Shown here: positions 1-64,000 of the stretch, piece by piece
Layout of the letters: the number at the start of each line of letters is the position of its first letter
Position numbering within the stretch: the stretch's first letter is position 1
From: Bacillus sp. (in: firmicutes)
GTDB lineage: Bacteria > Bacillota > Bacilli > Bacillales > Bacillaceae
DNA length: 64,000 nt
Direction of reading: 5' to 3'
Assembly: GCA_031180805.1 (NCBI GenBank)
Contig: JAPSLL010000006.1
Location: 1-64,000, forward strand
Made by a program: the position numbers and the translations under genes
Notes under the pieces: model-generated
The model's database searches: none
What the model was told of the DNA's origin: nothing
Seen by the model: the letters and a program-made list of their open reading frames with translations, nothing else

Positions 1-716
1 CGATGAGGCTTAATTGATTTAGGAATTGTAACGACCTCATTTTGTAAATCCCAGCGTAAAATAATTTGTGCTGTTGATTTATTATACTTTTCTGCGATTT
101 CAGATATGGTTGGGTCATTGATTAATTGTCCTTGCATTAAAGGTGACCATGCCTCAAGTTGAATTTGGTTTTGCTTGCAATATTCATGTAAGCTTTTTTG
201 ACTTAAGCGTGGATGATATTCTACTTGGTTTACCATCGGTTTAATTTCACAATCTGCCAATAAATCATTCAAATGATGCTCTTTAAAATTGCTTACACCA
301 ATAGCGCGAATTCTTCCTTCTTTATAAAGCTTTTCTAATGCTTTCCATGTTTCTTTATATTTATTTAGCTCTGGAACTGGCCAATGAATAAGATATAAAT
401 CTAGGTAGTCTAAGCCTAGCTTTTGCATCGATTCGTCAAACGCCTTTAATGTTGATTCATAGCCTTGGTTTCTGTTCCAAACTTTTGATGTAATAAATAG
501 CTCCTCGCGAGGGACATTAACTTCTGCAATCGCTTTCCCTACACCCTCTTCATTTCCGTAGACGGCAGCCGTATCGATACTTCGATAGCCTACTTCAATT
601 GCAGTTTTGACTGAGTCGATAACCTCTTGACCTTCTTCAACCTTGAAAACCCCTAATCCAAACCAAGGCATCTTTACTCCATTATGTAGTGTAGTTGTGC
701 TTTTTAAGCTTTTCAT
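1..716 (-). CDS. Aldo/keto reductase, partial (C-terminus runs off the window)
   Basis: Manual reverse translation gives MKSLKSTTTLHNGVKMPWFGLGVFKVEEG...YRSIDTAAVYGNEEGVGKAI...DYLDLYLIHWPVP...AIGVSNF, the AKR signature. It is missing from the ORF track because it has no stop in the window. Confidence 0.93.
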   Translation of the reverse strand, partial: MKSLKSTTTLHNGVKMPWFGLGVFKVEEGQEVIDSVKTAIEVGYRSIDTAAVYGNEEGVGKAIAEVNVPREELFITSKVWNRNQGYESTLKAFDESMQKLGLDYLDLYLIHWPVPELNKYKETWKALEKLYKEGRIRAIGVSNFKEHHLNDLLADCEIKPMVNQVEYHPRLSQKSLHEYCKQNQIQLEAWSPLMQGQLINDPTISEIAEKYNKSTAQIILRWDLQNEVVTIPKSIKPH

Positions 717-956
717 CCTCATAACCCCTTTATTATGTGGTATTTTATTAAGTTGCTTAGGCGTATTTCCTATTTTATGAGAGAAAGGAAGTGCCTAAAA
801 ACCTAATAAGTGATTCAACTATCTATTCAATAAAACCATTCAATAGATAAGAGTCTCGTCTTATATTTTGCAATAAAAGATTTATTCTATAAAGTAATAT
901 GCTCACAAAATTTTGAACAAAACTATTTGTACTCCTTGCAATAGCTTAAACATAAA

Positions 957-985
957 AAAGCCCTTTATCGAAACGATAAGGGCAA
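957..985 (-). terminator. Intrinsic terminator of the YjcZ-type gene
   Basis: Minus strand GCCCTTATCG-TTTCG-ATAAAGGGC followed by TTTTTT. Confidence 0.7.
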
Positions 986-1002
986 TCTTTTTCTTCGAAT
1001 TG

Positions 1003-1104
1003 TTAGTAACCAACGTAAGAAGCACCGATAATAATTAACAAGATAAACAATACAACTAATAGAGCAAATCCAAATCCAAAGCCGTAACCAGCTTCACCAC
1101 CCAT
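1003..1104 (-). CDS. YjcZ-family small sporulation protein (33 aa)
   Basis: Translates to MGGEAGYGFGFGFALLVVLFILLIIIGASYVGY*, with an AGGAGGTGTAAC RBS upstream. Too short for the ORF track. Confidence 0.9.
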   Translation of the reverse strand: MGGEAGYGFGFGFALLVVLFILLIIIGASYVGY

Positions 1105-1241
1105 TGTTACACCTCCTAAAGCATTTGCTTTACTATATGTATCTAGACAAAAGTCTGTATAGGCATTTCACCTTTTGCATTTTCTTTTTACCTTATGTTA
1201 TAAAGTTTATAGAGATGAAATGAAGAACGGTGGTGTAATCT

Positions 1242-1910
1242 ATGTGTGGACGCTTTTCCTTAGCTACAGATCAAACGATTTTACAGGAGCATTTTGAATT
1301 TCTTATTCATGAAGAGCTTGAGTTTAGATATAATATTGCACCTTCTCAGGATATCCTTGTTGTTGGCTCAAATGGAAAAGATCGTGTAGGTACAAAAATG
1401 AGATGGGGACTTGTTCCTCCGTGGGCAAAGGATACGAAAATTGGTTATAAAATGATTAATGCTAGGGCTGAGTCACTTGATGAAAAGGTTAGCTTTAAAA
1501 GACCTTTTCAATCACAGAGATGTCTAATCTTATGCGATGGTTTTTATGAATGGAAAAAAGAAGGGAACATGAAACAGCCATATCGTTTTATGATGAAAAA
1601 TAACAAGCCATTTGCTTTTGCAGGGTTATGGGAACGATGGGATAAAGGAGACAAGCCGCTATTTACGTGTACGATCATTACAACAAAACCAAACGAGTTG
1701 TTAGAAGAAGTACATGACAGAATGCCTGTTATTTTACCTGAAGATAAATATGATGAGTGGATTGATAGAAATCAAACAAATTACAACGAGTTAAAATCAT
1801 TACTAGTACCGTATCAAGCTAATTTTATGGATTGCTATCCAGTATCAAGCTTAGTCAATTCTCCGAAAAACGAGTCAAAGGAATGTATTGTTAATGTAAA
1901 TAGTCTTTAA
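1242..1910 (+). CDS. SOS response-associated peptidase (SRAP/YedK/HMCES family)
   Basis: MCGRFSLATD start with catalytic Cys2, plus WGLVPPWAKD, INARAES and CLILCDGFYEWKK motifs. Confidence 0.95.
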   Translation: MCGRFSLATDQTILQEHFEFLIHEELEFRYNIAPSQDILVVGSNGKDRVGTKMRWGLVPPWAKDTKIGYKMINARAESLDEKVSFKRPFQSQRCLILCDGFYEWKKEGNMKQPYRFMMKNNKPFAFAGLWERWDKGDKPLFTCTIITTKPNELLEEVHDRMPVILPEDKYDEWIDRNQTNYNELKSLLVPYQANFMDCYPVSSLVNSPKNESKECIVNVNSL

Positions 1911-1939
1911 TTTTTATATGAAAATATGATTTCAATTAA

Positions 1940-1985
1940 CAATGGTCAGCTACCCTCAAGATTTAACCTGAAGTAACTGACCATT
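1940..1985. terminator. Intrinsic hairpin between convergent genes
   Basis: AATGGTCAG...CTGACCATT with flanking T/A runs. Confidence 0.55.
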
Positions 1986-2001
1986 TCTTTGTTTCGTTAT
2001 A

Positions 2002-2616
2002 TCATTTTGATTCGTAAAGACGAATATACCACTCTCTTGCCTTTTCGACTTCATCTCTTGTTAATTGGTGACCTGCATTACCCCAATGTTCCTCAACAAT
2101 TGCATTTGCATCTCGAAGCTTTTCGATAAGCTCCTTCGTTTCCTGTTGTGGTATGATCGGATCGTTTGTACCAGCACCAATAAAAATGTGAGTGTTTGAT
2201 AAGTCTGGTAAATGAATTCCTCTACGTGGAACCATTGCATGAAACAGAATAGCACCATGTAAGGCGTTTGGAAGATGATACATTAGACTTGCTGCTATAT
2301 TAGCGCCATTTGAATAGCCTATAGCAACGAGACGATTACGATCAAATACATATTTTTCAGCAGCCTCATTAAGGAACTCATTTAATTCATTTGTACGAAA
2401 AATTAGATCTTCCTCATCAAAAATTCCCTCTGCAAGCCGTCTGAAAAATCTTGGCATTCCATTTTCAAGGACATTCCCTCTTACACCGAGGATTGATGCA
2501 TCTGGTGCGATCATATTAGCTATTGGTAATAAATCTCGTTCATTTCCACCTGTTCCATGAAGTAGAACAAAAGTTGGTGAATTTTTATCTTTTCCTGCTT
2601 GATAAATATGTTCCAT
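2002..2616 (-). CDS. mhqD: Alpha/beta hydrolase / carboxylesterase, MhqD-like
   Basis: LLHGTGGNERDLLP, GYSNGANIA and GNAGHQL; lies downstream of the ring-cleaving dioxygenase as in mhqNOD. Confidence 0.8.
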   Translation of the reverse strand: MEHIYQAGKDKNSPTFVLLHGTGGNERDLLPIANMIAPDASILGVRGNVLENGMPRFFRRLAEGIFDEEDLIFRTNELNEFLNEAAEKYVFDRNRLVAIGYSNGANIAASLMYHLPNALHGAILFHAMVPRRGIHLPDLSNTHIFIGAGTNDPIIPQQETKELIEKLRDANAIVEEHWGNAGHQLTRDEVEKAREWYIRLYESK

Positions 2617-2644
2617 AATAAATGAAATTCCCCTCTCTAACCTA

Positions 2645-3619
2645 TCAATTTGTTTCCAATGGTTTTAATTTTGCTTCAATTTCTTTTCGTTTGCTTTCAA
2701 AATAAGGAGGTAAAGCTAATGTTTCTCCTAAATGCTCAAAATCTTCGTCATCTTCAAATCCTGGTCCGTCTGTTGCAAGCTCAAATAAAATCCCATTTGG
2801 TTCTCTAAAATATAATGACGCGAAGTAATATCGTTCGACAAAGCCTGAATTAGGTAGATGATTTTCTTCAAGAATCGCTTGCCATTTTTCCAATTCTGTT
2901 GCATCCTCTACGCGAAATGCGACATGGTGAACGCTTCCTCGACCAGGTCTTTCGCGACTTAAATCCGTTTCTTCTATTACATGAATTTCTGCCCCTGTTC
3001 CACCTTCACCAGTTTCAAAAACGCGAACAATTTTAAGATCTTTGTCTCTTTTGTAGGATGCAATTTCACGGAATCCCATTATTTTAGTTAAAACTTCGAT
3101 TGTTCTCTCAGGTCGTGAAACAGTTAAATGTACTGGCCCTAGTCCGATGATTCCCTTCTCTTTTGGAACAGGGCTTTTATCCCATGGGATTCCTCCCGCT
3201 ACCCCTTTATTACTTTCATCGGAAACTAAGATTAATCGTTGTCCTTCAGGATCTCTGAACGATAATGTCGCTCGATGTGATTCATATTGAATCTCATCAT
3301 GGTCAACATTTAATTGGACAAATCTCTCTTTCCAATATTGAAGAGCTTCATTGTCTTTTACACGGAGTGAGGTAGCTGTAATACTGTTTGTCCCAGGGTA
3401 TGTTCTCCCTGCACGAGGAATCTCAAAAAAAGTTAAGTCAGTGCCCGGATTTCCTCGTTCATCCGCATAAAACAAATGATAGACAGATGTGTCATCCTGA
3501 TTGACTGTTTTCTTGACTAATCTCATCCCTAATACTTTTGTATAAAATTCAAAGTTATTCTTTGCATTTGCCGTTAATGCTGATACATGATGAATCCCTT
3601 TTAATGGTTTTCTATTCAT
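2645..3619 (-). CDS. mhqO: Ring-cleaving (VOC/extradiol-type) dioxygenase, MhqO-like; ORF extends to 3640 but RBS favours 3619
   Basis: MNRKPLKGIHHVSALTANAKNNFEFYTKVLGMRLVKKTVNQDD...LFELATDGPGF. GGAAG RBS lies before the internal ATG. Confidence 0.85.
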   Translation of the reverse strand: MNRKPLKGIHHVSALTANAKNNFEFYTKVLGMRLVKKTVNQDDTSVYHLFYADERGNPGTDLTFFEIPRAGRTYPGTNSITATSLRVKDNEALQYWKERFVQLNVDHDEIQYESHRATLSFRDPEGQRLILVSDESNKGVAGGIPWDKSPVPKEKGIIGLGPVHLTVSRPERTIEVLTKIMGFREIASYKRDKDLKIVRVFETGEGGTGAEIHVIEETDLSRERPGRGSVHHVAFRVEDATELEKWQAILEENHLPNSGFVERYYFASLYFREPNGILFELATDGPGFEDDEDFEHLGETLALPPYFESKRKEIEAKLKPLETN

Positions 3620-3675
3620 AGTGATCTTCCTTTCAACCATATTACAATGAAAATACGGAATATCTCAGTTAAAAT

Positions 3676-3693
3676 AATCTCGATTTCAAGATA
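3676..3693 (-). promoter_or_regulatory. Putative MhqR operator
   Basis: Minus strand TATCTTGAAATCGAGATT, 15/18 against the MhqR box as I recall it (TATCTCGAATTCGAGATA), about 57 bp upstream of the dioxygenase start. Confidence 0.65.
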
Positions 3694-3828
3694 ATTATAT
3701 AAGAACCTTATTCAGATGTCAACTTTATAAAGAGTATGTATATGCAGCATTTTTGGTAAGAACAAAGTAAGAAGATAAACAGGGTAAAGTAGACTCAAAC
3801 TTACCTTTACCCTGCATGCAGCTGCTTT

Positions 3829-4188
3829 TTATCGTTGGATGAATGGTCTATTTACTTGTGAAGCTTGATAACTTGGGATTTGTGATTGAATAGGAAAACC
3901 TTGTGTCGCAGGAGCTGTTGTTGAAATTTCTTGCTGCATTTGATTGCAAATATTTAATACTTGTTGGCATTGTTGAATTGCTTGGTGATGATTTTGCAGA
4001 CTTTGCTGGATAACATGAACAGCTTGTTGTTCGTGTTGAATCATTTGTTGTAACATTTGAACATTTTGTTGCTCTTGCTGGAGCATTTGTTTATATTGCT
4101 GACTGCTTTGTTGTGTTTGCTGAATCATTTGTTGAACAATTTGGCGACATTGGTTAATTTGTTGAATCGCATGCTGATTAGTATGCAT
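3829..4188 (-). CDS. Gln-rich low-complexity protein, probably spore-coat associated
   Basis: 119 aa, very rich in Gln (QQMIQQTQQSSQQYKQMLQQEQQ), adjacent to a CotF-like gene. Confidence 0.6.
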   Translation of the reverse strand: MHTNQHAIQQINQCRQIVQQMIQQTQQSSQQYKQMLQQEQQNVQMLQQMIQHEQQAVHVIQQSLQNHHQAIQQCQQVLNICNQMQQEISTTAPATQGFPIQSQIPSYQASQVNRPFIQR

Positions 4189-4202
4189 TGTAATCCCTCC
4201 AA

Positions 4203-4814
4203 TTAAAAGTGAATATTGTTTTGGCTTATTTGTTGTGCAGTCGGATTATATATACTGCTCGGTTGGTAGCTGTTCATTATGGCGTTTGTCGTTGTTTGAT
4301 CAAATGTTGGAACTTGATAGTAGCCGTTTTTATTCATGTAGCTCCAAACTTCATAGGCTTGGTCTGCACAATTTTTTGCACTTTGAATCATCATTTCACG
4401 TAACCCTGAATCTGTACATTCTAGTGCTGCTTGCATTTTCATAACTGCTGATGATTTATGAAGTCCAAGCATACATGATGATACATCACGGTCGTTCATA
4501 TGATTAACAGATGCATTTGGAATTTCTGGAACCCCACCTTGCTTGATCCCATATGAAGGTGTAAAATTCATATTTGCTTGAACACTCGGTAATTGTCCGA
4601 TATTTGCTTTTTGTTGAACTGCCTGTAAAATCGTATTGTACTCACTTGTCATAAACGATAATTGATTTTGAAGAATATTCTTTAACTCTTGATCCTGGCA
4701 ATATTGCTGAAACAATTGAAACTGATTAATTCCATTGATTGTACACATTAACACTTCATGACAATCTAAAATTTCATGGGCTCCGATAGCTTGTTGGTTC
4801 ATTTGATTTTGCAT
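4203..4814 (-). CDS. Spore coat protein, CotF family
   Basis: Two ferritin-like/CotF helical segments (AHEILDCHEVLMCTINGINQFQLFQQYCQDQELKNIL; LECTDSGLREMMIQSAKNCADQAYEVWSYMNKNGYYQVP). ATGGAGG RBS favours start at MQNQ (4814). Confidence 0.8.
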   Translation of the reverse strand: MQNQMNQQAIGAHEILDCHEVLMCTINGINQFQLFQQYCQDQELKNILQNQLSFMTSEYNTILQAVQQKANIGQLPSVQANMNFTPSYGIKQGGVPEIPNASVNHMNDRDVSSCMLGLHKSSAVMKMQAALECTDSGLREMMIQSAKNCADQAYEVWSYMNKNGYYQVPTFDQTTTNAIMNSYQPSSIYNPTAQQISQNNIHF

Positions 4815-5007
4815 ATGTCGTTCCTCCATTATCTTAAGTTTTAAAGCCAAATATAAATTCCCACGATACTTGATAAAATATACAATCTATTTAAGTTTCT
4901 TAAATTTTTCAAAGAACATTTCACTTGTGACAATCCCCCTTTTTAGCAATAGATGAATAAGTAATAGGTGTCCCAGGAAATTCACGAATCCATTTCAATT
5001 TGTTATT

Positions 5008-5048
5008 AAACAAAAAAACAGAACCAAAATAGTCCTGTTTTTTTGTTT
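5008..5048. terminator. Intrinsic terminator
   Basis: AAACAAAAAAACAG...CTGTTTTTTTGTTT dyad. Confidence 0.5.
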
Positions 5049-5057
5049 AATATTTTT

Positions 5058-6503
5058 TCATTGTTCTTTTGGAAACCATGCGATTTTAAGCAATCTTAAT
5101 CCTTCCTCGATTTCAGTTTCCGATAGACCGCCAAAACCTAGTAAAAGCATGTTGTCTTGTTCTTGTTGATTCTCAATCTTGTAGATTGAGGTTGGATATA
5201 CGCTGACACCGAATTGTTTCGCTGTTTCAATAAGCTTTAATTCGTCCATATCGTTTTTCACTTTAATGACAATATGAAGACCTGCGCCAGCACCTACAAT
5301 TTCTATTTTATCCTCAAAAATGTCCGAAAAGCGACTTATCAAAACCTCATGCTTTTTTTGGTAAAGAGTTCGCATTTTTCGCATATGTCTCTCAAAATCA
5401 CCTGATTCCATGAACCATTGAAGGGTTGTTTGAAAAATAGGTGATGCATGTTGGTCATAGCTATGATTGCCTAAATGAAATAAGCTAAGCAAATCCATTG
5501 GTAAAACAAGATAACTAATTCGAAATGAAGGTGTTAGCGATTTCGAAAATGTCCCTAAATAAATGACCCTTCCATTATTGTCAAGACTTTGTAACGAAGG
5601 AATGGGACGATTATTGTAGCGAAATTCTCCGTCATAATCATTCTCAATAATATAAATTTCATTTTCTGTAGCGTACTTTAATAGTTTGATTCGTTTGTTG
5701 ATCGAAAGGGTCATCCCATATGGAAACTGATAGGATGGTGTGAGATAAATTGCTTGTACTTCTTTCTTCTTTAAATTATTTAGGTTAATGCCGTCCAGCT
5801 CTAATTCTAGTGTTTCTACTTGAAATGGAAATTTATTTAATAATGCTTTCACCCCAACATGTACGGAGCTTTCGACAGCAATGCTTGTCGTTCTGTGCTG
5901 AATGAGCTGAAACAAAAGATCTAAAGAATGAAATGTACCTGCTCCAATGACAATTTGATCTGGAGAGCACCTGACACCACGATTTTGGTGTAAGTATGAA
6001 GCGATTTCCTCACGAAGTCCTGATTCACCTTGGATATCCCCGTATAATAAATGAAAATTGTATTCTGGCAATAGGCTTCGATTCATAAATTTTCGCCATT
6101 TTGTAATCGGGAAATGATGTAAATCAATCGTTCCGTAGCCAAAGTCATACTTAATGGCATCATTTTGATAAGAATGATAAAAGTGATGTATTGGTGAATA
6201 GTTAGAGGCGGCAGACATCTTATTAGGTTCAAGATCATGATGGGATCTAGCAATCGATTCTATGTTTTCTGCATAGTAACCACTTCTTGGCTTACTTTTA
6301 ATATAACCTTCTGCAAGTAGCTGGTCATATGCTAATGCCACTGGTGTTCTACTTATGTTGAGATATTGAGATAATCTTCGAATAGAAGGTAGTTTACAGT
6401 CTGCTTCGATCCTACCAGCAATTATTTCCTTTCGTATATAATCATATATTTGTAGATAAATTGGATTAATCGAGGATTTGTCGATCATTGGGGTTAATTC
6501 CAT
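5058..6503 (-). CDS. MocR-type GntR/aminotransferase-fold PLP-dependent transcriptional regulator
   Basis: N-terminal wHTH (IYDYIRKEIIAGRIEADCKLPSIRRLSQYLNISRTPV) followed by an aminotransferase fold (IYIIENDYDGEFRYN, YLGTFSKSLTPSFRISYLV). Confidence 0.93.
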   Translation of the reverse strand: MELTPMIDKSSINPIYLQIYDYIRKEIIAGRIEADCKLPSIRRLSQYLNISRTPVALAYDQLLAEGYIKSKPRSGYYAENIESIARSHHDLEPNKMSAASNYSPIHHFYHSYQNDAIKYDFGYGTIDLHHFPITKWRKFMNRSLLPEYNFHLLYGDIQGESGLREEIASYLHQNRGVRCSPDQIVIGAGTFHSLDLLFQLIQHRTTSIAVESSVHVGVKALLNKFPFQVETLELELDGINLNNLKKKEVQAIYLTPSYQFPYGMTLSINKRIKLLKYATENEIYIIENDYDGEFRYNNRPIPSLQSLDNNGRVIYLGTFSKSLTPSFRISYLVLPMDLLSLFHLGNHSYDQHASPIFQTTLQWFMESGDFERHMRKMRTLYQKKHEVLISRFSDIFEDKIEIVGAGAGLHIVIKVKNDMDELKLIETAKQFGVSVYPTSIYKIENQQEQDNMLLLGFGGLSETEIEEGLRLLKIAWFPKEQ

Positions 6504-6630
6504 TTCGTATTCCTCTCCCTTTAAACTGTCACTCGAAACTTGTTAAATCTGGCTATTTTTGAAATGTCAATTTCAAGTTATCCTCATCATATCATCATTT
6601 TTATAAAAATATCTAATAAAGGAGCAAAAA

Positions 6631-7701
6631 ATGACTTATATTCTACCTCATATTATGGAAATGCCTTCTTATCAGTCTGGAAAACAACCAGATGAAAAAA
6701 GGGCAATCAAATTGAACCTGAACGAAAATCCTTTTCCACCATCTAAGCGAGTATTTGAGGCGTTGCAATCTATTCAGGTTGATTCATTAAAACGATATCC
6801 TGATCAGTTGTGCCAAGAACTCCGTGAAGAAATAGCAAAGCATAATTTTGTAAAAAGGGAACAGGTTTTTTGTGGGAATGGTTCGAGTGAAATTATTTCG
6901 TTACTTTTTACTACTTTTATTGGTGCTCAAGGTCGAATTGCATTACCTGATCCAACATTCTCGCTTTATGAAAATGTTGCCGCACGATTTCAAGTTGAAT
7001 GTGTGAAAGTTCCGACACGAGAGGATTTTACAATTGATATTAACTCACTGATCGAATCGAATGCAGATGCAATTATCCTTGTTAATCCAAATGCCCCAAC
7101 AGGTTTACTATTAGCATCATCCGATATCGAGTACCTTGTTTGTCATTATTCAGGTCTTATTGTTATTGATGAGGCATATATCGATTTTGCCTACCCTGAA
7201 AACTCAGCCGTTCCACTCATTCATCAATATGATAATGTGATCGTTTTACGAACATTTTCTAAAGTATATTCACTATGTGGGATTCGCATTGGCTATTGTT
7301 TTTCAAATCCTCAGCTTATAGCTGCATTAGAAAAAAGTAAAAATCTTTATCATATTAATACGATTAGTCAACAGCTTGCATTAGCTGCATTAAAAGATAA
7401 GGAATACTTGAATACAACAGTTCAAATGATTAAACAGATTCGTGATCACTTTAGTAACAGGTTAAAAGAACTAGGGTTTATCGTTTTACCATCTGAAACG
7501 AATTTTATCCTATGCTCACCTCCTAGCCATGTAAACATGACCGCAAAAGAGCTATTTGAAGCATTTATTCAACGTAATATATATGTCCGTTATTTCGATT
7601 CACCTCGTTTGAAGGATAAATTACGTATTTCTGTTGGCACAGAGGAAGAAATGGAGATTTTATCTCATGAGGTTTCCTCTATTATAAAAGAAGGCAAGTA
7701 A
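6631..7701 (+). CDS. hisC: Histidinol-phosphate aminotransferase-like class I/II aminotransferase
   Basis: LNLNENPFPPS, NPNAPTG, VIDEAYIDF, RTFSKVYSLCGIRIGY; divergent from the mocR-type gene. Confidence 0.87.
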   Translation: MTYILPHIMEMPSYQSGKQPDEKRAIKLNLNENPFPPSKRVFEALQSIQVDSLKRYPDQLCQELREEIAKHNFVKREQVFCGNGSSEIISLLFTTFIGAQGRIALPDPTFSLYENVAARFQVECVKVPTREDFTIDINSLIESNADAIILVNPNAPTGLLLASSDIEYLVCHYSGLIVIDEAYIDFAYPENSAVPLIHQYDNVIVLRTFSKVYSLCGIRIGYCFSNPQLIAALEKSKNLYHINTISQQLALAALKDKEYLNTTVQMIKQIRDHFSNRLKELGFIVLPSETNFILCSPPSHVNMTAKELFEAFIQRNIYVRYFDSPRLKDKLRISVGTEEEMEILSHEVSSIIKEGK

Positions 7702-7835
7702 AGGATTCTCTATAACTATTTTTATTGACTAAAGTGGATACATCCATTTTTCATTGTGAAATCCTCCATTACAGGGTTCTTCTCGTATACAATAAACAAA
7801 GGATCGAAAAATGCATTGAAGCAATAACATAACAA

Positions 7836-7866
7836 AAACATCTCAGAATTTGTCTGAGATGTTTTA
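7836..7866 (-). terminator. Intrinsic terminator of the 94-aa ORF
   Basis: AACATCTCAGA-ATTTG-TCTGAGATGTTTT. Confidence 0.65.
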
Positions 7867-8148
7867 ATGTATTGTATATGATATGTTTCCGTTGGCAAAT
7901 ATCGTCACTTTACATATCCCATGATTATCAAATTGTTTTGAAATAGAAAAGGATCGATCTTCTATGTTCAACTTCCAATTATCAGGTGCATTTGCTCGTA
8001 AATGCATGACCTCATTTTTATAAAAATGATAGTTATTTGATAGTGACAAAAAGCCTTCTTCCTTCGCATACCATAGCTTTTTAATATATTTTACAGCCTG
8101 AATCGTATCAGAACTATTCATAATTAGCTGCACAGTTGAATAATTCAT
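7864..8148 (-). CDS. Hypothetical protein (94 aa)
   Basis: Complete ORF with terminator immediately downstream; no family recognised. Confidence 0.6.
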   Translation of the reverse strand: MNYSTVQLIMNSSDTIQAVKYIKKLWYAKEEGFLSLSNNYHFYKNEVMHLRANAPDNWKLNIEDRSFSISKQFDNHGICKVTIFANGNISYTIH

Positions 8149-8284
8149 TTTATCCCCTCATCCTATAAGCTATTGGAGAAAACAAGCTAGTTTATAAGCT
8201 TATATCTTATAGATTAGTAGAATTTAGGAGAAAATACTATGCAAAAATGTTTCCAATTAAATTGATAGAAAACAAATACATATA

Positions 8285-8300
8285 TGTGATTGATATCACA
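8285..8300. promoter_or_regulatory. Fnr/CRP-type binding site (TGTGATTGATATCACA)
   Basis: Perfect TGTGA-N6-TCACA dyad 46 bp upstream of the RIC pseudogene start. Confidence 0.75.
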
Positions 8301-8346
8301 ACACTCGTTTGTAAACCAAAATACCCATCTTTTAGGAGGTGCATGT

Positions 8347-9043
8347 ATGATTCAAAAATTTAACCGAACAACAACAATTGGAGAAATTGTCGCAGCCTTT
8401 CCACTATCCAGTGATTTTTTTAAGTAATATAAAAATGATTTTTCCTGTGGAGGAAATAAAACGCTAGAACAGGTAATAGAAAATCGGAAGCTTCAGGCAG
8501 ATGAATTTGTCGAAAAGCTTGAACAATTTTATTTAGAAAATAATCGATCAACAGATGAAACAGATTGGAGAATGGTTGAATCAGAAAAATTACTTCATCA
8601 TATAATTTCTGTACACCATCATTATGCCTTATATGAAGTTAGCAAATGACGCCATATGTGAATAAGGTCGCAATGGTACACGGTGAACATCATCCACATT
8701 TGCATCAGCTATTAGCACTTTTTACAGAGTTAAAGGAAGAGTTATACGCGCATTTTGAAAAGGAAGAAATATCGGTTTTCCCGGAAATTTTAAAATATGA
8801 AAAAGTAAAGTCGGAACAATCGTAATAGAATTGCAGACATTAGTAAAAAGTCTCGAGGATGAACACGATGCTGCAGGTGAAATTTTAAAGAAAATTCGTA
8901 TGTTAACAAACGATTATCATGTACCTGAAGCTGCTTGTGGTACGTATCGTTTAGTTTGTAACCGCTTAGAAATGCTAGAGGACGATATGTTCGAGCATAT
9001 TCATTTAGAAAATAACATCCTCTTTCCTAGGTATCTTTCATAA
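8347..9043 (+). pseudogene. RIC / ScdA / YtfE di-iron iron-sulfur-cluster repair protein, decayed
   Basis: Frame 1: MIQKFNRTTTIGEIVAAFPLSSDFFK*YKNDFSCGGNKTL... (TAA at 8425). After TGA at 8647 the coding continues in another frame as MTPYVNKVAMVHGEHHPHLHQLLALF...YAHFEKEEISVFPEI. A third frame holds LQTLVKSLEDEHDAAGEILKKIR...HIHLENNILFPRY. Confidence 0.92.
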
Positions 9044-9068
9044 TGTGTAAAGTCTAGTATTAAAGCTA

Positions 9069-9226
9069 GTTGTTGATTTCATTCATTTTGTTTTTTTATT
9101 GGAGAGAATTCGTGAGTCTCCTGTGGGAGAAGTGTGTCAAAGTAAGACCTTAAAGGGCTAATGCTCTTAATGTCCGTGAAAAGTAAAGCTGTAAATAGGA
9201 AATAAGCAACTAGGATACACAGCATA
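9069..9226. repeat. Decayed copy of a common Bacillaceae intergenic repeat
   Basis: GTGAGTCTCCTGTGGGAGAAGTGTGTCAAAGTAAGACC resembles the remembered consensus GCGAGACTCCTGCGGGAGAAGCGTGTCAGGGTGAGACC. Ends TTGTTGATTTC...GGAAATAAGCAAC are loosely inverted. Confidence 0.5.
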
Positions 9227-9249
9227 ATGCAAAAAAGGATAACGAAATG

Positions 9250-9279
9250 CCTACCCTAAAATGCTTGGGTAGGTTTTTT
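9250..9279 (+). terminator. Intrinsic terminator
   Basis: CCTACCC-TAAAATGCTT-GGGTAGG-TTTTTT. Confidence 0.7.
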
Positions 9280-9358
9280 GTTGCGAAAATGTCACATCTA
9301 TCTAAAAACGCTCTTAAAATGTAATCTTTTACACAAACAGGATGAAACAGGTTTGCTA

Positions 9359-9394
9359 AGATACCTTTAAAATATGGCTAAGTTAAAGGTATCT
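9359..9394. promoter_or_regulatory. Perfect 12-bp inverted repeat upstream of the narK-like gene
   Basis: AGATACCTTTAA-N12-TTAAAGGTATCT, about 80 bp before the ATG, with no T-run after it. Confidence 0.6.
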
Positions 9395-9473
9395 GGCACA
9401 AATGGTTTATAACGGTTAGTGTTGGCTATTTTTAGCAGCGTCAACTTAAAAAGGAGCTCGAAAGGAGAATAAA

Positions 9474-11000
9474 ATGATGAAGCGTCAAAAAGTTCAGCTT
9501 CCTCTTCAAACTTTAAGTTTAACCGCGGGATTTATGGTATGGGTGTTGATATCATCTATTATGCCAAATATCAAGCAGGATATCGGTTTAACTGAACAAG
9601 AAATTGCGCTTGTAACAGCGATTCCTGTTATTTTAGGTTCGATTCTTAGAATTCCGATCGGCTATTTTACTAACCGATTTGGAGCAAGGATTATTTTCAC
9701 GATTAGTTTTATCCTTTTAATCTTTCCTGTTTATTATATTAGCATCGCAAATTCATTATTTGATTTAATTTTAGGTGGTCTATTTTTAGGGATAAGTGGA
9801 GCTGTCTTTTCTGTTGGTGTTACCTCCCTCCCAAAGTATTACAGTAAAGAAAAGCATGGTTTTATTAATGGAATATATGGTGCAGGGAATATCGGAACAG
9901 CAATAACAACATTTACAGCACCAGTGTTGGCAAAAACAATTGGGTGGGAACAAACGGTTCGACTATATATCGTTCTTTTATTTTTATTTGCCGCATCGAA
10001 CTTTTTCCTAGGTGATAAAAAAGAACAAAAAATTAATCAGCCAATCATGCAACAAATTAAAGAAGTATATCGAAATCAAATACTATGGTTTTTAAGTCTG
10101 TTTTACTTTATTACGTTTGGTGGCTTCGTAGCATTTACGATTTATTTACCTAATTTTCTAGTGAACCACTTTGAGCTTGACCCTGTTTCAGCGGGAATAA
10201 GAACAGCAGGGTTTATCGTGCTAGCAACTATTCTTCGCCCGATCGGTGGCTTTCTTGCAGATAAATTTAACACATATAATATGCTTATGTTTGTATTTGG
10301 TGGATTGACGATTTCAGGTGTCATTTTATCCTTTTCACCAACGATTGAAATATACACTATTGGTGTTTTAACTGTCGCTGTATGTGCAGGTATCGGTAAT
10401 GGAACAGTCTTCAAGCTCGTCCCATTATATTTCTCAAAGCAAGCAGGTATCGTTAATGGAATTGTAGCTGCAATGGGAGGGCTAGGAGGCTTTTTTCCAC
10501 CTCTTGTCTTAACGTCTGTATTTAATTTAACTGGTCATTATGCTATTGGTTTTATGGCTTTATCCGAATTTGCATTGCTTAGCTTTGTGATTGTCGTCTT
10601 TATGTACTACCAGGAGGAACGACAAATTGATAATAAAATTATTCAGAACACGGCACAAGGGCTAATGATTACAAATCGTGAAGGTATTATTCAAAGTGTT
10701 AATCCTGCGTTTACAAAGGTTACAGGCTATGAAATGGAAGAAGTTATCGGGAAAAAGCCGAATATATTACAATCAGGAAAACATAATCGGTCTTTTTATC
10801 AAACGTTGTGGTCTGAAGTTAAAACAAATGGTTATTGGCAGGGTGAAATATGGAACAAGCGGAAAAATGGTGAAATTTATCCTGAATGGCTGACGATTAC
10901 GAAAATAAGTAATGAGGCTGGAGAAATAAAATACTATGTTGGTCAATTTAACGACATTTCGAAGGAAAAAATGAGAATGATCAAATTGAGAAAGGATTAA
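9474..11000 (+). CDS. NarK/NasA-type MFS nitrate/nitrite transporter with C-terminal PAS domain
   Basis: MFS part: LPLQTLSLTAGFMVWVLISSIMPNIKQDIGLTEQE. Then PAS: IIQNTAQGLMITNREGIIQSVNPAFTKVTGYEMEEVIGKKPNILQSGKHNRSFYQTLWSEVKTNGYWQGEIWNKRKNGEIYPEWLTI...YVGQFNDIS. Confidence 0.9.
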   Translation: MMKRQKVQLPLQTLSLTAGFMVWVLISSIMPNIKQDIGLTEQEIALVTAIPVILGSILRIPIGYFTNRFGARIIFTISFILLIFPVYYISIANSLFDLILGGLFLGISGAVFSVGVTSLPKYYSKEKHGFINGIYGAGNIGTAITTFTAPVLAKTIGWEQTVRLYIVLLFLFAASNFFLGDKKEQKINQPIMQQIKEVYRNQILWFLSLFYFITFGGFVAFTIYLPNFLVNHFELDPVSAGIRTAGFIVLATILRPIGGFLADKFNTYNMLMFVFGGLTISGVILSFSPTIEIYTIGVLTVAVCAGIGNGTVFKLVPLYFSKQAGIVNGIVAAMGGLGGFFPPLVLTSVFNLTGHYAIGFMALSEFALLSFVIVVFMYYQEERQIDNKIIQNTAQGLMITNREGIIQSVNPAFTKVTGYEMEEVIGKKPNILQSGKHNRSFYQTLWSEVKTNGYWQGEIWNKRKNGEIYPEWLTITKISNEAGEIKYYVGQFNDISKEKMRMIKLRKD

Positions 11001-11004
11001 AATC

Positions 11005-11538
11005 ATGTTATCTGCAATTCTAACATATCAAGGAAATGAATTTACGCCAATCCTAATAGAGTATGGTTTTATATGGATTGGTAATCGTTTTGTCTATCCT
11101 ATTAATAAAGGAACTCAATTGAATGTTGAGGTCAATACACTAAATAATGAACTAACTTTTAACTATTCTAATCAATTAGGTATTGAGGAATATAGAAAAA
11201 TCCATTCTCTCCTCTCTAGCATTCAGGACCGGCTTAAAGGAACAATCTACGATAATAATAGTTTGTTAGGCTATACTGAAACTGGTGAACCAGCGTTTAT
11301 TATAACAAATTGGTCAAAATGGTATCGATTTATCCAAAAGGCTATGCTGACATCACTTTCCGGGAAAAAGGTTCGTGTTATAAATGAAACTGAAGTTGAA
11401 CTCGCTTCAGGATTATTTGTTGGATATGAAACATCTACATATGAGGACACAATAACAAAATGTACTTTGGTTACACTATTCGGTGAAAAAACATTTATAG
11501 GAAAGGATTTAAAGATTGAAGCGACAAATGAATGGTAA
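11005..11538 (+). CDS. Hypothetical protein (177 aa)
   Basis: Starts 4 bp after the narK-PAS stop; no family recognised. Confidence 0.65.
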   Translation: MLSAILTYQGNEFTPILIEYGFIWIGNRFVYPINKGTQLNVEVNTLNNELTFNYSNQLGIEEYRKIHSLLSSIQDRLKGTIYDNNSLLGYTETGEPAFIITNWSKWYRFIQKAMLTSLSGKKVRVINETEVELASGLFVGYETSTYEDTITKCTLVTLFGEKTFIGKDLKIEATNEW

Positions 11539-11601
11539 TTTATGATATATCACTAGTCTGACTCCTTAAGAAAATAGTTAATAAGCTTAATAATTATGAT
11601 T

Positions 11602-11635
11602 GGGGGTCAGACCCTATGCTTAGACCCCCTTTTTT
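11602..11635 (+). terminator. Intrinsic terminator with GGGGTCAGACCC motif
   Basis: GGGGGTC...GACCCCC followed by TTTTTT. Confidence 0.65.
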
Positions 11636-11679
11636 AGCTTTTTACTTATTCCACATGGCCTAATATAAACAAAAGCTTC

Positions 11680-12468
11680 TTATTTAGGATTTTGTAAAAC
11701 TAAAACATAATTAATATCGTAATAATGAACAGCTGGTTTTACGGAAGCCGTATTTGTTAAACCATAGTTATCCTTCTTAACTTCTATCACTTCACCAATT
11801 TCTAAATTAGCAGGAAAGTAAGTGCTCTTTTGTGAAGTTGTAACAATACTCCCTACTTTAATTTCCTTATTGGTTTCAATTCTTGTCATTTTTATCAGGT
11901 TGTTTTCAGAATCATAGGATTCAATCATACCGAAAATTGACTGGTCATCTTTAAAGGTTGCTGGAATATAGCTTCTTTTCTGATTACTCGTAACTAGCTC
12001 CACCTCAGCTGAGTCTTTATGAACTGTTTTAATTAATCCAATTAGGCCGTCAGGTGAAATGACAGGCATATTCTTCTTAATTCCTTGGTTTTCCCCAGCA
12101 CTAAGTGTTAATGAATTAAACCAATTTTGACTATTTTCAGAAGAGAAATCTCGATAAATAACAGTAGCAACAAGAGGTTGATAGCTTTTATATCTTTCAA
12201 CAGCCTGCTTCATTTTTTCTAATTCACTATTGTCAGCTTGGACAAGCTGGTTTTCTATTTTAAGTTGCTCAATGCTTGCGATTCTTTCCTCTAACAATTT
12301 ATTTTCATTGTATAAGTTTAGAAATTGGCGAATATCTGCTACAAGAGTATTTTCAGTAAAATTCTTTACCAATTTGTCTGTAGGAATATATCTCATTGAA
12401 AACAGCAATGCAAGAACAGCTATCCCACCGAGCAATATGTAAATCTTCGTTTTCGTTTTCGTTTTCAT
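11680..12468 (-). CDS. MreC-like rod shape-determining protein
   Basis: N-terminal TM anchor, coiled coil (NKLLEERIASIEQLKIENQLVQADNSELEKMK), then VIYRDFSSENSQNWFNSLTLSAGENQGIKKNMPVISPDGLIGLI. Confidence 0.9.
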   Translation of the reverse strand: MKTKTKTKIYILLGGIAVLALLFSMRYIPTDKLVKNFTENTLVADIRQFLNLYNENKLLEERIASIEQLKIENQLVQADNSELEKMKQAVERYKSYQPLVATVIYRDFSSENSQNWFNSLTLSAGENQGIKKNMPVISPDGLIGLIKTVHKDSAEVELVTSNQKRSYIPATFKDDQSIFGMIESYDSENNLIKMTRIETNKEIKVGSIVTTSQKSTYFPANLEIGEVIEVKKDNYGLTNTASVKPAVHYYDINYVLVLQNPK

Positions 12469-12552
12469 GGTATCTCCTTTATTATCATGATGTTCATAGT
12501 TTAACCAACTCTACTATATTACCATATTTTACATAATCTTTGTAGATTTATA

Positions 12553-12595
12553 GAAAAAAACTGCCAATAGATCGATGATCTATTGACAGTTTTCA
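12553..12595 (-). terminator. Intrinsic terminator of the LTA synthase gene
   Basis: Minus strand AAAACTGTCAATAGATC-ATC-GATCTATTGGCAGTTTTTT. Confidence 0.75.
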
Positions 12596-12602
12596 AGATA
12601 TA

Positions 12603-14579
12603 TTATTTTACAGTAGATTTTTCGCCTTCTGATTTTTCATCAGAAGATTTCTCATCTGTACTATTTTTATCCGTATATTGATAATCTTTAGGATTAATAG
12701 GTGTAAATCCTTCAGGAGTATAGAAACGTAATAAATCTTGGTTAACGATTTTATCGGACATCTGTAGCTTCATTTCTGTAATTTCTTCATATTGCTCAAT
12801 TTCTTTTGTTTTCTCTAGCTTCTCACCAGTATTTGTATCATAATACTTTCCGTTCAATCCTGTAACATTCTCAGTAATAAAATCACCGTTTCTGAATGGT
12901 ACGACAGTTTGATGCTCAGGTGAGAATAAATCAGTACCTAATTGAACATATCCTTTTGTATCAATTCCTAATAAATGCATAACAGTAGGCATTAAATCGA
13001 TTTGTCCTCCGTATTGGTGCATTGTTCCACCCTCTACACCTGGGATATGAATAAATAATGGTACCCGTTGTAATTGTGCATTTTCAAAGTTGTCTACTTC
13101 TTTATTTAACACTTTAGACATCGCTGCTTTATGATTTTCAGAAATACCATAGTGGTCTCCATACATAATAATCATGGAGTTATCATAAAGCCCAGACTCT
13201 TTTAAATCATTAAAGAATTGTTCTAACGCTTCGTCTAAATAACGTGCAGTTTGGAAATAATTATCAACAGACTCATCACCAGTAGTATGCGATTCGATCG
13301 TTGCTAAGCTTTGATCGAGTGGATATGGAAAATGGTTTGTAACTGTGATGAATTTTGAATAAAATGGCTGTTTTAATGATTTAAGCATTGGAATTGATTG
13401 CTCAAAAAATGGTTTGTCTAATAAGCCGTAATTCACCACTTGATCGTCTTCCGCATTGTAATAGCTTAAGTCATAAAAATGATCAAAACCTAAAGATTTA
13501 TATATTTCATTTCGGTTCCAGAACGTCTTAGTATTACCGTGAAATACTGCAGATGTGTACCCTTGTTGACCTAATATTGCAGGTGCTGCTTGATACGTAT
13601 TGCGACCTTTAGTAGAGAAAGCTGCTCCTTGTGGCAATCCAAATAAAGAGTTCTCTAACATAAACTCAGCATCCGCTGTTTTCCCTTGTCCTGTTTGGTG
13701 GAAGAAGTTATCAAAATAGAATGTACTTTTATCCTTTGTTAAAGAATTTAGGAATGGTGTTACTTCTTCACCATGTAATTTATAATTAATAATAAAGTTT
13801 TGTAGTGATTCCAAATGGATATAAATAACGTTTTTACCTTTTGCTACACCAAAAAGATTTGGATCTGGTTCAGCATATATTGCATTTGTATAGTTCGTTA
13901 CCTCGGTAATATCATTTGAATCGGCCATCGCACGTTGTGCAGAATCGCCAGTACTTTTAATTGCATCATAAATCGTGAAATTGTACATACCTAAATATTT
14001 AACAATATAGTTTCTGTCAAAGGTTCTTGTTAATAACTGTGGTCGGTCTGTTTCAGCTAAGCTTAAATTTACCGCAAAAATCGCAATCGCTGCACTAAAT
14101 ACGATAAAAACTGTTCGTTTTTTCACTTTCGTTGTTTCAGGTTTTACGGCCTTCGTTAAAACAAGAAGTAATAAAATAATCGTATCTAGGAAATATAATA
14201 TATCGTATGGGCTTAATAAAGCTAAAATACTTTGTCCTAAATCTCCAGCATTACCTGTTTGTGTAAGTGTTGGCAATGTAATAAAATCTGAAAAGAAGCG
14301 GTAATAGACAATATTGGCATATAATAGGAATGACAGTAGGAAGCTAATGAAAATCATCATATTATATGATCGTTTACCTTTGAAAAATAATGCGAATCCT
14401 ATAAAGAATAAAACTGAACTTAAAGGATTGATAAATAGGAGAAACTCCTGCATTTTATTATCAATTCCTAAAGTAAATTCAACTTCATAAGCAATGTAGG
14501 TTTTTATCCATAAAAATACAATTGTTAAAAGAAAGAAATAAATATGTTTATTCATCCAAGAAAATATCTTTGTTTTCAT
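12603..14579 (-). CDS. Lipoteichoic acid synthase (LtaS family sulfatase-fold)
   Basis: Five-TM N-terminus, then NVIYIHLESLQNF, FHQTGQGKTADAEFMLENSLFGLPQGAAF, MIIMYGDHYGISENH. Confidence 0.95.
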   Translation of the reverse strand: MKTKIFSWMNKHIYFFLLTIVFLWIKTYIAYEVEFTLGIDNKMQEFLLFINPLSSVLFFIGFALFFKGKRSYNMMIFISFLLSFLLYANIVYYRFFSDFITLPTLTQTGNAGDLGQSILALLSPYDILYFLDTIILLLLVLTKAVKPETTKVKKRTVFIVFSAAIAIFAVNLSLAETDRPQLLTRTFDRNYIVKYLGMYNFTIYDAIKSTGDSAQRAMADSNDITEVTNYTNAIYAEPDPNLFGVAKGKNVIYIHLESLQNFIINYKLHGEEVTPFLNSLTKDKSTFYFDNFFHQTGQGKTADAEFMLENSLFGLPQGAAFSTKGRNTYQAAPAILGQQGYTSAVFHGNTKTFWNRNEIYKSLGFDHFYDLSYYNAEDDQVVNYGLLDKPFFEQSIPMLKSLKQPFYSKFITVTNHFPYPLDQSLATIESHTTGDESVDNYFQTARYLDEALEQFFNDLKESGLYDNSMIIMYGDHYGISENHKAAMSKVLNKEVDNFENAQLQRVPLFIHIPGVEGGTMHQYGGQIDLMPTVMHLLGIDTKGYVQLGTDLFSPEHQTVVPFRNGDFITENVTGLNGKYYDTNTGEKLEKTKEIEQYEEITEMKLQMSDKIVNQDLLRFYTPEGFTPINPKDYQYTDKNSTDEKSSDEKSEGEKSTVK

Positions 14580-15027
14580 GTGTAATACACCTCTTAATTT
14601 GAATAAATGTAAAAATACTAAATCTACTCAACGAACATTTAACAATTCTAACTCAACGTATAAAGTTCGTCAATATCGCAAAAATGGTAAATATCAATGT
14701 AAGCGGTTTGATTTAGTTCTTACATATTCTTAACTTGAGATGATTGTTTTTCCCATCTCCTTCTAGTGTTTAAGTTAATATGTATGCTATTAATTGATTT
14801 CATATTCAAATCAGAATTTGTCGAAGATTGATTGAAAAAAAGGTCATTTGTCCTAAACCATTCGATCTAGATACTTTTCGAAACTTCTGTGAACTCGAAT
14901 ATTCTCATTATGTTCATTTGCTTAATTACTAATGCAAAAAGTATAAGTAAAATCACTTCCATTTTTTTGATTATAAATGCTATCTCAAAGTCAAAATGAA
15001 TAGGAATTTTTGAGATAGCCCGAAAGA

Positions 15028-15219
15028 TTAATCGTATTCGTTTTTTCTCCATCGTAAAAATGTAAAAAAACAAATTACTGATGAGATGATTGAGATTGTA
15101 CTTAAGATATAAATGCGCTCATATTCTTCACCAAAGAAAGACTCAACTGTCATTTGAAGCATAACAATGTTTACTATAAGGGTAAGAAAAATAACGACCC
15201 AATATCCTTTTTTACTCAT
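15028..15219 (-). CDS. Small membrane protein (63 aa)
   Basis: MSKKGYWVVIFLTLIVNIVMLQMTVESFFGEEYERIYILSTISIISSVICFFTFLRWRKNEYD; start overlaps the preceding stop (ATGAGTAA). Confidence 0.6.
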   Translation of the reverse strand: MSKKGYWVVIFLTLIVNIVMLQMTVESFFGEEYERIYILSTISIISSVICFFTFLRWRKNEYD

Positions 15220-15475
15220 GACGAGTTTGTCTCCCAACTGCATATATGACCCCATCTACTACTTCAAGTTGTATGAGAGGAAGCTCACGTTGTGGTGGGC
15301 CAGCCATCGGGTGACCTGTTGCCTTTTTAAAGTCTGCTGTTGTCGCATCGATTACCCTTGGTCTAGCAACATTACCTTTCACTGGATTAGCCCTTACTAA
15401 TAAAAAAGAAACGAAGCTTAGTGTTGAGATAGCAAAGCTTGCAAAAATACCTAAGGATAGTGCTCTTAACTTCAA
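15212..15475 (-). CDS. Signal-anchored small protein (87 aa), TTG start
   Basis: TTG overlaps the upstream TGA (TTGA); hydrophobic N-terminus, then VKGNVARPRVIDATTADFKKATGHPMAGPPQRELPLIQLEVVDGVIYAVGRQ. Confidence 0.55.
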   Translation of the reverse strand: MKLRALSLGIFASFAISTLSFVSFLLVRANPVKGNVARPRVIDATTADFKKATGHPMAGPPQRELPLIQLEVVDGVIYAVGRQTRHE

Positions 15476-15813
15476 TTAACCAACTGACGATGTTTCTTCA
15501 TTGCAAAATATATATTAATGAAGAAAAAGGGAACCATAGCAAAACCAAACAAAAGCATTTGCCATTTGAAAATGAGAACAAAAACTAAGAAAAAGAGAGT
15601 AAATCCTAAATAAATACACGACCATTTAAAGTAATACTCCTTTTTCTTCCCCTTTACGAACATTAGAATCGGATATGTAGCTAAATACAGGCTTAACCAC
15701 CCTATGAATAAAGGTATGTGTAGGAATGAAAATCCCCCAGAAGCGATTCCCAAAATAAAGGGAATAATTAACATTGCCCATGCACCGTGTTGTTTTGGAA
15801 GTAATAATTTCAT
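15472..15813 (-). CDS. YwiC-like membrane protein (short, 113 aa)
   Basis: MKLLLPKQHGAWAMLIIPFILGIASGG is the YwiC-like N-terminal motif. It is shorter than the YwiC length I recall (about 240 aa). Confidence 0.7.
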   Translation of the reverse strand: MKLLLPKQHGAWAMLIIPFILGIASGGFSFLHIPLFIGWLSLYLATYPILMFVKGKKKEYYFKWSCIYLGFTLFFLVFVLIFKWQMLLFGFAMVPFFFINIYFAMKKHRQLVN

Positions 15814-15873
15814 TTTCTCTTATCACCAGCTTGTTTATTTACTATAATCTTATCGTAGCGATAGAAATCAAAA

Positions 15874-15889
15874 TGTGATGAAGCTCACA
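15874..15889. promoter_or_regulatory. Fnr/CRP-type binding site (TGTGATGAAGCTCACA)
   Basis: TGTGA-N6-TCACA dyad centred about 68 bp upstream of the YwiC-like ATG, with a TAAGAT -10-like element at about 15847-15852. Confidence 0.75.
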
Positions 15890-16079
15890 ATCTGTTTTGT
15901 TGAAGTAATCAAATGTCCTTAGAGATAAGGATTTTGACTAGATATAATAGGCTGACTTACAACAACCTACCTTAGTATTGTTGTTTGAAGATGACTCCAA
16001 GATGGACAATTAACGTGACTTTAACATAAATTTATGATTAGCAACAATACCGGTCTTTATGGAAGAAAGAATTAGAAAA

Positions 16080-16108
16080 CCCATTTAGAGACATACTCCA
16101 AATGGGTG
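16080..16108 (-). terminator. leuA terminator-like hairpin
   Basis: ACCCATTT...AAATGGGT dyad after the leuA stop. Confidence 0.5.
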
Positions 16109-16124
16109 CATAGCATATTCCTTC

Positions 16125-17828
16125 TTATTTGCTCGTAATAAAATGACCTTCCTTAGATGTCAATTGTGTATTTGCAGTCAATTTATTTACTGCGCTAAAC
16201 AGTGCTTTAACTGAAGAAGTCATGATGTCAACATCTATTCCACAGCCCCAATAGACTTTTCCATTGTCATCTGTGATGCCGACATATGATACCGCATTTG
16301 ACTTAGAGCCTAGCTCCTGTGCATGCTCTTTGTAAACAAGATTATGATAGTTAACTCCTAGCTTCGTGCGAAGGGCATTGCTAATTGCATCCAATCTACC
16401 ATTCCCTTCACCATTTAATTCCTGTTCTTCATCGTTAATTTTTACGGTAACTACTGTTTGATAATCGTCGTGCTTTGTAAAATGATAATTAACAAACTCG
16501 ATTGGTTTAGAAAGATTCACAAATTCATTTAAGAAAATTTGATGGATTTCTTCCGGCATAAGCTCTTTATTTTGACGATCTGAGACATTTTTTACTGTGT
16601 AACCAAACTCTTCACGCATTTCTTTTGGCAAATCAAGTCCAAATTGCTGCTCGAGTAAATAGCCGATTCCACCTTTTCCTGATTGGCTATTAATCCGGAT
16701 CACATCACCTTCATACTCTCTCCCGATATCCTTTGGATCAATCATTAAGTAAGGCACTGTCCAATGCTTACAATCATGTTCCTCACGCCATTTCATTCCT
16801 TTAGCAATCGCGTCTTGATGTGAACCAGAGAAAGCGGCAAATACTAGTTTACCACCATATGGTTGTCTGTCATCTACCTTCATCTTTGTCATTCGTTCAT
16901 ACACTTCAATTATCTCTAGAATATTTTCAAAATTCAGCTTTGGATCAACACCATGTGAATACATGTTTAAAGCAAGTGTAACAATGTCAACATTTCCTGT
17001 TCTTTCACCATTTCCAAACAAAGTACCTTCGATTCGTTGTCCCCCTGCAAGAATTCCAAGCTCTGCATCTGCAACACCACTTCCTCTGTCATTATGAGGA
17101 TGTAGTGATAAAATGACATTTTCTCGATAGTTTAAATGGTCACTCATATACTCGATTTGACTTGCATAAACGTGGGGCATTGAAAGCTCGACAGTTGCAG
17201 GTAAATTAATAATCACTTTATTGTCGGCTGTTGGCTTCCATACATCTAATACACTGTTGCAAATTTCTAAAGCAAATTCTAGTTCTGTACCAGTAAAGCT
17301 TTCTGGCGAATATTGGAATTGGAAATTCCCTTCTGTTTCTGCTGCGTATTTTTCTAATAGCTTCGCACCAGAAACGGCAATTTCAATGATTTCTTCTTTT
17401 GATTTTTTAAATACTTGTTCTCTCTGAGCAACTGAAGTTGAATTGTATAAATGTACTACTGCCTTTTTTGCACCTTCTAATGATTCAAACGTTTTCTTAA
17501 TAATATGGTCTCTTGATTGCGTTAGGACCTGTATTGTCACATCGTCTGGAATAAGGTCTTTTTCAATTAATGTCCGCAAAAATGTATATTCGGTTTCAGA
17601 AGCTGCAGGAAAACCTACCTCTATCTCTTTGAAGCCAATTTTTACAAGTAATTGAAAGTATTCAAGCTTTTCTTCAAGAGTCATCGGAACGACTAACGCC
17701 TGATTACCGTCACGTAGGTCAACGCTACACCAAATTGGTGCTTCTGTAATATACTCTTTTTCTGTCCATTTTAAGCTTTTAACTGGAGGCATAAAATATC
17801 CTCTTGTATACTTTTCAACATTTTTCAT
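16125..17828 (-). CDS. leuA: 2-isopropylmalate synthase (LeuA type 2)
   Basis: CSVDLRDGNQALVVPMTLEEKLEYFQLLVKIGFKEIEVGFPAAS, LSLHPHNDRGSGVADAELG, GTLFGNGERTGNVDIVTLALNMYS. RBS favours start at MKNVEK. Confidence 0.97.
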   Translation of the reverse strand: MKNVEKYTRGYFMPPVKSLKWTEKEYITEAPIWCSVDLRDGNQALVVPMTLEEKLEYFQLLVKIGFKEIEVGFPAASETEYTFLRTLIEKDLIPDDVTIQVLTQSRDHIIKKTFESLEGAKKAVVHLYNSTSVAQREQVFKKSKEEIIEIAVSGAKLLEKYAAETEGNFQFQYSPESFTGTELEFALEICNSVLDVWKPTADNKVIINLPATVELSMPHVYASQIEYMSDHLNYRENVILSLHPHNDRGSGVADAELGILAGGQRIEGTLFGNGERTGNVDIVTLALNMYSHGVDPKLNFENILEIIEVYERMTKMKVDDRQPYGGKLVFAAFSGSHQDAIAKGMKWREEHDCKHWTVPYLMIDPKDIGREYEGDVIRINSQSGKGGIGYLLEQQFGLDLPKEMREEFGYTVKNVSDRQNKELMPEEIHQIFLNEFVNLSKPIEFVNYHFTKHDDYQTVVTVKINDEEQELNGEGNGRLDAISNALRTKLGVNYHNLVYKEHAQELGSKSNAVSYVGITDDNGKVYWGCGIDVDIMTSSVKALFSAVNKLTANTQLTSKEGHFITSK

Positions 17829-17923
17829 TTTTTTAAGACACCCTTTCAAAATCGAATTGATTGATCATTGAATATTCATATATTTAAGGGGCAAATACAC
17901 CCAAAAAGAACTAAGATAGACGC

Positions 17924-18195
17924 AAAAAAGCCTTTCATCTCCATTTCTAGAGACGAAAGGCTGTTATCAGCTTACGCGGTACCACTCTAATTCACACCTT
18001 ATGATGTGCACTTTGGTAGATACAATCGTACAAATACTATGTATCCTCCTAATATAACGGTTAGGCTCCGTCTCCACCTACTCTAATAAATATTTCAGCG
18101 AGCTACTTCAAGGTGAGTTCAGATTTTTCTCACGACTGTTTTCCACCAACCAACAGCTCTCTGTGCGTTTAAAAAATCTTACTAGTCCTTTTCAA
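17924..18195 (-). ncRNA. T-box leader (Leu, CUC specifier) of leuA
   Basis: Minus strand has GAGAAAAATCTGAACTCACC (specifier region), AGAGTGGTACCGCG T-box sequence (17975-17989), and terminator AGCCTTTCGTCTC-TAGAAAT-GGAGATGAAAGGCTTTTTT. Confidence 0.93.
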
Positions 18196-18215
18196 TGTAT
18201 TTAAATATTTAGAAT

Positions 18216-18244
18216 ATTATATCAAGTGAATCATCTGTTTACAA
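18216..18244 (-). promoter_or_regulatory. SigA-type promoter of the leuA T-box transcript
   Basis: Minus strand TTGTAA-17 bp-TATAAT directly upstream of the T-box. Confidence 0.65.
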
Positions 18245-18399
18245 GTGAATATTCAGAAATTCTTTTTGATAGTATTGGCAATCCGTCTTATATCTATGAA
18301 TGTAGTTTTGCTTAATTAGTTATATTGTATCTTAACATAGGAAAAAAAGGAACGAAATATTCAAAATTAATTTAATATTTCTGCTAATATTATTATTTA

Positions 18400-18437
18400 A
18401 AAAGCAAAAAACCGCCAAACACTGTTGACGGTTTTTT
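18400..18437 (-). terminator. Intrinsic terminator
   Basis: AAAAAACCGCCAAACACTGTTGACGGTTTTTT. Confidence 0.65.
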
Positions 18438-18446
18438 ACCTGCTCC

Positions 18447-19106
18447 CTATTCGATCTTTTTCGGTTCTGGGTAAACGATTCCGAAAGTATCGACGATGAC
18501 GTCTTTAATTTTTTGTTCTTTTAATGGTTTATTTTCACCATCTCTCTCAACTGAAACTATTTCGTCCACAACATCCATTCCTTCAATTACTTTTCCAAAT
18601 CCAGCATATTCACCATCTAAATGTGGTGCATCAGCAACCATAATAAAAAATTGTGAACCAGCTGAATCAGGTAATTGTGAGCGAGCCATTGAAATAACGC
18701 CACGTTCATGTTTTAAATTATTTTCATAACCATTTGAACTAAATTCACCTTTTATTTGATAATCAGGTCCTCCCGTCCCATCTCCATTCGGATCTCCGCC
18801 TTGAATCATGAAGTCAGGAATGACTCTGTGAAATGTTAATCCATTATAAAATCCTGAATTTGCAAGGGAAATATAATTATTTACCGTATTTGGAGCAATT
18901 GCTGGATATAATTCAACCTTTATTATCTTATTATTTTCCATCGTAATCGTTGCAACGGGGTTTTTCTCAATAACCTGCTCTTCCTTTTTTTGCGTAGAAC
19001 TACTTGTTGTCTTATCGTCTGTAGTGCTCGTCCCACACCCTGCAACTAGGAATAGGATGAATCCCACTAGTAAAGCAAGACTTAATTTCGAAAAATGCTT
19101 CATCAT
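18447..19106 (-). CDS. Cyclophilin-type peptidyl-prolyl isomerase lipoprotein
   Basis: Lipobox [48 protein letters not shown]. Confidence 0.93.
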
Positions 19107-19530
19107 TAACTTCCTTTCTCAATCTAACAATCTATACAAGCATTTTACGATTATCACTCAATTGATTCAAGTAGTAGATATGTGTTACTACTTTCAAAAA
19201 TAATTATTAGGTCATATCCTATTGCAATAGAATTGGATAATTTCATGCAAAAGTACGTGATTTGAACGTAAATTCCAATTAGGGACATAGAGAATCAATT
19301 AATTCTAACTCTCCTTGTTTAATAAATTAACTAGTCGCTTTTGCAAAAAACTGTTCTAGTTATTTTTTGAAAAATAAAAATGACCTAGCTCCTACCCTTT
19401 CAAGATTTACTGACGAAGGGTTTAGACACTAGGTCATCCTTTGTTTACTTTCCATATCCGTAATATTTATGTCATCCTTCAGGTTAGCTGAAACATTTAA
19501 AAGGTACTTCATCTAAAAGATTGTGCTTCC

Positions 19531-19785
19531 TTATATTTTTTTATAAACAGCAGCTTTTGTTGGGTATTCACCATTTTCCAATTCAATGATATGAGAAAAT
19601 GTGTACACACAGCCAAGTCCGTCAATATCAAAAAGTGTCATTTCCATAAAATCAGTGGGTAGTTCGTGTAAATGCTTCAAAATGAGTTCATTTTCATTTT
19701 TAAAAGAAAGGTCTCCTTCTTGTAAGTAATGGACATATGGATTTGTATCAAGACGATTTTCAAAAGGAACATTCATAAAATTCAT
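19531..19785 (-). CDS. Hypothetical protein (84 aa)
   Basis: Complete ORF; no family recognised. Confidence 0.5.
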   Translation of the reverse strand: MNFMNVPFENRLDTNPYVHYLQEGDLSFKNENELILKHLHELPTDFMEMTLFDIDGLGCVYTFSHIIELENGEYPTKAAVYKKI

Positions 19786-20025
19786 TTAAAAGCACCTCAC
19801 AGTATAGTTTTCTGTATTTTCTGATTATTTATATCATACACGATACGAATCAATTTGAAAACTATTTTTTAAAAATTTTTAATTGAAATTTTTACCACTC
19901 CTCTTTTCTTGAAATCTATTATTCTATTCCCTAAAATATATAAACTTAAACGTCCAAACCTTATGATATAAACAAATGATACCAATTACGTAATATTTGT
20001 ATCATGATACAATGTAGAGAAGGAT

Positions 20026-21045
20026 GTGACAGCTATGTTAAAATTACGACAATTTTTTATTATATTACTATTTTCATTTCCTTTTCTAGCGAGCTTTAGT
20101 TCGAATGGACTTCCGGCAAATTTCTACTCATCCTATACGACCCCAGAAGGAATTCGGATCATTAGTTGTTCCGAAAAATGGGATAAAGCAAAATTAGTAG
20201 AATTATATAAGGAATTCGTAGAAAATAAGCACGGTAATGAGTTTTCTTTATTGAATGGAATTGTTATTGACGGTGGAGCTCATTCATCTTCTCTTACGAA
20301 AGGAAGCTACAGTGCGTTGACGAATACGATTACCCTCTATCAAGGGGATAAATATACAGAGCCAGCTGATTATGCTGAAACTCTTACACATGAATATGGT
20401 CATCATTTTGCCTATCATTATTTCCCTTCGCATCATCTACCCTTTTCAAAGTGGAGCGAGCTTAGAGGTTTAGCTGTAGAAGCAACACATTGGGATGCTT
20501 TTTGGAATTATAATGAAAACGATCATGCTCACTATCCACAGGAAATTTTTGCAGATGATTATGTTTTGTTATATGGTGCGACAAAGGAAATGGATGTGAA
20601 GGATGTCTTTACTAATGAGGATTTTTACTTACGGACAGAGCACGAAAATCAACAACTTTCCAATGTCTTAGAAAATAGCGAGCTAATTGAATTTATTGAA
20701 AGAGAAAGTGGCTTAAAGGTTGAGCGCTCTCGACTTCTCCAAGTACCAGTTCTTACTGAATATAATGATGCAAATCTATTCTATGAAATTACAAAAAAAG
20801 CAAATGTTGCCTATCGATTAAATATAAGCCTTCATCATGAAAGAAATAAACCTGCAAAGGAGGATTGGGAGCTTTACAATGTAACAACAAAAAATACTGG
20901 TAATGTACTGCAATTTTCATTAGCTGAAATTGATAAAGAAGTATTTGCAAAGTATGAATATATGACGATTAGCGTCGATACTGTTGACCTATCAACATCT
21001 CTCGGCATCAAATCGGAGGAAATAAAGCTTAAACTAATTCAATAA
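20026..21045 (+). CDS. Secreted/membrane-anchored zinc metallopeptidase-like protein
   Basis: Hydrophobic N-terminus; HEXXH motif in ETLTHEYGHHFAYHYF; possible third ligand in PQEIFADDY. Confidence 0.75.
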   Translation: MTAMLKLRQFFIILLFSFPFLASFSSNGLPANFYSSYTTPEGIRIISCSEKWDKAKLVELYKEFVENKHGNEFSLLNGIVIDGGAHSSSLTKGSYSALTNTITLYQGDKYTEPADYAETLTHEYGHHFAYHYFPSHHLPFSKWSELRGLAVEATHWDAFWNYNENDHAHYPQEIFADDYVLLYGATKEMDVKDVFTNEDFYLRTEHENQQLSNVLENSELIEFIERESGLKVERSRLLQVPVLTEYNDANLFYEITKKANVAYRLNISLHHERNKPAKEDWELYNVTTKNTGNVLQFSLAEIDKEVFAKYEYMTISVDTVDLSTSLGIKSEEIKLKLIQ

Positions 21046-21054
21046 AATTGATAT

Positions 21055-21104
21055 AAAAAAGGGTTACACAACTCAACAATTATTGAGTGTTAACCCTTTT
21101 TATA
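21055..21104. terminator. Bidirectional intrinsic terminator
   Basis: AAAAAGGGTTA-CACAACTCAAC-AATTATT-GAGTGT-TAACCCTTTTT. Confidence 0.7.
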
Positions 21105-21143
21105 TAAATAGAAATTTTAAAGTAGTTCTTAAAAACACAAACT

Positions 21144-21368
21144 TTATAAACGACTTTTTACATTATCTCTAATCTCTTCTATTTCATCATCAGTTAAATT
21201 AGCTGGATACGATGTTTTATTCTCAAAAACCCAAGCATTTATAAGTTCCAAGTCTGATTTAGTGAACGTAATGCTATACTCTTTTTGTTTGTACTTAAAG
21301 TTTGCTGTTACATGCTCTTGTTCATATTGCTCGTCAATAATCAAATTTGTTAATTCGTATGAATCCAT
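21144..21368 (-). CDS. Hypothetical protein (74 aa)
   Basis: Complete ORF downstream of the SNF2 helicase gene. Confidence 0.55.
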   Translation of the reverse strand: MDSYELTNLIIDEQYEQEHVTANFKYKQKEYSITFTKSDLELINAWVFENKTSYPANLTDDEIEEIRDNVKSRL

Positions 21369-21422
21369 ATATTGTCTCCTTTATTACGACATTCTTTTTT
21401 AGAATGGTCGTTATTGGAGAAT

Positions 21423-24400
21423 TTATACTTTTTCTAATTTATATGTTGCCCCAGTTAGTATTTCTTTAACATCTTCTCTCGTAAGTGTACTAATGTTTTC
21501 ATTCCCAGGCTTGATAACTTCTTGAATTAAATGCTTCTTTTTTAATTGAAGTGCGTTCATTTTGTCTTCAACTGTTCCTTTAGCAACAAGTTTTATCACA
21601 TGAACATTTCGTGTTTGCCCCATACGATATGCGCGGTCTGCTGCTTGTTGTTCAACTGCAGGATTCCACCATAAATCATATAAAATCACTGTATCAGCAC
21701 CTGTAAGGTTTAACCCTGTTCCACCTGCTTTTAATGAGATTAAAAACAGTCCTCTTTCGCCATTATTAAATTTATTGCATAGCTCAACTCTTTCGGCAGA
21801 AGGTGTTTGACCATCTAAATAAAAATAAGGAAGTCCAAGATTTGTTAACTCGCGGCCAATAATTTCAAGCATTTTTGTAAATTGTGAAAATAGGAGAATT
21901 CTTTTCCCCGTGCTATGACATTCCATCACAATATCTAATAATTGCTCTAATTTTGCTGAACTACCTGTATAGCCATCAACAAATAGTCCAGGGTGACAGC
22001 AAATCTGACGAAGCCTTGTAATACCAGCAAGAATTTTAATGCGATTTTTCTCAAACGTTTCTTTATCAAGATGTTTAAATGTATCATGCTTAAGCTTTGC
22101 TAAATATGCAAGATAAAGCTTTTTTTGCTCTGGTAACAATTCTGAAGTGTGAACCGTTTCGAATTTTTCTGGTAGTTCGTCTAATACGTCTGTCTTTAAT
22201 CTCCTTAAAATAAACGGTCTGACCTTCTTTGCAATCGTTTCTCTTGGTAAATCAAGAAACTCCTTGCGTTCAGGGAATAAATCAGGAAAGACAAGATGGA
22301 ATATTGACCATAGCTCTATTAGTGAATTTTCGATTGGAGTTCCTGTCAAAGCAAATCGATTTGCTGCTTTGATTATTTTTATCGTTTTCGCCGTCTTAGT
22401 TTGAAAGTTTTTCACAAATTGTGCTTCATCTAAAATTAATGTATGGAAGTGATGGTTTTTATAAATAGTGCTATCTCTTTGTACTAATGGATAAGACGTT
22501 ATCAACACGTCAAATGAAGCTGACTTCTTCAAGAGGTTTTCCCTATCGCGTTTAGTCCCTGTAACAACTGCAACGTTGACAGCTGGAGCAAATTTGTTAA
22601 ACTCTTGCTTCCAGTTATATACAAGCGAAGATGGTGAAACGATTAATGCTGGCATCTTTTGTTTTCTTATATCAGTAAGGACAGACGAGATAAAGACGAT
22701 GCTCTGTATTGTCTTTCCGAGTCCCATATCATCAGCTAGAATCCCTCCAAAGCCATACTGTGCCATAGTTTTCAGCCATGTATATCCTTGTGCTTGATAT
22801 TTCCGTAATGAAGTACCTACAACTTCAGGAATAGCAAACTTTGCTTGAGGATTTTGTAAATCGTCCAAAAGCTTTTGGAAAGAGTGCTCTAATGTAACGA
22901 TTGTTCTATCTCCAAGCATATCAAGATGCTGCATCCCTTTTACTATTGGTAATGAAAATTGTGGTAAGAAGAGGTCAGCTTCAATGTCTAATCCTTGCAA
23001 AAAACGTGTTACTTTTGTAAATTCTGGGCCTTCTAATGAAAGCAATGAGCCATTAGATAGTCGGTAATATGGTCGTTTAATTTCTAATGATTTTAATATG
23101 CCTTTAATGTCAGACTCAGGAATACCACCTATATCAAATTGAAAGGATAACCAATTTGTACGTTCATCTAATTTAACTCTAATGTTCAGATGCGAATGCT
23201 CTGTAAATAATCTCGTTCGAACAGCTGAAGTCGCATATACTTCGACTAGCGGCTTCAATAACGGTAGAAAATGATAGAGAAAATGATATTCTAACTCTTC
23301 ATTTTGTAAATAATATCCCCCCTCTGTTTTTGAAAACATACTATCGTCCATTAGCTGCAAAATCCGTTGTTCCTTCACTTCCTCACGAAGAAAAGCTAAC
23401 CCGTTATGCTGTTCAGCATCATCTAATGGATTAATGACAACTTGGCCGTAATGAAATTCAAGACCAGCGAGAAGCTTATTATGAATTCTGTCAAGATATA
23501 ACTTAGCTTTAAGAGGATTATTATTTAGCTTAACTAACACACTTTTTGATAACTGTACTTTCCCAAGCTTCATAAATCCAGGCATGACGTGATCGACAAA
23601 CTGCTTAATTTGATCAATTGGAATGAGAAATTCTTGTTTTTCATTTGTCTCTAACATATCTTTTAATTCGTTTAACCTATTATAGTCTTCTTCAGCTAGA
23701 TGCTTTATTTTATTCTCATATAAAACAACCCGGTATGCCTTCATCATTGTTAATCGATCAAAACCATTAACGAACAGTTGATAGTTACCTTTGAGTAATT
23801 TTTCCGCAAATGAAAACGTTAATGGAAGCTGAGCTGTCATTTCTTCTATTCCATGATATACCGTACGATTGTTTATGATTTTCACATTCGGAGTACTAAG
23901 AAGTAAAGGGAAAATGGTATCCCAGAAGGACGGTGGGATAAGCATATGCTCATGATTTTTCCTGTCTGTTTTAGTCTCTTCTAAGTAATTTTCAAGTTTA
24001 TAAATTTTAAGCAATTCCTTTATAAGAGCATCTGTATGAGGGTGAAGATAATATTGATTGCGATCATAGGTTAGGACGTTTGTGATTTCATACGGTTCAG
24101 CGTTTTCGAAATGGTGAAAAAACTCATCTAAAATGATTGGATAGAGCTCTTTCGTTCCAAGTCTTAATTCTATAGCGAACATTCCATTTTCTACATATGG
24201 GATACATGTGAATTCGACAATTAATTGCTCACGTTCTTCGATTAAATGTTGTCTACTTTTTGGAGAGCTCTCACGTGGTGTAAAGAGACCGAATAATTGA
24301 TTTGTTAATTGTTTCTCAAGCGGAGAAAGAGCTGTTCTTTCATAAAGAGAAGATCCTTCCTTTGTTGAAGAATCCCCTTGCCGCTTTTCGAGTATATGTT

Positions 24401-24689
24401 GTAAGTGTTTGGCATTTATTGCAAATAATGCTGCAGCAACATGCTGGCAGAACTGCGTAATAGAAGCGAGTTTTGGACAAGTACATTCTGCGGATACTTG
24501 TCCATTATGATGTTCAATTGTTACATGAAATTGGTTATCAATGTTAACATTGACATTATACGTTTTGGTATTTGGGGTAAAATTTGTAACGGCAGCTTTT
24601 CCCTTTTGAAAATATCCCTTCCCTTTTTTATAAGCGTGATCCCCGCATAACTCTTTTATAACCTGATCACTGAACAATTGATTCATCAT
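21423..24689 (-). CDS. SWIM zinc-finger SNF2/Swi2 family DEAD/DEAH helicase
   Basis: SWIM motif AECTCPKLASITQFCQHVAA; GGILADDMGLGKTIQSI, LILDEAQFVKN, LTGTPIENSLIELWSIF, LFLISLKAGGTGLNLTGADTVILYDLWWNPAVEQQAADRAYRMGQ. Confidence 0.96.
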   Translation of the reverse strand: MMNQLFSDQVIKELCGDHAYKKGKGYFQKGKAAVTNFTPNTKTYNVNVNIDNQFHVTIEHHNGQVSAECTCPKLASITQFCQHVAAALFAINAKHLQHILEKRQGDSSTKEGSSLYERTALSPLEKQLTNQLFGLFTPRESSPKSRQHLIEEREQLIVEFTCIPYVENGMFAIELRLGTKELYPIILDEFFHHFENAEPYEITNVLTYDRNQYYLHPHTDALIKELLKIYKLENYLEETKTDRKNHEHMLIPPSFWDTIFPLLLSTPNVKIINNRTVYHGIEEMTAQLPLTFSFAEKLLKGNYQLFVNGFDRLTMMKAYRVVLYENKIKHLAEEDYNRLNELKDMLETNEKQEFLIPIDQIKQFVDHVMPGFMKLGKVQLSKSVLVKLNNNPLKAKLYLDRIHNKLLAGLEFHYGQVVINPLDDAEQHNGLAFLREEVKEQRILQLMDDSMFSKTEGGYYLQNEELEYHFLYHFLPLLKPLVEVYATSAVRTRLFTEHSHLNIRVKLDERTNWLSFQFDIGGIPESDIKGILKSLEIKRPYYRLSNGSLLSLEGPEFTKVTRFLQGLDIEADLFLPQFSLPIVKGMQHLDMLGDRTIVTLEHSFQKLLDDLQNPQAKFAIPEVVGTSLRKYQAQGYTWLKTMAQYGFGGILADDMGLGKTIQSIVFISSVLTDIRKQKMPALIVSPSSLVYNWKQEFNKFAPAVNVAVVTGTKRDRENLLKKSASFDVLITSYPLVQRDSTIYKNHHFHTLILDEAQFVKNFQTKTAKTIKIIKAANRFALTGTPIENSLIELWSIFHLVFPDLFPERKEFLDLPRETIAKKVRPFILRRLKTDVLDELPEKFETVHTSELLPEQKKLYLAYLAKLKHDTFKHLDKETFEKNRIKILAGITRLRQICCHPGLFVDGYTGSSAKLEQLLDIVMECHSTGKRILLFSQFTKMLEIIGRELTNLGLPYFYLDGQTPSAERVELCNKFNNGERGLFLISLKAGGTGLNLTGADTVILYDLWWNPAVEQQAADRAYRMGQTRNVHVIKLVAKGTVEDKMNALQLKKKHLIQEVIKPGNENISTLTREDVKEILTGATYKLEKV

Positions 24690-24721
24690 TTTATTCCCTT
24701 CTCTTCCTCAAACAAATAAAG

Positions 24722-25465
24722 TTAGCTTGTTACTGTATGTATCCAATCATTTAATCGGTATTGCAAATTAGAAAACCAAATATTTAAAAATGTCATTTGA
24801 TCAAAATAAAGCAATATACCGAAAATTATCATAATCACGCCACCAATTTTCATTAGCTTTTGTGAATGTTTAACAATGAATTTTGTTTTACCAATGAAAA
24901 ATGCTAATACGATAAATGGTAAGCAAAATCCTAGTGAATAGCCTGTAATATTAATGAACGCCTGTGATGGATTGAGCGCACTTGCATACATGATAACACC
25001 AAAGATCGGACCGATACATGGAGTCCATCCTGCCGCAAAGCCTAATCCAATAAGAAATGAATTTAAATAGCCGACATTGCTTCGCTTTTTTTGAACACGG
25101 GTATCCTTTAGCATAAATTTAGGCTGGAAAACCTCCAACATAAATAACCCCATTAAAATAATGAAAATCCCACCTAGCATCCGAATCAAATCTTGATGTT
25201 CACTAAAAAGTTGACCGATTCCACTAAATGAAAAGCCTAATATGTAATAAATGACGGAGAAGCCTAAAGAAAAAAAGATCGAATGCAATAATATCTTCTT
25301 TTTATGCTGGGTATCCTTGTCACCCTTTAATTCATTAATAGACATCCCTGTTATGTAAGAAACAAACGATGGATATAAAGGTAAGCAGCATGGTGATACA
25401 AATGCAAGTAGCCCCGCTGAAAAGGCCATGATAAATGTTATATTTTCCACAGAATCCCCCCTCAT
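24722..25465 (-). CDS. ccdA: Cytochrome c biogenesis / thiol-disulfide membrane protein CcdA
   Basis: GLLAFVSPCCLPLYPSFVSYITG, LIGLGFAAGWTPCIGPIFG. Confidence 0.92.
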   Translation of the reverse strand: MRGDSVENITFIMAFSAGLLAFVSPCCLPLYPSFVSYITGMSINELKGDKDTQHKKKILLHSIFFSLGFSVIYYILGFSFSGIGQLFSEHQDLIRMLGGIFIILMGLFMLEVFQPKFMLKDTRVQKKRSNVGYLNSFLIGLGFAAGWTPCIGPIFGVIMYASALNPSQAFINITGYSLGFCLPFIVLAFFIGKTKFIVKHSQKLMKIGGVIMIIFGILLYFDQMTFLNIWFSNLQYRLNDWIHTVTS

Positions 25466-25617
25466 AGTATTATAGCGATTTCATCATAAATGATAACAGA
25501 AGAGTTGTGAACGTTTTCGAACTCTTTTATTTATATAAAATACATGATAAAGCAGCAGTTAGATTTCATGAAAATTAAGAAATCAACTGCTGCATCTATT
25601 CTACCATAAGATTGTCT

Positions 25618-27705
25618 TTATGCTTGTAATTTGTCATTGGTTTTTTTCTCATATAAAACCGTCAAGCTAATTAACGTCACAAGGATTGTTGCTCCCATAT
25701 CTGACAGTATCGCGATCCAAAGAGTTAATAAACCCGGGATTGTTAATAAAAGAGCAATAAGTTTTAAACCTAGTGCCAGGGTGATATTGATTTTAATAAT
25801 CGAATTTACCTTTTTCGCTGTTTTAATTGCTGAAGGCAGCCTTCCTAAATGATCCTGCATAAGAACGATATCGGCAGTTTCGATTGCACTGTCCGTTCCT
25901 TTCCCCATTGCAATTCCTAAATCCGCGGTCGCTAAGGCAGGTGCATCATTAATTCCATCCCCTACCATAGCTACCTTACCTATTTGAGAAAGCTCTGAGA
26001 TTTTCTTTACCTTTTCCTCTGGTAATAGTCCAGCAAAATACGTCGATAATCCAATCTTTTTGGCAACCTTTTCGGCAGTTTTTTCATGGTCACCTGTTAA
26101 CATAACTGTTTTTGCGATCCCTAAACCGTGTAATTTTTTAATGATGGCTGCACTTTCCTCACGAATTCTATCAGCAATCCCCATCATTCCAAGGACAGTA
26201 GAGTCATTTGCTAAAAGCACGACAGTCATCCCAGCATCCTTTAATCTTTGAAGATCGATTTTAAGGTTATCAGGTAAAGTAAGATGCTGAATTTGTTTTT
26301 CATTGCCTAAATAATAAGTCGTGTCGTTTCCTTTCGCAACAATTCCAGTACCTGAATATGCAGTTATTTCATCTAGCTCAATTAAAGGTATATTTCTCGC
26401 TTCGTTTATGATAGCCTTGGCGATTGGATGTGATGATGATTTCTCTATCGAAGCAGCAATTTGTAAAAACGTTGGGTCATATGCAATAAGCTCCTCAACA
26501 TGAGGCTCACCCTTCGTTAACGTTCCTGTTTTATCAAAGGCAATTGTCGTGATTTTTCCTAATTGTTCTAAAAAGACGCCACCTTTAATTAAAATACCGT
26601 TTCGAGCATTTTTCGTAATTCCTGAGACAATCGCAATTGGTGATGATAAGACAAGGGCGCAAGGACAGCCAACAATCAATACAGCTAATCCTTGGTAAAA
26701 CCAATCTGCCCAGCTCCCATTAAACAAAAGAGGAGGAACGATCATAACCATTGCCGAAATGACCATTATTAGCGGTGTATAATATTTGGCAAATTTATTA
26801 ATAAATAACTCTGTTGGTGTTTTCGTCTCTTGTGCTTCTTCGACAAGATGAAGAATTTTTGCTAAAGATGAATCATTATATGCTTTTGTTAATTTCACCT
26901 TTAAAAGTCCTTCGTTGTTAATGCTGCCACCGAACACTGGTTCATTTACTGATTTTTCGATTGGCATTGATTCACCAGTTATCGCAGATTCATTAACTGA
27001 GCTATTTCCTTCGATAATGATTCCATCTGAAGGAACCTTTTCACCTGCACGAACGAGAACAATTTGATTCACCTTTAAGGACTTAATAGGAACAAGTTGC
27101 TCTCGTCCATTTTCAAGAACAGTTGCTTCTTTTGGGGCAACCTTTAAAAGTGATTCCATCGATTTACGGGCTTTTTCCATTCCTAAGCCTTCTAAATATT
27201 CATTAAGGCCGAAAAGAATCGCAACAAGCGCTCCTTCCTTCCATTCACCTATTGACAATGCACCGATAAGCGCAATCGTCATTAGTGTCTCGATATTAAA
27301 TTTCAATTTCACTAAATTTTTTAAGCCTTTAATAAAGGTTTGGTAGCCACTTAATACGGTTGCAGCAAGGAAAAGAGCAATTGCCACATATTCATTCAAC
27401 AGGTTTTCTACAAAAAAGGCAGCAAAATAAAAAATCGTTGAGATTGATAATAATGTTATCCAATTTACCTTTGAATGGTGATGTGTATGCTCATAATCTT
27501 TCTCTAACTGGTCTGTCTCAATATAAGCACCATCTGAGGAAAGGATTTTTGATACCTTATCCATGTCTACCGTATTGGCAATACGGAGTTTGCCGCTGTT
27601 ATAATTTAATGTAGCAGTTTCACCTGATGGTAATCGATTAATTTCCTCTTGTAATTCCCTAGTGCAGTTTGCACATGTTAGCCCTTTGACCTTATATTCT
27701 TCCAT
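25618..27705 (-). CDS. cadA: Heavy-metal P-type ATPase (CadA/ZntA type) with N-terminal HMA domain
   Basis: GLTCANCTRE, AITGESMP, GCPCALVLSSP, FDKTGTLTKGEP, MVGDGINDAPALATADLGIAMG. Confidence 0.95.
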   Translation of the reverse strand: MEEYKVKGLTCANCTRELQEEINRLPSGETATLNYNSGKLRIANTVDMDKVSKILSSDGAYIETDQLEKDYEHTHHHSKVNWITLLSISTIFYFAAFFVENLLNEYVAIALFLAATVLSGYQTFIKGLKNLVKLKFNIETLMTIALIGALSIGEWKEGALVAILFGLNEYLEGLGMEKARKSMESLLKVAPKEATVLENGREQLVPIKSLKVNQIVLVRAGEKVPSDGIIIEGNSSVNESAITGESMPIEKSVNEPVFGGSINNEGLLKVKLTKAYNDSSLAKILHLVEEAQETKTPTELFINKFAKYYTPLIMVISAMVMIVPPLLFNGSWADWFYQGLAVLIVGCPCALVLSSPIAIVSGITKNARNGILIKGGVFLEQLGKITTIAFDKTGTLTKGEPHVEELIAYDPTFLQIAASIEKSSSHPIAKAIINEARNIPLIELDEITAYSGTGIVAKGNDTTYYLGNEKQIQHLTLPDNLKIDLQRLKDAGMTVVLLANDSTVLGMMGIADRIREESAAIIKKLHGLGIAKTVMLTGDHEKTAEKVAKKIGLSTYFAGLLPEEKVKKISELSQIGKVAMVGDGINDAPALATADLGIAMGKGTDSAIETADIVLMQDHLGRLPSAIKTAKKVNSIIKINITLALGLKLIALLLTIPGLLTLWIAILSDMGATILVTLISLTVLYEKKTNDKLQA

Positions 27706-27726
27706 AAAGATTCACTCCATTTAAAC

Positions 27727-28053
27727 TTAATGGTGCTGAGCATGGTTAATTGTTTGCTGTAATACATTCATTACATGGTTGTCATCTGGAGAGTAGAAAA
27801 GAGTAGTCCCCTCTCTGCGATACTTGACTAACCGTAAATTTTTTAAAAAACGTAGCTGATGTGAAACTGTTGATTGTAAAAGTGATAGCTTCTCGGCAAT
27901 TTCATTTACAGAATGTTCTTTGTGTGATAATAAATGCAAGATTCTAATTCGAGTAGGATCACTTAATGCTTTAAATGTTTGAGAAACAATGAATAACGTT
28001 TCTTCATCAAGCTGTTCTAGGTCATATTTTTCATCATTTTTTGCTTCATCCAT
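27727..28053 (-). CDS. ArsR/SmtB-family metal-responsive repressor; ORF-track start at 28146 is probably too far upstream
   Basis: [69 protein letters not shown] sits before [10 protein letters not shown]. Confidence 0.92.
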
Positions 28054-28086
28054 TTCAAACACCTCTTTGTCATAGTATATATCAAA

Positions 28087-28106
28087 ATATGAGTATGTGT
28101 TCATAT
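28087..28106. promoter_or_regulatory. ArsR/SmtB-type operator
   Basis: ATATGAGTATGTGTTCATAT imperfect dyad with ATATGA/TCATAT ends, 34 bp upstream of the repressor start. Confidence 0.6.
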
Positions 28107-28402
28107 AACATAATAAAAGTGTAAAAAATTTTTTGACTATTGTCAATCTTATTTACCATATTTGTTTTTAATATGTTGCCAAGTTCTCCTCGAGGCATTT
28201 CTTTTCGTGTGATAGTGTTCAACATTTAAATAAGAATTTCATAGTTAAATGGTAAACCTACATATTCATGTCCATTTTAAGAAACTTGTTTTTTTAAGGA
28301 ATTTGGGAGCCTTTCCAGCAATTTTTGCCAATTTTAAGTCTCCCTTTGCTATTCCTTCTTATACCATATGACAAAAAAAGTTTGTAAACTAATTAATATT
28401 TC

Positions 28403-30616
28403 TTACGTGAGTTGAGAAAGAAACAATCGAATAAGTGGTTCAGAATGCAATCGAGTAGCAATAGATGGTGGCGTGACATTTACAGATGCTTCGAAAGGTA
28501 TACCTACCCAAAGATATTGTTCATCAATGATTATGAATGGAAATGACAGTGTCTCTCGCTCTGGACTTTCCGCTGGAATGAACGTAAGCTTTACAGACGC
28601 ATTTCGTTGCGATAACAAGCTTTCCCACTCTTTTGTTAACTGTTTGTTTGGCGGAAGTCCAATAATAATCGAGCGCTTTGCCTTTTTTAAATCATCAATA
28701 ATACGGTCAAGCTTTTTCGCATGAAACCATAATAATTTAGGATGTTGATGTTGGATCCATTTACCAATCAGGTGTGGATCAATCTTTTGCTTATGCCCTA
28801 TCTGGTATTCGACAAGCTTTCTAATTGTCTTGCTGCGATAGACATGCGCTTGAATATATTTGTGGTCACTCACATGGATAAATTTCCCTCTAGTTCGTGT
28901 GATCGCTACATTTATTAATCTTTCACTATCTCTTCCAATAAGCAGCATACCTGGCCTTGTTTGTGGATTGCTTTCAACTGTATCAAATACCATTACATCG
29001 CGTTCACTTCCTTGAAAACGATGGACAGTTGCAGAAATAATATCAGCGTCTATTAACTCTTTCTGGTAAATATCAGCAAGCAATGTATCCATAAATTCAG
29101 CTTGAGCACGATAGGGTGTAACATATCCAATAGATCTTGCCCCTGCTAAATACGCTTCATGAATAACTTGAAATGATAGGAATAGCTGCCATAGATTAAA
29201 CCTTGAATGTGAAGTTTTTTCACGAAGACAATAATTGCCCATCCCACTGCTGTTTAATAATACGGAAGACATCCCTTGAAATGGAGCCCTCTCAACAATT
29301 GCATTTCTTGATTTTTTCACACTTTCATGGTCATCAACTAATGAATGATAAATATAATGATTTGTAAATGCAGATATCTCTGGATGCATCCTCCGTTGTT
29401 CCTTTAAGATAAAAAGCTGAGCATGTGGGCTAGTATCCTTTGCTCCATCTTCTAACCAATCGATTACATTTGCTTTATGAAATATATCTTCACGTAACCA
29501 CGAATCGACTAATGGATGCTTAGCTGTTGCGATTGGAGGTAGCTGTTTAAAGTCCCCACATATAATTAAACGACTGCCAAGTGTTGCGGCAAAGCCAATT
29601 TGCGGTACGTATGCCATGCTTACCTCATCAATAATCACCAAATCATAGTTTGCTTCATAAATAATCGGATCAGTTGCTGCTTTCGCTAACGTCGTCCCGA
29701 CTATTTCGGCATCCTTTACAAATTGAATTTCCTTTTGACGAATTTTCTCTACTACTTGAGCAAGTTTACGTTCAATTTCTAATAGCTCCTCAGAGTCGCG
29801 TTTACTATACGATTGTCCAAGTATTTGCTTAAGGCTATTTCGTTCTTCGAGATAATGTGTTCGTTTCGCAACGAGCTCTGGGGCATGCTTAAGCAATAAA
29901 TCGTTAGCAGTAATCGATGTATTTGCTTCTAAAACCACTTGATTACCATATCGTAAAATATCTCCTTCACGAGACTTTCCTTTTTTATTGATAAAATGAG
30001 AGATTTCTGCCATTAACACATCAACAGCTTGGTTACTTTGGGCTAGAACTAATACTTTTTGCCCTTTCACATATTTATTTGCTGCAACTCGTGCAAGTGT
30101 GTACGTTTTACCTGTACCAGGCGGTCCCCATACAAATGTTACGGGATTATATTTGCTACGAATGATAAGTTCGTGGACATTTGATTTAAATGTTTTTTGC
30201 GGATGCTTTGTTTCATTTGCAGGATTCATTAACCTTTTTATTCGTGCCCTTTTGAGCTTATTATCTTTTATTTCTTCTAAGCGTTCATGTAATTCATTTA
30301 ACAATTCCCACGGGTCATAAACGAGAAATAGATCATCTAACATTGTTCCTAATGATGCATCAATAGAAAGAATTACACTTTTTCCTTCTGAAGATAATAT
30401 TCTTCCTTTAAGTGAAATTGGTTCAAGCACAATAATCGAACCGATTGGTATGTTTAGCTGACGAGGTGTTTCAAAAAAATATGTATAACCCTCATCCTTT
30501 TTCATTAACTGGCCATTTATTAACGGATATTTTGAGCGACCGATATTTTTTAAATGATTGATTTCTGCTCGCAATGCCTTTTGCCATACTTTTAAATAAT
30601 AACTGGTTGATTTCAT
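28403..30616 (-). CDS. SF1 helicase (Upf1/IGHMBP2/DNA2-like) with C-terminal extension
   Basis: FVWGPPGTGKTYTLARVA, LVIIDEVSMAYVP, LIICGDFKQLPPIA, ILKEQRRMHPEIS, TVHRFQGSERDVMVFDTV, VAITRTRGKFIHV. Confidence 0.94.
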   Translation of the reverse strand: MKSTSYYLKVWQKALRAEINHLKNIGRSKYPLINGQLMKKDEGYTYFFETPRQLNIPIGSIIVLEPISLKGRILSSEGKSVILSIDASLGTMLDDLFLVYDPWELLNELHERLEEIKDNKLKRARIKRLMNPANETKHPQKTFKSNVHELIIRSKYNPVTFVWGPPGTGKTYTLARVAANKYVKGQKVLVLAQSNQAVDVLMAEISHFINKKGKSREGDILRYGNQVVLEANTSITANDLLLKHAPELVAKRTHYLEERNSLKQILGQSYSKRDSEELLEIERKLAQVVEKIRQKEIQFVKDAEIVGTTLAKAATDPIIYEANYDLVIIDEVSMAYVPQIGFAATLGSRLIICGDFKQLPPIATAKHPLVDSWLREDIFHKANVIDWLEDGAKDTSPHAQLFILKEQRRMHPEISAFTNHYIYHSLVDDHESVKKSRNAIVERAPFQGMSSVLLNSSGMGNYCLREKTSHSRFNLWQLFLSFQVIHEAYLAGARSIGYVTPYRAQAEFMDTLLADIYQKELIDADIISATVHRFQGSERDVMVFDTVESNPQTRPGMLLIGRDSERLINVAITRTRGKFIHVSDHKYIQAHVYRSKTIRKLVEYQIGHKQKIDPHLIGKWIQHQHPKLLWFHAKKLDRIIDDLKKAKRSIIIGLPPNKQLTKEWESLLSQRNASVKLTFIPAESPERETLSFPFIIIDEQYLWVGIPFEASVNVTPPSIATRLHSEPLIRLFLSQLT

Positions 30617-30742
30617 TATTTTCAGCTTCCTTAAAATATGTTCCTTGTATGTGAATGCTAACTATACCATTTTGAAAAGTAAAAATCTATTCAAGTATTA
30701 GTAAGATTAGAGAATATGAGTATGTTAAGGCCAACATAAAAA

Positions 30743-30819
30743 AGCAACCTGTTTGTGAAGTGCCTTATAAATATTAGATTGATGTCTAACGTTTATAAGG
30801 ATTTCATTGACAGGCTGCT
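30743..30819. repeat. Long imperfect intergenic hairpin (about 35-bp arms)
   Basis: AGCAACCTGTTTGTGAAGTGCCTTATAAATATTAGA ... TCTAACGTTTATAAGGATTTCATTGACAGGCTGCT with loop TTGATG. Confidence 0.65.
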
Positions 30820-30829
30820 TACTGATTTG

Positions 30830-31621
30830 TTACTTGTTATTTAATTCAGCTAATATTGGGTATAATTCCTCAAGATGTGTGATTTCATATGTTGGGATTA
30901 CTTCATTTCTCTCTTTATTATGTCGATTAATCCAAACTGATTTCATCCCGATGCGTGATGAACCTAAAATATCTGTCATTAAATTATCTCCGACCATGAT
31001 CGCTTCATCTTTTGATAGGTTCATTTTTTCTAAAGCATGCTCAAATATGGAAGGATCCGGCTTACCGCGACCAAAGGCACCAGAAATAATAATATGTTCA
31101 AAGTATGGAACAAGCTCTGGAGTGATTTCTAATTTCGTATTTTGTAGGTCAGGTGAACCGTTTGTTAAGAGAAGGAGACGATAGTCCTCCTTTAACGTAT
31201 CTAAAACCTTAAAAGACTCCTCATATACAAAGGGGCTTTTCCGTCTTTGAGCAGGAAATTCTTCAGCTAATTTAGCAGCAAATTCACTGTTATCGATTCC
31301 ACATGCCTTTAGTCCTCTTGCCCAAGCATCCTTCCGATATGAAGGAACGATTTTCGCCATTTTTTTGAAATTTTCTTCATCATCAAGGAAATTCCCCCAA
31401 AGTCCTTCAAAAGGGTTTATTCCAATCATTTGTGTAAATTCATATGTTTCATAAGAAGAATACAATTCTCTAGCCTCTTGGCGGACAGCTTCTTCAAGCT
31501 TTTCTGCATCAATACCAAATTCGGCTTCTGCGAGTTTACATGTAGCAACGAATGCTTCTTTAACACTTTTCTGATCCCATAGTAATGTATCATCTAAATC
31601 AAAAAAAATAGCCTTAATCAA
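30830..31621 (-). CDS. HAD-superfamily hydrolase
   Basis: [54 protein letters not shown]. Confidence 0.93.
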
Positions 31622-31750
31622 TTTTGCTCCTCCAATTCTCTGTGCGGCAATTGCTTCATATTTATCCTATTTACAAAATAGATTACAGAGAATTAATTGA
31701 TATGTAAATAGAATTTTAGAAAACTATAAAAATTTTGTCTATTCTTTAAA

Positions 31751-32785
31751 TTAAACTTTAAGTTTGGCTGTAGATTCTCTTATGATCAATTCACATGTTA
31801 GCAATATTTTTTCAAATTGTTCCTTCCTGCTATGAATTTGGTCGATTAGCACTGTAACAGCTTTTTTACCTAGCTGTTCTTTCGGAACATGAATCGTTGT
31901 TAATGTTGGCGAATTTAAATATGAGCTTTCAATGTTATCAAAACCTGTGATGGAAATATCTTCTGGAATGTTAAGCTTTTTTGCCTTTAGTAAGTCTATC
32001 ATGTATAAAGCAATAGAATCATTAGCACAGACAATTGCAGTAGGCATATCATTACGAGCTAATGTTATATCCAGCCATTTTTTTGCACTTATGATCATTT
32101 CCTCATAATCTTTTTCTCTTTTTTCTAGATAAACTTCATTTGTTTTCGGGACTAATTGATGAGACTCAAGTGCACTGCGAAAACCTAACCATCTGTCATA
32201 AAAGCTTCTTGAAAAGTATATATCTCCAATAAAAATCAAATCTCGATGTCCGAGACCAATTAAATAATTCGTTAGTTGAAAGCTACTATCGAAATTATTC
32301 GCAAAAATAGTGTCAGTCGAAAATAATGGCTCTTCATCATCAATTAATACGACTGGAATCTCCCATTTTTTAAATTCTAATAGGATATTAGTTGAAATAT
32401 GTCCCACACAAATAATTCCAATGAAGCCTTTAGGGTTTATAACAGATGAAAAGCTATCCGTTTCTGTCATCATGACGATACCTAAGGAATGACCTTCTAA
32501 TTCATTTGATATTCCATCAATAATTCTTCCCCAATAAATTGAGTCTTGATATTGGCTTTTCGGTAAGACTACTAGTACATTATTTTGCCCTGCTTTAGTA
32601 GAATGAAGCGGATCTTTGGCGTTTGCAAGTATTTGAGGTTGATAGCCTAATTGTTTTGCAGCTTCAAGAACTTTATCTCGAGTTGCATCCTTTACTCCAC
32701 TTTTACCGGATAATGCCCGTGACACGACATATTTCGATACTCCTAAATAATCGGCAATTTGCTGAATGGTAACCTTTTTACCCAT
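31751..32785 (-). CDS. LacI-family transcriptional regulator
   Basis: KVTIQQIADYLGVSKYVVSRALSGKSGVKDATRDKVLEAAKQLGYQPQ; periplasmic-binding-like effector domain. Confidence 0.95.
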   Translation of the reverse strand: MGKKVTIQQIADYLGVSKYVVSRALSGKSGVKDATRDKVLEAAKQLGYQPQILANAKDPLHSTKAGQNNVLVVLPKSQYQDSIYWGRIIDGISNELEGHSLGIVMMTETDSFSSVINPKGFIGIICVGHISTNILLEFKKWEIPVVLIDDEEPLFSTDTIFANNFDSSFQLTNYLIGLGHRDLIFIGDIYFSRSFYDRWLGFRSALESHQLVPKTNEVYLEKREKDYEEMIISAKKWLDITLARNDMPTAIVCANDSIALYMIDLLKAKKLNIPEDISITGFDNIESSYLNSPTLTTIHVPKEQLGKKAVTVLIDQIHSRKEQFEKILLTCELIIRESTAKLKV

Positions 32786-32866
32786 TTGTACACCTCATTA
32801 AACAGTCAAAACTATATCTTTTTCATTCCTTAACTATTCATTTGATAGATTGACTTAAGAACCAAC

Positions 32867-33688
32867 TTATACTGTAATGGCTTGATTAAGAATAAATTGC
32901 TCAACAACCTTTGCAACACCGTCGTTCATATTCGTATCTGTTACATAATTTGCGGCTAATTTTATATCCTCAGGTGCATTTCCCATTGCAACGCCTAGAC
33001 CAGCAAACTCAATCATTGAAAGGTCATTATAGCTATCACCTATTGCAATTACTTCTTCACGTTTAATACCACATACGTTAATCAATTGATTTAGACTTGT
33101 CCCTTTTGTCACATCTTTTTCTGTAAACTCTAAGAAAAATGGCTTTGAACGCATGACACTATATTCGTCAGCTAATTCAGCTTGGAGTTTTTCCTCAACT
33201 AATTTTAACTTTTCAGGTGTATCAACCATTAATGATTTAACAACAGGTTCTGTGATTGCTGCTTTAAAATTTGGCACGACGCGAATCGGTAATCCAGTTA
33301 ATTCAGATTCGATTTTCGTATATTGATTGTCTTGATCTGTGATGATTTCATCACCAACATATGTATGAATGTATACATTTTCTCGACGACTTAAATCATA
33401 TAAATCGTGAACTTGGTTCATTGATAGAGTACTGCTGAAGAGTTCTTCATTTGTTTGGCAGTTAATTATTTTTCCGCCATTAAAGGATAAGATAAAGCTA
33501 CCATATTTCGCTAGAGAAAGCTCGTTTGCGATTGCTTTCATTCCAAATGTTGGTCTTCCTGAAGCAAGGACAACCTTAACACCCTTTTCTTGTGCATCCA
33601 TTAATGCTTTTTTTGTACGTTCCGAAATTGAGTGGTCGTCACGTAGTAGTGTATCATCTAAATCTAGTACAATCATTTTATATGTCAT
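32867..33688 (-). CDS. Cof-type HAD-IIB phosphatase
   Basis: MIVLDLDDTLLRDDHSISERTK, VIAIGDSYNDLSMIEFAGLGVAMGNAPEDIK. Confidence 0.95.
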   Translation of the reverse strand: MTYKMIVLDLDDTLLRDDHSISERTKKALMDAQEKGVKVVLASGRPTFGMKAIANELSLAKYGSFILSFNGGKIINCQTNEELFSSTLSMNQVHDLYDLSRRENVYIHTYVGDEIITDQDNQYTKIESELTGLPIRVVPNFKAAITEPVVKSLMVDTPEKLKLVEEKLQAELADEYSVMRSKPFFLEFTEKDVTKGTSLNQLINVCGIKREEVIAIGDSYNDLSMIEFAGLGVAMGNAPEDIKLAANYVTDTNMNDGVAKVVEQFILNQAITV

Positions 33689-33859
33689 GTTTTAAAATTC
33701 CTTTCTATATGCAAGTACCTATAATCCTACTATAAAATTAACATAAAAGGAATATTTGGCTGAATTAGACCTTCCTCATGTTTTCGTTATAAATTATTGC
33801 TTTCAATAATATAAAAAAATAAGAATGTCCTATCGATTCAATAGCAACATATGAAAAAA

Positions 33860-33980
33860 GAGGCTGGCTCAAAATGAACGGTTCAGACCCCATAAAACAC
33901 TGGTATATAGACTAATGAAAAGGTTAGTTTACTATATACCAGTGTTTTTTGGAGGGGTCAGACCCTTTTGAGTCACCCTC
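33860..33980. repeat. 121-bp imperfect palindrome, MITE-like and/or long terminator hairpin
   Basis: GAGGCTGGCTCAAAA ... TTTTGAGTCACCCTC outer arms; GGTTCAGACCCC / GGGGTCAGACCC middle arms; AAAACACTGGTATATAG / CTATATACCAGTGTTTT inner arms. Confidence 0.75.
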
Positions 33981-33986
33981 TATATA

Positions 33987-34925
33987 TTATAATTTTGCTG
34001 CAGCTTCCTTTGAAGTTAGGATTTGCACTTCAATTGAACCACCAGCTGTATCGACTATTGTTCTAATCATTACGGGATAATCTTTATTGTTTATAAATTT
34101 AAAATCAGGACCGTTCCAGGAAACTGTTGCATCTTTACCTGTTGGTACATAACCAACTGAACGGGAATGTGAGTGAACTTCAATCACTTCTAACCCTGCA
34201 TTCATTACTGCGTTGTACAGAGTTGATGATGTTTGACATATCCCACCGCCAATACCTTCTACAAATTCTTTATCAACTATTTCCATTGCTTTTTGGTATC
34301 CTCTTTCAGGTGTTCGTTCACCAACAACTAAATTATAATAAAAGCGATCTCCTGGCCCTAAAACGATTTGGTTTATCGCTCCTGCTGATAATGCAATATT
34401 ATGTGTTCGCCCTTTTATACTTGCATTAAATGTCGTTTTATAGCTTCCAATAACGACCTCATCGATACCTTTAACGGTCTCCTGTGTGACATTAGGTGCT
34501 TTTTCTTCGATTGGCAATACAATTGATTTGTCAAGGGCACGAATATTTTTTAATGATTCGACTAATTTTTCTTCGTCTAAAACGACACGACTTTGACCCT
34601 TTGTAAGCTGACCATTTGATAGTTTTACTGGAACCATCGGTTGGTCTAATTTACTTGCTAATTCATCCGCAAGTGTTTTTAATTGTTGCTCATACTCTTT
34701 AGAATTTACCGCTAATGTCGGTTTATAGGAATATAGTACTTCTTTAGTTGTTGGGTGTAATAAGTCTACATTAAATTCCACTGACTTCTCAGCTAGCTGA
34801 AACGTACTGCTTCCCATCGCTTTCACTGTTAGCGTTTCATCTTCTTTAGAACCACTTGCCAAACCAGTACTACAACCTGAAACCATTAATAATAATAGTA
34901 TCGAAGAAACATATTTTTTGTACAT
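33987..34925 (-). CDS. VanW-family protein (lipoprotein-like N-terminus)
   Basis: MVSGCSTG lipobox; GGGICQTSSTLYNAVMNAGLEVIEVHSHSRSVGYVPTGKDATVSW. Confidence 0.92.
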   Translation of the reverse strand: MYKKYVSSILLLLMVSGCSTGLASGSKEDETLTVKAMGSSTFQLAEKSVEFNVDLLHPTTKEVLYSYKPTLAVNSKEYEQQLKTLADELASKLDQPMVPVKLSNGQLTKGQSRVVLDEEKLVESLKNIRALDKSIVLPIEEKAPNVTQETVKGIDEVVIGSYKTTFNASIKGRTHNIALSAGAINQIVLGPGDRFYYNLVVGERTPERGYQKAMEIVDKEFVEGIGGGICQTSSTLYNAVMNAGLEVIEVHSHSRSVGYVPTGKDATVSWNGPDFKFINNKDYPVMIRTIVDTAGGSIEVQILTSKEAAAKL

Positions 34926-35283
34926 TCTCTCTCCCACATTTCCCACTAAGATATTCTTTCTGTTTTTTTAGTAATTTAACCCACTTTATAAATTGCCTTT
35001 AGTAAACACCCCTTATATCTTATAATCCAATTACCAACAATTACATTTATATTCAGGAGATAATAAAATATCCTTAGAAGTGTTAAAAATTACCTTTAAC
35101 TAGGATGAAAATCATAAATTGTTTAATTTTCATTTTACTATAATTTTCATAAAATGGTTAAAATAAAAATTAAATTATTTTTTTATTTATCATCTTATAT
35201 AGTAAGACGTTTTAATAAAGGAGAATGTTTCATTTTTTTACTTTGTTACACAAGTTAGGGAGAATGCTTTTGTTTCCCTTCAA

Positions 35284-35320
35284 AAAAAGAAGACCACTAT
35301 TAGAACGCGGTCTCCGATTT
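35284..35320 (-). terminator. Intrinsic terminator of ilvE
   Basis: AAAAAAGAAGACCACTATTAGAACGCGGTCTCC dyad read on the minus strand. Confidence 0.5.
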
Positions 35321-35328
35321 TCTATTTA

Positions 35329-36399
35329 TTAGTTAACTTCAACGATCCAATTAAATAAATCCTCATGTTTACCTGTTTGGATCCCTGTTAATGTATCGTA
35401 TAATTTTTTTGAAAGTTCACCAGTATTACCATTATTAAGAACCATTTTTTCATCATTATAGAAAAATTCACCGATTGGCGAAATAACGGCAGCTGTCCCT
35501 GTTCCAAATGCTTCTTGAAGGAGGCCATCTTTATAAGCCTGATAAACTTCTTCCATCGAAATTCTTTTCTCACTAACAGGAATACCCCAATGTTTTAAGA
35601 GGTGAATGATTGAGTTTCTTGTTACACCCTCTAAAATGCTACCGTTAAGAGCTGGTGTTACGACTTCCCCGTTGATTTTGAAGAAAATATTCATACTGCC
35701 GACTTCTTCGATGTATTTTTTCTCAAGTCCATCTAACCAAAGAACTTGTGAATATCCATTCTTTTCTGCATTTTCCTGTGCCTTTAAGCTTGCTGCATAG
35801 TTAGCACCTGTTTTTGCTGTACCAGTTCCACCTTTAACGGCACGAACATAATTGTCCTCAACATAAATTTTTACAGGCTTAATACCTTCTTTATAATAAG
35901 AACCTACCGGTGAAAGAATAATCATAAATCGATAATATTTAGATGGAGCAACGCCGAGATAATATTCAGTAGGTATAATAAATGGACGAATGTAAAGGGA
36001 TGTTCCAGGTGCACTTGGAATCCAATCCTTTTCAATTGAAACTAATTGCTTTAATGCCTCTGCTGCAAACTCTTCATCAATATGTGGAATACAGAGGCGA
36101 TCATTTGATAAGTTTAACCGTTGAAAGTTTTTGTCAGGTCTAAATAAGAAAATTTTATCCTCTTTCGTACGGTATGCTTTTAAACCTTCAAAAACCGTTT
36201 GCCCATAATGGAACACCATTGTTGATGGATAAAGACTAATAGGCTCATAAGGAACAATTCGTGGATCATACCAGCCTTTTTCCTCACTATAGTCCATTAC
36301 AAACATGTGATCTGTAAATACACGTCCGAACTCTAAAGATGATGGATTCGGTTTTTCTTTTCTAGTTGTACTTAGGGTAATGTTGATCTTATTTGTCAT
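35329..36399 (-). CDS. ilvE: Branched-chain amino acid aminotransferase (class IV)
   Basis: VFHYGQTVFEGLKAYRTKEDKIFLFRPDKNFQRL, YIRPFIIPTEYYLGVAPS, GTAKTGANYAASLKAQ, EAFGTGTAAVISPIG. Confidence 0.96.
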   Translation of the reverse strand: MTNKINITLSTTRKEKPNPSSLEFGRVFTDHMFVMDYSEEKGWYDPRIVPYEPISLYPSTMVFHYGQTVFEGLKAYRTKEDKIFLFRPDKNFQRLNLSNDRLCIPHIDEEFAAEALKQLVSIEKDWIPSAPGTSLYIRPFIIPTEYYLGVAPSKYYRFMIILSPVGSYYKEGIKPVKIYVEDNYVRAVKGGTGTAKTGANYAASLKAQENAEKNGYSQVLWLDGLEKKYIEEVGSMNIFFKINGEVVTPALNGSILEGVTRNSIIHLLKHWGIPVSEKRISMEEVYQAYKDGLLQEAFGTGTAAVISPIGEFFYNDEKMVLNNGNTGELSKKLYDTLTGIQTGKHEDLFNWIVEVN

Positions 36400-36629
36400 A
36401 GCTAACTCTCCCAGTTCAAAATAAAATTAAACTTAGCTATTATCGAAATAATAACCTTCTTCTGATAACGAAATATCTGTTAACCTATTTTATAACTTTT
36501 CTCATATAATTAACAACTGTTTTTCGACAAAAGATTCAAAATAATCTATAAAAATAAAAAATGAGTTAATCGTAAACTATTTATGTATCATTTTTCTTGT
36601 GGAAATTCATTTTCATTTAATTTTGTTTA

Positions 36630-36710
36630 GAAGTAGTCTATATTTATTAAATTTTCATTATACTCAACTAATAGTTTTCCAAATTGAGGAATTTCATTAT
36701 TAAATATCTA
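36630..36710 (-). pseudogene. Degenerate fragment paralogous to the neighbouring 72-aa ORF
   Basis: Minus-strand frame reads ...NEIPQFGKLLVEYNENLINIDYF. Compare DVNDGDLKVEYNEDLINEAIVID in the ORF at 37066..37284. Confidence 0.5.
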
Positions 36711-37065
36711 TAATTCATAATGCTTATCTTGAGTCCCCATTCTAACTGTTTCCATTGTTGTTTGTCCAGTAAAGCAACTATTTATCCTCTATTAGAATAT
36801 CAGCACCATTCATTTCAAGCTTTATTATCATTAGTATCAAAATGAATCGATATTAATACATATAATTTTAATCTGCTTTCTATAATTTTCTTCTCTGTTT
36901 ACTTTTTAATTGAAATATTCGATATCTCATCATGTGTAACTAAAGGAAGGAATAAATATAAGAGTGGTAAATGTTTGATATAAGTATGTGACATCTATTG
37001 CAGTATAATAAAAAGAAACAGTATATACTACTGCCTCTTAATGTGTGGATTTTTCAGTTTATCTT

Positions 37066-37284
37066 TCACCGCTGATTAATTGTTATCCCTTTACTTTTGA
37101 GCGTATCTATAACGATTGCTTCATTTATTAGATCTTCATTGTATTCAACCTTTAAATCTCCATCATTTACATCAATTAACGCTCTTTCAATACCATCGAT
37201 GGTTAAGAGGAATTTTTCAAGTTCACGGTAATTGTCTTTGTTTTCATTATGTAATGTAAATGTTGTTGTTTTCATTCTGTTCAC
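37066..37284 (-). CDS. Small HMA-like fold protein lacking CXXC (72 aa)
   Basis: TTTFTLHNENKDNYRELEKFLLTIDGIERALIDVNDGDLKVEYNEDLINEAIVIDTLKSKG: an HMA-like pattern without metal-binding cysteines; AGGAGGTGA RBS. Confidence 0.65.
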   Translation of the reverse strand: MNRMKTTTFTLHNENKDNYRELEKFLLTIDGIERALIDVNDGDLKVEYNEDLINEAIVIDTLKSKGITINQR

Positions 37285-37376
37285 CTCCTAACGAATTTCT
37301 TTGTAGTTAGTTTTTGATGTACCGCTGATTTTATCCAAAATTTATTTTTAGAATAGACGTTTAAAGATTTCATGTA

Positions 37377-37405
37377 AAAAAGCATCGAAAATTCGATGCT
37401 TTTCC
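37377..37405 (-). terminator. Intrinsic terminator
   Basis: AAAAAAGCATCGAAAATTCGATGCTTTTCC. Confidence 0.65.
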
Positions 37406-37411
37406 AAGTAA

Positions 37412-39511
37412 TTAATTTTGATTCGTTTTGTTTTTTCTTAAAGCGAAAATAAAGCCAATCGCAATGATTAAAGAACCAATAAGTAATAAATTGCTATTCA
37501 TCGTAGCCGTATTAGGTAATTTATTGCCTTCGTTTTTTTCTTCATTAGAATCAGAATTTATTTTATTTGTAGCAAGCTCATATTTAGTATCACTAGTGTT
37601 CTTTTGGACGGATTCATCTTGTGGTTTTTCATCCGTATTTGCTTCAACCTCAGGTTTTGGTTTATTTTCTGGATCTTTTACAGTCGGATCCTTTGAATCA
37701 TCGACAGGTTCTGTTGGAGTCTTATCTGGAATCTCTTGTTCATTATCATTATTGTTATTGTTGCCAGTATCGGTGTTGTTGTCATTATCATTGTCGACTG
37801 GTGGTTTTTCTTCGTTTACAGGGTCTTTTACTTCTATTCCGATTTGATATGCAGCAATCGTTCCAGATACTTCATGTGCTGCTAATAAAATATTTTGACC
37901 TGTTGGGCTTTCATTAGCAGGGATAAATGTTAATCCTTCAGGTGCTACGTCTCCACTTGCTGAAGTAACCTCTTCTTCATCTGTAAAGATTCGACTTGAG
38001 AAATATCGATTAAATGTCGGGCTTTCTGGGTTGCTAATATCATATATCATAATTCCACCGATTCTTTCTAAGCCGATAAATGCATAATTTCCACCTTGAA
38101 TATTAGCTACCGTAACTGTTTCAGGCTCTGGACCTTTGTCATCACTTCTGTTATCAAATTCATTTTCTGTATTACTTGCATTAAAATGTGCTTCAGAATA
38201 AACGTTTTTAGTGATTTCTTCAAAATCGGCACCACTATCATATGTTTGTTCTAAAGTATTTGCATCCCATATTGAAAATGAACGTGCACCATAGCCATAT
38301 ATAGCTTCGTATTTTCCTTCTTGATTCATAGGAGCAGAAGTAGTAGTCGTTAATCTTCCAAGCTGTTCATCCTCAAATAAACCATTTGTAACCATTTGAT
38401 CTAGCTCTTCTTGAGAATACCCTTCAAAGAGATCTGCATTTAAATCATAGTTGTCTGCTAAATCTCCAACTCTTGCTTCTTCAGAAAAACCGTCATAGTC
38501 TTGTGCGTCACCCTCATTTGCAGTTAAAATATATGACTTTCCATTAACAGAATAAGTCGCCATTCCATCTGGCATGTACATCGATAACACAGGCCAATTA
38601 CGGATATTAATTGCATCATCCTTATTAGATGCATCTAATTTATTTTTTTCGATAGAATAATCTTTATAACCAAGACTTTTAACCGCAACAAATTGTTTAG
38701 AATCTAAATCTAACTTAGCAATTGCGTTATTTTCTTGTAAAGATACATATGCATATTGATCATTATCATCAACAACAATGTATTCAGGCTCAAGATTTTG
38801 CTGTGCTGTACTTTCAGCATGCACCAGACGGACATCCTCATCGATAATGTCATCCGCAAAGTGAACATTTGTTACAGCTTCACCATTAATGCTTTTAGGA
38901 CCTGCTGAAACATCAATGATGCTTACAGTGCCTTCGGGATTTACTGTATAAGCATCATTTGGTTCACCTTCATTTGCAACTAATACTTTGGAACCATCTT
39001 TTGTAAAGGTTAACATATCTGGCAATGAACCTACTTGTACATGTGAAAGATACGCTCCATCTGTTGAAAAGAACACAACATAACCAGGATCTACCTTATC
39101 TTTTGCTGGTGCAGCAACTGCAATATATCCACCATCAGGATGGATTGCGACACTTGTTACATCAGATGCTTCAACATCTAAATCTGCTAATGTAATCTGC
39201 TTAATTCGCGGGATATTCTGCTCACCTTTTTCCAAAACAGATAAATCAATAATATCTAATGCTTTTGCTGAACCGTTAACAGAAAAGGCATGATGGGATT
39301 TCGGATCATAAGCTACAATTTCTGTACCTCCCTCATCAATTCCTGCTCCACTAGAATAACGGCCAAGTAATTCCACATGGAGAGCTTTATCAGGATCATA
39401 TTGATAGGTTGTCAATTGTTCAGCAGCACGGCTATGTATTGGTGAAAATAATAAGGTGCATGTCGCTGCAGTAATGACTGACTTTGTAAAAATGTGATGA
39501 AATTTCGACAT
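37412..39511 (-). CDS. Choice-of-anchor I-type (beta-propeller-like) surface protein with LPNTAT sortase signal
   Basis: Signal peptide; YIAVAAPAKDKVDPGYVVFF, MLTFTKDGSKVLVANEGEPNDAY, SYILTANEGDAQDYDGF. D/N/E/K/P-rich linker, then LPNTATMNSNLLLIGSLIIAIGFIFALRKNK. Confidence 0.85.
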   Translation of the reverse strand: MSKFHHIFTKSVITAATCTLLFSPIHSRAAEQLTTYQYDPDKALHVELLGRYSSGAGIDEGGTEIVAYDPKSHHAFSVNGSAKALDIIDLSVLEKGEQNIPRIKQITLADLDVEASDVTSVAIHPDGGYIAVAAPAKDKVDPGYVVFFSTDGAYLSHVQVGSLPDMLTFTKDGSKVLVANEGEPNDAYTVNPEGTVSIIDVSAGPKSINGEAVTNVHFADDIIDEDVRLVHAESTAQQNLEPEYIVVDDNDQYAYVSLQENNAIAKLDLDSKQFVAVKSLGYKDYSIEKNKLDASNKDDAINIRNWPVLSMYMPDGMATYSVNGKSYILTANEGDAQDYDGFSEEARVGDLADNYDLNADLFEGYSQEELDQMVTNGLFEDEQLGRLTTTTSAPMNQEGKYEAIYGYGARSFSIWDANTLEQTYDSGADFEEITKNVYSEAHFNASNTENEFDNRSDDKGPEPETVTVANIQGGNYAFIGLERIGGIMIYDISNPESPTFNRYFSSRIFTDEEEVTSASGDVAPEGLTFIPANESPTGQNILLAAHEVSGTIAAYQIGIEVKDPVNEEKPPVDNDNDNNTDTGNNNNNDNEQEIPDKTPTEPVDDSKDPTVKDPENKPKPEVEANTDEKPQDESVQKNTSDTKYELATNKINSDSNEEKNEGNKLPNTATMNSNLLLIGSLIIAIGFIFALRKNKTNQN

Positions 39512-39564
39512 TTTATCCTCCTAATTATAAAGTATAGTACGACATACTCATTTTATAGGAGTGA

Positions 39565-39603
39565 TATAAAGTTAATTTAAAAGTTTTGTAATGTTTATGT
39601 AAA
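39565..39603 (-). promoter_or_regulatory. Pho-box-like direct repeats
   Basis: Minus strand TTTACA-N5-ATTACA-N5-TTTAAA-N5-TTTATA (four hexamers, 11-bp period). Confidence 0.55.
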
Positions 39604-39817
39604 TTTTGTCTATTTTTAGTGAAAAAGCAAGGTTTTATTTTCCTACAATTGAACCATATCGACAAGCATTTCCTTAATATTGCATTTTTCATCAAACGTT
39701 TGTTTAAAAGTAAACCGTAGATTAGTCGAAAACTAAAAAGGACCTCATGATTCAGAAGTCCTTCCTTTCTTATGTATTTTATTGAATAGTAACATAATAA
39801 TGATATTGTTTTCCAAA

Positions 39818-40261
39818 TCAAGCTAACTGCAATTGATATCGATAAAATTGTGATTCACGACTAAAACCAAATTTCTCGTATACTCGCTGTGCTTTGTTAT
39901 TATCAAATGCAGTGCTTAGTTCAATCCGAATCGCTCCAGTTTCTATCGCAAACTCCTTTGCCTTTTGTAATAAATTTGTAGCAATTCCTTGATTTCTACC
40001 TTCGCTTGCAACATATAAATCGTTAAGTATCCATACTTTCTTCATTGAAACTGAGGAAAAGGTTGGATACAGTTGGGTAAAGCCTATAGGTTTTCCGTTG
40101 TTCGTTGCTAAAAATATAATAGAGTCTTTGTTTTGGAAACGTTCCTTGATATACGCTCTAGCTCCATCTATATCTGAAGGTTGTTTGTAAAACATACGAT
40201 ATAAATTAAATAAGTTAGCTACTTCTTCTAGTTCATTTACTGTCGCTTGATTAATGTTCAT
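39818..40261 (-). CDS. GNAT-family acetyltransferase (ORF track start is too long)
   Basis: MNINQATVNELEEVANLFNLYR...LNDLYVASEGRNQGIATNLLQKAKEFA...AQRVYEKFGF; GGGGGAAC RBS before MNINQ. Confidence 0.9.
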   Translation of the reverse strand: MNINQATVNELEEVANLFNLYRMFYKQPSDIDGARAYIKERFQNKDSIIFLATNNGKPIGFTQLYPTFSSVSMKKVWILNDLYVASEGRNQGIATNLLQKAKEFAIETGAIRIELSTAFDNNKAQRVYEKFGFSRESQFYRYQLQLA

Positions 40262-40415
40262 GTTTGTTCCCCCGTTATTTCGTAGTTTAATAAGAGTTCT
40301 TACTAATTGTCTGTTATATTCGTTCCGTTTTAAAATTCTTAAAAGTCGGAATGAAAATTTACATACACTCCTATTCTCTTTTCCAAGGAGTAGGAACAAC
40401 AATTTTGTAGAGATA

Positions 40416-41216
40416 TTAAACAATTTCCCGTTCAATTTTCGTTATAAAATGAGATGAAAGCTCTGTCTCTTCAAGCCAATTCTCGATGATTTCACGGAAC
40501 AATGTTGGATTCGCTAACGAAACGCCATGTCCAACTTTTTTGATGACAATTCCTTGGCAAAGCTGGTTCGCTAACACAAGATCAGTTGCTGATTTTTTCA
40601 TAATTGAATTTTCTTTTTCGCCAACTGTAACTAATATGTTGACATTCGCATATTGAAATTGATTCGGGATTGTAAAGGACATGTTCTCTGTTAAAATTCG
40701 TATAAGCGTTTCTTTTTTCATTTCACAGCTTTCTTTATAATAAATGGGAAAATCATCACGATGAATAAAAAGAGTTTTTGCTTGAATGCTAGAAAAGGTC
40801 TTATTTTTAATTAGTGGATACGATAATTTCAAGAAAAACTTAATATAATAGCTAGAAAATGTAATAGGTCTAACAAGGGCGCTATTTATCATTGCATAAT
40901 CAATTATCTCAGGTTTCATGCTAATCATTTGAACGACGATTTGTGCACCTAGTGAAAATCCTATTAAAATGACTTTTTTACCTTTTGCTTTCTTTTCAAG
41001 GGTTTCTAGTAATAGATGAGCGCTGCCTTTAATTGAAAACACTCCACACTCTCTACTTCCTCCCTGCTCTGGCAAATCTGGAACAAGGCAATGAAAATGT
41101 TGAAAATCCTTTATTTGATTTTTCCACATCCAACCGCTTACCCCACCTCCATGAAGGAACATGATTACAAGCTTAGAGTTTATATTCCCTGATTCCTGTA
41201 TATATATCGTCAACAC
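40416..41216 (-). CDS. Alpha/beta hydrolase
   Basis: IMFLHGGGVSGWMWKNQIKDF, LIGFSLGAQIVVQM, KKVGHGVSLANPTLF. Confidence 0.9.
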   Translation of the reverse strand: MLTIYIQESGNINSKLVIMFLHGGGVSGWMWKNQIKDFQHFHCLVPDLPEQGGSRECGVFSIKGSAHLLLETLEKKAKGKKVILIGFSLGAQIVVQMISMKPEIIDYAMINSALVRPITFSSYYIKFFLKLSYPLIKNKTFSSIQAKTLFIHRDDFPIYYKESCEMKKETLIRILTENMSFTIPNQFQYANVNILVTVGEKENSIMKKSATDLVLANQLCQGIVIKKVGHGVSLANPTLFREIIENWLEETELSSHFITKIEREIV

Positions 41217-41329
41217 CGCCTCTTTATCATACTAGCATTACGAAAAAGCTTAAACTATTATCTTTTGTTCATATGATGTTATAAATCTTGATATAATCTA
41301 GTTAATGTAACTACAAAGTAGGTGACCTG

Positions 41330-41920
41330 ATGAAAAAAAGTACTGGATATGCAATTTTATGTTCTCAAATCATATTCTTCCTCTTATTACCGTTCTGGTT
41401 AAAATTAACAGATTATCTTCATATAGCTGTAGTTGGAGTAGTGTGGTTTATCCTGACTGCGAGCTGTTTGTTTATCGTTTATTTCATTTCAAAGCAAACG
41501 ATTAAAATTACTAAACTTATGTTACACATCGTTTTTAGCCTCTACTCTTTCAGTCTAGTCATTTTATTATATGTACGACCAGGTGGGCAAAACGATGGAG
41601 CAATAAATCTTGAACCATTTAAAACAATACGCTTCTTTTTATCAGGAAATGTTGACCCATTGATCGCATTTTATAATTTAGTTGCTAATATTATCTTGTT
41701 TATTCCATTCGGGATCTATTATACATATTGTAAAACGAATCCTTCGTGGAAAAAGCTACTACCTTTTGCGATATGTTCGATCAGTTTAATTGAACTAACT
41801 CAATACTTAACAAAACGGGGAAGTTTAGATATTGATGATTTGATCCTAAATGTATTAGGTGTTTTGCTTGGTTTTTTCATTACACCATTGTTTCAAAAAG
41901 TAATTGTCGTTAAAAGCTAA
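41330..41920 (+). CDS. VanZ-family membrane protein
   Basis: NLEPFKTIRFFLSG, NLVANIILFIPFGIYY, ELTQYLTKRGSLDIDDLILNVLGVLLGF. Confidence 0.9.
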   Translation: MKKSTGYAILCSQIIFFLLLPFWLKLTDYLHIAVVGVVWFILTASCLFIVYFISKQTIKITKLMLHIVFSLYSFSLVILLYVRPGGQNDGAINLEPFKTIRFFLSGNVDPLIAFYNLVANIILFIPFGIYYTYCKTNPSWKKLLPFAICSISLIELTQYLTKRGSLDIDDLILNVLGVLLGFFITPLFQKVIVVKS

Positions 41921-41939
41921 TAATAGCACAATATTCTTT

Positions 41940-41977
41940 GTTAAAAACGGTATCTAATCCAAAGAACCGTTTTTAAC
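41940..41977. terminator. Intrinsic terminator between convergent genes
   Basis: GTTAAAAACGGT...ACCGTTTTTAAC. Confidence 0.65.
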
Positions 41978-41997
41978 TTACCATTTACAGCATTCTT

Positions 41998-43193
41998 TTA
42001 ATAATTTACATCAGATTCATTTCCTTTCTTCAAAACACCAGAAGTTTTTATTGATTTCACAACTTCTTTTAGCTTGTCCTTATCTTCAACTAAAGCAATT
42101 CGAACATATCCTTCCCCAGTTGGACCAAATGCATGGCCAGGGACAACAACTACACTCGCTTTTTCGATTAATGCATATGTAAATTCAGAAGATGAGTATC
42201 CTTCTGGAACTTGAGCCCAGACAAACATCCCTGCATCTGGCTTATCAATCCTCCATCCGATAGCATTTAACCCGTCTACTAATACATCTCTTCGTGCCTC
42301 ATATATTTTCCGATTGATCTCACAGAAGGATGAACCTTGTTTAAGCGCTTTGATTGCAGCTTTTTGAATCGGAAAAAATACACCATAATCTAAATTACTT
42401 TTCAGCTGATGCATTGCTTTAATGATCTCTTTGTTCCCAGCTAAGTATCCAATTCGACTTCCTGCCAAATTATAGTTTTTCGAAAAGGAGGACATTTCAA
42501 CACCAACTTCCATTGCACCTTCAACGGAAAGGAAGCTATTTGGTTTTTTTCCTTCATAATAAAGCTCTGAGTAGGCAAAATCATGTAGTACGATGATTTC
42601 ATATTTTTTTGCAAATGCGACAACCTCTGTAAAAAATTCTTTATTTGCTAGAGCTGGAACAGGATTTCCCGGAAAGTTTAAAAACATTATTTTTGCTTGT
42701 GATGCAATTGCTTCAGGAATAGCTGATAAATCAGGAAGAAAATGATTCTCTTTTTTTAACGGCATATAATATGGTGTTGCTCCAGCCATTTCTATCCCAA
42801 CTGTATAGGCGGTATAACCAGGGTCAGGTACTAAAACGAGGTCACCACTATTTGCAAAAACCATCGGGAAATGGACGAGTCCATCTTGTGAGCCCATTAG
42901 TAGTAACACTTCATCATCGGCTTCAATTTTCACATTATAATTTTGATCGTAAAAGGAAGCAACAGTCTCATTAAATTCAGACGAACCAGTCATCGAATAA
43001 CCGTACTGGTCATCGTGTAAAACCTCACTCGCTAAAGTATCCTTAATAAAAGAAGGCGGGGCTAAATCAGGACTTCCAATACTTAAGTCAATCAATGTAG
43101 CTCCCTCTTTTAGCTTTTTCTTTTTATATTCAGCAAGCTCGCTAAATATCGATGTCTGAAATGATCCATTCGCTTTGATTGTCTTACCCTCAT
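41998..43193 (-). pseudogene. Class I/II aminotransferase with apparent frameshift near codon 12 (main ORF 41998..43095)
   Basis: Frame A: MRVRQSKRMDHF (stop side FRHRYLAS). Frame B continues as QTSIFSELAEYKKKKLKEGATLIDLSIGSPDLAPPSF. The shift lies in CATTTCAG at about 43160. Confidence 0.7.
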
Positions 43194-43427
43194 GTAAAAA
43201 ACCCCCACTACTTCAACTATTAATATTTTCATATAATTATATTTTTTCTGAAAATAAGTGTAACATATTTTCCCTATTCTCAAAATAATATTTTGGGATT
43301 GTTGTGACCTAGCCAAACTAAACTGTTCCTTTATCTAATGATTTTTTAAGTGATGGAGAAGTAGGAGTTTATTAGAGTATCATGTAGGAGTATAAAATGA
43401 TGAGGTTCTGCAAGGGTTTTCTAGTAT

Positions 43428-43475
43428 ATAAAAAAATAGTTGGCCCCTACATTTTGTAGAAACCAACTATTTTTA
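43428..43475. terminator. Intrinsic terminator
   Basis: AAAAATAGTTGG...CCAACTATTTTT. Confidence 0.65.
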
Positions 43476-43517
43476 TAAATCTATCATCCTGCCAACGATT
43501 CATTTCATGAAAATCAA

Positions 43518-44681
43518 TTAGAGCGTCTCTGTTTCAAGTTTAAATCCTTCTACAACGACATCTTCTTCAATTTCTAACAGCAGGCAACGCTTCCCTTGAT
43601 ACATAATATATTTTACATTCTTAAGGTCTTTCGGGTTAATTGATAGATTTGCTAATTTCGTATTAATTTTAATTGATTTTGGAACTAGGTTGCTTGCTTT
43701 AAATTCGTGCTTTTCATCATCGATAATTTCTTTGAATGCATGTTCCACCTTTGCTGCATCCATATTTTCTACTCCACTTACTTGTAGGATTCGTCCTACG
43801 TCTTCATAATCCAACATTGGTGGCTCATCATTTTCTTCGTCCTCTTCATTCTCTTGAACCATTTTATCGATTTCCTCATAAACATTAGAAATTACCTTAG
43901 TATCCACTTCTTCACCAATTACTTTTTTTAAGACTTCTTCGAAAATTTCCTTATCTTCGACAGCAGTAATAATTTCTTCACAATTGAGAACCTCTTCTAT
44001 AAATGTCTCATCAGGTTGATTCGCTTTCCCAGCATAATAAAGAATATGGTTCACATCTGCAGAGTTATCGATAAATGCTGGAAACAGAAAACCTGACAAT
44101 GGGGATGCTAGGTTAATAATCGGATCAACGGCATTATTCGGTCTAACTTCCTTTTGAACATAATCAAACAGAAGTGCCTTTTTCGGTTGATCGGTTTTAT
44201 TTAAACTGCAAAGAATGAATTCACTTGAATATACTTCATCATTTCCACCTTCTTCAGATTCCATATCACGTTTCCGTGTTGGTTTGCGGTACTCACCGCG
44301 GATAAACGTCACCATCGTATCAAATTCATAAACAGTGTGTGTAAACATTTTTTCTACGATTTGCAGCATATATTCTTGCCAGTCTTCAGATAATACCTCT
44401 TGTAAGCCGTCATATAGAATTGTTTGCGTGCTATTTTCTACATCTCGTTTAAATTTAAGATTAAATAGTTTAGCATCAAGCTGTCCAGTTAGCACCTTTT
44501 TGAAATTACCTAAAAAAAGTTCCTGTGTTTCCTGCTCTAACATTTGGAACGGAAGACTAAAATGATGATAGATCTCTCCTGTTTCCTTCTTAACATAAAC
44601 ATTGAATATTTCTCGAATTTCCATAAGATGATTATTTAATTTAAATTGTTTGCGTATATTTGCGATGTCTTTTTTATTCAT
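43518..44681 (-). CDS. DUF4317-family protein
   Basis: MNKKDIANIRKQFKLNNHLMEIREIFNVYVKKETGEIYH, the N-terminus I recall for DUF4317. Confidence 0.8.
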   Translation of the reverse strand: MNKKDIANIRKQFKLNNHLMEIREIFNVYVKKETGEIYHHFSLPFQMLEQETQELFLGNFKKVLTGQLDAKLFNLKFKRDVENSTQTILYDGLQEVLSEDWQEYMLQIVEKMFTHTVYEFDTMVTFIRGEYRKPTRKRDMESEEGGNDEVYSSEFILCSLNKTDQPKKALLFDYVQKEVRPNNAVDPIINLASPLSGFLFPAFIDNSADVNHILYYAGKANQPDETFIEEVLNCEEIITAVEDKEIFEEVLKKVIGEEVDTKVISNVYEEIDKMVQENEEDEENDEPPMLDYEDVGRILQVSGVENMDAAKVEHAFKEIIDDEKHEFKASNLVPKSIKINTKLANLSINPKDLKNVKYIMYQGKRCLLLEIEEDVVVEGFKLETETL

Positions 44682-44914
44682 AGATTTCAACTCCCAATCC
44701 TGATTATACTGTTATGAAAAGAAAATAGTAATACTTGATATTTTTTCACTTTTCATATCAGGAAGGATTTATTCTGATAAAACCAATATAAGATATCCTT
44801 ATATTTGACTCTCCATTCAAACACAAAAATGCTACCTTAACTGGTAGCACTTTGTTGAAATATTCCTAATAGATTTTCAAGCTATTTAATAAGTTCATTG
44901 TTAGAAAACACGTT

Positions 44915-45175
44915 ATTATTTTTAATAAAATAATACAATTCTACAAACTGATTAAATGTTTAACTCCTTTAAATATAAGATACTACCCGATAATTTCTTT
45001 CCTTAAATAAGGGTATCCCAGTTCCGAGTATTGTTGGAGCTACTATTAATATGATTTCATCTATTAGTCCCTCTTTTATAAAGGAACGAAACAATTCTCC
45101 GCCACCAACTAGCCAAATATTATCTCCAGCCTGCTCTTTTAACTCTTTTTTATAAAATTTGCTCAAAACCACCCT
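44915..45175 (-). pseudogene. Dihydrofolate reductase-like (RibD C-terminal fold) fragment
   Basis: LKEQAGDNIWLVGGGELFRSFIKEGLIDEIILIVAPTILGTGIPLF lacks the N-terminal part. The tail FNQFVELYYFIKN lies in another frame after the stop. Confidence 0.75.
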
Positions 45176-45261
45176 CTAAGTAAAGAGTCTTTTCTTATCA
45201 TGGTTTTTCAATATGCAATGTTTGTTTTCATTAATTTCAGATATGTCCGGTCCTATTTTTG

Positions 45262-47568
45262 TCAAATTAATTGTTGAATTACTTGATTGATTTCTTCAGC
45301 GGGTAGAGGTTTGCTAAACAAGTAACCTTGAGCTTTATGACAGTTATGGGTTTTGAGAACTTGTAATTGTTCGTTTGTTTCGACACCCTCTGCAATAGCC
45401 TTTAACCCTAAATTATGCGCCATAAGTAAAATCGTTGTTGCGATATTTTCATCACTCTTACTTTTTGTCATATCACGAATAAATGATTGATCAATTTTTA
45501 AATTATCAATTGGGAAAGTTTTTAAATAGTTTAACGAGCTATAGCCTGTTCCAAAATCATCAATTGAGATTGTGAGGCCTAAGTCCTTTAAGTCATGTAA
45601 AATAATTGTTGCAGATTCAACATCCATTGTCATACTTTCAGTTATTTCAACTGTAAGCTGTGCTGGATTGATTTTCGTTTCATCAATAATCCGTTTGATC
45701 ATCGTCGTTAGATTTACTTGATAGAATTGGCGAATTGATAGGTTTAAGGATAGCGTAAGATCTTTAAATCCTAATTTTTCCCAATTTTTAATTTGTTTAC
45801 ATGCGTTTCGAAGTACCCACTCACCAATAGGTACAATAAGACCAATTTCTTCAGCTATCGGAATAAATTTGCTCGGTGGCACCATTCCTAACGTAGGATG
45901 ATTCCACCTAATAAGTGCTTCAACACCTGTCATTTTGTTATTAGTAAGGTCAATGATCGGCTGATAATGGAGAGAAAATTCCTCTTTGTCCATTGCTTTC
46001 CTTAACTCGTTCTCTATTTCTAATCGTTCAAATTCCTTTTTATCTAATACTTCATCGTAAAATTGATAATTATTACGACCTCGCTTTTTTGCTTGATACA
46101 TTGCCATATCAGCCTTTCTTAGCAGTTCATCTTTATCCTGTCCATCAACCGGATGTAAGCTTATGCCAATACTCGGTGTAACAAATATCTCATTTCCATT
46201 TATCATAAACGGTTTAGACAATACATCGATGATTCGTTCAGCAATATCAGCTATTTCGCTTTTAGATACACCTTCTAGTAGTATCGTGAATTCATCGCCA
46301 CCTTGTCGTGAAAACGTATCAATTTTACGTATACACCCCTTTAATAGCTGAGAAACCTCTTTTAAAAGTAAATCACCAATATTATGTCCGAGTGAATCAT
46401 TAATCACTTTAAAACGGTCTAAATCTATATATAATAAGCCTAAAAGATTATTTTGAAGTTGATTATTTTCTATTGCACGTTTTACACGTAGATCAAAAAG
46501 TCTACGATTTGGTAAACCGGTTAACGCATCATGATATGCCATAAAATTGATTTTTTCTTCAGAAATGAAATGTTGGATAACTAAATTTGTAATATATGCT
46601 GCTTTTTCAATTGTTTTCCGATCATGTTCATTTGGAGTTGTCGGTTTATCATAATACATAGCAAATACACCTAATACATTTTTCGAATTATCGAAAACAG
46701 GTAAAGACCAGCAAGCCTTTAAATTATGTTTAAGCGCATATTCCTTATAATTTTCCCATAAAGGGTCTGTTTCAATATCCTCTACAATAATGATCTTCTT
46801 TAAATATGCAGCAGTTCCGCATGAACCGGTATTATTGTCAATAGAAATATTCGCAATAAAATTAGTATATTCCTCTGGTAAATTAGGTGAAGAATAATGA
46901 ACAAGCTTTGTTCCGCTTTTATCGACTAAAGATATCGAGCACGTCCCCCCATTTGAAACCTTTTCAATAACATGAATGATTTCATTTAAAACATCTTTAA
47001 TTGGATAGCCCTTTGCTAACATTTCTAATACCTTATTTTGACCATTAAGTAATGTTTGCAAATGATTAATTTCAGTAATATTTTTAGCTATCCCGCCAAC
47101 ACCATATATTTTATTTCCAATATAAATTGGTACACATGTTACAGACAAATCAATTCGAGTACCATCTTTTAATTTTATCGTTGTATTAAATCGTTCGCTA
47201 TTCCCGTTTTTAACACTTTTAAAAAAACGCCGTGTATTTGCGATACATTGCTCTTCTATTAAAGAAACAAACGGTACATTGTGAATTTCATCCTTTGATA
47301 GTCCTGTTAATTGTAAGGCAGCATCATTAAATAAAAGAACATTCCCGTTTAAATCTAAAATATAACAAGCATCAGGATTATGAGAAAATATTGATTCATA
47401 CATATCAAATAAGCACGTTTGATCTATTGGAAATTTCATACTTACACCAATCTTCCTAAAGAGCATAGTAATATGCTCCATCATACTATAGGAATGATAA
47501 TCTAGCATTAGTAAAACGTATATTTCCAAGGTGGAAAAACGCACCAAAAAAGGGGACAGTCTACTCAT
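45262..47568 (-). CDS. PAS-GAF-GGDEF-EAL c-di-GMP signalling protein
   Basis: PAS: ILDLNGNVLLFNDAALQLTGLSKDE. GAF: NNTGSCGTAAYLKK. GGDEF: FSRQGGDEFTILLEG. EAL: TGVEALIRWNHP, SIDDFGTGYSSLNYLKTFPIDNLKID. Confidence 0.95.
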   Translation of the reverse strand: MSRLSPFLVRFSTLEIYVLLMLDYHSYSMMEHITMLFRKIGVSMKFPIDQTCLFDMYESIFSHNPDACYILDLNGNVLLFNDAALQLTGLSKDEIHNVPFVSLIEEQCIANTRRFFKSVKNGNSERFNTTIKLKDGTRIDLSVTCVPIYIGNKIYGVGGIAKNITEINHLQTLLNGQNKVLEMLAKGYPIKDVLNEIIHVIEKVSNGGTCSISLVDKSGTKLVHYSSPNLPEEYTNFIANISIDNNTGSCGTAAYLKKIIIVEDIETDPLWENYKEYALKHNLKACWSLPVFDNSKNVLGVFAMYYDKPTTPNEHDRKTIEKAAYITNLVIQHFISEEKINFMAYHDALTGLPNRRLFDLRVKRAIENNQLQNNLLGLLYIDLDRFKVINDSLGHNIGDLLLKEVSQLLKGCIRKIDTFSRQGGDEFTILLEGVSKSEIADIAERIIDVLSKPFMINGNEIFVTPSIGISLHPVDGQDKDELLRKADMAMYQAKKRGRNNYQFYDEVLDKKEFERLEIENELRKAMDKEEFSLHYQPIIDLTNNKMTGVEALIRWNHPTLGMVPPSKFIPIAEEIGLIVPIGEWVLRNACKQIKNWEKLGFKDLTLSLNLSIRQFYQVNLTTMIKRIIDETKINPAQLTVEITESMTMDVESATIILHDLKDLGLTISIDDFGTGYSSLNYLKTFPIDNLKIDQSFIRDMTKSKSDENIATTILLMAHNLGLKAIAEGVETNEQLQVLKTHNCHKAQGYLFSKPLPAEEINQVIQQLI

Positions 47569-47582
47569 CCTGTCCCCTTTTA
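47546..47582 (-). terminator. Intrinsic terminator
   Basis: AAAAGGGGACAG...CTGTCCCCTTTT. Confidence 0.7.
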
Positions 47583-47588
47583 GAGTTT

Positions 47589-50500
47589 TTACGCTCGTGC
47601 TCTTTTTCTCATAATAGAATATATCGCTAATCCTATTATGATTAGAATTGCTCCAGCTAACAAAATCGTATAATAATCAGTTGCAGTATTTGGAAGTTGT
47701 ATACCTGTTACCTTATCATTTGTTAAAGATGATGTGTTTGAATGACTTGCACCATTTTTATTTGGCTTTTCATCGTTATTCCCTTTTACATCATCTTTCG
47801 GATTGTCGTTATCTTTACCATTGTTACCATTGTTATTTCCAGATCCGTTGTTATTGTTGTCCTTATCTAGCGGATTTTTATCACCATTTCCGTTATTGTC
47901 ATGATCATTTCCGCCGTTGTTGTTATTTCCATCATTATCTTGCCCATCATCGTCGTTGTTGCCATCATTGTCATTATCGTTTCCGCCATTGTTGTTATCT
48001 CCACCATCGTCATGATCATCACCATCTTGGTTGTCAGGAGGAGTCACATCTGACGTTGTAAAGCGATAAATGTCAGACTTTCTTGTTGCACCATATTCAT
48101 CAGTAATATTCATATACCAATAATATGTTTTATTTGGCTCGAGGTTTTTCCATTCGGTTGTTGCAAAATCACCTGATGCGACATCTTTATCAGTACCAAT
48201 CGTCTTTTCAGAATAAATATTGACACTGAAATAATCGGTTGCTACACGTTTGTTGATATCATTGAATGTAAAGTTTTCTGTAAAGCTTTCATCCTCTGGT
48301 GCAAAGAAATCATAATCATCTAATATTGGTGAGTACGTCTTTATATCGACCTTTCCAGCAATCGGATCAAATGTTAGTAAACGGACATAACCGTCTCCGC
48401 CATTAGGTCCACCTTGATAGTCTGCAAGCATTTCCAATACTTCTCTAGTAGTACCATCTTTATTTGGAATTTTTGAGATCCTTTTCGTTACACCATGATA
48501 ATGGCCACCAATAACCATCTTTACGTTTTCGTTCGGTACGATAATTTTATCAAAGACATTTTGTGACATATTTGACAATGTTGCATTATATTCGAGATAT
48601 GCATGCATGCCAATGATTGCATTCCTGTCAGCATGTTTTTGTAATACTTCATTTGCCCATGCAATCGTTTCCGGAGTATCCTCTGTACCAAATCCCAAAT
48701 AAAGGATAATAAAGTCATGGCCACCAAATGACATTAAATCATAATGGTTTCGGTTATTATCCATCGATCCACCGTACCATGGATTGTTTTCAAAGCGATC
48801 AGCACCTACATATTTATGGTAGTAAGAATAGTCAATCCCATCTATAATCGAATCGTGGTTACCTGCCAATACTCCATAAGGAACTTTCGCATCGTCTAAT
48901 TTTTTCAGATTGCGGTCAGCAACAAGCCATTGCTCATCACTATTTGCAACATTGACTAAATCACCTGTATGAATCGCATAATCAAACAGACCATTATTGT
49001 ATTCATCGACTATCCAGTCACCTAAAGAATCAAAAATATGTGGGTAAGATTCAGCATAATACTGGGTATCCGTCCACCAAAGCATCGTAAATGGATCGTT
49101 AGGATTTTTTATTTCATCCTGTACCATCGCTTGAATTTTTCCATCTTTTACAAACTTATTCTTATCAATTTCTACACTTAATACGATATCAGATTCGTTC
49201 GTATCACCTGTTGCCGATTTTAATGCTACCCATTTATTTAGGTCATTATCCCAGCCATATAAGGTTACGATTCGGTTTGGTAATGTTTTTCCCTTCCAAT
49301 AAAGTTCAACGGTATCCTTTTCTGATAGTTGTTCTGACACCTCGACTTCAAAGCGATGATATGGAAAGCCCATTGTTGAGTCATTAACGAGATAATTCCC
49401 ATCCTCATACGCAATTTTCGTTTTATCAGCATCAGTTAAAGTTGTTTCACCTTCAGAAGTTAATGTTAATGGTGGTTCTCTATCTGCGACATTTGAGAAG
49501 CCAGAAATTCCGTCCTCTCTAGCAAAGTCATATTTATCCCCTTCAAGGAAGGTTACATCCATTTTATCTCCACTAGGATCAATAACCTTTGCTTTTAATG
49601 TAGCCGTTCTAGATATTTCTGTACCAAAATTATTTGGCGATAGATCGGTAGGGTCTTCAGGCAATTCAGTTTCGATAACAAAATTTGTTGATACCGTTTC
49701 TTTATTACCTGCGCCATCAAAAGCAGTTACGGTTAGTTCGTGATTACCTGGCGCAAGATTTGCTGAGGATGTTTTATAAGGTAATTCTATTGCTTCTCCA
49801 TCTAATTCTGCCTCAATTTTAGATATACCTGAAAGGTTATCAGCTGCCTCAACAGTGAATGTTAAATGTCCTTTTAACAAGTCACCCTCTTCTATTTGCT
49901 TGCCGTTATTTTTTATTCCTTTAATTTCTGGGTTCGTATTATCAACAGTTATATTAATTGATTCTGTTTTCGTAGCATTTACTTTAACATTAAGCTGATA
50001 AGTACCATCAGCGTATTTAGTCGTATCGAATGCAGTATATCTTGCGGTTAGTGCGTCTTCAGGTAAATCAAAAATGAAATCACGCTTCAATGGTTTGGTT
50101 AGATTTGTATTCGTTGGTGCATTACCATCACCTAACGGATAATAGATATTTTCGCTATAAGCTAATTCAGATTGAGTTAAATTTCCAAGATAATTATGAA
50201 TTTTAACTGGCTTTATCATTTTCCCATCTGGTAAAACAAGATGAAGATTCATAACCTCTAAATCATCAAAATTTGTTTTATTAAAATGCTCCTCGTGTAC
50301 ATCTAAATCGTAAGGAACATTTTCACTACCGGCATGAATCGAAACGAGACTATCCTTAATAAAATAGGTTGGTGCCATTTCATACGTATACATCGCACCT
50401 TCTAAATATTTAGGATAGATTCTTGTAAAATACTCTCTTTCACCATAGGAGTTAATCGCACTAGCTGATGTTTGGTAAATATGGTCGATACCACGAGCTT

Positions 50501-53500
50501 GGAAACCTAGCTGTACATTTCCCGGAAGTGCTGGTGTCATTTCAAGTATTTCATTTTGAAAGCTTACCATAATATCGTCAGTTGCGTTTTTGCCATAAGC
50601 AAATAAGTCAACTGTTTGATTAATAACCTCTCCATTTTTAATCGATAATCCGGAGGTTGGTATCTGTTGTTCTTGACCTTGTTCAATAACAGAAAATGAA
50701 TTTCCCCTTGAATTATACGGAACCTTCGTTAGATTTCCACTCGCATCTTCCCCGACTAACATATAACGATAGCTACCTAACTCGGATATTGTTATTGTTG
50801 CTTCATATACATAACGATTGTTTTGTTCTTCCTTTAACTCCATTTTTACACGGTTTGTAAACTCTGTTAGCTCATTTTCAGCTGTTCCATAGATGAATTC
50901 TGCATTTTCTAATTTCTCATGACTTGTCATTGTAATGACGGTAGCTGTGTTTTGCTTAAGCGTATAGAATGGTTGGTCGTGTTCAATCATTGGAGATACG
51001 ACATCTAAATTAGCTACTGAAGGTACTTGTCCTTCATCAATACTACCAGGATTAGAAAAATCTCTAGTCTCGATACGCTCCATTGTTTTACCTTTTTCTG
51101 GGTATCGATACACAACAGCGCTATTTCTAACGTCATTGATTAAGCGATCAGCACTATCAACATTTGAAGCATCATACCAAGCCTCAACAACGATATCATT
51201 TACACTATCAGAGCTAGAAATAGCGAAGCCGCGATGCAATGAATTTGGTAAATTAAATTCTGTTGAAGCCGTATTGTCATAGATGATTACGTCATCTTCA
51301 TTTAAGCTTGAGTTATAATGAATATTAAAGTCATGAGCCGTTGTATATCCATCACGAATTGCTTCTTTTGCAAACCAAATGACTGCCGTACTATATGGTT
51401 CAATGCTTGTATCTTGAGTAATTGTCCATTTTTTAGGTAATGGAGAATTATTCGGGTATAAATAAAACAGCGTATATCCTTTTAAATTTAATACTTCATC
51501 TGAATTATTATATATCTCCAAAAATTCGTATTGATTTCCGCTTCCTTTGCGATAATCACCTGATGGATTTGGTGCTAATTCTGTAATTAAAATGTTAGGT
51601 GTTTCTTCCTTTTCTTCAAATCCTTCAATTTTTACATGGAAATGATCAGAAGTAACCGATGATTCTTGATCGTTTGCCTCGATAAAATATTCGATTGGAC
51701 TTGAAACGAATTGTTCACTCGGAACTGTATAATGATATTGTCCGTTCTCTCCCATTTCCATTAGCACTTCAGTAAATTCACTATATGAATTAAAGCGGTA
51801 AAATAGGCTTACTGTTAAAGGATCACTATCTGCATCATCTACACTCGACATAATTGTTAAATTTTCTGAACGATTAATTACTGAAACTGGACTATGTGTA
51901 ATAACAGGTTCCTTGTTTGTCGTTGGAACAAGCTGTTCATCTAAAATGATACCTGGTGTGGGAGCCGACTTTTTATATAGGGCATCTAATAAAGTACCAG
52001 TCTTAGGAACTCTTGTTTGAAGGCTTTTTCCATCAGAAACATCGTCACTTGTGTAAAATACTTCACTCATGGTCGTATTGTTCAGCTTATCTGTTATAAG
52101 GAAGCCGCGGTCATTATTTGCAAGACCATCCTGACCTCTTGCCATATAAACGTGAATATTTTCAGGAATGTTATGGTACTTTCTAAAATCAGCTTCAGTA
52201 AGACTTGCAGCGTCACCTGTAATACCTGTGCTTGTGCGTTCAATCCACAAGACAGCTGAGCTTTTTGCTGGGATAATTACGTTCTCATTTGTTGCATCAT
52301 CCACTGCAGTGACCTTTAATTGTTTCGTGTTTGAAACATAGTTATATCTAAGGTTATATGTGGAATTAAAATCTAAATCATTTTCACTTGCGTTATAGAT
52401 TTCAATAAATTCAAATAAATCATTTTCTCCTGCCCCATTAATATGGCTATTTGATTTATCGTTTGGGTAAACCTCAGTAATCATAATTGGGAATTTTTCA
52501 TCTAGCTCTGGTTGCTCTGGTTGCTCCGGTTCTTGAGGTTGATCTGGTTGTTCAGGTTCTTGAGGCTCTTGAGGTACTTCAGGTAATTCTGGGTTATCTG
52601 GCTGCTCTGGCTGTTCGGATGGAACTATCTTAACAGTAAACGTTTCTGACTTTTTTAAGACTTTGCTATCACTGACTTCAAAATAATATTGGAGTGTATC
52701 TCCATTTAATTCTGTTGAAGGGATTGTGTAGGTGTAAAGTCCATCAGTTCCTTCTGTTAAATCGACTGTTTTGAATTCATTATCATTTACCTTATAAGAC
52801 AGCTTAGCAGTTAAGGGATCTAAGTTTTTGTCAGAAATTGTTGCTTGGATTTGTAAATCATTACCTTGTTTTATTTCCTGTATTTGCTGATGAGTAATCG
52901 TTGGCTCTTCATTAATCACTGATTGTAGCTGTTCAGATAAAACCACCCCTGCAGAAGGTTTTGCTTTTTTTAAAAATGAAGCAACAGTTGTATGATCATT
53001 CGCTACCTTTGTATGAAAGCTTAACCCATCACCAACATCTTCTGCTGTATAGTGTATATGACTAATTATCTGATTGTTATCATGTTTGGAAGTAATATAA
53101 AAACCGCGATCACTATTGTTAAGTCCATCCTGCCCCTTTAGCATATACACAGGTACACTTTCTGGAATATTGTGGTATTCCCTAAAGTCCTGCTCTGATA
53201 GATTTGCTGCAGCTCCAGTAATTTTACTGCTCGTACGTTCTACCCATAAAACTGCAGAGCTATTTGGGGGTATGATAATTTCACTGTTTTCTGCTTGATT
53301 TGTTCCAGATACAATTAAATCCTTTTGGTTTGTTATGTAATCATATCGTATTTTATAATGCTGGTTAAAATCTACTTGCTCATCTGTTTGATTATAGATT
53401 TCAATAAATTCAAAAAGATCGTTATCTCCAGCACCCTCAATATGGGGATTTGCCTTATCATTCGGGTACACTTCAGTAAAAACTAACGGCATTTCTTGAT

Positions 53501-53612
53501 TAGTTATTGCTTGAGTATGAATATTCTCATTCTGAATTGCAAGTCCTACATTTGCAAATGGTGTTGTAAGTAATAATATTGATAGACTAATAGATAATAC
53601 TTTCCGAATCAT
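47589..53612 (-). CDS. Giant (2007 aa) LPNTA-anchored surface protein: lamin-tail-like repeats, Ig-like segments, calcineurin-type metallophosphoesterase
   Basis: Repeated EVYPNDK..H..GAG.NDLFEFIEIYN segments; IHTGDLVNVANSDEQWLVAD, GVLAGNHDSI, VIGGHYHGVTKR; N/D/G-rich linker; LPNTATDYYTILLAGAILIIIGLAIYSIMRKRARA. Confidence 0.92.
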   Translation of the reverse strand: MIRKVLSISLSILLLTTPFANVGLAIQNENIHTQAITNQEMPLVFTEVYPNDKANPHIEGAGDNDLFEFIEIYNQTDEQVDFNQHYKIRYDYITNQKDLIVSGTNQAENSEIIIPPNSSAVLWVERTSSKITGAAANLSEQDFREYHNIPESVPVYMLKGQDGLNNSDRGFYITSKHDNNQIISHIHYTAEDVGDGLSFHTKVANDHTTVASFLKKAKPSAGVVLSEQLQSVINEEPTITHQQIQEIKQGNDLQIQATISDKNLDPLTAKLSYKVNDNEFKTVDLTEGTDGLYTYTIPSTELNGDTLQYYFEVSDSKVLKKSETFTVKIVPSEQPEQPDNPELPEVPQEPQEPEQPDQPQEPEQPEQPELDEKFPIMITEVYPNDKSNSHINGAGENDLFEFIEIYNASENDLDFNSTYNLRYNYVSNTKQLKVTAVDDATNENVIIPAKSSAVLWIERTSTGITGDAASLTEADFRKYHNIPENIHVYMARGQDGLANNDRGFLITDKLNNTTMSEVFYTSDDVSDGKSLQTRVPKTGTLLDALYKKSAPTPGIILDEQLVPTTNKEPVITHSPVSVINRSENLTIMSSVDDADSDPLTVSLFYRFNSYSEFTEVLMEMGENGQYHYTVPSEQFVSSPIEYFIEANDQESSVTSDHFHVKIEGFEEKEETPNILITELAPNPSGDYRKGSGNQYEFLEIYNNSDEVLNLKGYTLFYLYPNNSPLPKKWTITQDTSIEPYSTAVIWFAKEAIRDGYTTAHDFNIHYNSSLNEDDVIIYDNTASTEFNLPNSLHRGFAISSSDSVNDIVVEAWYDASNVDSADRLINDVRNSAVVYRYPEKGKTMERIETRDFSNPGSIDEGQVPSVANLDVVSPMIEHDQPFYTLKQNTATVITMTSHEKLENAEFIYGTAENELTEFTNRVKMELKEEQNNRYVYEATITISELGSYRYMLVGEDASGNLTKVPYNSRGNSFSVIEQGQEQQIPTSGLSIKNGEVINQTVDLFAYGKNATDDIMVSFQNEILEMTPALPGNVQLGFQARGIDHIYQTSASAINSYGEREYFTRIYPKYLEGAMYTYEMAPTYFIKDSLVSIHAGSENVPYDLDVHEEHFNKTNFDDLEVMNLHLVLPDGKMIKPVKIHNYLGNLTQSELAYSENIYYPLGDGNAPTNTNLTKPLKRDFIFDLPEDALTARYTAFDTTKYADGTYQLNVKVNATKTESINITVDNTNPEIKGIKNNGKQIEEGDLLKGHLTFTVEAADNLSGISKIEAELDGEAIELPYKTSSANLAPGNHELTVTAFDGAGNKETVSTNFVIETELPEDPTDLSPNNFGTEISRTATLKAKVIDPSGDKMDVTFLEGDKYDFAREDGISGFSNVADREPPLTLTSEGETTLTDADKTKIAYEDGNYLVNDSTMGFPYHRFEVEVSEQLSEKDTVELYWKGKTLPNRIVTLYGWDNDLNKWVALKSATGDTNESDIVLSVEIDKNKFVKDGKIQAMVQDEIKNPNDPFTMLWWTDTQYYAESYPHIFDSLGDWIVDEYNNGLFDYAIHTGDLVNVANSDEQWLVADRNLKKLDDAKVPYGVLAGNHDSIIDGIDYSYYHKYVGADRFENNPWYGGSMDNNRNHYDLMSFGGHDFIILYLGFGTEDTPETIAWANEVLQKHADRNAIIGMHAYLEYNATLSNMSQNVFDKIIVPNENVKMVIGGHYHGVTKRISKIPNKDGTTREVLEMLADYQGGPNGGDGYVRLLTFDPIAGKVDIKTYSPILDDYDFFAPEDESFTENFTFNDINKRVATDYFSVNIYSEKTIGTDKDVASGDFATTEWKNLEPNKTYYWYMNITDEYGATRKSDIYRFTTSDVTPPDNQDGDDHDDGGDNNNGGNDNDNDGNNDDDGQDNDGNNNNGGNDHDNNGNGDKNPLDKDNNNNGSGNNNGNNGKDNDNPKDDVKGNNDEKPNKNGASHSNTSSLTNDKVTGIQLPNTATDYYTILLAGAILIIIGLAIYSIMRKRARA

Positions 53613-53755
53613 TTTTCACCTCTCCTATGAAAATAAACTATTTTTTAGTAGAAAAACTACTACCTTACTATGTTCATTTTTTCTATCAATCCTCCAATCT
53701 GACATCTTTAATTATGAGAACCAATAAACATTTTATAGAGTGAATATATTGGATT

Positions 53756-53794
53756 TATGGTAAAAATGTAAAGATTTAGTTAATATTTTGTCGA
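53756..53794 (-). promoter_or_regulatory. Pho-box-like direct repeats (weaker)
   Basis: Minus strand TCGACA-N5-TTAACT-N5-TTTACA-N5-ACCATA, 11-bp period. Confidence 0.4.
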
Positions 53795-54136
53795 AAGGAG
53801 TGAAAATTGTAATGATTTTATAAGTGCAGGAAGAAGGATACGTGCCATAAGGTTGAATTAATTGTTTAAAAAGATAAAAAGGACCTATAGTCTGCTATTA
53901 GCTAAAATGTTTCGTTTTATATGTGAAGTTTTTATTGTTCAGTTGTTAGGACAATTTCCCTTATGGTTTTGAATTCATGAAATGAAACAAAACGTAAATC
54001 CTTAAAACTGAATTTTCACATAAAATTTATGAAAGTATGTAAGATTCTTTAACAAACTTAACGTAAAATCTGCATAAATAAAGAATAATAAACTAAGAGT
54101 AGTATTAAGAATACGTTGGTTGAAAGGAAGGATGTT

Positions 54137-54607
54137 ATGTTCGAACAAGAATTTTTAGAAGAAGCCATTCAAGAAGCAATCAAAAATGTTGAGAGTAATC
54201 ATGGCGGTCCATTCGGAGCAATTGTTGTAAAAAATGGTGAAATTATTGGAAGAGGAAGTAATGTTGTAACAACCACAAACGATCCGAGCGCACATGCAGA
54301 AATTCAGGCAATTCGTGACGCATGCCGTTATTTAAATCATTTTCAGCTTGAAGATTGCGAGATTTATTCCAGCTGTGAGCCTTGTCCAATGTGTATTGGT
54401 GCGATTTATTGGGCAAGACCTAAAGCAGTCTATTATGCTTGTTCAAAGGAGGATGCTGCAAAAATCGGATTTGACGATAAGTTTATTTACGAACAGCTAG
54501 CATTGCCAACCGAACAAAGACAAATTGCTATGAAACAACTGACAATACCACAAGCAAGCATACCTTTCAAATTGTGGGGAAGTTCTACTACTAAAATTAA
54601 TTATTAA
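54137..54607 (+). CDS. guaD: Guanine deaminase (cytidine-deaminase fold)
   Basis: HAEIQAIRDAC, SSCEPCPMCIGAIYWAR; RBS favours MFEQ start; next to ade. Confidence 0.9.
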   Translation: MFEQEFLEEAIQEAIKNVESNHGGPFGAIVVKNGEIIGRGSNVVTTTNDPSAHAEIQAIRDACRYLNHFQLEDCEIYSSCEPCPMCIGAIYWARPKAVYYACSKEDAAKIGFDDKFIYEQLALPTEQRQIAMKQLTIPQASIPFKLWGSSTTKINY

Positions 54608-54633
54608 TCTTAATGGAAATGTTGGTGATGTGA

Positions 54634-56370
54634 GTGATAGATACACTAAAAAAAAGAATTTCTGTAGCTGCTGGAAAAGAGCCTGCAGATATAGTTATAA
54701 AAAATGGCAAAATCATTGATGTTTTCACTGGTGAAATGACCGACGGCGATATTGCAATCGTTGATGGGTATTTTGCAGGGATTGGTGATTATAACGGTAT
54801 TGAAACCATTGATGCAAAAGGTCGTATTGTTTCTCCTACTTTTATTGATGGTCATGTTCATATTGAGTCTTCGATGTTAATTCCATCAGAATTTGCTAAA
54901 GTCCTTCTCGCTCATGGTGTAACAACTGCTATTTGTGATCCTCATGAGATTGCGAATGTGTTAGGAAGACAAGGGATTCAATATATATTAGATTCAAGTG
55001 AAAATCTCCCTTTTGATTTTTTCTTTATGCTACCTTCCTGTGTTCCAGCAACTCAATTTGAACATTCTGGAGCAGTTCTACAAGCAGAGGATTTAAAAAG
55101 CTTTTACAATCATCCCCGAGTCCTTGGACTTGCTGAAGTCATGAATTTCCCTGCTGTCGAAAATGCAGAAATTGATATGCTTGATAAAATTTTTCATGCA
55201 AGAAAATTTGGAAAGAAAATCGATGGGCATGCTGCAGGGCTTTCAGCTAATGAGTTAAATGTATATATGTCTGCATTTATACGCACTGATCATGAAAGTA
55301 CAACACTAGAAGAAGCAAAAGAACGATTAAAAAGAGGCATGTACTTGATGATTCGAGAAGGAACTGTTGCGAAGGATCTTAAACAATTAATTAACGTTGT
55401 AACTGAACGAAACTCTAGACGTTGTTTATTTGTGACAGATGACAAGCATTTAAATGATTTGATCAGTCAAGGTAGTGTTGATCATAATGTAAGATTAGCT
55501 ATTTCGTTAGGATTACACCCTATTACAGCAATCCAAATGGCTACAATTAATGCTGCAGAATGCTTTGGTCTAGAAACAAAAGGTGCCATTGCCCCTGGAT
55601 ATCATGCTGACTTTATTCTATTTGAAGATTTGAATTCCATTAAGATTTCTGAAGTCTATAAGGAAGGGAAGCTTGTTTTCAAAAATGAACAACTCGTATC
55701 CTTTCCACAAAACGAACATCTTGGCGCACCCCGATGTTTACAAAATACAGTTCGATTTCACGAATTGTCAGAGAATGATTTGCAAATTCAAGTTAAAACG
55801 ATGAAAGCCAATATAATCGAAATTGTTCCTAATAGTTTAATAACGAAGCATAAGGTGGAAATTGTCGATGTCTCAAAAGAAAATTACTTTATTCCTTCTA
55901 TTAAAAATGACCAATTAAAGCTAGCTGTTATTGAACGACATCAAGAGACAAAAGCAATTGGATTAGGGATTGTCAAAGGACTTGGGCTCCAGTCAGGTGC
56001 CATTGCAACAACGATTGCCCATGATTCACATAATTTAGTCATTGCAGGTTCAAATGACAAGGATATGTTGCTTGCAGCAAAGGTAATACGAGATATGCAA
56101 GGCGGACTTGTTATCATTCAAGAAGAAAAGATAGTAGCTTCATTGCCTTTAACGATTGCTGGATTAATGTCTGAGCGTCCATATCAAGAAATCAACAAGG
56201 AATTATCAAAAATCCATCATGCTCTCACAAAAATTGGCGCAAAATCTGATTTTAATCCTTTTTTAACTTTATCCTTTTTAACTTTACCAGTGATTCCTGA
56301 ACTAAAGCTTACTGATACTGGTCTTTTTCATGTAGCTTCCTATAAGCATATTGATGTAGCTACAATTTAA
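54634..56370 (+). CDS. ade: Adenine deaminase
   Basis: FIDGHVHIESSMLIPSEFAKVLLAHGVTTAICDPHEIANVLG, GAIAPGYHADFILFEDL, IAHDSHNLVIAGSND. Confidence 0.96.
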   Translation: MIDTLKKRISVAAGKEPADIVIKNGKIIDVFTGEMTDGDIAIVDGYFAGIGDYNGIETIDAKGRIVSPTFIDGHVHIESSMLIPSEFAKVLLAHGVTTAICDPHEIANVLGRQGIQYILDSSENLPFDFFFMLPSCVPATQFEHSGAVLQAEDLKSFYNHPRVLGLAEVMNFPAVENAEIDMLDKIFHARKFGKKIDGHAAGLSANELNVYMSAFIRTDHESTTLEEAKERLKRGMYLMIREGTVAKDLKQLINVVTERNSRRCLFVTDDKHLNDLISQGSVDHNVRLAISLGLHPITAIQMATINAAECFGLETKGAIAPGYHADFILFEDLNSIKISEVYKEGKLVFKNEQLVSFPQNEHLGAPRCLQNTVRFHELSENDLQIQVKTMKANIIEIVPNSLITKHKVEIVDVSKENYFIPSIKNDQLKLAVIERHQETKAIGLGIVKGLGLQSGAIATTIAHDSHNLVIAGSNDKDMLLAAKVIRDMQGGLVIIQEEKIVASLPLTIAGLMSERPYQEINKELSKIHHALTKIGAKSDFNPFLTLSFLTLPVIPELKLTDTGLFHVASYKHIDVATI

Positions 56371-56383
56371 ACAAAAATAAGAT

Positions 56384-56426
56384 CCTGCTTACAAGGGTCT
56401 GCTCCCTTTAAGACAGGATCTTATTT
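56384..56426. terminator. Intrinsic terminator between convergent genes
   Basis: AAATAAGATCCTG...CAGGATCTTATTT. Confidence 0.7.
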
Positions 56427-56433
56427 TATCGAT

Positions 56434-57843
56434 TTATTCTACTGTTATTTCCTCTTTAATATTCCAGCCTTGTAAATACTCTTTAGTTTGATAGAGCATT
56501 TTATCGAGTAGCTCTTTGGCATCATCAGGGCTGATTTGTACAAGAGGATCTTGAACAAATGCTTGAAATGCAAGTGATTTATCCTTTTTTAATGCTGCTT
56601 GAAGTGTTGTTTCTTGATTACGAATATGAAGTGACACCATATTTTCAATCGGTGTAGGTAATTTTCCAGCACAAATTGGTTTGACACTATTATTTCTAAA
56701 AATAGCATTCGTTTCTACAACTGCATCAAACGGGAGTCCTTCGATTTGTCCTCGATTAGGTAAATTCACATTTGTCACAAGGTCACCTAACCCAAGCAAT
56801 GCTTTAATCATCTCAATTCCCTCTTCACCTGTTTCATGAAGGATGAATTCTTCCTTACCTTCAGCAAGTCTTCTTCCTTTTTCAAGTAATTCTTGCTTAT
56901 TGTCGATTCGCCATTGTACCTTAGTAAGTCCGAATTTCCATTCCTTCACTTTCTCAGGGCTTTGTAAATACCAGGAGGCTGGCATGAATTCAGCTAAATG
57001 TCTGTCACCTGCAGCTGCAATTAAGCCAAACTTTTTAAATAAATCAAATTTTACACGCTGGGCAGATGAAAAATGATCATTCATCCAATGGCCCTTTTCA
57101 TTTCCTTCAAAGCCAGTCTCAGCATACTTATCAACAAATTGCTTATATAATGGAAATAAATCAATTCCTAAGTATGATGCTTGATTAATCCATGTAAAAT
57201 GATTGATTCCAAGAACATTTACTTTTATATCCTTATATGAAACATCTTTTATGTCTAACATCTCTTCTACCATTGAAGCTAATAGCTTTTGTGTTCCAAA
57301 TACTTCGTGACAGCAGCCTATTGCTTTAATTTCTGGGAAAGCTTCATATAAGGTTCTTACACATAGGCTCATAGGATTCGTATAATTAATTACCCATGCT
57401 TTTGGTGCAAACTCTTTGATTTGATTAGCAATTTCAAAAAAAATCGGAATAGTACGCAAGGCGCGAACTAATCCACCAGGTCCAATCGTATCTCCAACAG
57501 ACTGATATATTCCGTATTTTTCTGGCTCATGTACATCTGACATCATTTCAGAAAATGTCCCAGGCAAAATGGAAATAATGACAAAATCAGCATCGACAAG
57601 AGCTTCTTCCATCGTTTTGACTGCTTGATACTTCCATTTCCCGACAACATCCTCTCGCTCATAAAGGCGATTTCCGATCATTTCATTTTGTAGTGCTGCA
57701 TCATAATTTAAATCATAAAGCTTTACTGTGCCCGATAAATTTTTTTCTAATGCAAGATCACTCATTAAGCCCCAAGCCCAGCCTCTTGAGCCACCGCCAA
57801 TATAAGCAATATTAAGATTTCTCCCCAATGTTAACGTGTTCAT
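56434..57843 (-). CDS. Glycoside hydrolase family 4 (alpha-galactosidase/glucosidase-like, NAD-binding)
   Basis: NIAYIGGGSRGWAWGLMSDLAL, VGDTIGPGGLVRALRTIPIF, VINYTNPMSLCVRTLYEAFP, GCCHEVFGTQ, LGINHFTWI. Confidence 0.93.
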   Translation of the reverse strand: MNTLTLGRNLNIAYIGGGSRGWAWGLMSDLALEKNLSGTVKLYDLNYDAALQNEMIGNRLYEREDVVGKWKYQAVKTMEEALVDADFVIISILPGTFSEMMSDVHEPEKYGIYQSVGDTIGPGGLVRALRTIPIFFEIANQIKEFAPKAWVINYTNPMSLCVRTLYEAFPEIKAIGCCHEVFGTQKLLASMVEEMLDIKDVSYKDIKVNVLGINHFTWINQASYLGIDLFPLYKQFVDKYAETGFEGNEKGHWMNDHFSSAQRVKFDLFKKFGLIAAAGDRHLAEFMPASWYLQSPEKVKEWKFGLTKVQWRIDNKQELLEKGRRLAEGKEEFILHETGEEGIEMIKALLGLGDLVTNVNLPNRGQIEGLPFDAVVETNAIFRNNSVKPICAGKLPTPIENMVSLHIRNQETTLQAALKKDKSLAFQAFVQDPLVQISPDDAKELLDKMLYQTKEYLQGWNIKEEITVE

Positions 57844-58031
57844 TTTTGTCCTCCCTTTATTTATTAAAACTAAATGATGAGTTCATCCTCGAAGATTATA
57901 TGTTATTTTTAAGGCAAATTAGTCTATTTTCTACTCGTCCTATTCTGTTGGATTTTACAAGAATTTATTACAGTGATAAAAAACTAACACCTGCCTTTTA
58001 AGCTGCTATTAGCATATAGAATGCTTAAAAT

Positions 58032-58105
58032 CCCCAAATTGTTAACGTGTTCATTTTTGTTCGTAATTTTTATTAAAGAATGGTGTTAATCTTCGAAGAT
58101 TACGT
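58032..58105. repeat. Degenerate second copy of the GH4 gene start region
   Basis: CCCCAAATTGTTAACGTGTTCATTTTTGT here versus CCCCAATGTTAACGTGTTCATTTTTGT at 57823-57849. CTTCGAAGATTA here versus CCTCGAAGATTA at 57887-57899. Confidence 0.6.
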
Positions 58106-58366
58106 CTCTTGATTACTTAATTCGTTATCTAACACAGTAATCCTTCCTTTGCTTTCAATTATTTTAATAAATTTAGGATGTTCATTCAGTGATATATTAA
58201 GTGAATGTAATGTTAACATGAGATTTTCTTTAAATGTTTGAAAAAACATTCCATGAACGCCATCATTTGTTTTACTTTCCCCTTTTGATTTAGATTGTGA
58301 GCCACATCCAGTAAAGAACAATTAATTACAAATGATAAAAATACTTAGGAACGCCATCTTCTTCAA
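58100..58366 (-). pseudogene. Small lipoprotein with nonsense codon in its signal peptide
   Basis: TTG start with AAGGGGGG RBS gives MKKMAFLSIFIICN*LFFTGCGSQSKSKGESK...; in-frame TAA at 58322-58324. Confidence 0.7.
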
Positions 58367-58583
58367 CCTATTCCCCCCTTTGTTTTGATAAATTCATTAC
58401 TACATAATAAATAAAGAAAAGTAAGATTAATAATATAAGTCGATATGTTTCCATATTAAAATTAATTGTATTAATCAATAACGATTACTTCCTTGCATTT
58501 TATAGGTAAAATCTTTTGTCCTATTGACTCAAAATAATATACTTATAGAATTGTAAAAAGGAGGAAAAGAAAGGGAAGATAAA

Positions 58584-59168
58584 ATGAAGGTTAGTTTATT
58601 GTTATTCACATCAATAATTAGTAGTTTCATTCTTTTTATGTTTCATTTATTCAAATGGGAGCTTCTTAAGACATTTACATTATTATTAATGCCTATTATT
58701 TGGTTAGCTGTTTATGGGTTTTTTATCTTGATTTATATTATTGCAATTGCTCGCATTCTTAAGAAAAAGGAACGACTTCCATTTTACTTACAATCGCTTG
58801 TTTTACTTTTGATCCTGATTATCCCTTTTGAGCAAATTTTAATTGACTTATACTTCGCTATTAATAAATCACAACGTGCTGAAGTTGTTTCAATGATACA
58901 GAATGAGACAATGACCACTTCTAGTGAAGCTAAAGTACACCTACCTAATAAGTACACTCATTTATCATCGGATGACGGTTCTATTGAAATCGAGGAACAA
59001 AATGGAGAATATTCGCTATTATTTTACACGTATAAAGGAATTCAAGATGACTTTAATGGATACATATTTTCCCCAAATGACAAAAAGCCTTCTAATTATT
59101 CATTTGGTGGGGATTTGAAGGAGATTCAGAGGATAGAAGAAAATTGGTTTTATGTGGTTTCTTATTAA
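58584..59168 (+). CDS. Membrane protein, unknown function (194 aa)
   Basis: Three hydrophobic segments, then a C-terminal extracytoplasmic-looking domain; AAGGAGG RBS. Confidence 0.6.
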   Translation: MKVSLLLFTSIISSFILFMFHLFKWELLKTFTLLLMPIIWLAVYGFFILIYIIAIARILKKKERLPFYLQSLVLLLILIIPFEQILIDLYFAINKSQRAEVVSMIQNETMTTSSEAKVHLPNKYTHLSSDDGSIEIEEQNGEYSLLFYTYKGIQDDFNGYIFSPNDKKPSNYSFGGDLKEIQRIEENWFYVVSY

Positions 59169-59223
59169 ATGAATATTAAACTAGTAACATGGTAAAGGAT
59201 TTTGCTCTCAACGATTTTAAAAT

Positions 59224-59262
59224 AAAAAAGCAAACCCTAATTATATTTGAGGTTTGCTTTAA
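59224..59262. terminator. Intrinsic terminator
   Basis: AAAAAAGCAAACCCTAATTATATTTGAGGTTTGCTTT. Confidence 0.65.
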
Positions 59263-59269
59263 GTATTCA

Positions 59270-60271
59270 TTATTTTCCGTCAACAATTTCCTTTAAGATT
59301 TCATAAGATCGTTTTTGTTTTGCCGGATCATAAATATATGATACAGCCATAATTTCATCTACATTATATTTTTCTTGGAAATTTGATAATTGTTCTTTTA
59401 TCGATTCTTTACTACCTAGTAATGTCACGCTTGACATCGAAGTAGCCATTTCTCTTTCTGCTGGACTCCAAATGTCATCCATACTCTCAACTGGTGGTTG
59501 TAATGGTGATTGTGAACCGCGAACAACATTTAAGAAAAATTGCTGCATTGTCGTTGATTCACGTTTCGCATCTTCATCTGTTTCAGCAGCGATAACATTT
59601 AAACATACCATCATATATGGTGAGTCTAAATATTCTGATGGCTGGAATCTGCTTCGATAAATTGAAATCGCGTCCTCCATATACCTTGGTGCAAAATGAG
59701 AAGCAAACACGTAAGGTAAGCCTAATTTAGCAGCTAAATAAGCTGAATCAGTCGAAGAACCAAGAATATAGATTGGGATATTTGTGTCAACTCCTGGATA
59801 TGCCTTCACATAGCTTTGTTTCTCTTCTGGTCCGAAATATGTAAGTAATGAGGTTACGTCATCAGGAAACGTATAGACAGAATCATTTTGTGAACGTCTT
59901 AGTGCACTCGCAGTCATCATATCAGTTCCAGGTGCGCGACCAAGTCCTAAGTCTAATCGGTTTGGATAAATGGTGGCCATTGTCCCAAATTGTTCAGCGA
60001 CTACTAATGGAGAATGATTTGGTAGCATGACTCCACCAGAACCAACGCGAATTGATTTTGTATGCTCTAACGTATGCTTAATCAAAATAGCGGTTGCTGA
60101 GCTAACAAGTGTTGGAGTATTGTGATGCTCTGCAATCCAATAGCGGTTATAACCCATCTCCTCAGTCGCTTGTGCTAAATCAATCATCGCATCAATTGCA
60201 TCTTTTGGTTCCTGACCTTTTCGAATTGGTGCAAGATTTAAGACTGAAACAGGTATATTTATATTTGTCAT
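59270..60271 (-). CDS. LLM-class (luciferase-like) flavin-dependent oxidoreductase
   Basis: [58 protein letters not shown]...[13 protein letters not shown]. Confidence 0.94.
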
Positions 60272-60489
60272 CTTATTTAATCCTTTCCATTTCAAGATAT
60301 ATCACTATAGTAACAAGTGATCGTCTAGAAACAAACTGATATGCTTACACGAACCTAAAAATTACCTTATTTAAAATGAAATTTAGTAATTTATGATGCA
60401 ATGGATATTCTCTCCATTCCTTTATCGCTTATTTACGGATCCATAAAAAAGAAGTGAATTTGATAAACAAACCTTTATTTTTATAAGAT

Positions 60490-60590
60490 AAAAGGTGATG
60501 AGAGCCCGCGAAGGAAACACCTGAGGGGCATCACGAAGCTTATGCATTGCACAGGATCCTCGTACATCCGCTCGAATCAACCCTAAAAAC
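60490..60590 (-). repeat. Possible second decayed copy of the Bacillaceae intergenic repeat
   Basis: Minus strand GTTGATTCGAGCGGATGTACGAGGATCCTGTGCAATGCATAAGCTTCGTGATGCCCCTCAGG resembles the remembered repeat GTTGATTGGAGCGGAAGGCGCGAGACTCCTGCGGGA...GTGAGACCCCTCAGG. Confidence 0.4.
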
Positions 60591-60774
60591 GTTTAGTTAT
60601 AAATAACGATATTTTAGCAAAGAGCCGTAATTAAACACCCTTCTTTTCTTTAATTTGTTGAATAGTTTTTTTTGTATTAATCATTTGTGTAATCATTTAC
60701 TTAGCAGGATAAATGTAATTTTATGTTAAAATCTCAAAGGGTATATTGTAGTTAAATTACTATCAGGAGGATAT

Positions 60775-61113
60775 ATGAAGAGGAAAGTAATTGTTTCAGT
60801 CATAATCATTTTGTTTTCGTTGGTGCTGTGGTGGGCTAAATCCATGTATTTTTTGCCTCATTTTCAAGAAGGACCAAAAAACACATTGGTTTCTAAAAAT
60901 ATGAAATTAGAATTAGTTACAGATTCAACAGAACCTGAAAAATTAGGAATCAGCGTTCCATAATTTCTTCCATTTTGGAAGACAGTCGGCACGGTTGACG
61001 GAGAAATGGATGGTACTTTGTGGGAATTTACTGATAAGGGAAAAAAATATGTTCTATATTCAGCAAATACTGAAATGCCTTGGCGGTACATTTATAAATA
61101 TTCTGCAAAATAA
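60775..61113 (+). pseudogene. Small secreted/membrane-anchored protein interrupted by one in-frame TAA
   Basis: MKRKVIVSVIIILFSLVLWWAKS...EKLGISVP*FLPFWKTVGTVDGEMDGTLWEFTDKGKKYVLYSANTEMPWRYIYKYSAK*. TAA at 60961-60963; same frame stays open to 61113. Confidence 0.75.
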
Positions 61114-61393
61114 CATATTTAGTCTCGTTTTCGATATAATAGTCTTTAAATCTAAAAGGTGCAAAATATGTTTAAATAAAAATATATTAAAATAGTTTAT
61201 GACATGTATTTTGCCAATTAGTAAAGCTTAGAAAAACATTTATTAGCATTCTTTATCAAAACAACCCTATTCATGAATTGATTATATATTTCGTCTAAAT
61301 CACTTTCAATCAAAACACAAAATCTCCTTAATGTCGATTCCCTAAAAAATGAAGGAGATACAGCATTCTAAATAGCTCCTAGTACAATTACTA

Positions 61394-61789
61394 TTAGAAT
61401 ATTAACTCACAATCATGATGTTCCCAGACGTCAAATATATTTCCATCAATATCTTCAAAGGTAAAAAAGTTTCCGTTTTCCCCTTCGTAGCTAATTTTAC
61501 TTACCTGTACGTTCTTGGAGGTTAACTTTTCATGTAATTTTTTTATATCATCTGTAAAAAACGTAATCACCCATTTTTTCTTATTATCAATTGTAAAGAA
61601 GGCCCTTGATTCATCTGAGCTATGTAATAAATGTAAGATCGGACGATTCTCCATAAATAAACTTACTGAGTTTTCTGTCTGATGTCTAATATTAAAATTA
61701 AAATGTTCCTTAAACCAATTTGCAGATTTCATAATATCCTGTACTGGTATAACATTATATGCAATTCCTAGAATATTTCCGTTCGACAT
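61394..61789 (-). CDS. VOC/glyoxalase-like family protein
   Basis: NVIPVQDIMKSANWFKEHFNFNIRHQTENSVSLFMENRPILHL...FTFEDIDGNIFDVWEH. Confidence 0.9.
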   Translation of the reverse strand: MSNGNILGIAYNVIPVQDIMKSANWFKEHFNFNIRHQTENSVSLFMENRPILHLLHSSDESRAFFTIDNKKKWVITFFTDDIKKLHEKLTSKNVQVSKISYEGENGNFFTFEDIDGNIFDVWEHHDCELIF

Positions 61790-61969
61790 GTTTTTCCCCT
61801 TCCTATTTTTACTAAATGATCTATTCTTTATTAGGAAGCTGAAATCCTTCTACTTCTACAAACATATCAATGTTTATTGATTGCATATTTATATCGGTTA
61901 AATAGTTATTTAGAGAGTTTACTTAATTGGGTTAAGAACTACCTAAAAACGTAAAATCGTTTTTTGTAA

Positions 61970-62188
61970 TTATTTTAAATATATTTGCAAACTAACTTTG
62001 CTGTTCGCATAAGACCAAACAGTGTTTTCTATTTTAAGATTGGTGTTAAATGTCTCGATCCAAACCTGTTTTGATTTCAACAATGCCGTTAATTGTGCAG
62101 AATTAAGTGTTATTTCCACTGTTTGTTCAGTCTTTTGATAAACAAATACTACTGTAATTGATTCACCTTGATTTGTTGCCACACTCAT
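61970..62188 (-). CDS. Hypothetical protein (72 aa)
   Basis: Complete ORF with GGGAGAG RBS upstream; no family recognised. Confidence 0.5.
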   Translation of the reverse strand: MSVATNQGESITVVFVYQKTEQTVEITLNSAQLTALLKSKQVWIETFNTNLKIENTVWSYANSKVSLQIYLK

Positions 62189-62290
62189 TAACTTCTCTCC
62201 CTTTTTAAGTTAGTGTTTGTATTTAGTACGGTCAACCTTAGATAAAGTTTCATAGCTTATGATAGAGTATTTACGAAACATAAAATAAAC

Positions 62291-62607
62291 TTAGGGCAAT
62301 GGTGTCATAACTAGTCTTACCTTCTTACTTTGCGAAATGAAATTTTCTATGGAATTTAAGCCAAGAAAAACTGTTTGTTGGTAAAAACGTAAAAGCAATT
62401 ATAACCTTTGAAAATAATGAGAAAAACAATGGCCATCAATAAAAGAATGATTGCATTTCCCCCACTTATCATACGCAATTTTTTTGGTAAAACCTTAAAA
62501 TATCCACCCATTGGGTAGCCTAGTGAAAGTAACACTTAAAAAACTGCTATGGATATAAATATTAGTGCAACAATAATCAATATGATAAAAACAAAATCTA
62601 CCCCCAT
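62291..62607 (-). pseudogene. Small membrane protein, decayed (nonsense plus frameshift)
   Basis: MGVDFVFIILIIVALIFISIAVF*VLLSLGYPMGGYFKVLPKKLRMISGGNAIILLLMAIVFLIIFKGY, then in another frame FLGLNSIENFISQSKKVRLVMTPLP*. Confidence 0.8.
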
Positions 62608-62791
62608 ACATAATCGACAACCTTAAAGTGAAAATTAAAATACTCTTAAAACACAAACCCAATAATTATCCACCGTTTATTGTAATAAGATTTTTACGAT
62701 GTAATGATTAAGATTAAATTTTATCATTGAAAAAAGGGATGAAATCTAGTAAACTCTATATTGTCTTTCTTAGAAACAAATTTGTTAATAC

Positions 62792-62854
62792 CTGTATAAC
62801 CTCAAGAATAAGGCTTGAGGGTCTCTACCAGGAACCATAAAATCCTGACTACAG
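62792..62854 (+). ncRNA. Purine riboswitch aptamer, C at the specificity position (guanine-type)
   Basis: CTGTATAACCTCAAGAATAAGGCTTGAGGGTCTCTACCAGGAACCATAAAATCCTGACTACAG; P1 CTGTA/TACAG, P2 CCTCAAG/CTTGAGG, P3 CAGGA/TCCTG; discriminating base C at 62849. Confidence 0.95.
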
Positions 62855-62893
62855 AAAATGAATTGATCATTTTTTGTAATCAGGATTTTTTTA
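62842..62893 (+). terminator. Riboswitch expression-platform terminator
   Basis: ATCCTGACTACAGAAAATGA-ATTGA-TCATTTTTTGTAATCAGGAT followed by TTTTTTTA; overlaps the aptamer 3' half as in pbuE. Confidence 0.9.
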
Positions 62894-62930
62894 TTTGAAA
62901 TATTTTTTTAGAAAGGAAGGAATATAAACG

Positions 62931-64000
62931 ATGAATGTAAAAGTTTTTATACTTGCATTGTCAACTGTCGCAGTTGGACTTGTTGAATTAATTGTAGGTG
63001 GGATCCTACCAACGATTGCAAATGATTTTCATATCTCATTAAGCACTGCAGGCCAGCTTATTACTGTTTTCGCACTAATTTATGCTGTTGCTGGCCCTGT
63101 ACTCCTTGTCATAACTAGCAAAGTAGAGCGAAAAAAGCTCTATCTTGCTTCCTTGTTTGTTTTCTTTATCGGGAATATGATGACGTATTTTAGTACGAGT
63201 TTTACCGTTTTGATGATGGCAAGAGTTTTAACTGCAATGAGTACAGCATTGATCGTTGTGTTATCGTTAACGATCGCTGCTAAAATTGTTGCTCCAAAAC
63301 ATCGTGCTAAAGCTTTAGGGCTTATTTATATGGGCATTAGCTCGTCACTTGTGATGGGTGTACCGCTTGGAATCTTGATCTCCAATTCATTTGGGTGGCG
63401 TGTTATTTTCCTTGGAATTGCCATTTTATCCATTGGTTCTTTTTTGCTTATTTCAATCTTTTTGGAGCAAATTCCTGGGGAAAAGACGATTCCACTTTCA
63501 CAACAACTACGGGCTGTCGGCAGCGCAAAGATAGGCAGTGCTCACCTTGCAACAATGTTTATGCTAGCAGGACATTATACGCTTTACGCCTATTTCACTC
63601 CGTTTTTACAATCGGAACTTCATTTAAATTCCAATTGGATTAGTATTTGTTATTTAATATTTGGGATTGCAGCAGTTAGCGGCGGCGCCTTTGGGGGTAT
63701 ATTATCAGATTCGATTGGAGCACGTAAAAGCATTTTCGTTGTAATTAGTGCATTTGCTATAGTGCTATTTATATTGCCATTTACGACTTTTTCATTGTTC
63801 CTTTTCATACCGATGATGATGGTCTGGGCGGCTTTAAGCTGGAGTTTGGCACCACCTCAACAAAGTTACTTAATTCAAACAGATCCTGCTACTTCTGACA
63901 TACAGCAAAGCTTTAATAACTCTGCTTTACAAATCGGTATTTCCCTTGGTTCAGCATTCGGTGGCATCGTGTTAAACCAAACAGGTACTGTATCTAAAAC
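62931..64000 (+). CDS. pbuE: PbuE-like MFS purine base/nucleoside efflux transporter, partial (runs off the window)
   Basis: Manual translation [59 protein letters not shown]...[40 protein letters not shown] is open to the end; not in the ORF track. Confidence 0.92.

Follow-up and report, generated by a model that had tools for sequence, protein, structure and literature searches.

Purine Riboswitch Leader and Downstream Transporter Gene

The far end of the window (the whole stretch of DNA analysed, 64,000 nucleotides) carries a purine riboswitch leader followed by a transporter gene, both on the + strand. A likely sigma-A promoter lies at 62727-62755 (TTGAAA, 17-nt spacer, TAAACT). It matched 9 of 12 positions in a scan that also listed chance sites, and its hexamers and spacing recur in the genus orthologues of the leader. 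The Rfam covariance model of the purine riboswitch, RF00167, matched 62772-62871 (+) end to end, with 77.7 bits against a gathering threshold of 37 and an E value of 3.8e-12. A likely ribosome-binding site, GAAAGGAAGG, is located at 62911-62920 (+), and the gene at 62931-64000 (+), which runs off the window, encodes a PbuE-like MFS transporter of about 400 aa (PF07690, E 5e-44; 400 aa were read in L006). Pfam found MFS_1 alone in this protein, and none of the NCBIfam equivalogs reached its cut-off. The protein was 62-67% identical to riboswitch-linked MFS proteins of same-family genomes, including the group whose aptamers carry G48. By this comparison with riboswitch-linked relatives, it is a putative member of the PbuE family, from which its function is predicted by homology. 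The only other RNA family match in the window was a T-box leader at 17946-18204 on the - strand (139.4 bits, E 5.3e-31).

The three helices of the aptamer contain canonical pairs only. The 5' strand of P1 (CUGUA, 62792-62796) pairs with UACAG at 62850-62854, which is shared with the terminator. The P2 hairpin (62800-62820; strands 62800-62806 and 62814-62820) closes on L2, AAUAAGG (AATAAGG in DNA; 62807-62813), and both of its junction-proximal pairs are C-G. The Rfam alignment placed J2/3, with the sequence GUCUCUAC, at 62821-62828, with C48 at 62823, U51 at 62826 and A52 at 62827; position 48 is therefore C, not G. In the P3 hairpin (62829-62847; strands 62829-62833 and 62843-62847), an A·A mismatch (62834/62842) is followed by L3, CCAUAAA (CCATAAA in DNA). 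The 109-nt leader folded at -37.9 kcal/mol, with a z score of -7.05 against 200 shuffles.

The base that pairs with the ligand (position 74, xpt numbering) lies at 62849 and is C, the guanine type, and not the U74 of an adenine riboswitch. The initial annotation had reported this base and had named a T on resequencing as grounds for abandoning its reading. A second assembly, that of Metabacillus niabensis, has C74 as well, which rules out a sequencing error at 62849. Beside C74, the pocket bases U22, U51 and A52 are intact in the sequence and in the Rfam alignment. It is extremely unlikely that the leader is a 2'-deoxyguanosine or guanine-II variant: such types all share C74, but J2/3 here is of normal length and retains UCUAC, U51 included, as had been pointed out earlier against a 2'-dG variant, it lacks the insertion that guanine-II aptamers have in this segment (PMC9295807), and the RF00167 match runs from end to end. 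The loops L2 and L3 had also been thought slightly unusual. They proved ordinary, and the L3 sequence CCATAAAA recurs in 13 U74/A and 12 C74/G relatives (base 74/terminator partner); being common to U74 and C74 leaders, it was dropped as a clue to specificity.

Terminator and Its Mismatch

The 5' arm of the terminator (62841-62861, +) overlaps the 3' strand of P3, J3/1 and the 3' strand of P1. The 3' arm (62867-62887, +) contains a hexa-U tract at 62870-62875, and a tract of seven U (62886-62892, +) lies at the foot of the stem. This is the architecture of pbuE, and together with the covariance match and PF07690 it bears out the earlier description of a canonical purine aptamer and an overlapping pbuE-style terminator before a PbuE-like MFS gene. 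In the stem, C74 faces A at 62879 (+), which would pair with U74; most other C74 pbuE leaders have G here. The initial annotation had described C74 as the only mismatch in a 12-bp arm. The C74·A mismatch is indeed the sole one, while the stem has 20 pairs (8 + 12), including one G·U at 62854/62874. A scan for consensus terminators reported none; the mismatch, which divides the stem, is the probable cause.

In silico, the energy of the terminator was -22.6 kcal/mol with C·A, and -26.5 with either U-A or U·G. The C·A pair thus costs the terminator 3.9 kcal/mol compared with U-A, and U·G would cost nothing. The earlier claim that C74 weakens the terminator holds in these calculations (-22.6 against -26.5), yet natural U/A (-17.7 to -28.9) and C/G leaders span values that include that of the window terminator (-22.4). 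For this reason, we expect that the switch works and that its termination is leakier. A thermodynamic comparison of aptamer and terminator was non-discriminating, as the terminator won in all four base combinations, which is expected for a kinetic switch.

Closest Relative and Riboswitches of the Source Genome

The source genome belongs to Metabacillus, close to M. niabensis, and the nearest genome was M. niabensis itself (14,831-base contig NZ_CADEPK010000341.1). Its PbuE is 97% identical to the window protein, and its leader also has C74 with A. The two agree at every position of the aptamer (63 of 63 nucleotides) and of the terminator stem, whereas identity is 75% over the 400 bases upstream and 94.7% in the coding sequence. 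This indicates that the leader element is under constraint, since the aptamer and stem have remained identical while their flanks diverged.

The C·A pair might instead have broken the switch, leaving the pump effectively constitutive and the aptamer a relic. The terminator is weaker than it would be with U-A or C-G, and G, not A, stands opposite C74 in 46 of the 53 C74 leaders of the whole set. However, the identity of aptamer and stem in two species with diverged flanks, an energy inside the natural U/A and C/G range, and the rise of the C·A state in three lineages, with every pocket base kept in each, all argue against a broken switch, which we consider unlikely.

All seven purine riboswitches of the source genome have C74, so none of the adenine type was found among them. 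The other six precede genes resembling xpt, a nucleoside-binding lipoprotein gene, purE, guaA and two NCS2-type purine permease genes, as judged by eye from the translations. Their B. subtilis counterparts xpt and purE, like pbuG there, are switched off by guanine. In one of the six, before an NCS2-type permease gene (L007, 1501-1601; C98:7041-7141), U replaces A at position 73, beside C74 (GGCTTGTCTACAAGG).

Base 74 and Its Partner among Relatives

Leaders were collected across 21 genomes of the genus with a pattern that accepted either C or U as base 74 and either A or G opposite it. Twelve genomes matched, ten with U74/A and two with C74/A; all ten other genus orthologues with a leader are thus U74/A. 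The same pattern in 400 genomes of the order returned mostly U74/A, some C74/G, two further C74/A (G044 and G089) and one U74/G, and a second search in 401 genomes of the class, for U74/G, found one more. A scan for C74 alone in 85,488 named species gave 50 stretches, with G as the partner in 46 and A in 4. These four were Bacillus litorisediminis, Cytobacillus depressus, M. niabensis and a member of the Lachnospiraceae, whose leader precedes a permease gene, not pbuE. After pooling and removal of duplicates, there were 69 U/A, 46 C/G, 7 C/A and 1 U/G leaders. All five C74/A leaders compared for it have the hexa-U tract (a U run of 6).

The two positions are associated (Fisher's test, p = 2e-18, ignoring relatedness). 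The pbuE orthologues in the tree comprised 47 U-A, 36 C-G, 5 C·A and 1 U·G, and once the sample was restricted to leaders gathered without selection for C74, the counts were 47, 6, 4 and 1, respectively. C74 pbuE leaders are therefore widespread, and most carry the compensating G (e.g., Lysinibacillus, Sporosarcina and Lederbergia). One C74/G pbuE leader came from a record titled Bacillus subtilis DE0224 (L085), which is the same locus as in genome G198, a member of another family (f41, genus g64); the species name on this record is probably wrong.

Some leaders stood before other genes. Adenosine deaminase genes were preceded by adenine-type ON leaders of like architecture in 19 Bacillales genomes. 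A Clostridia MAG has a C74/G ON-type leader before a xanthine dehydrogenase FAD subunit, which would be logical for a gene induced by guanine or xanthine. Three Cohnella leaders of the C74/G ON type are followed by the gene of an FAD-dependent protein, 88-94% identical among the three, which may be a guanine- or xanthine-linked oxidoreductase.

Evolutionary History

The history of the two positions was inferred on a maximum-likelihood tree of 86 PbuE proteins, over which U/A, C/G and C/A are scattered. The C/A state needs three separate changes, even when well-supported branches alone are counted. Correlated evolution of the two sites fitted better than independent evolution (2dlnL = 38.2, 4 df, p about 1e-7). 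The parent of the window clade was reconstructed as U/A, with a posterior of 0.996 or more under both models. In view of this ancestor, the U74/A state of the genus orthologues and the A stranded in the terminator, descent of the window leader from a U74 switch of the adenine type, through a single change of U to C, is supported. This change had been proposed from the single leader, and the alignment of orthologous leaders suggested with it (10 of the 12 in the genus are U74/A) agrees: U74, and not C74/A, is ancestral in the window lineage, and the terminator base covaries with base 74.

Could C74/A be an old stable state, or a C74/G state that has lost its pairing G? C. depressus offers an ambiguous case of this kind, as its C/A leader has a C/G leader as its sister. 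For the window lineage, the U/A ancestor (posterior at least 0.996 under both models) and the ten of ten other genus leaders with U/A make such an origin very improbable.

Among order models with equal numbers of parameters, the best was that in which base 74 changes first in both directions (lnL -40.7), followed by partner first (-46.7), all changes through C·A (-47.9) and all through U·G (-59.2). The independent-pairs sign test gave 4 concordant, 0 discordant and 3 pairs without change (p 0.125), and is underpowered with so few pairs. Given that there are few events and that the C74-directed scan enriches C/G rows, these results support, without demonstrating, the view that base 74 changes before its terminator partner. 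This order is notable, as U·G is free for the terminator in silico whereas C·A costs 3.9 kcal/mol.

We are inclined to believe that position 74 of the pbuE leader acts as a toggle: one-base ligand swaps would have occurred repeatedly, the terminator pair being broken and then repaired, with the window leader as an unrepaired intermediate and guanine ON switches on pbuE common but overlooked in Bacillales. This suggests that the textbook adenine-ON regulation of pbuE is one of two forms in Bacillales, which, if true, would affect the annotation and modelling of purine export.

Ligand and Proposed Mechanism

In the add aptamer, the U68C change (position 74) gives guanine specificity (PMC8191784). 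In the same pattern searches, U74 was present in the leaders of 19 of 19 adenosine deaminase genes, one adenine deaminase gene and one MTA/SAH-type deaminase gene, and no adenosine/adenine-type deaminase gene was found behind C74 among the matches of the named-genome scan with a readable gene. Among the genes other than pbuE behind C74 are those of a xanthine dehydrogenase FAD subunit and of two permeases of the xanthine/uracil type; pbuE is the gene found with both U74 and C74. G48 was seen only with U74, in one clade of five leaders from same-family genomes. G48 together with C74 reportedly traps the pocket (Tremblay, in 2011); the pattern is consistent with exclusion at position 48 and is not independent evidence of it.

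Based on C74, the intact pocket without the guanine-II insertion and the gene-ligand control, the ligand of the window leader is expected to be guanine or hypoxanthine, as in known relatives. There is a real possibility, somewhat short of an even chance, that the physiological ligand is hypoxanthine or xanthine rather than guanine, as C74 permits all three, and switching would be otherwise alike. PbuE is known as a hypoxanthine/adenine exporter, which fits this alternative. Guanine-I aptamers favour guanine only about 10-fold over both (PMC9295807). On the other side, the C74 class normally binds guanine best, and the sequence alone fits either ligand.

We consider it very probable that the leader is a transcriptional ON riboswitch with an aptamer of the guanine-binding (C74) type, placed on a PbuE-family purine-base efflux pump and derived from a U74 switch by one change. 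Its anatomy, ancestry and covariation can be read from the aligned leaders, and its ligand, its ON direction in the cell and the substrate of the pump are predicted from known relatives. In the model of B. subtilis pbuE, P4 forms at the hexa-U tract and its 3' strand invades P1, and triples that the ligand organises in J2/3 and at the upper end of P1 stop further invasion through J3/1 and P3 (PMC7707468). The parts needed by this strand-exchange model are present in the window: the P4 hairpin, the hexa-U at 62870-62875, the A·A mismatch of P3 and two canonical pairs at the base of P2. Without ligand, the 3' arm of the terminator would invade P1, J3/1 and P3, and transcription would stop at 62886-62892. 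With guanine (or hypoxanthine) paired to C74, the junction would lock, invasion would be blocked and the pump gene would be transcribed. The gate nucleotide itself, at which the invading strand reaches the ligand gate, is the one in the C·A mismatch, and this may allow much basal read-through. On this reading, the leader is caught between the change of specificity and the repair of the terminator, with A 62879 left over from U74.

Comparison with Known Systems

Engineered xpt/pbuE chimeras are known (PMC7707468). Among openly licensed papers, no description was found of pbuE under an ON switch with a canonical guanine-type aptamer; an earlier account may exist elsewhere. In the natural series U-A, C·A, C-G and U·G, one nucleotide both chooses the ligand and is part of the terminator. 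Existing sequences thus allow one to measure in what order, and at what cost, the steps of a ligand change in a riboswitch take place.

The window leader resembles the adenine ON riboswitch of B. subtilis pbuE in its gene family, aptamer fold, terminator invading P1, J3/1 and P3, A·A mismatch of P3 and hexa-U on the 3' side of P4 (PMC7707468), but it has C74 instead of U74, a C·A mismatch in the terminator, and C48 instead of G48. With the guanine-I riboswitches (xpt-pbuX, purE and pbuG) it shares the pocket bases, including C74, U51 and U22; those are OFF switches whose aptamer excludes an antiterminator, whereas here the aptamer excludes the terminator. Guanine-II riboswitches of Paenibacillus phosphoribosyltransferase genes likewise have C74 and a predicted ON logic, but unlike the canonical aptamer of the window they have a one-nucleotide insertion in J2/3, other changes and other genes (PMC9295807). 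The pbuE leaders with C74/G, from Lysinibacillus, Sporosarcina, Lederbergia and other taxa, share the aptamer class, gene and architecture of the window leader and differ from it in having G opposite C74, where the window has A, so that the pair is restored.
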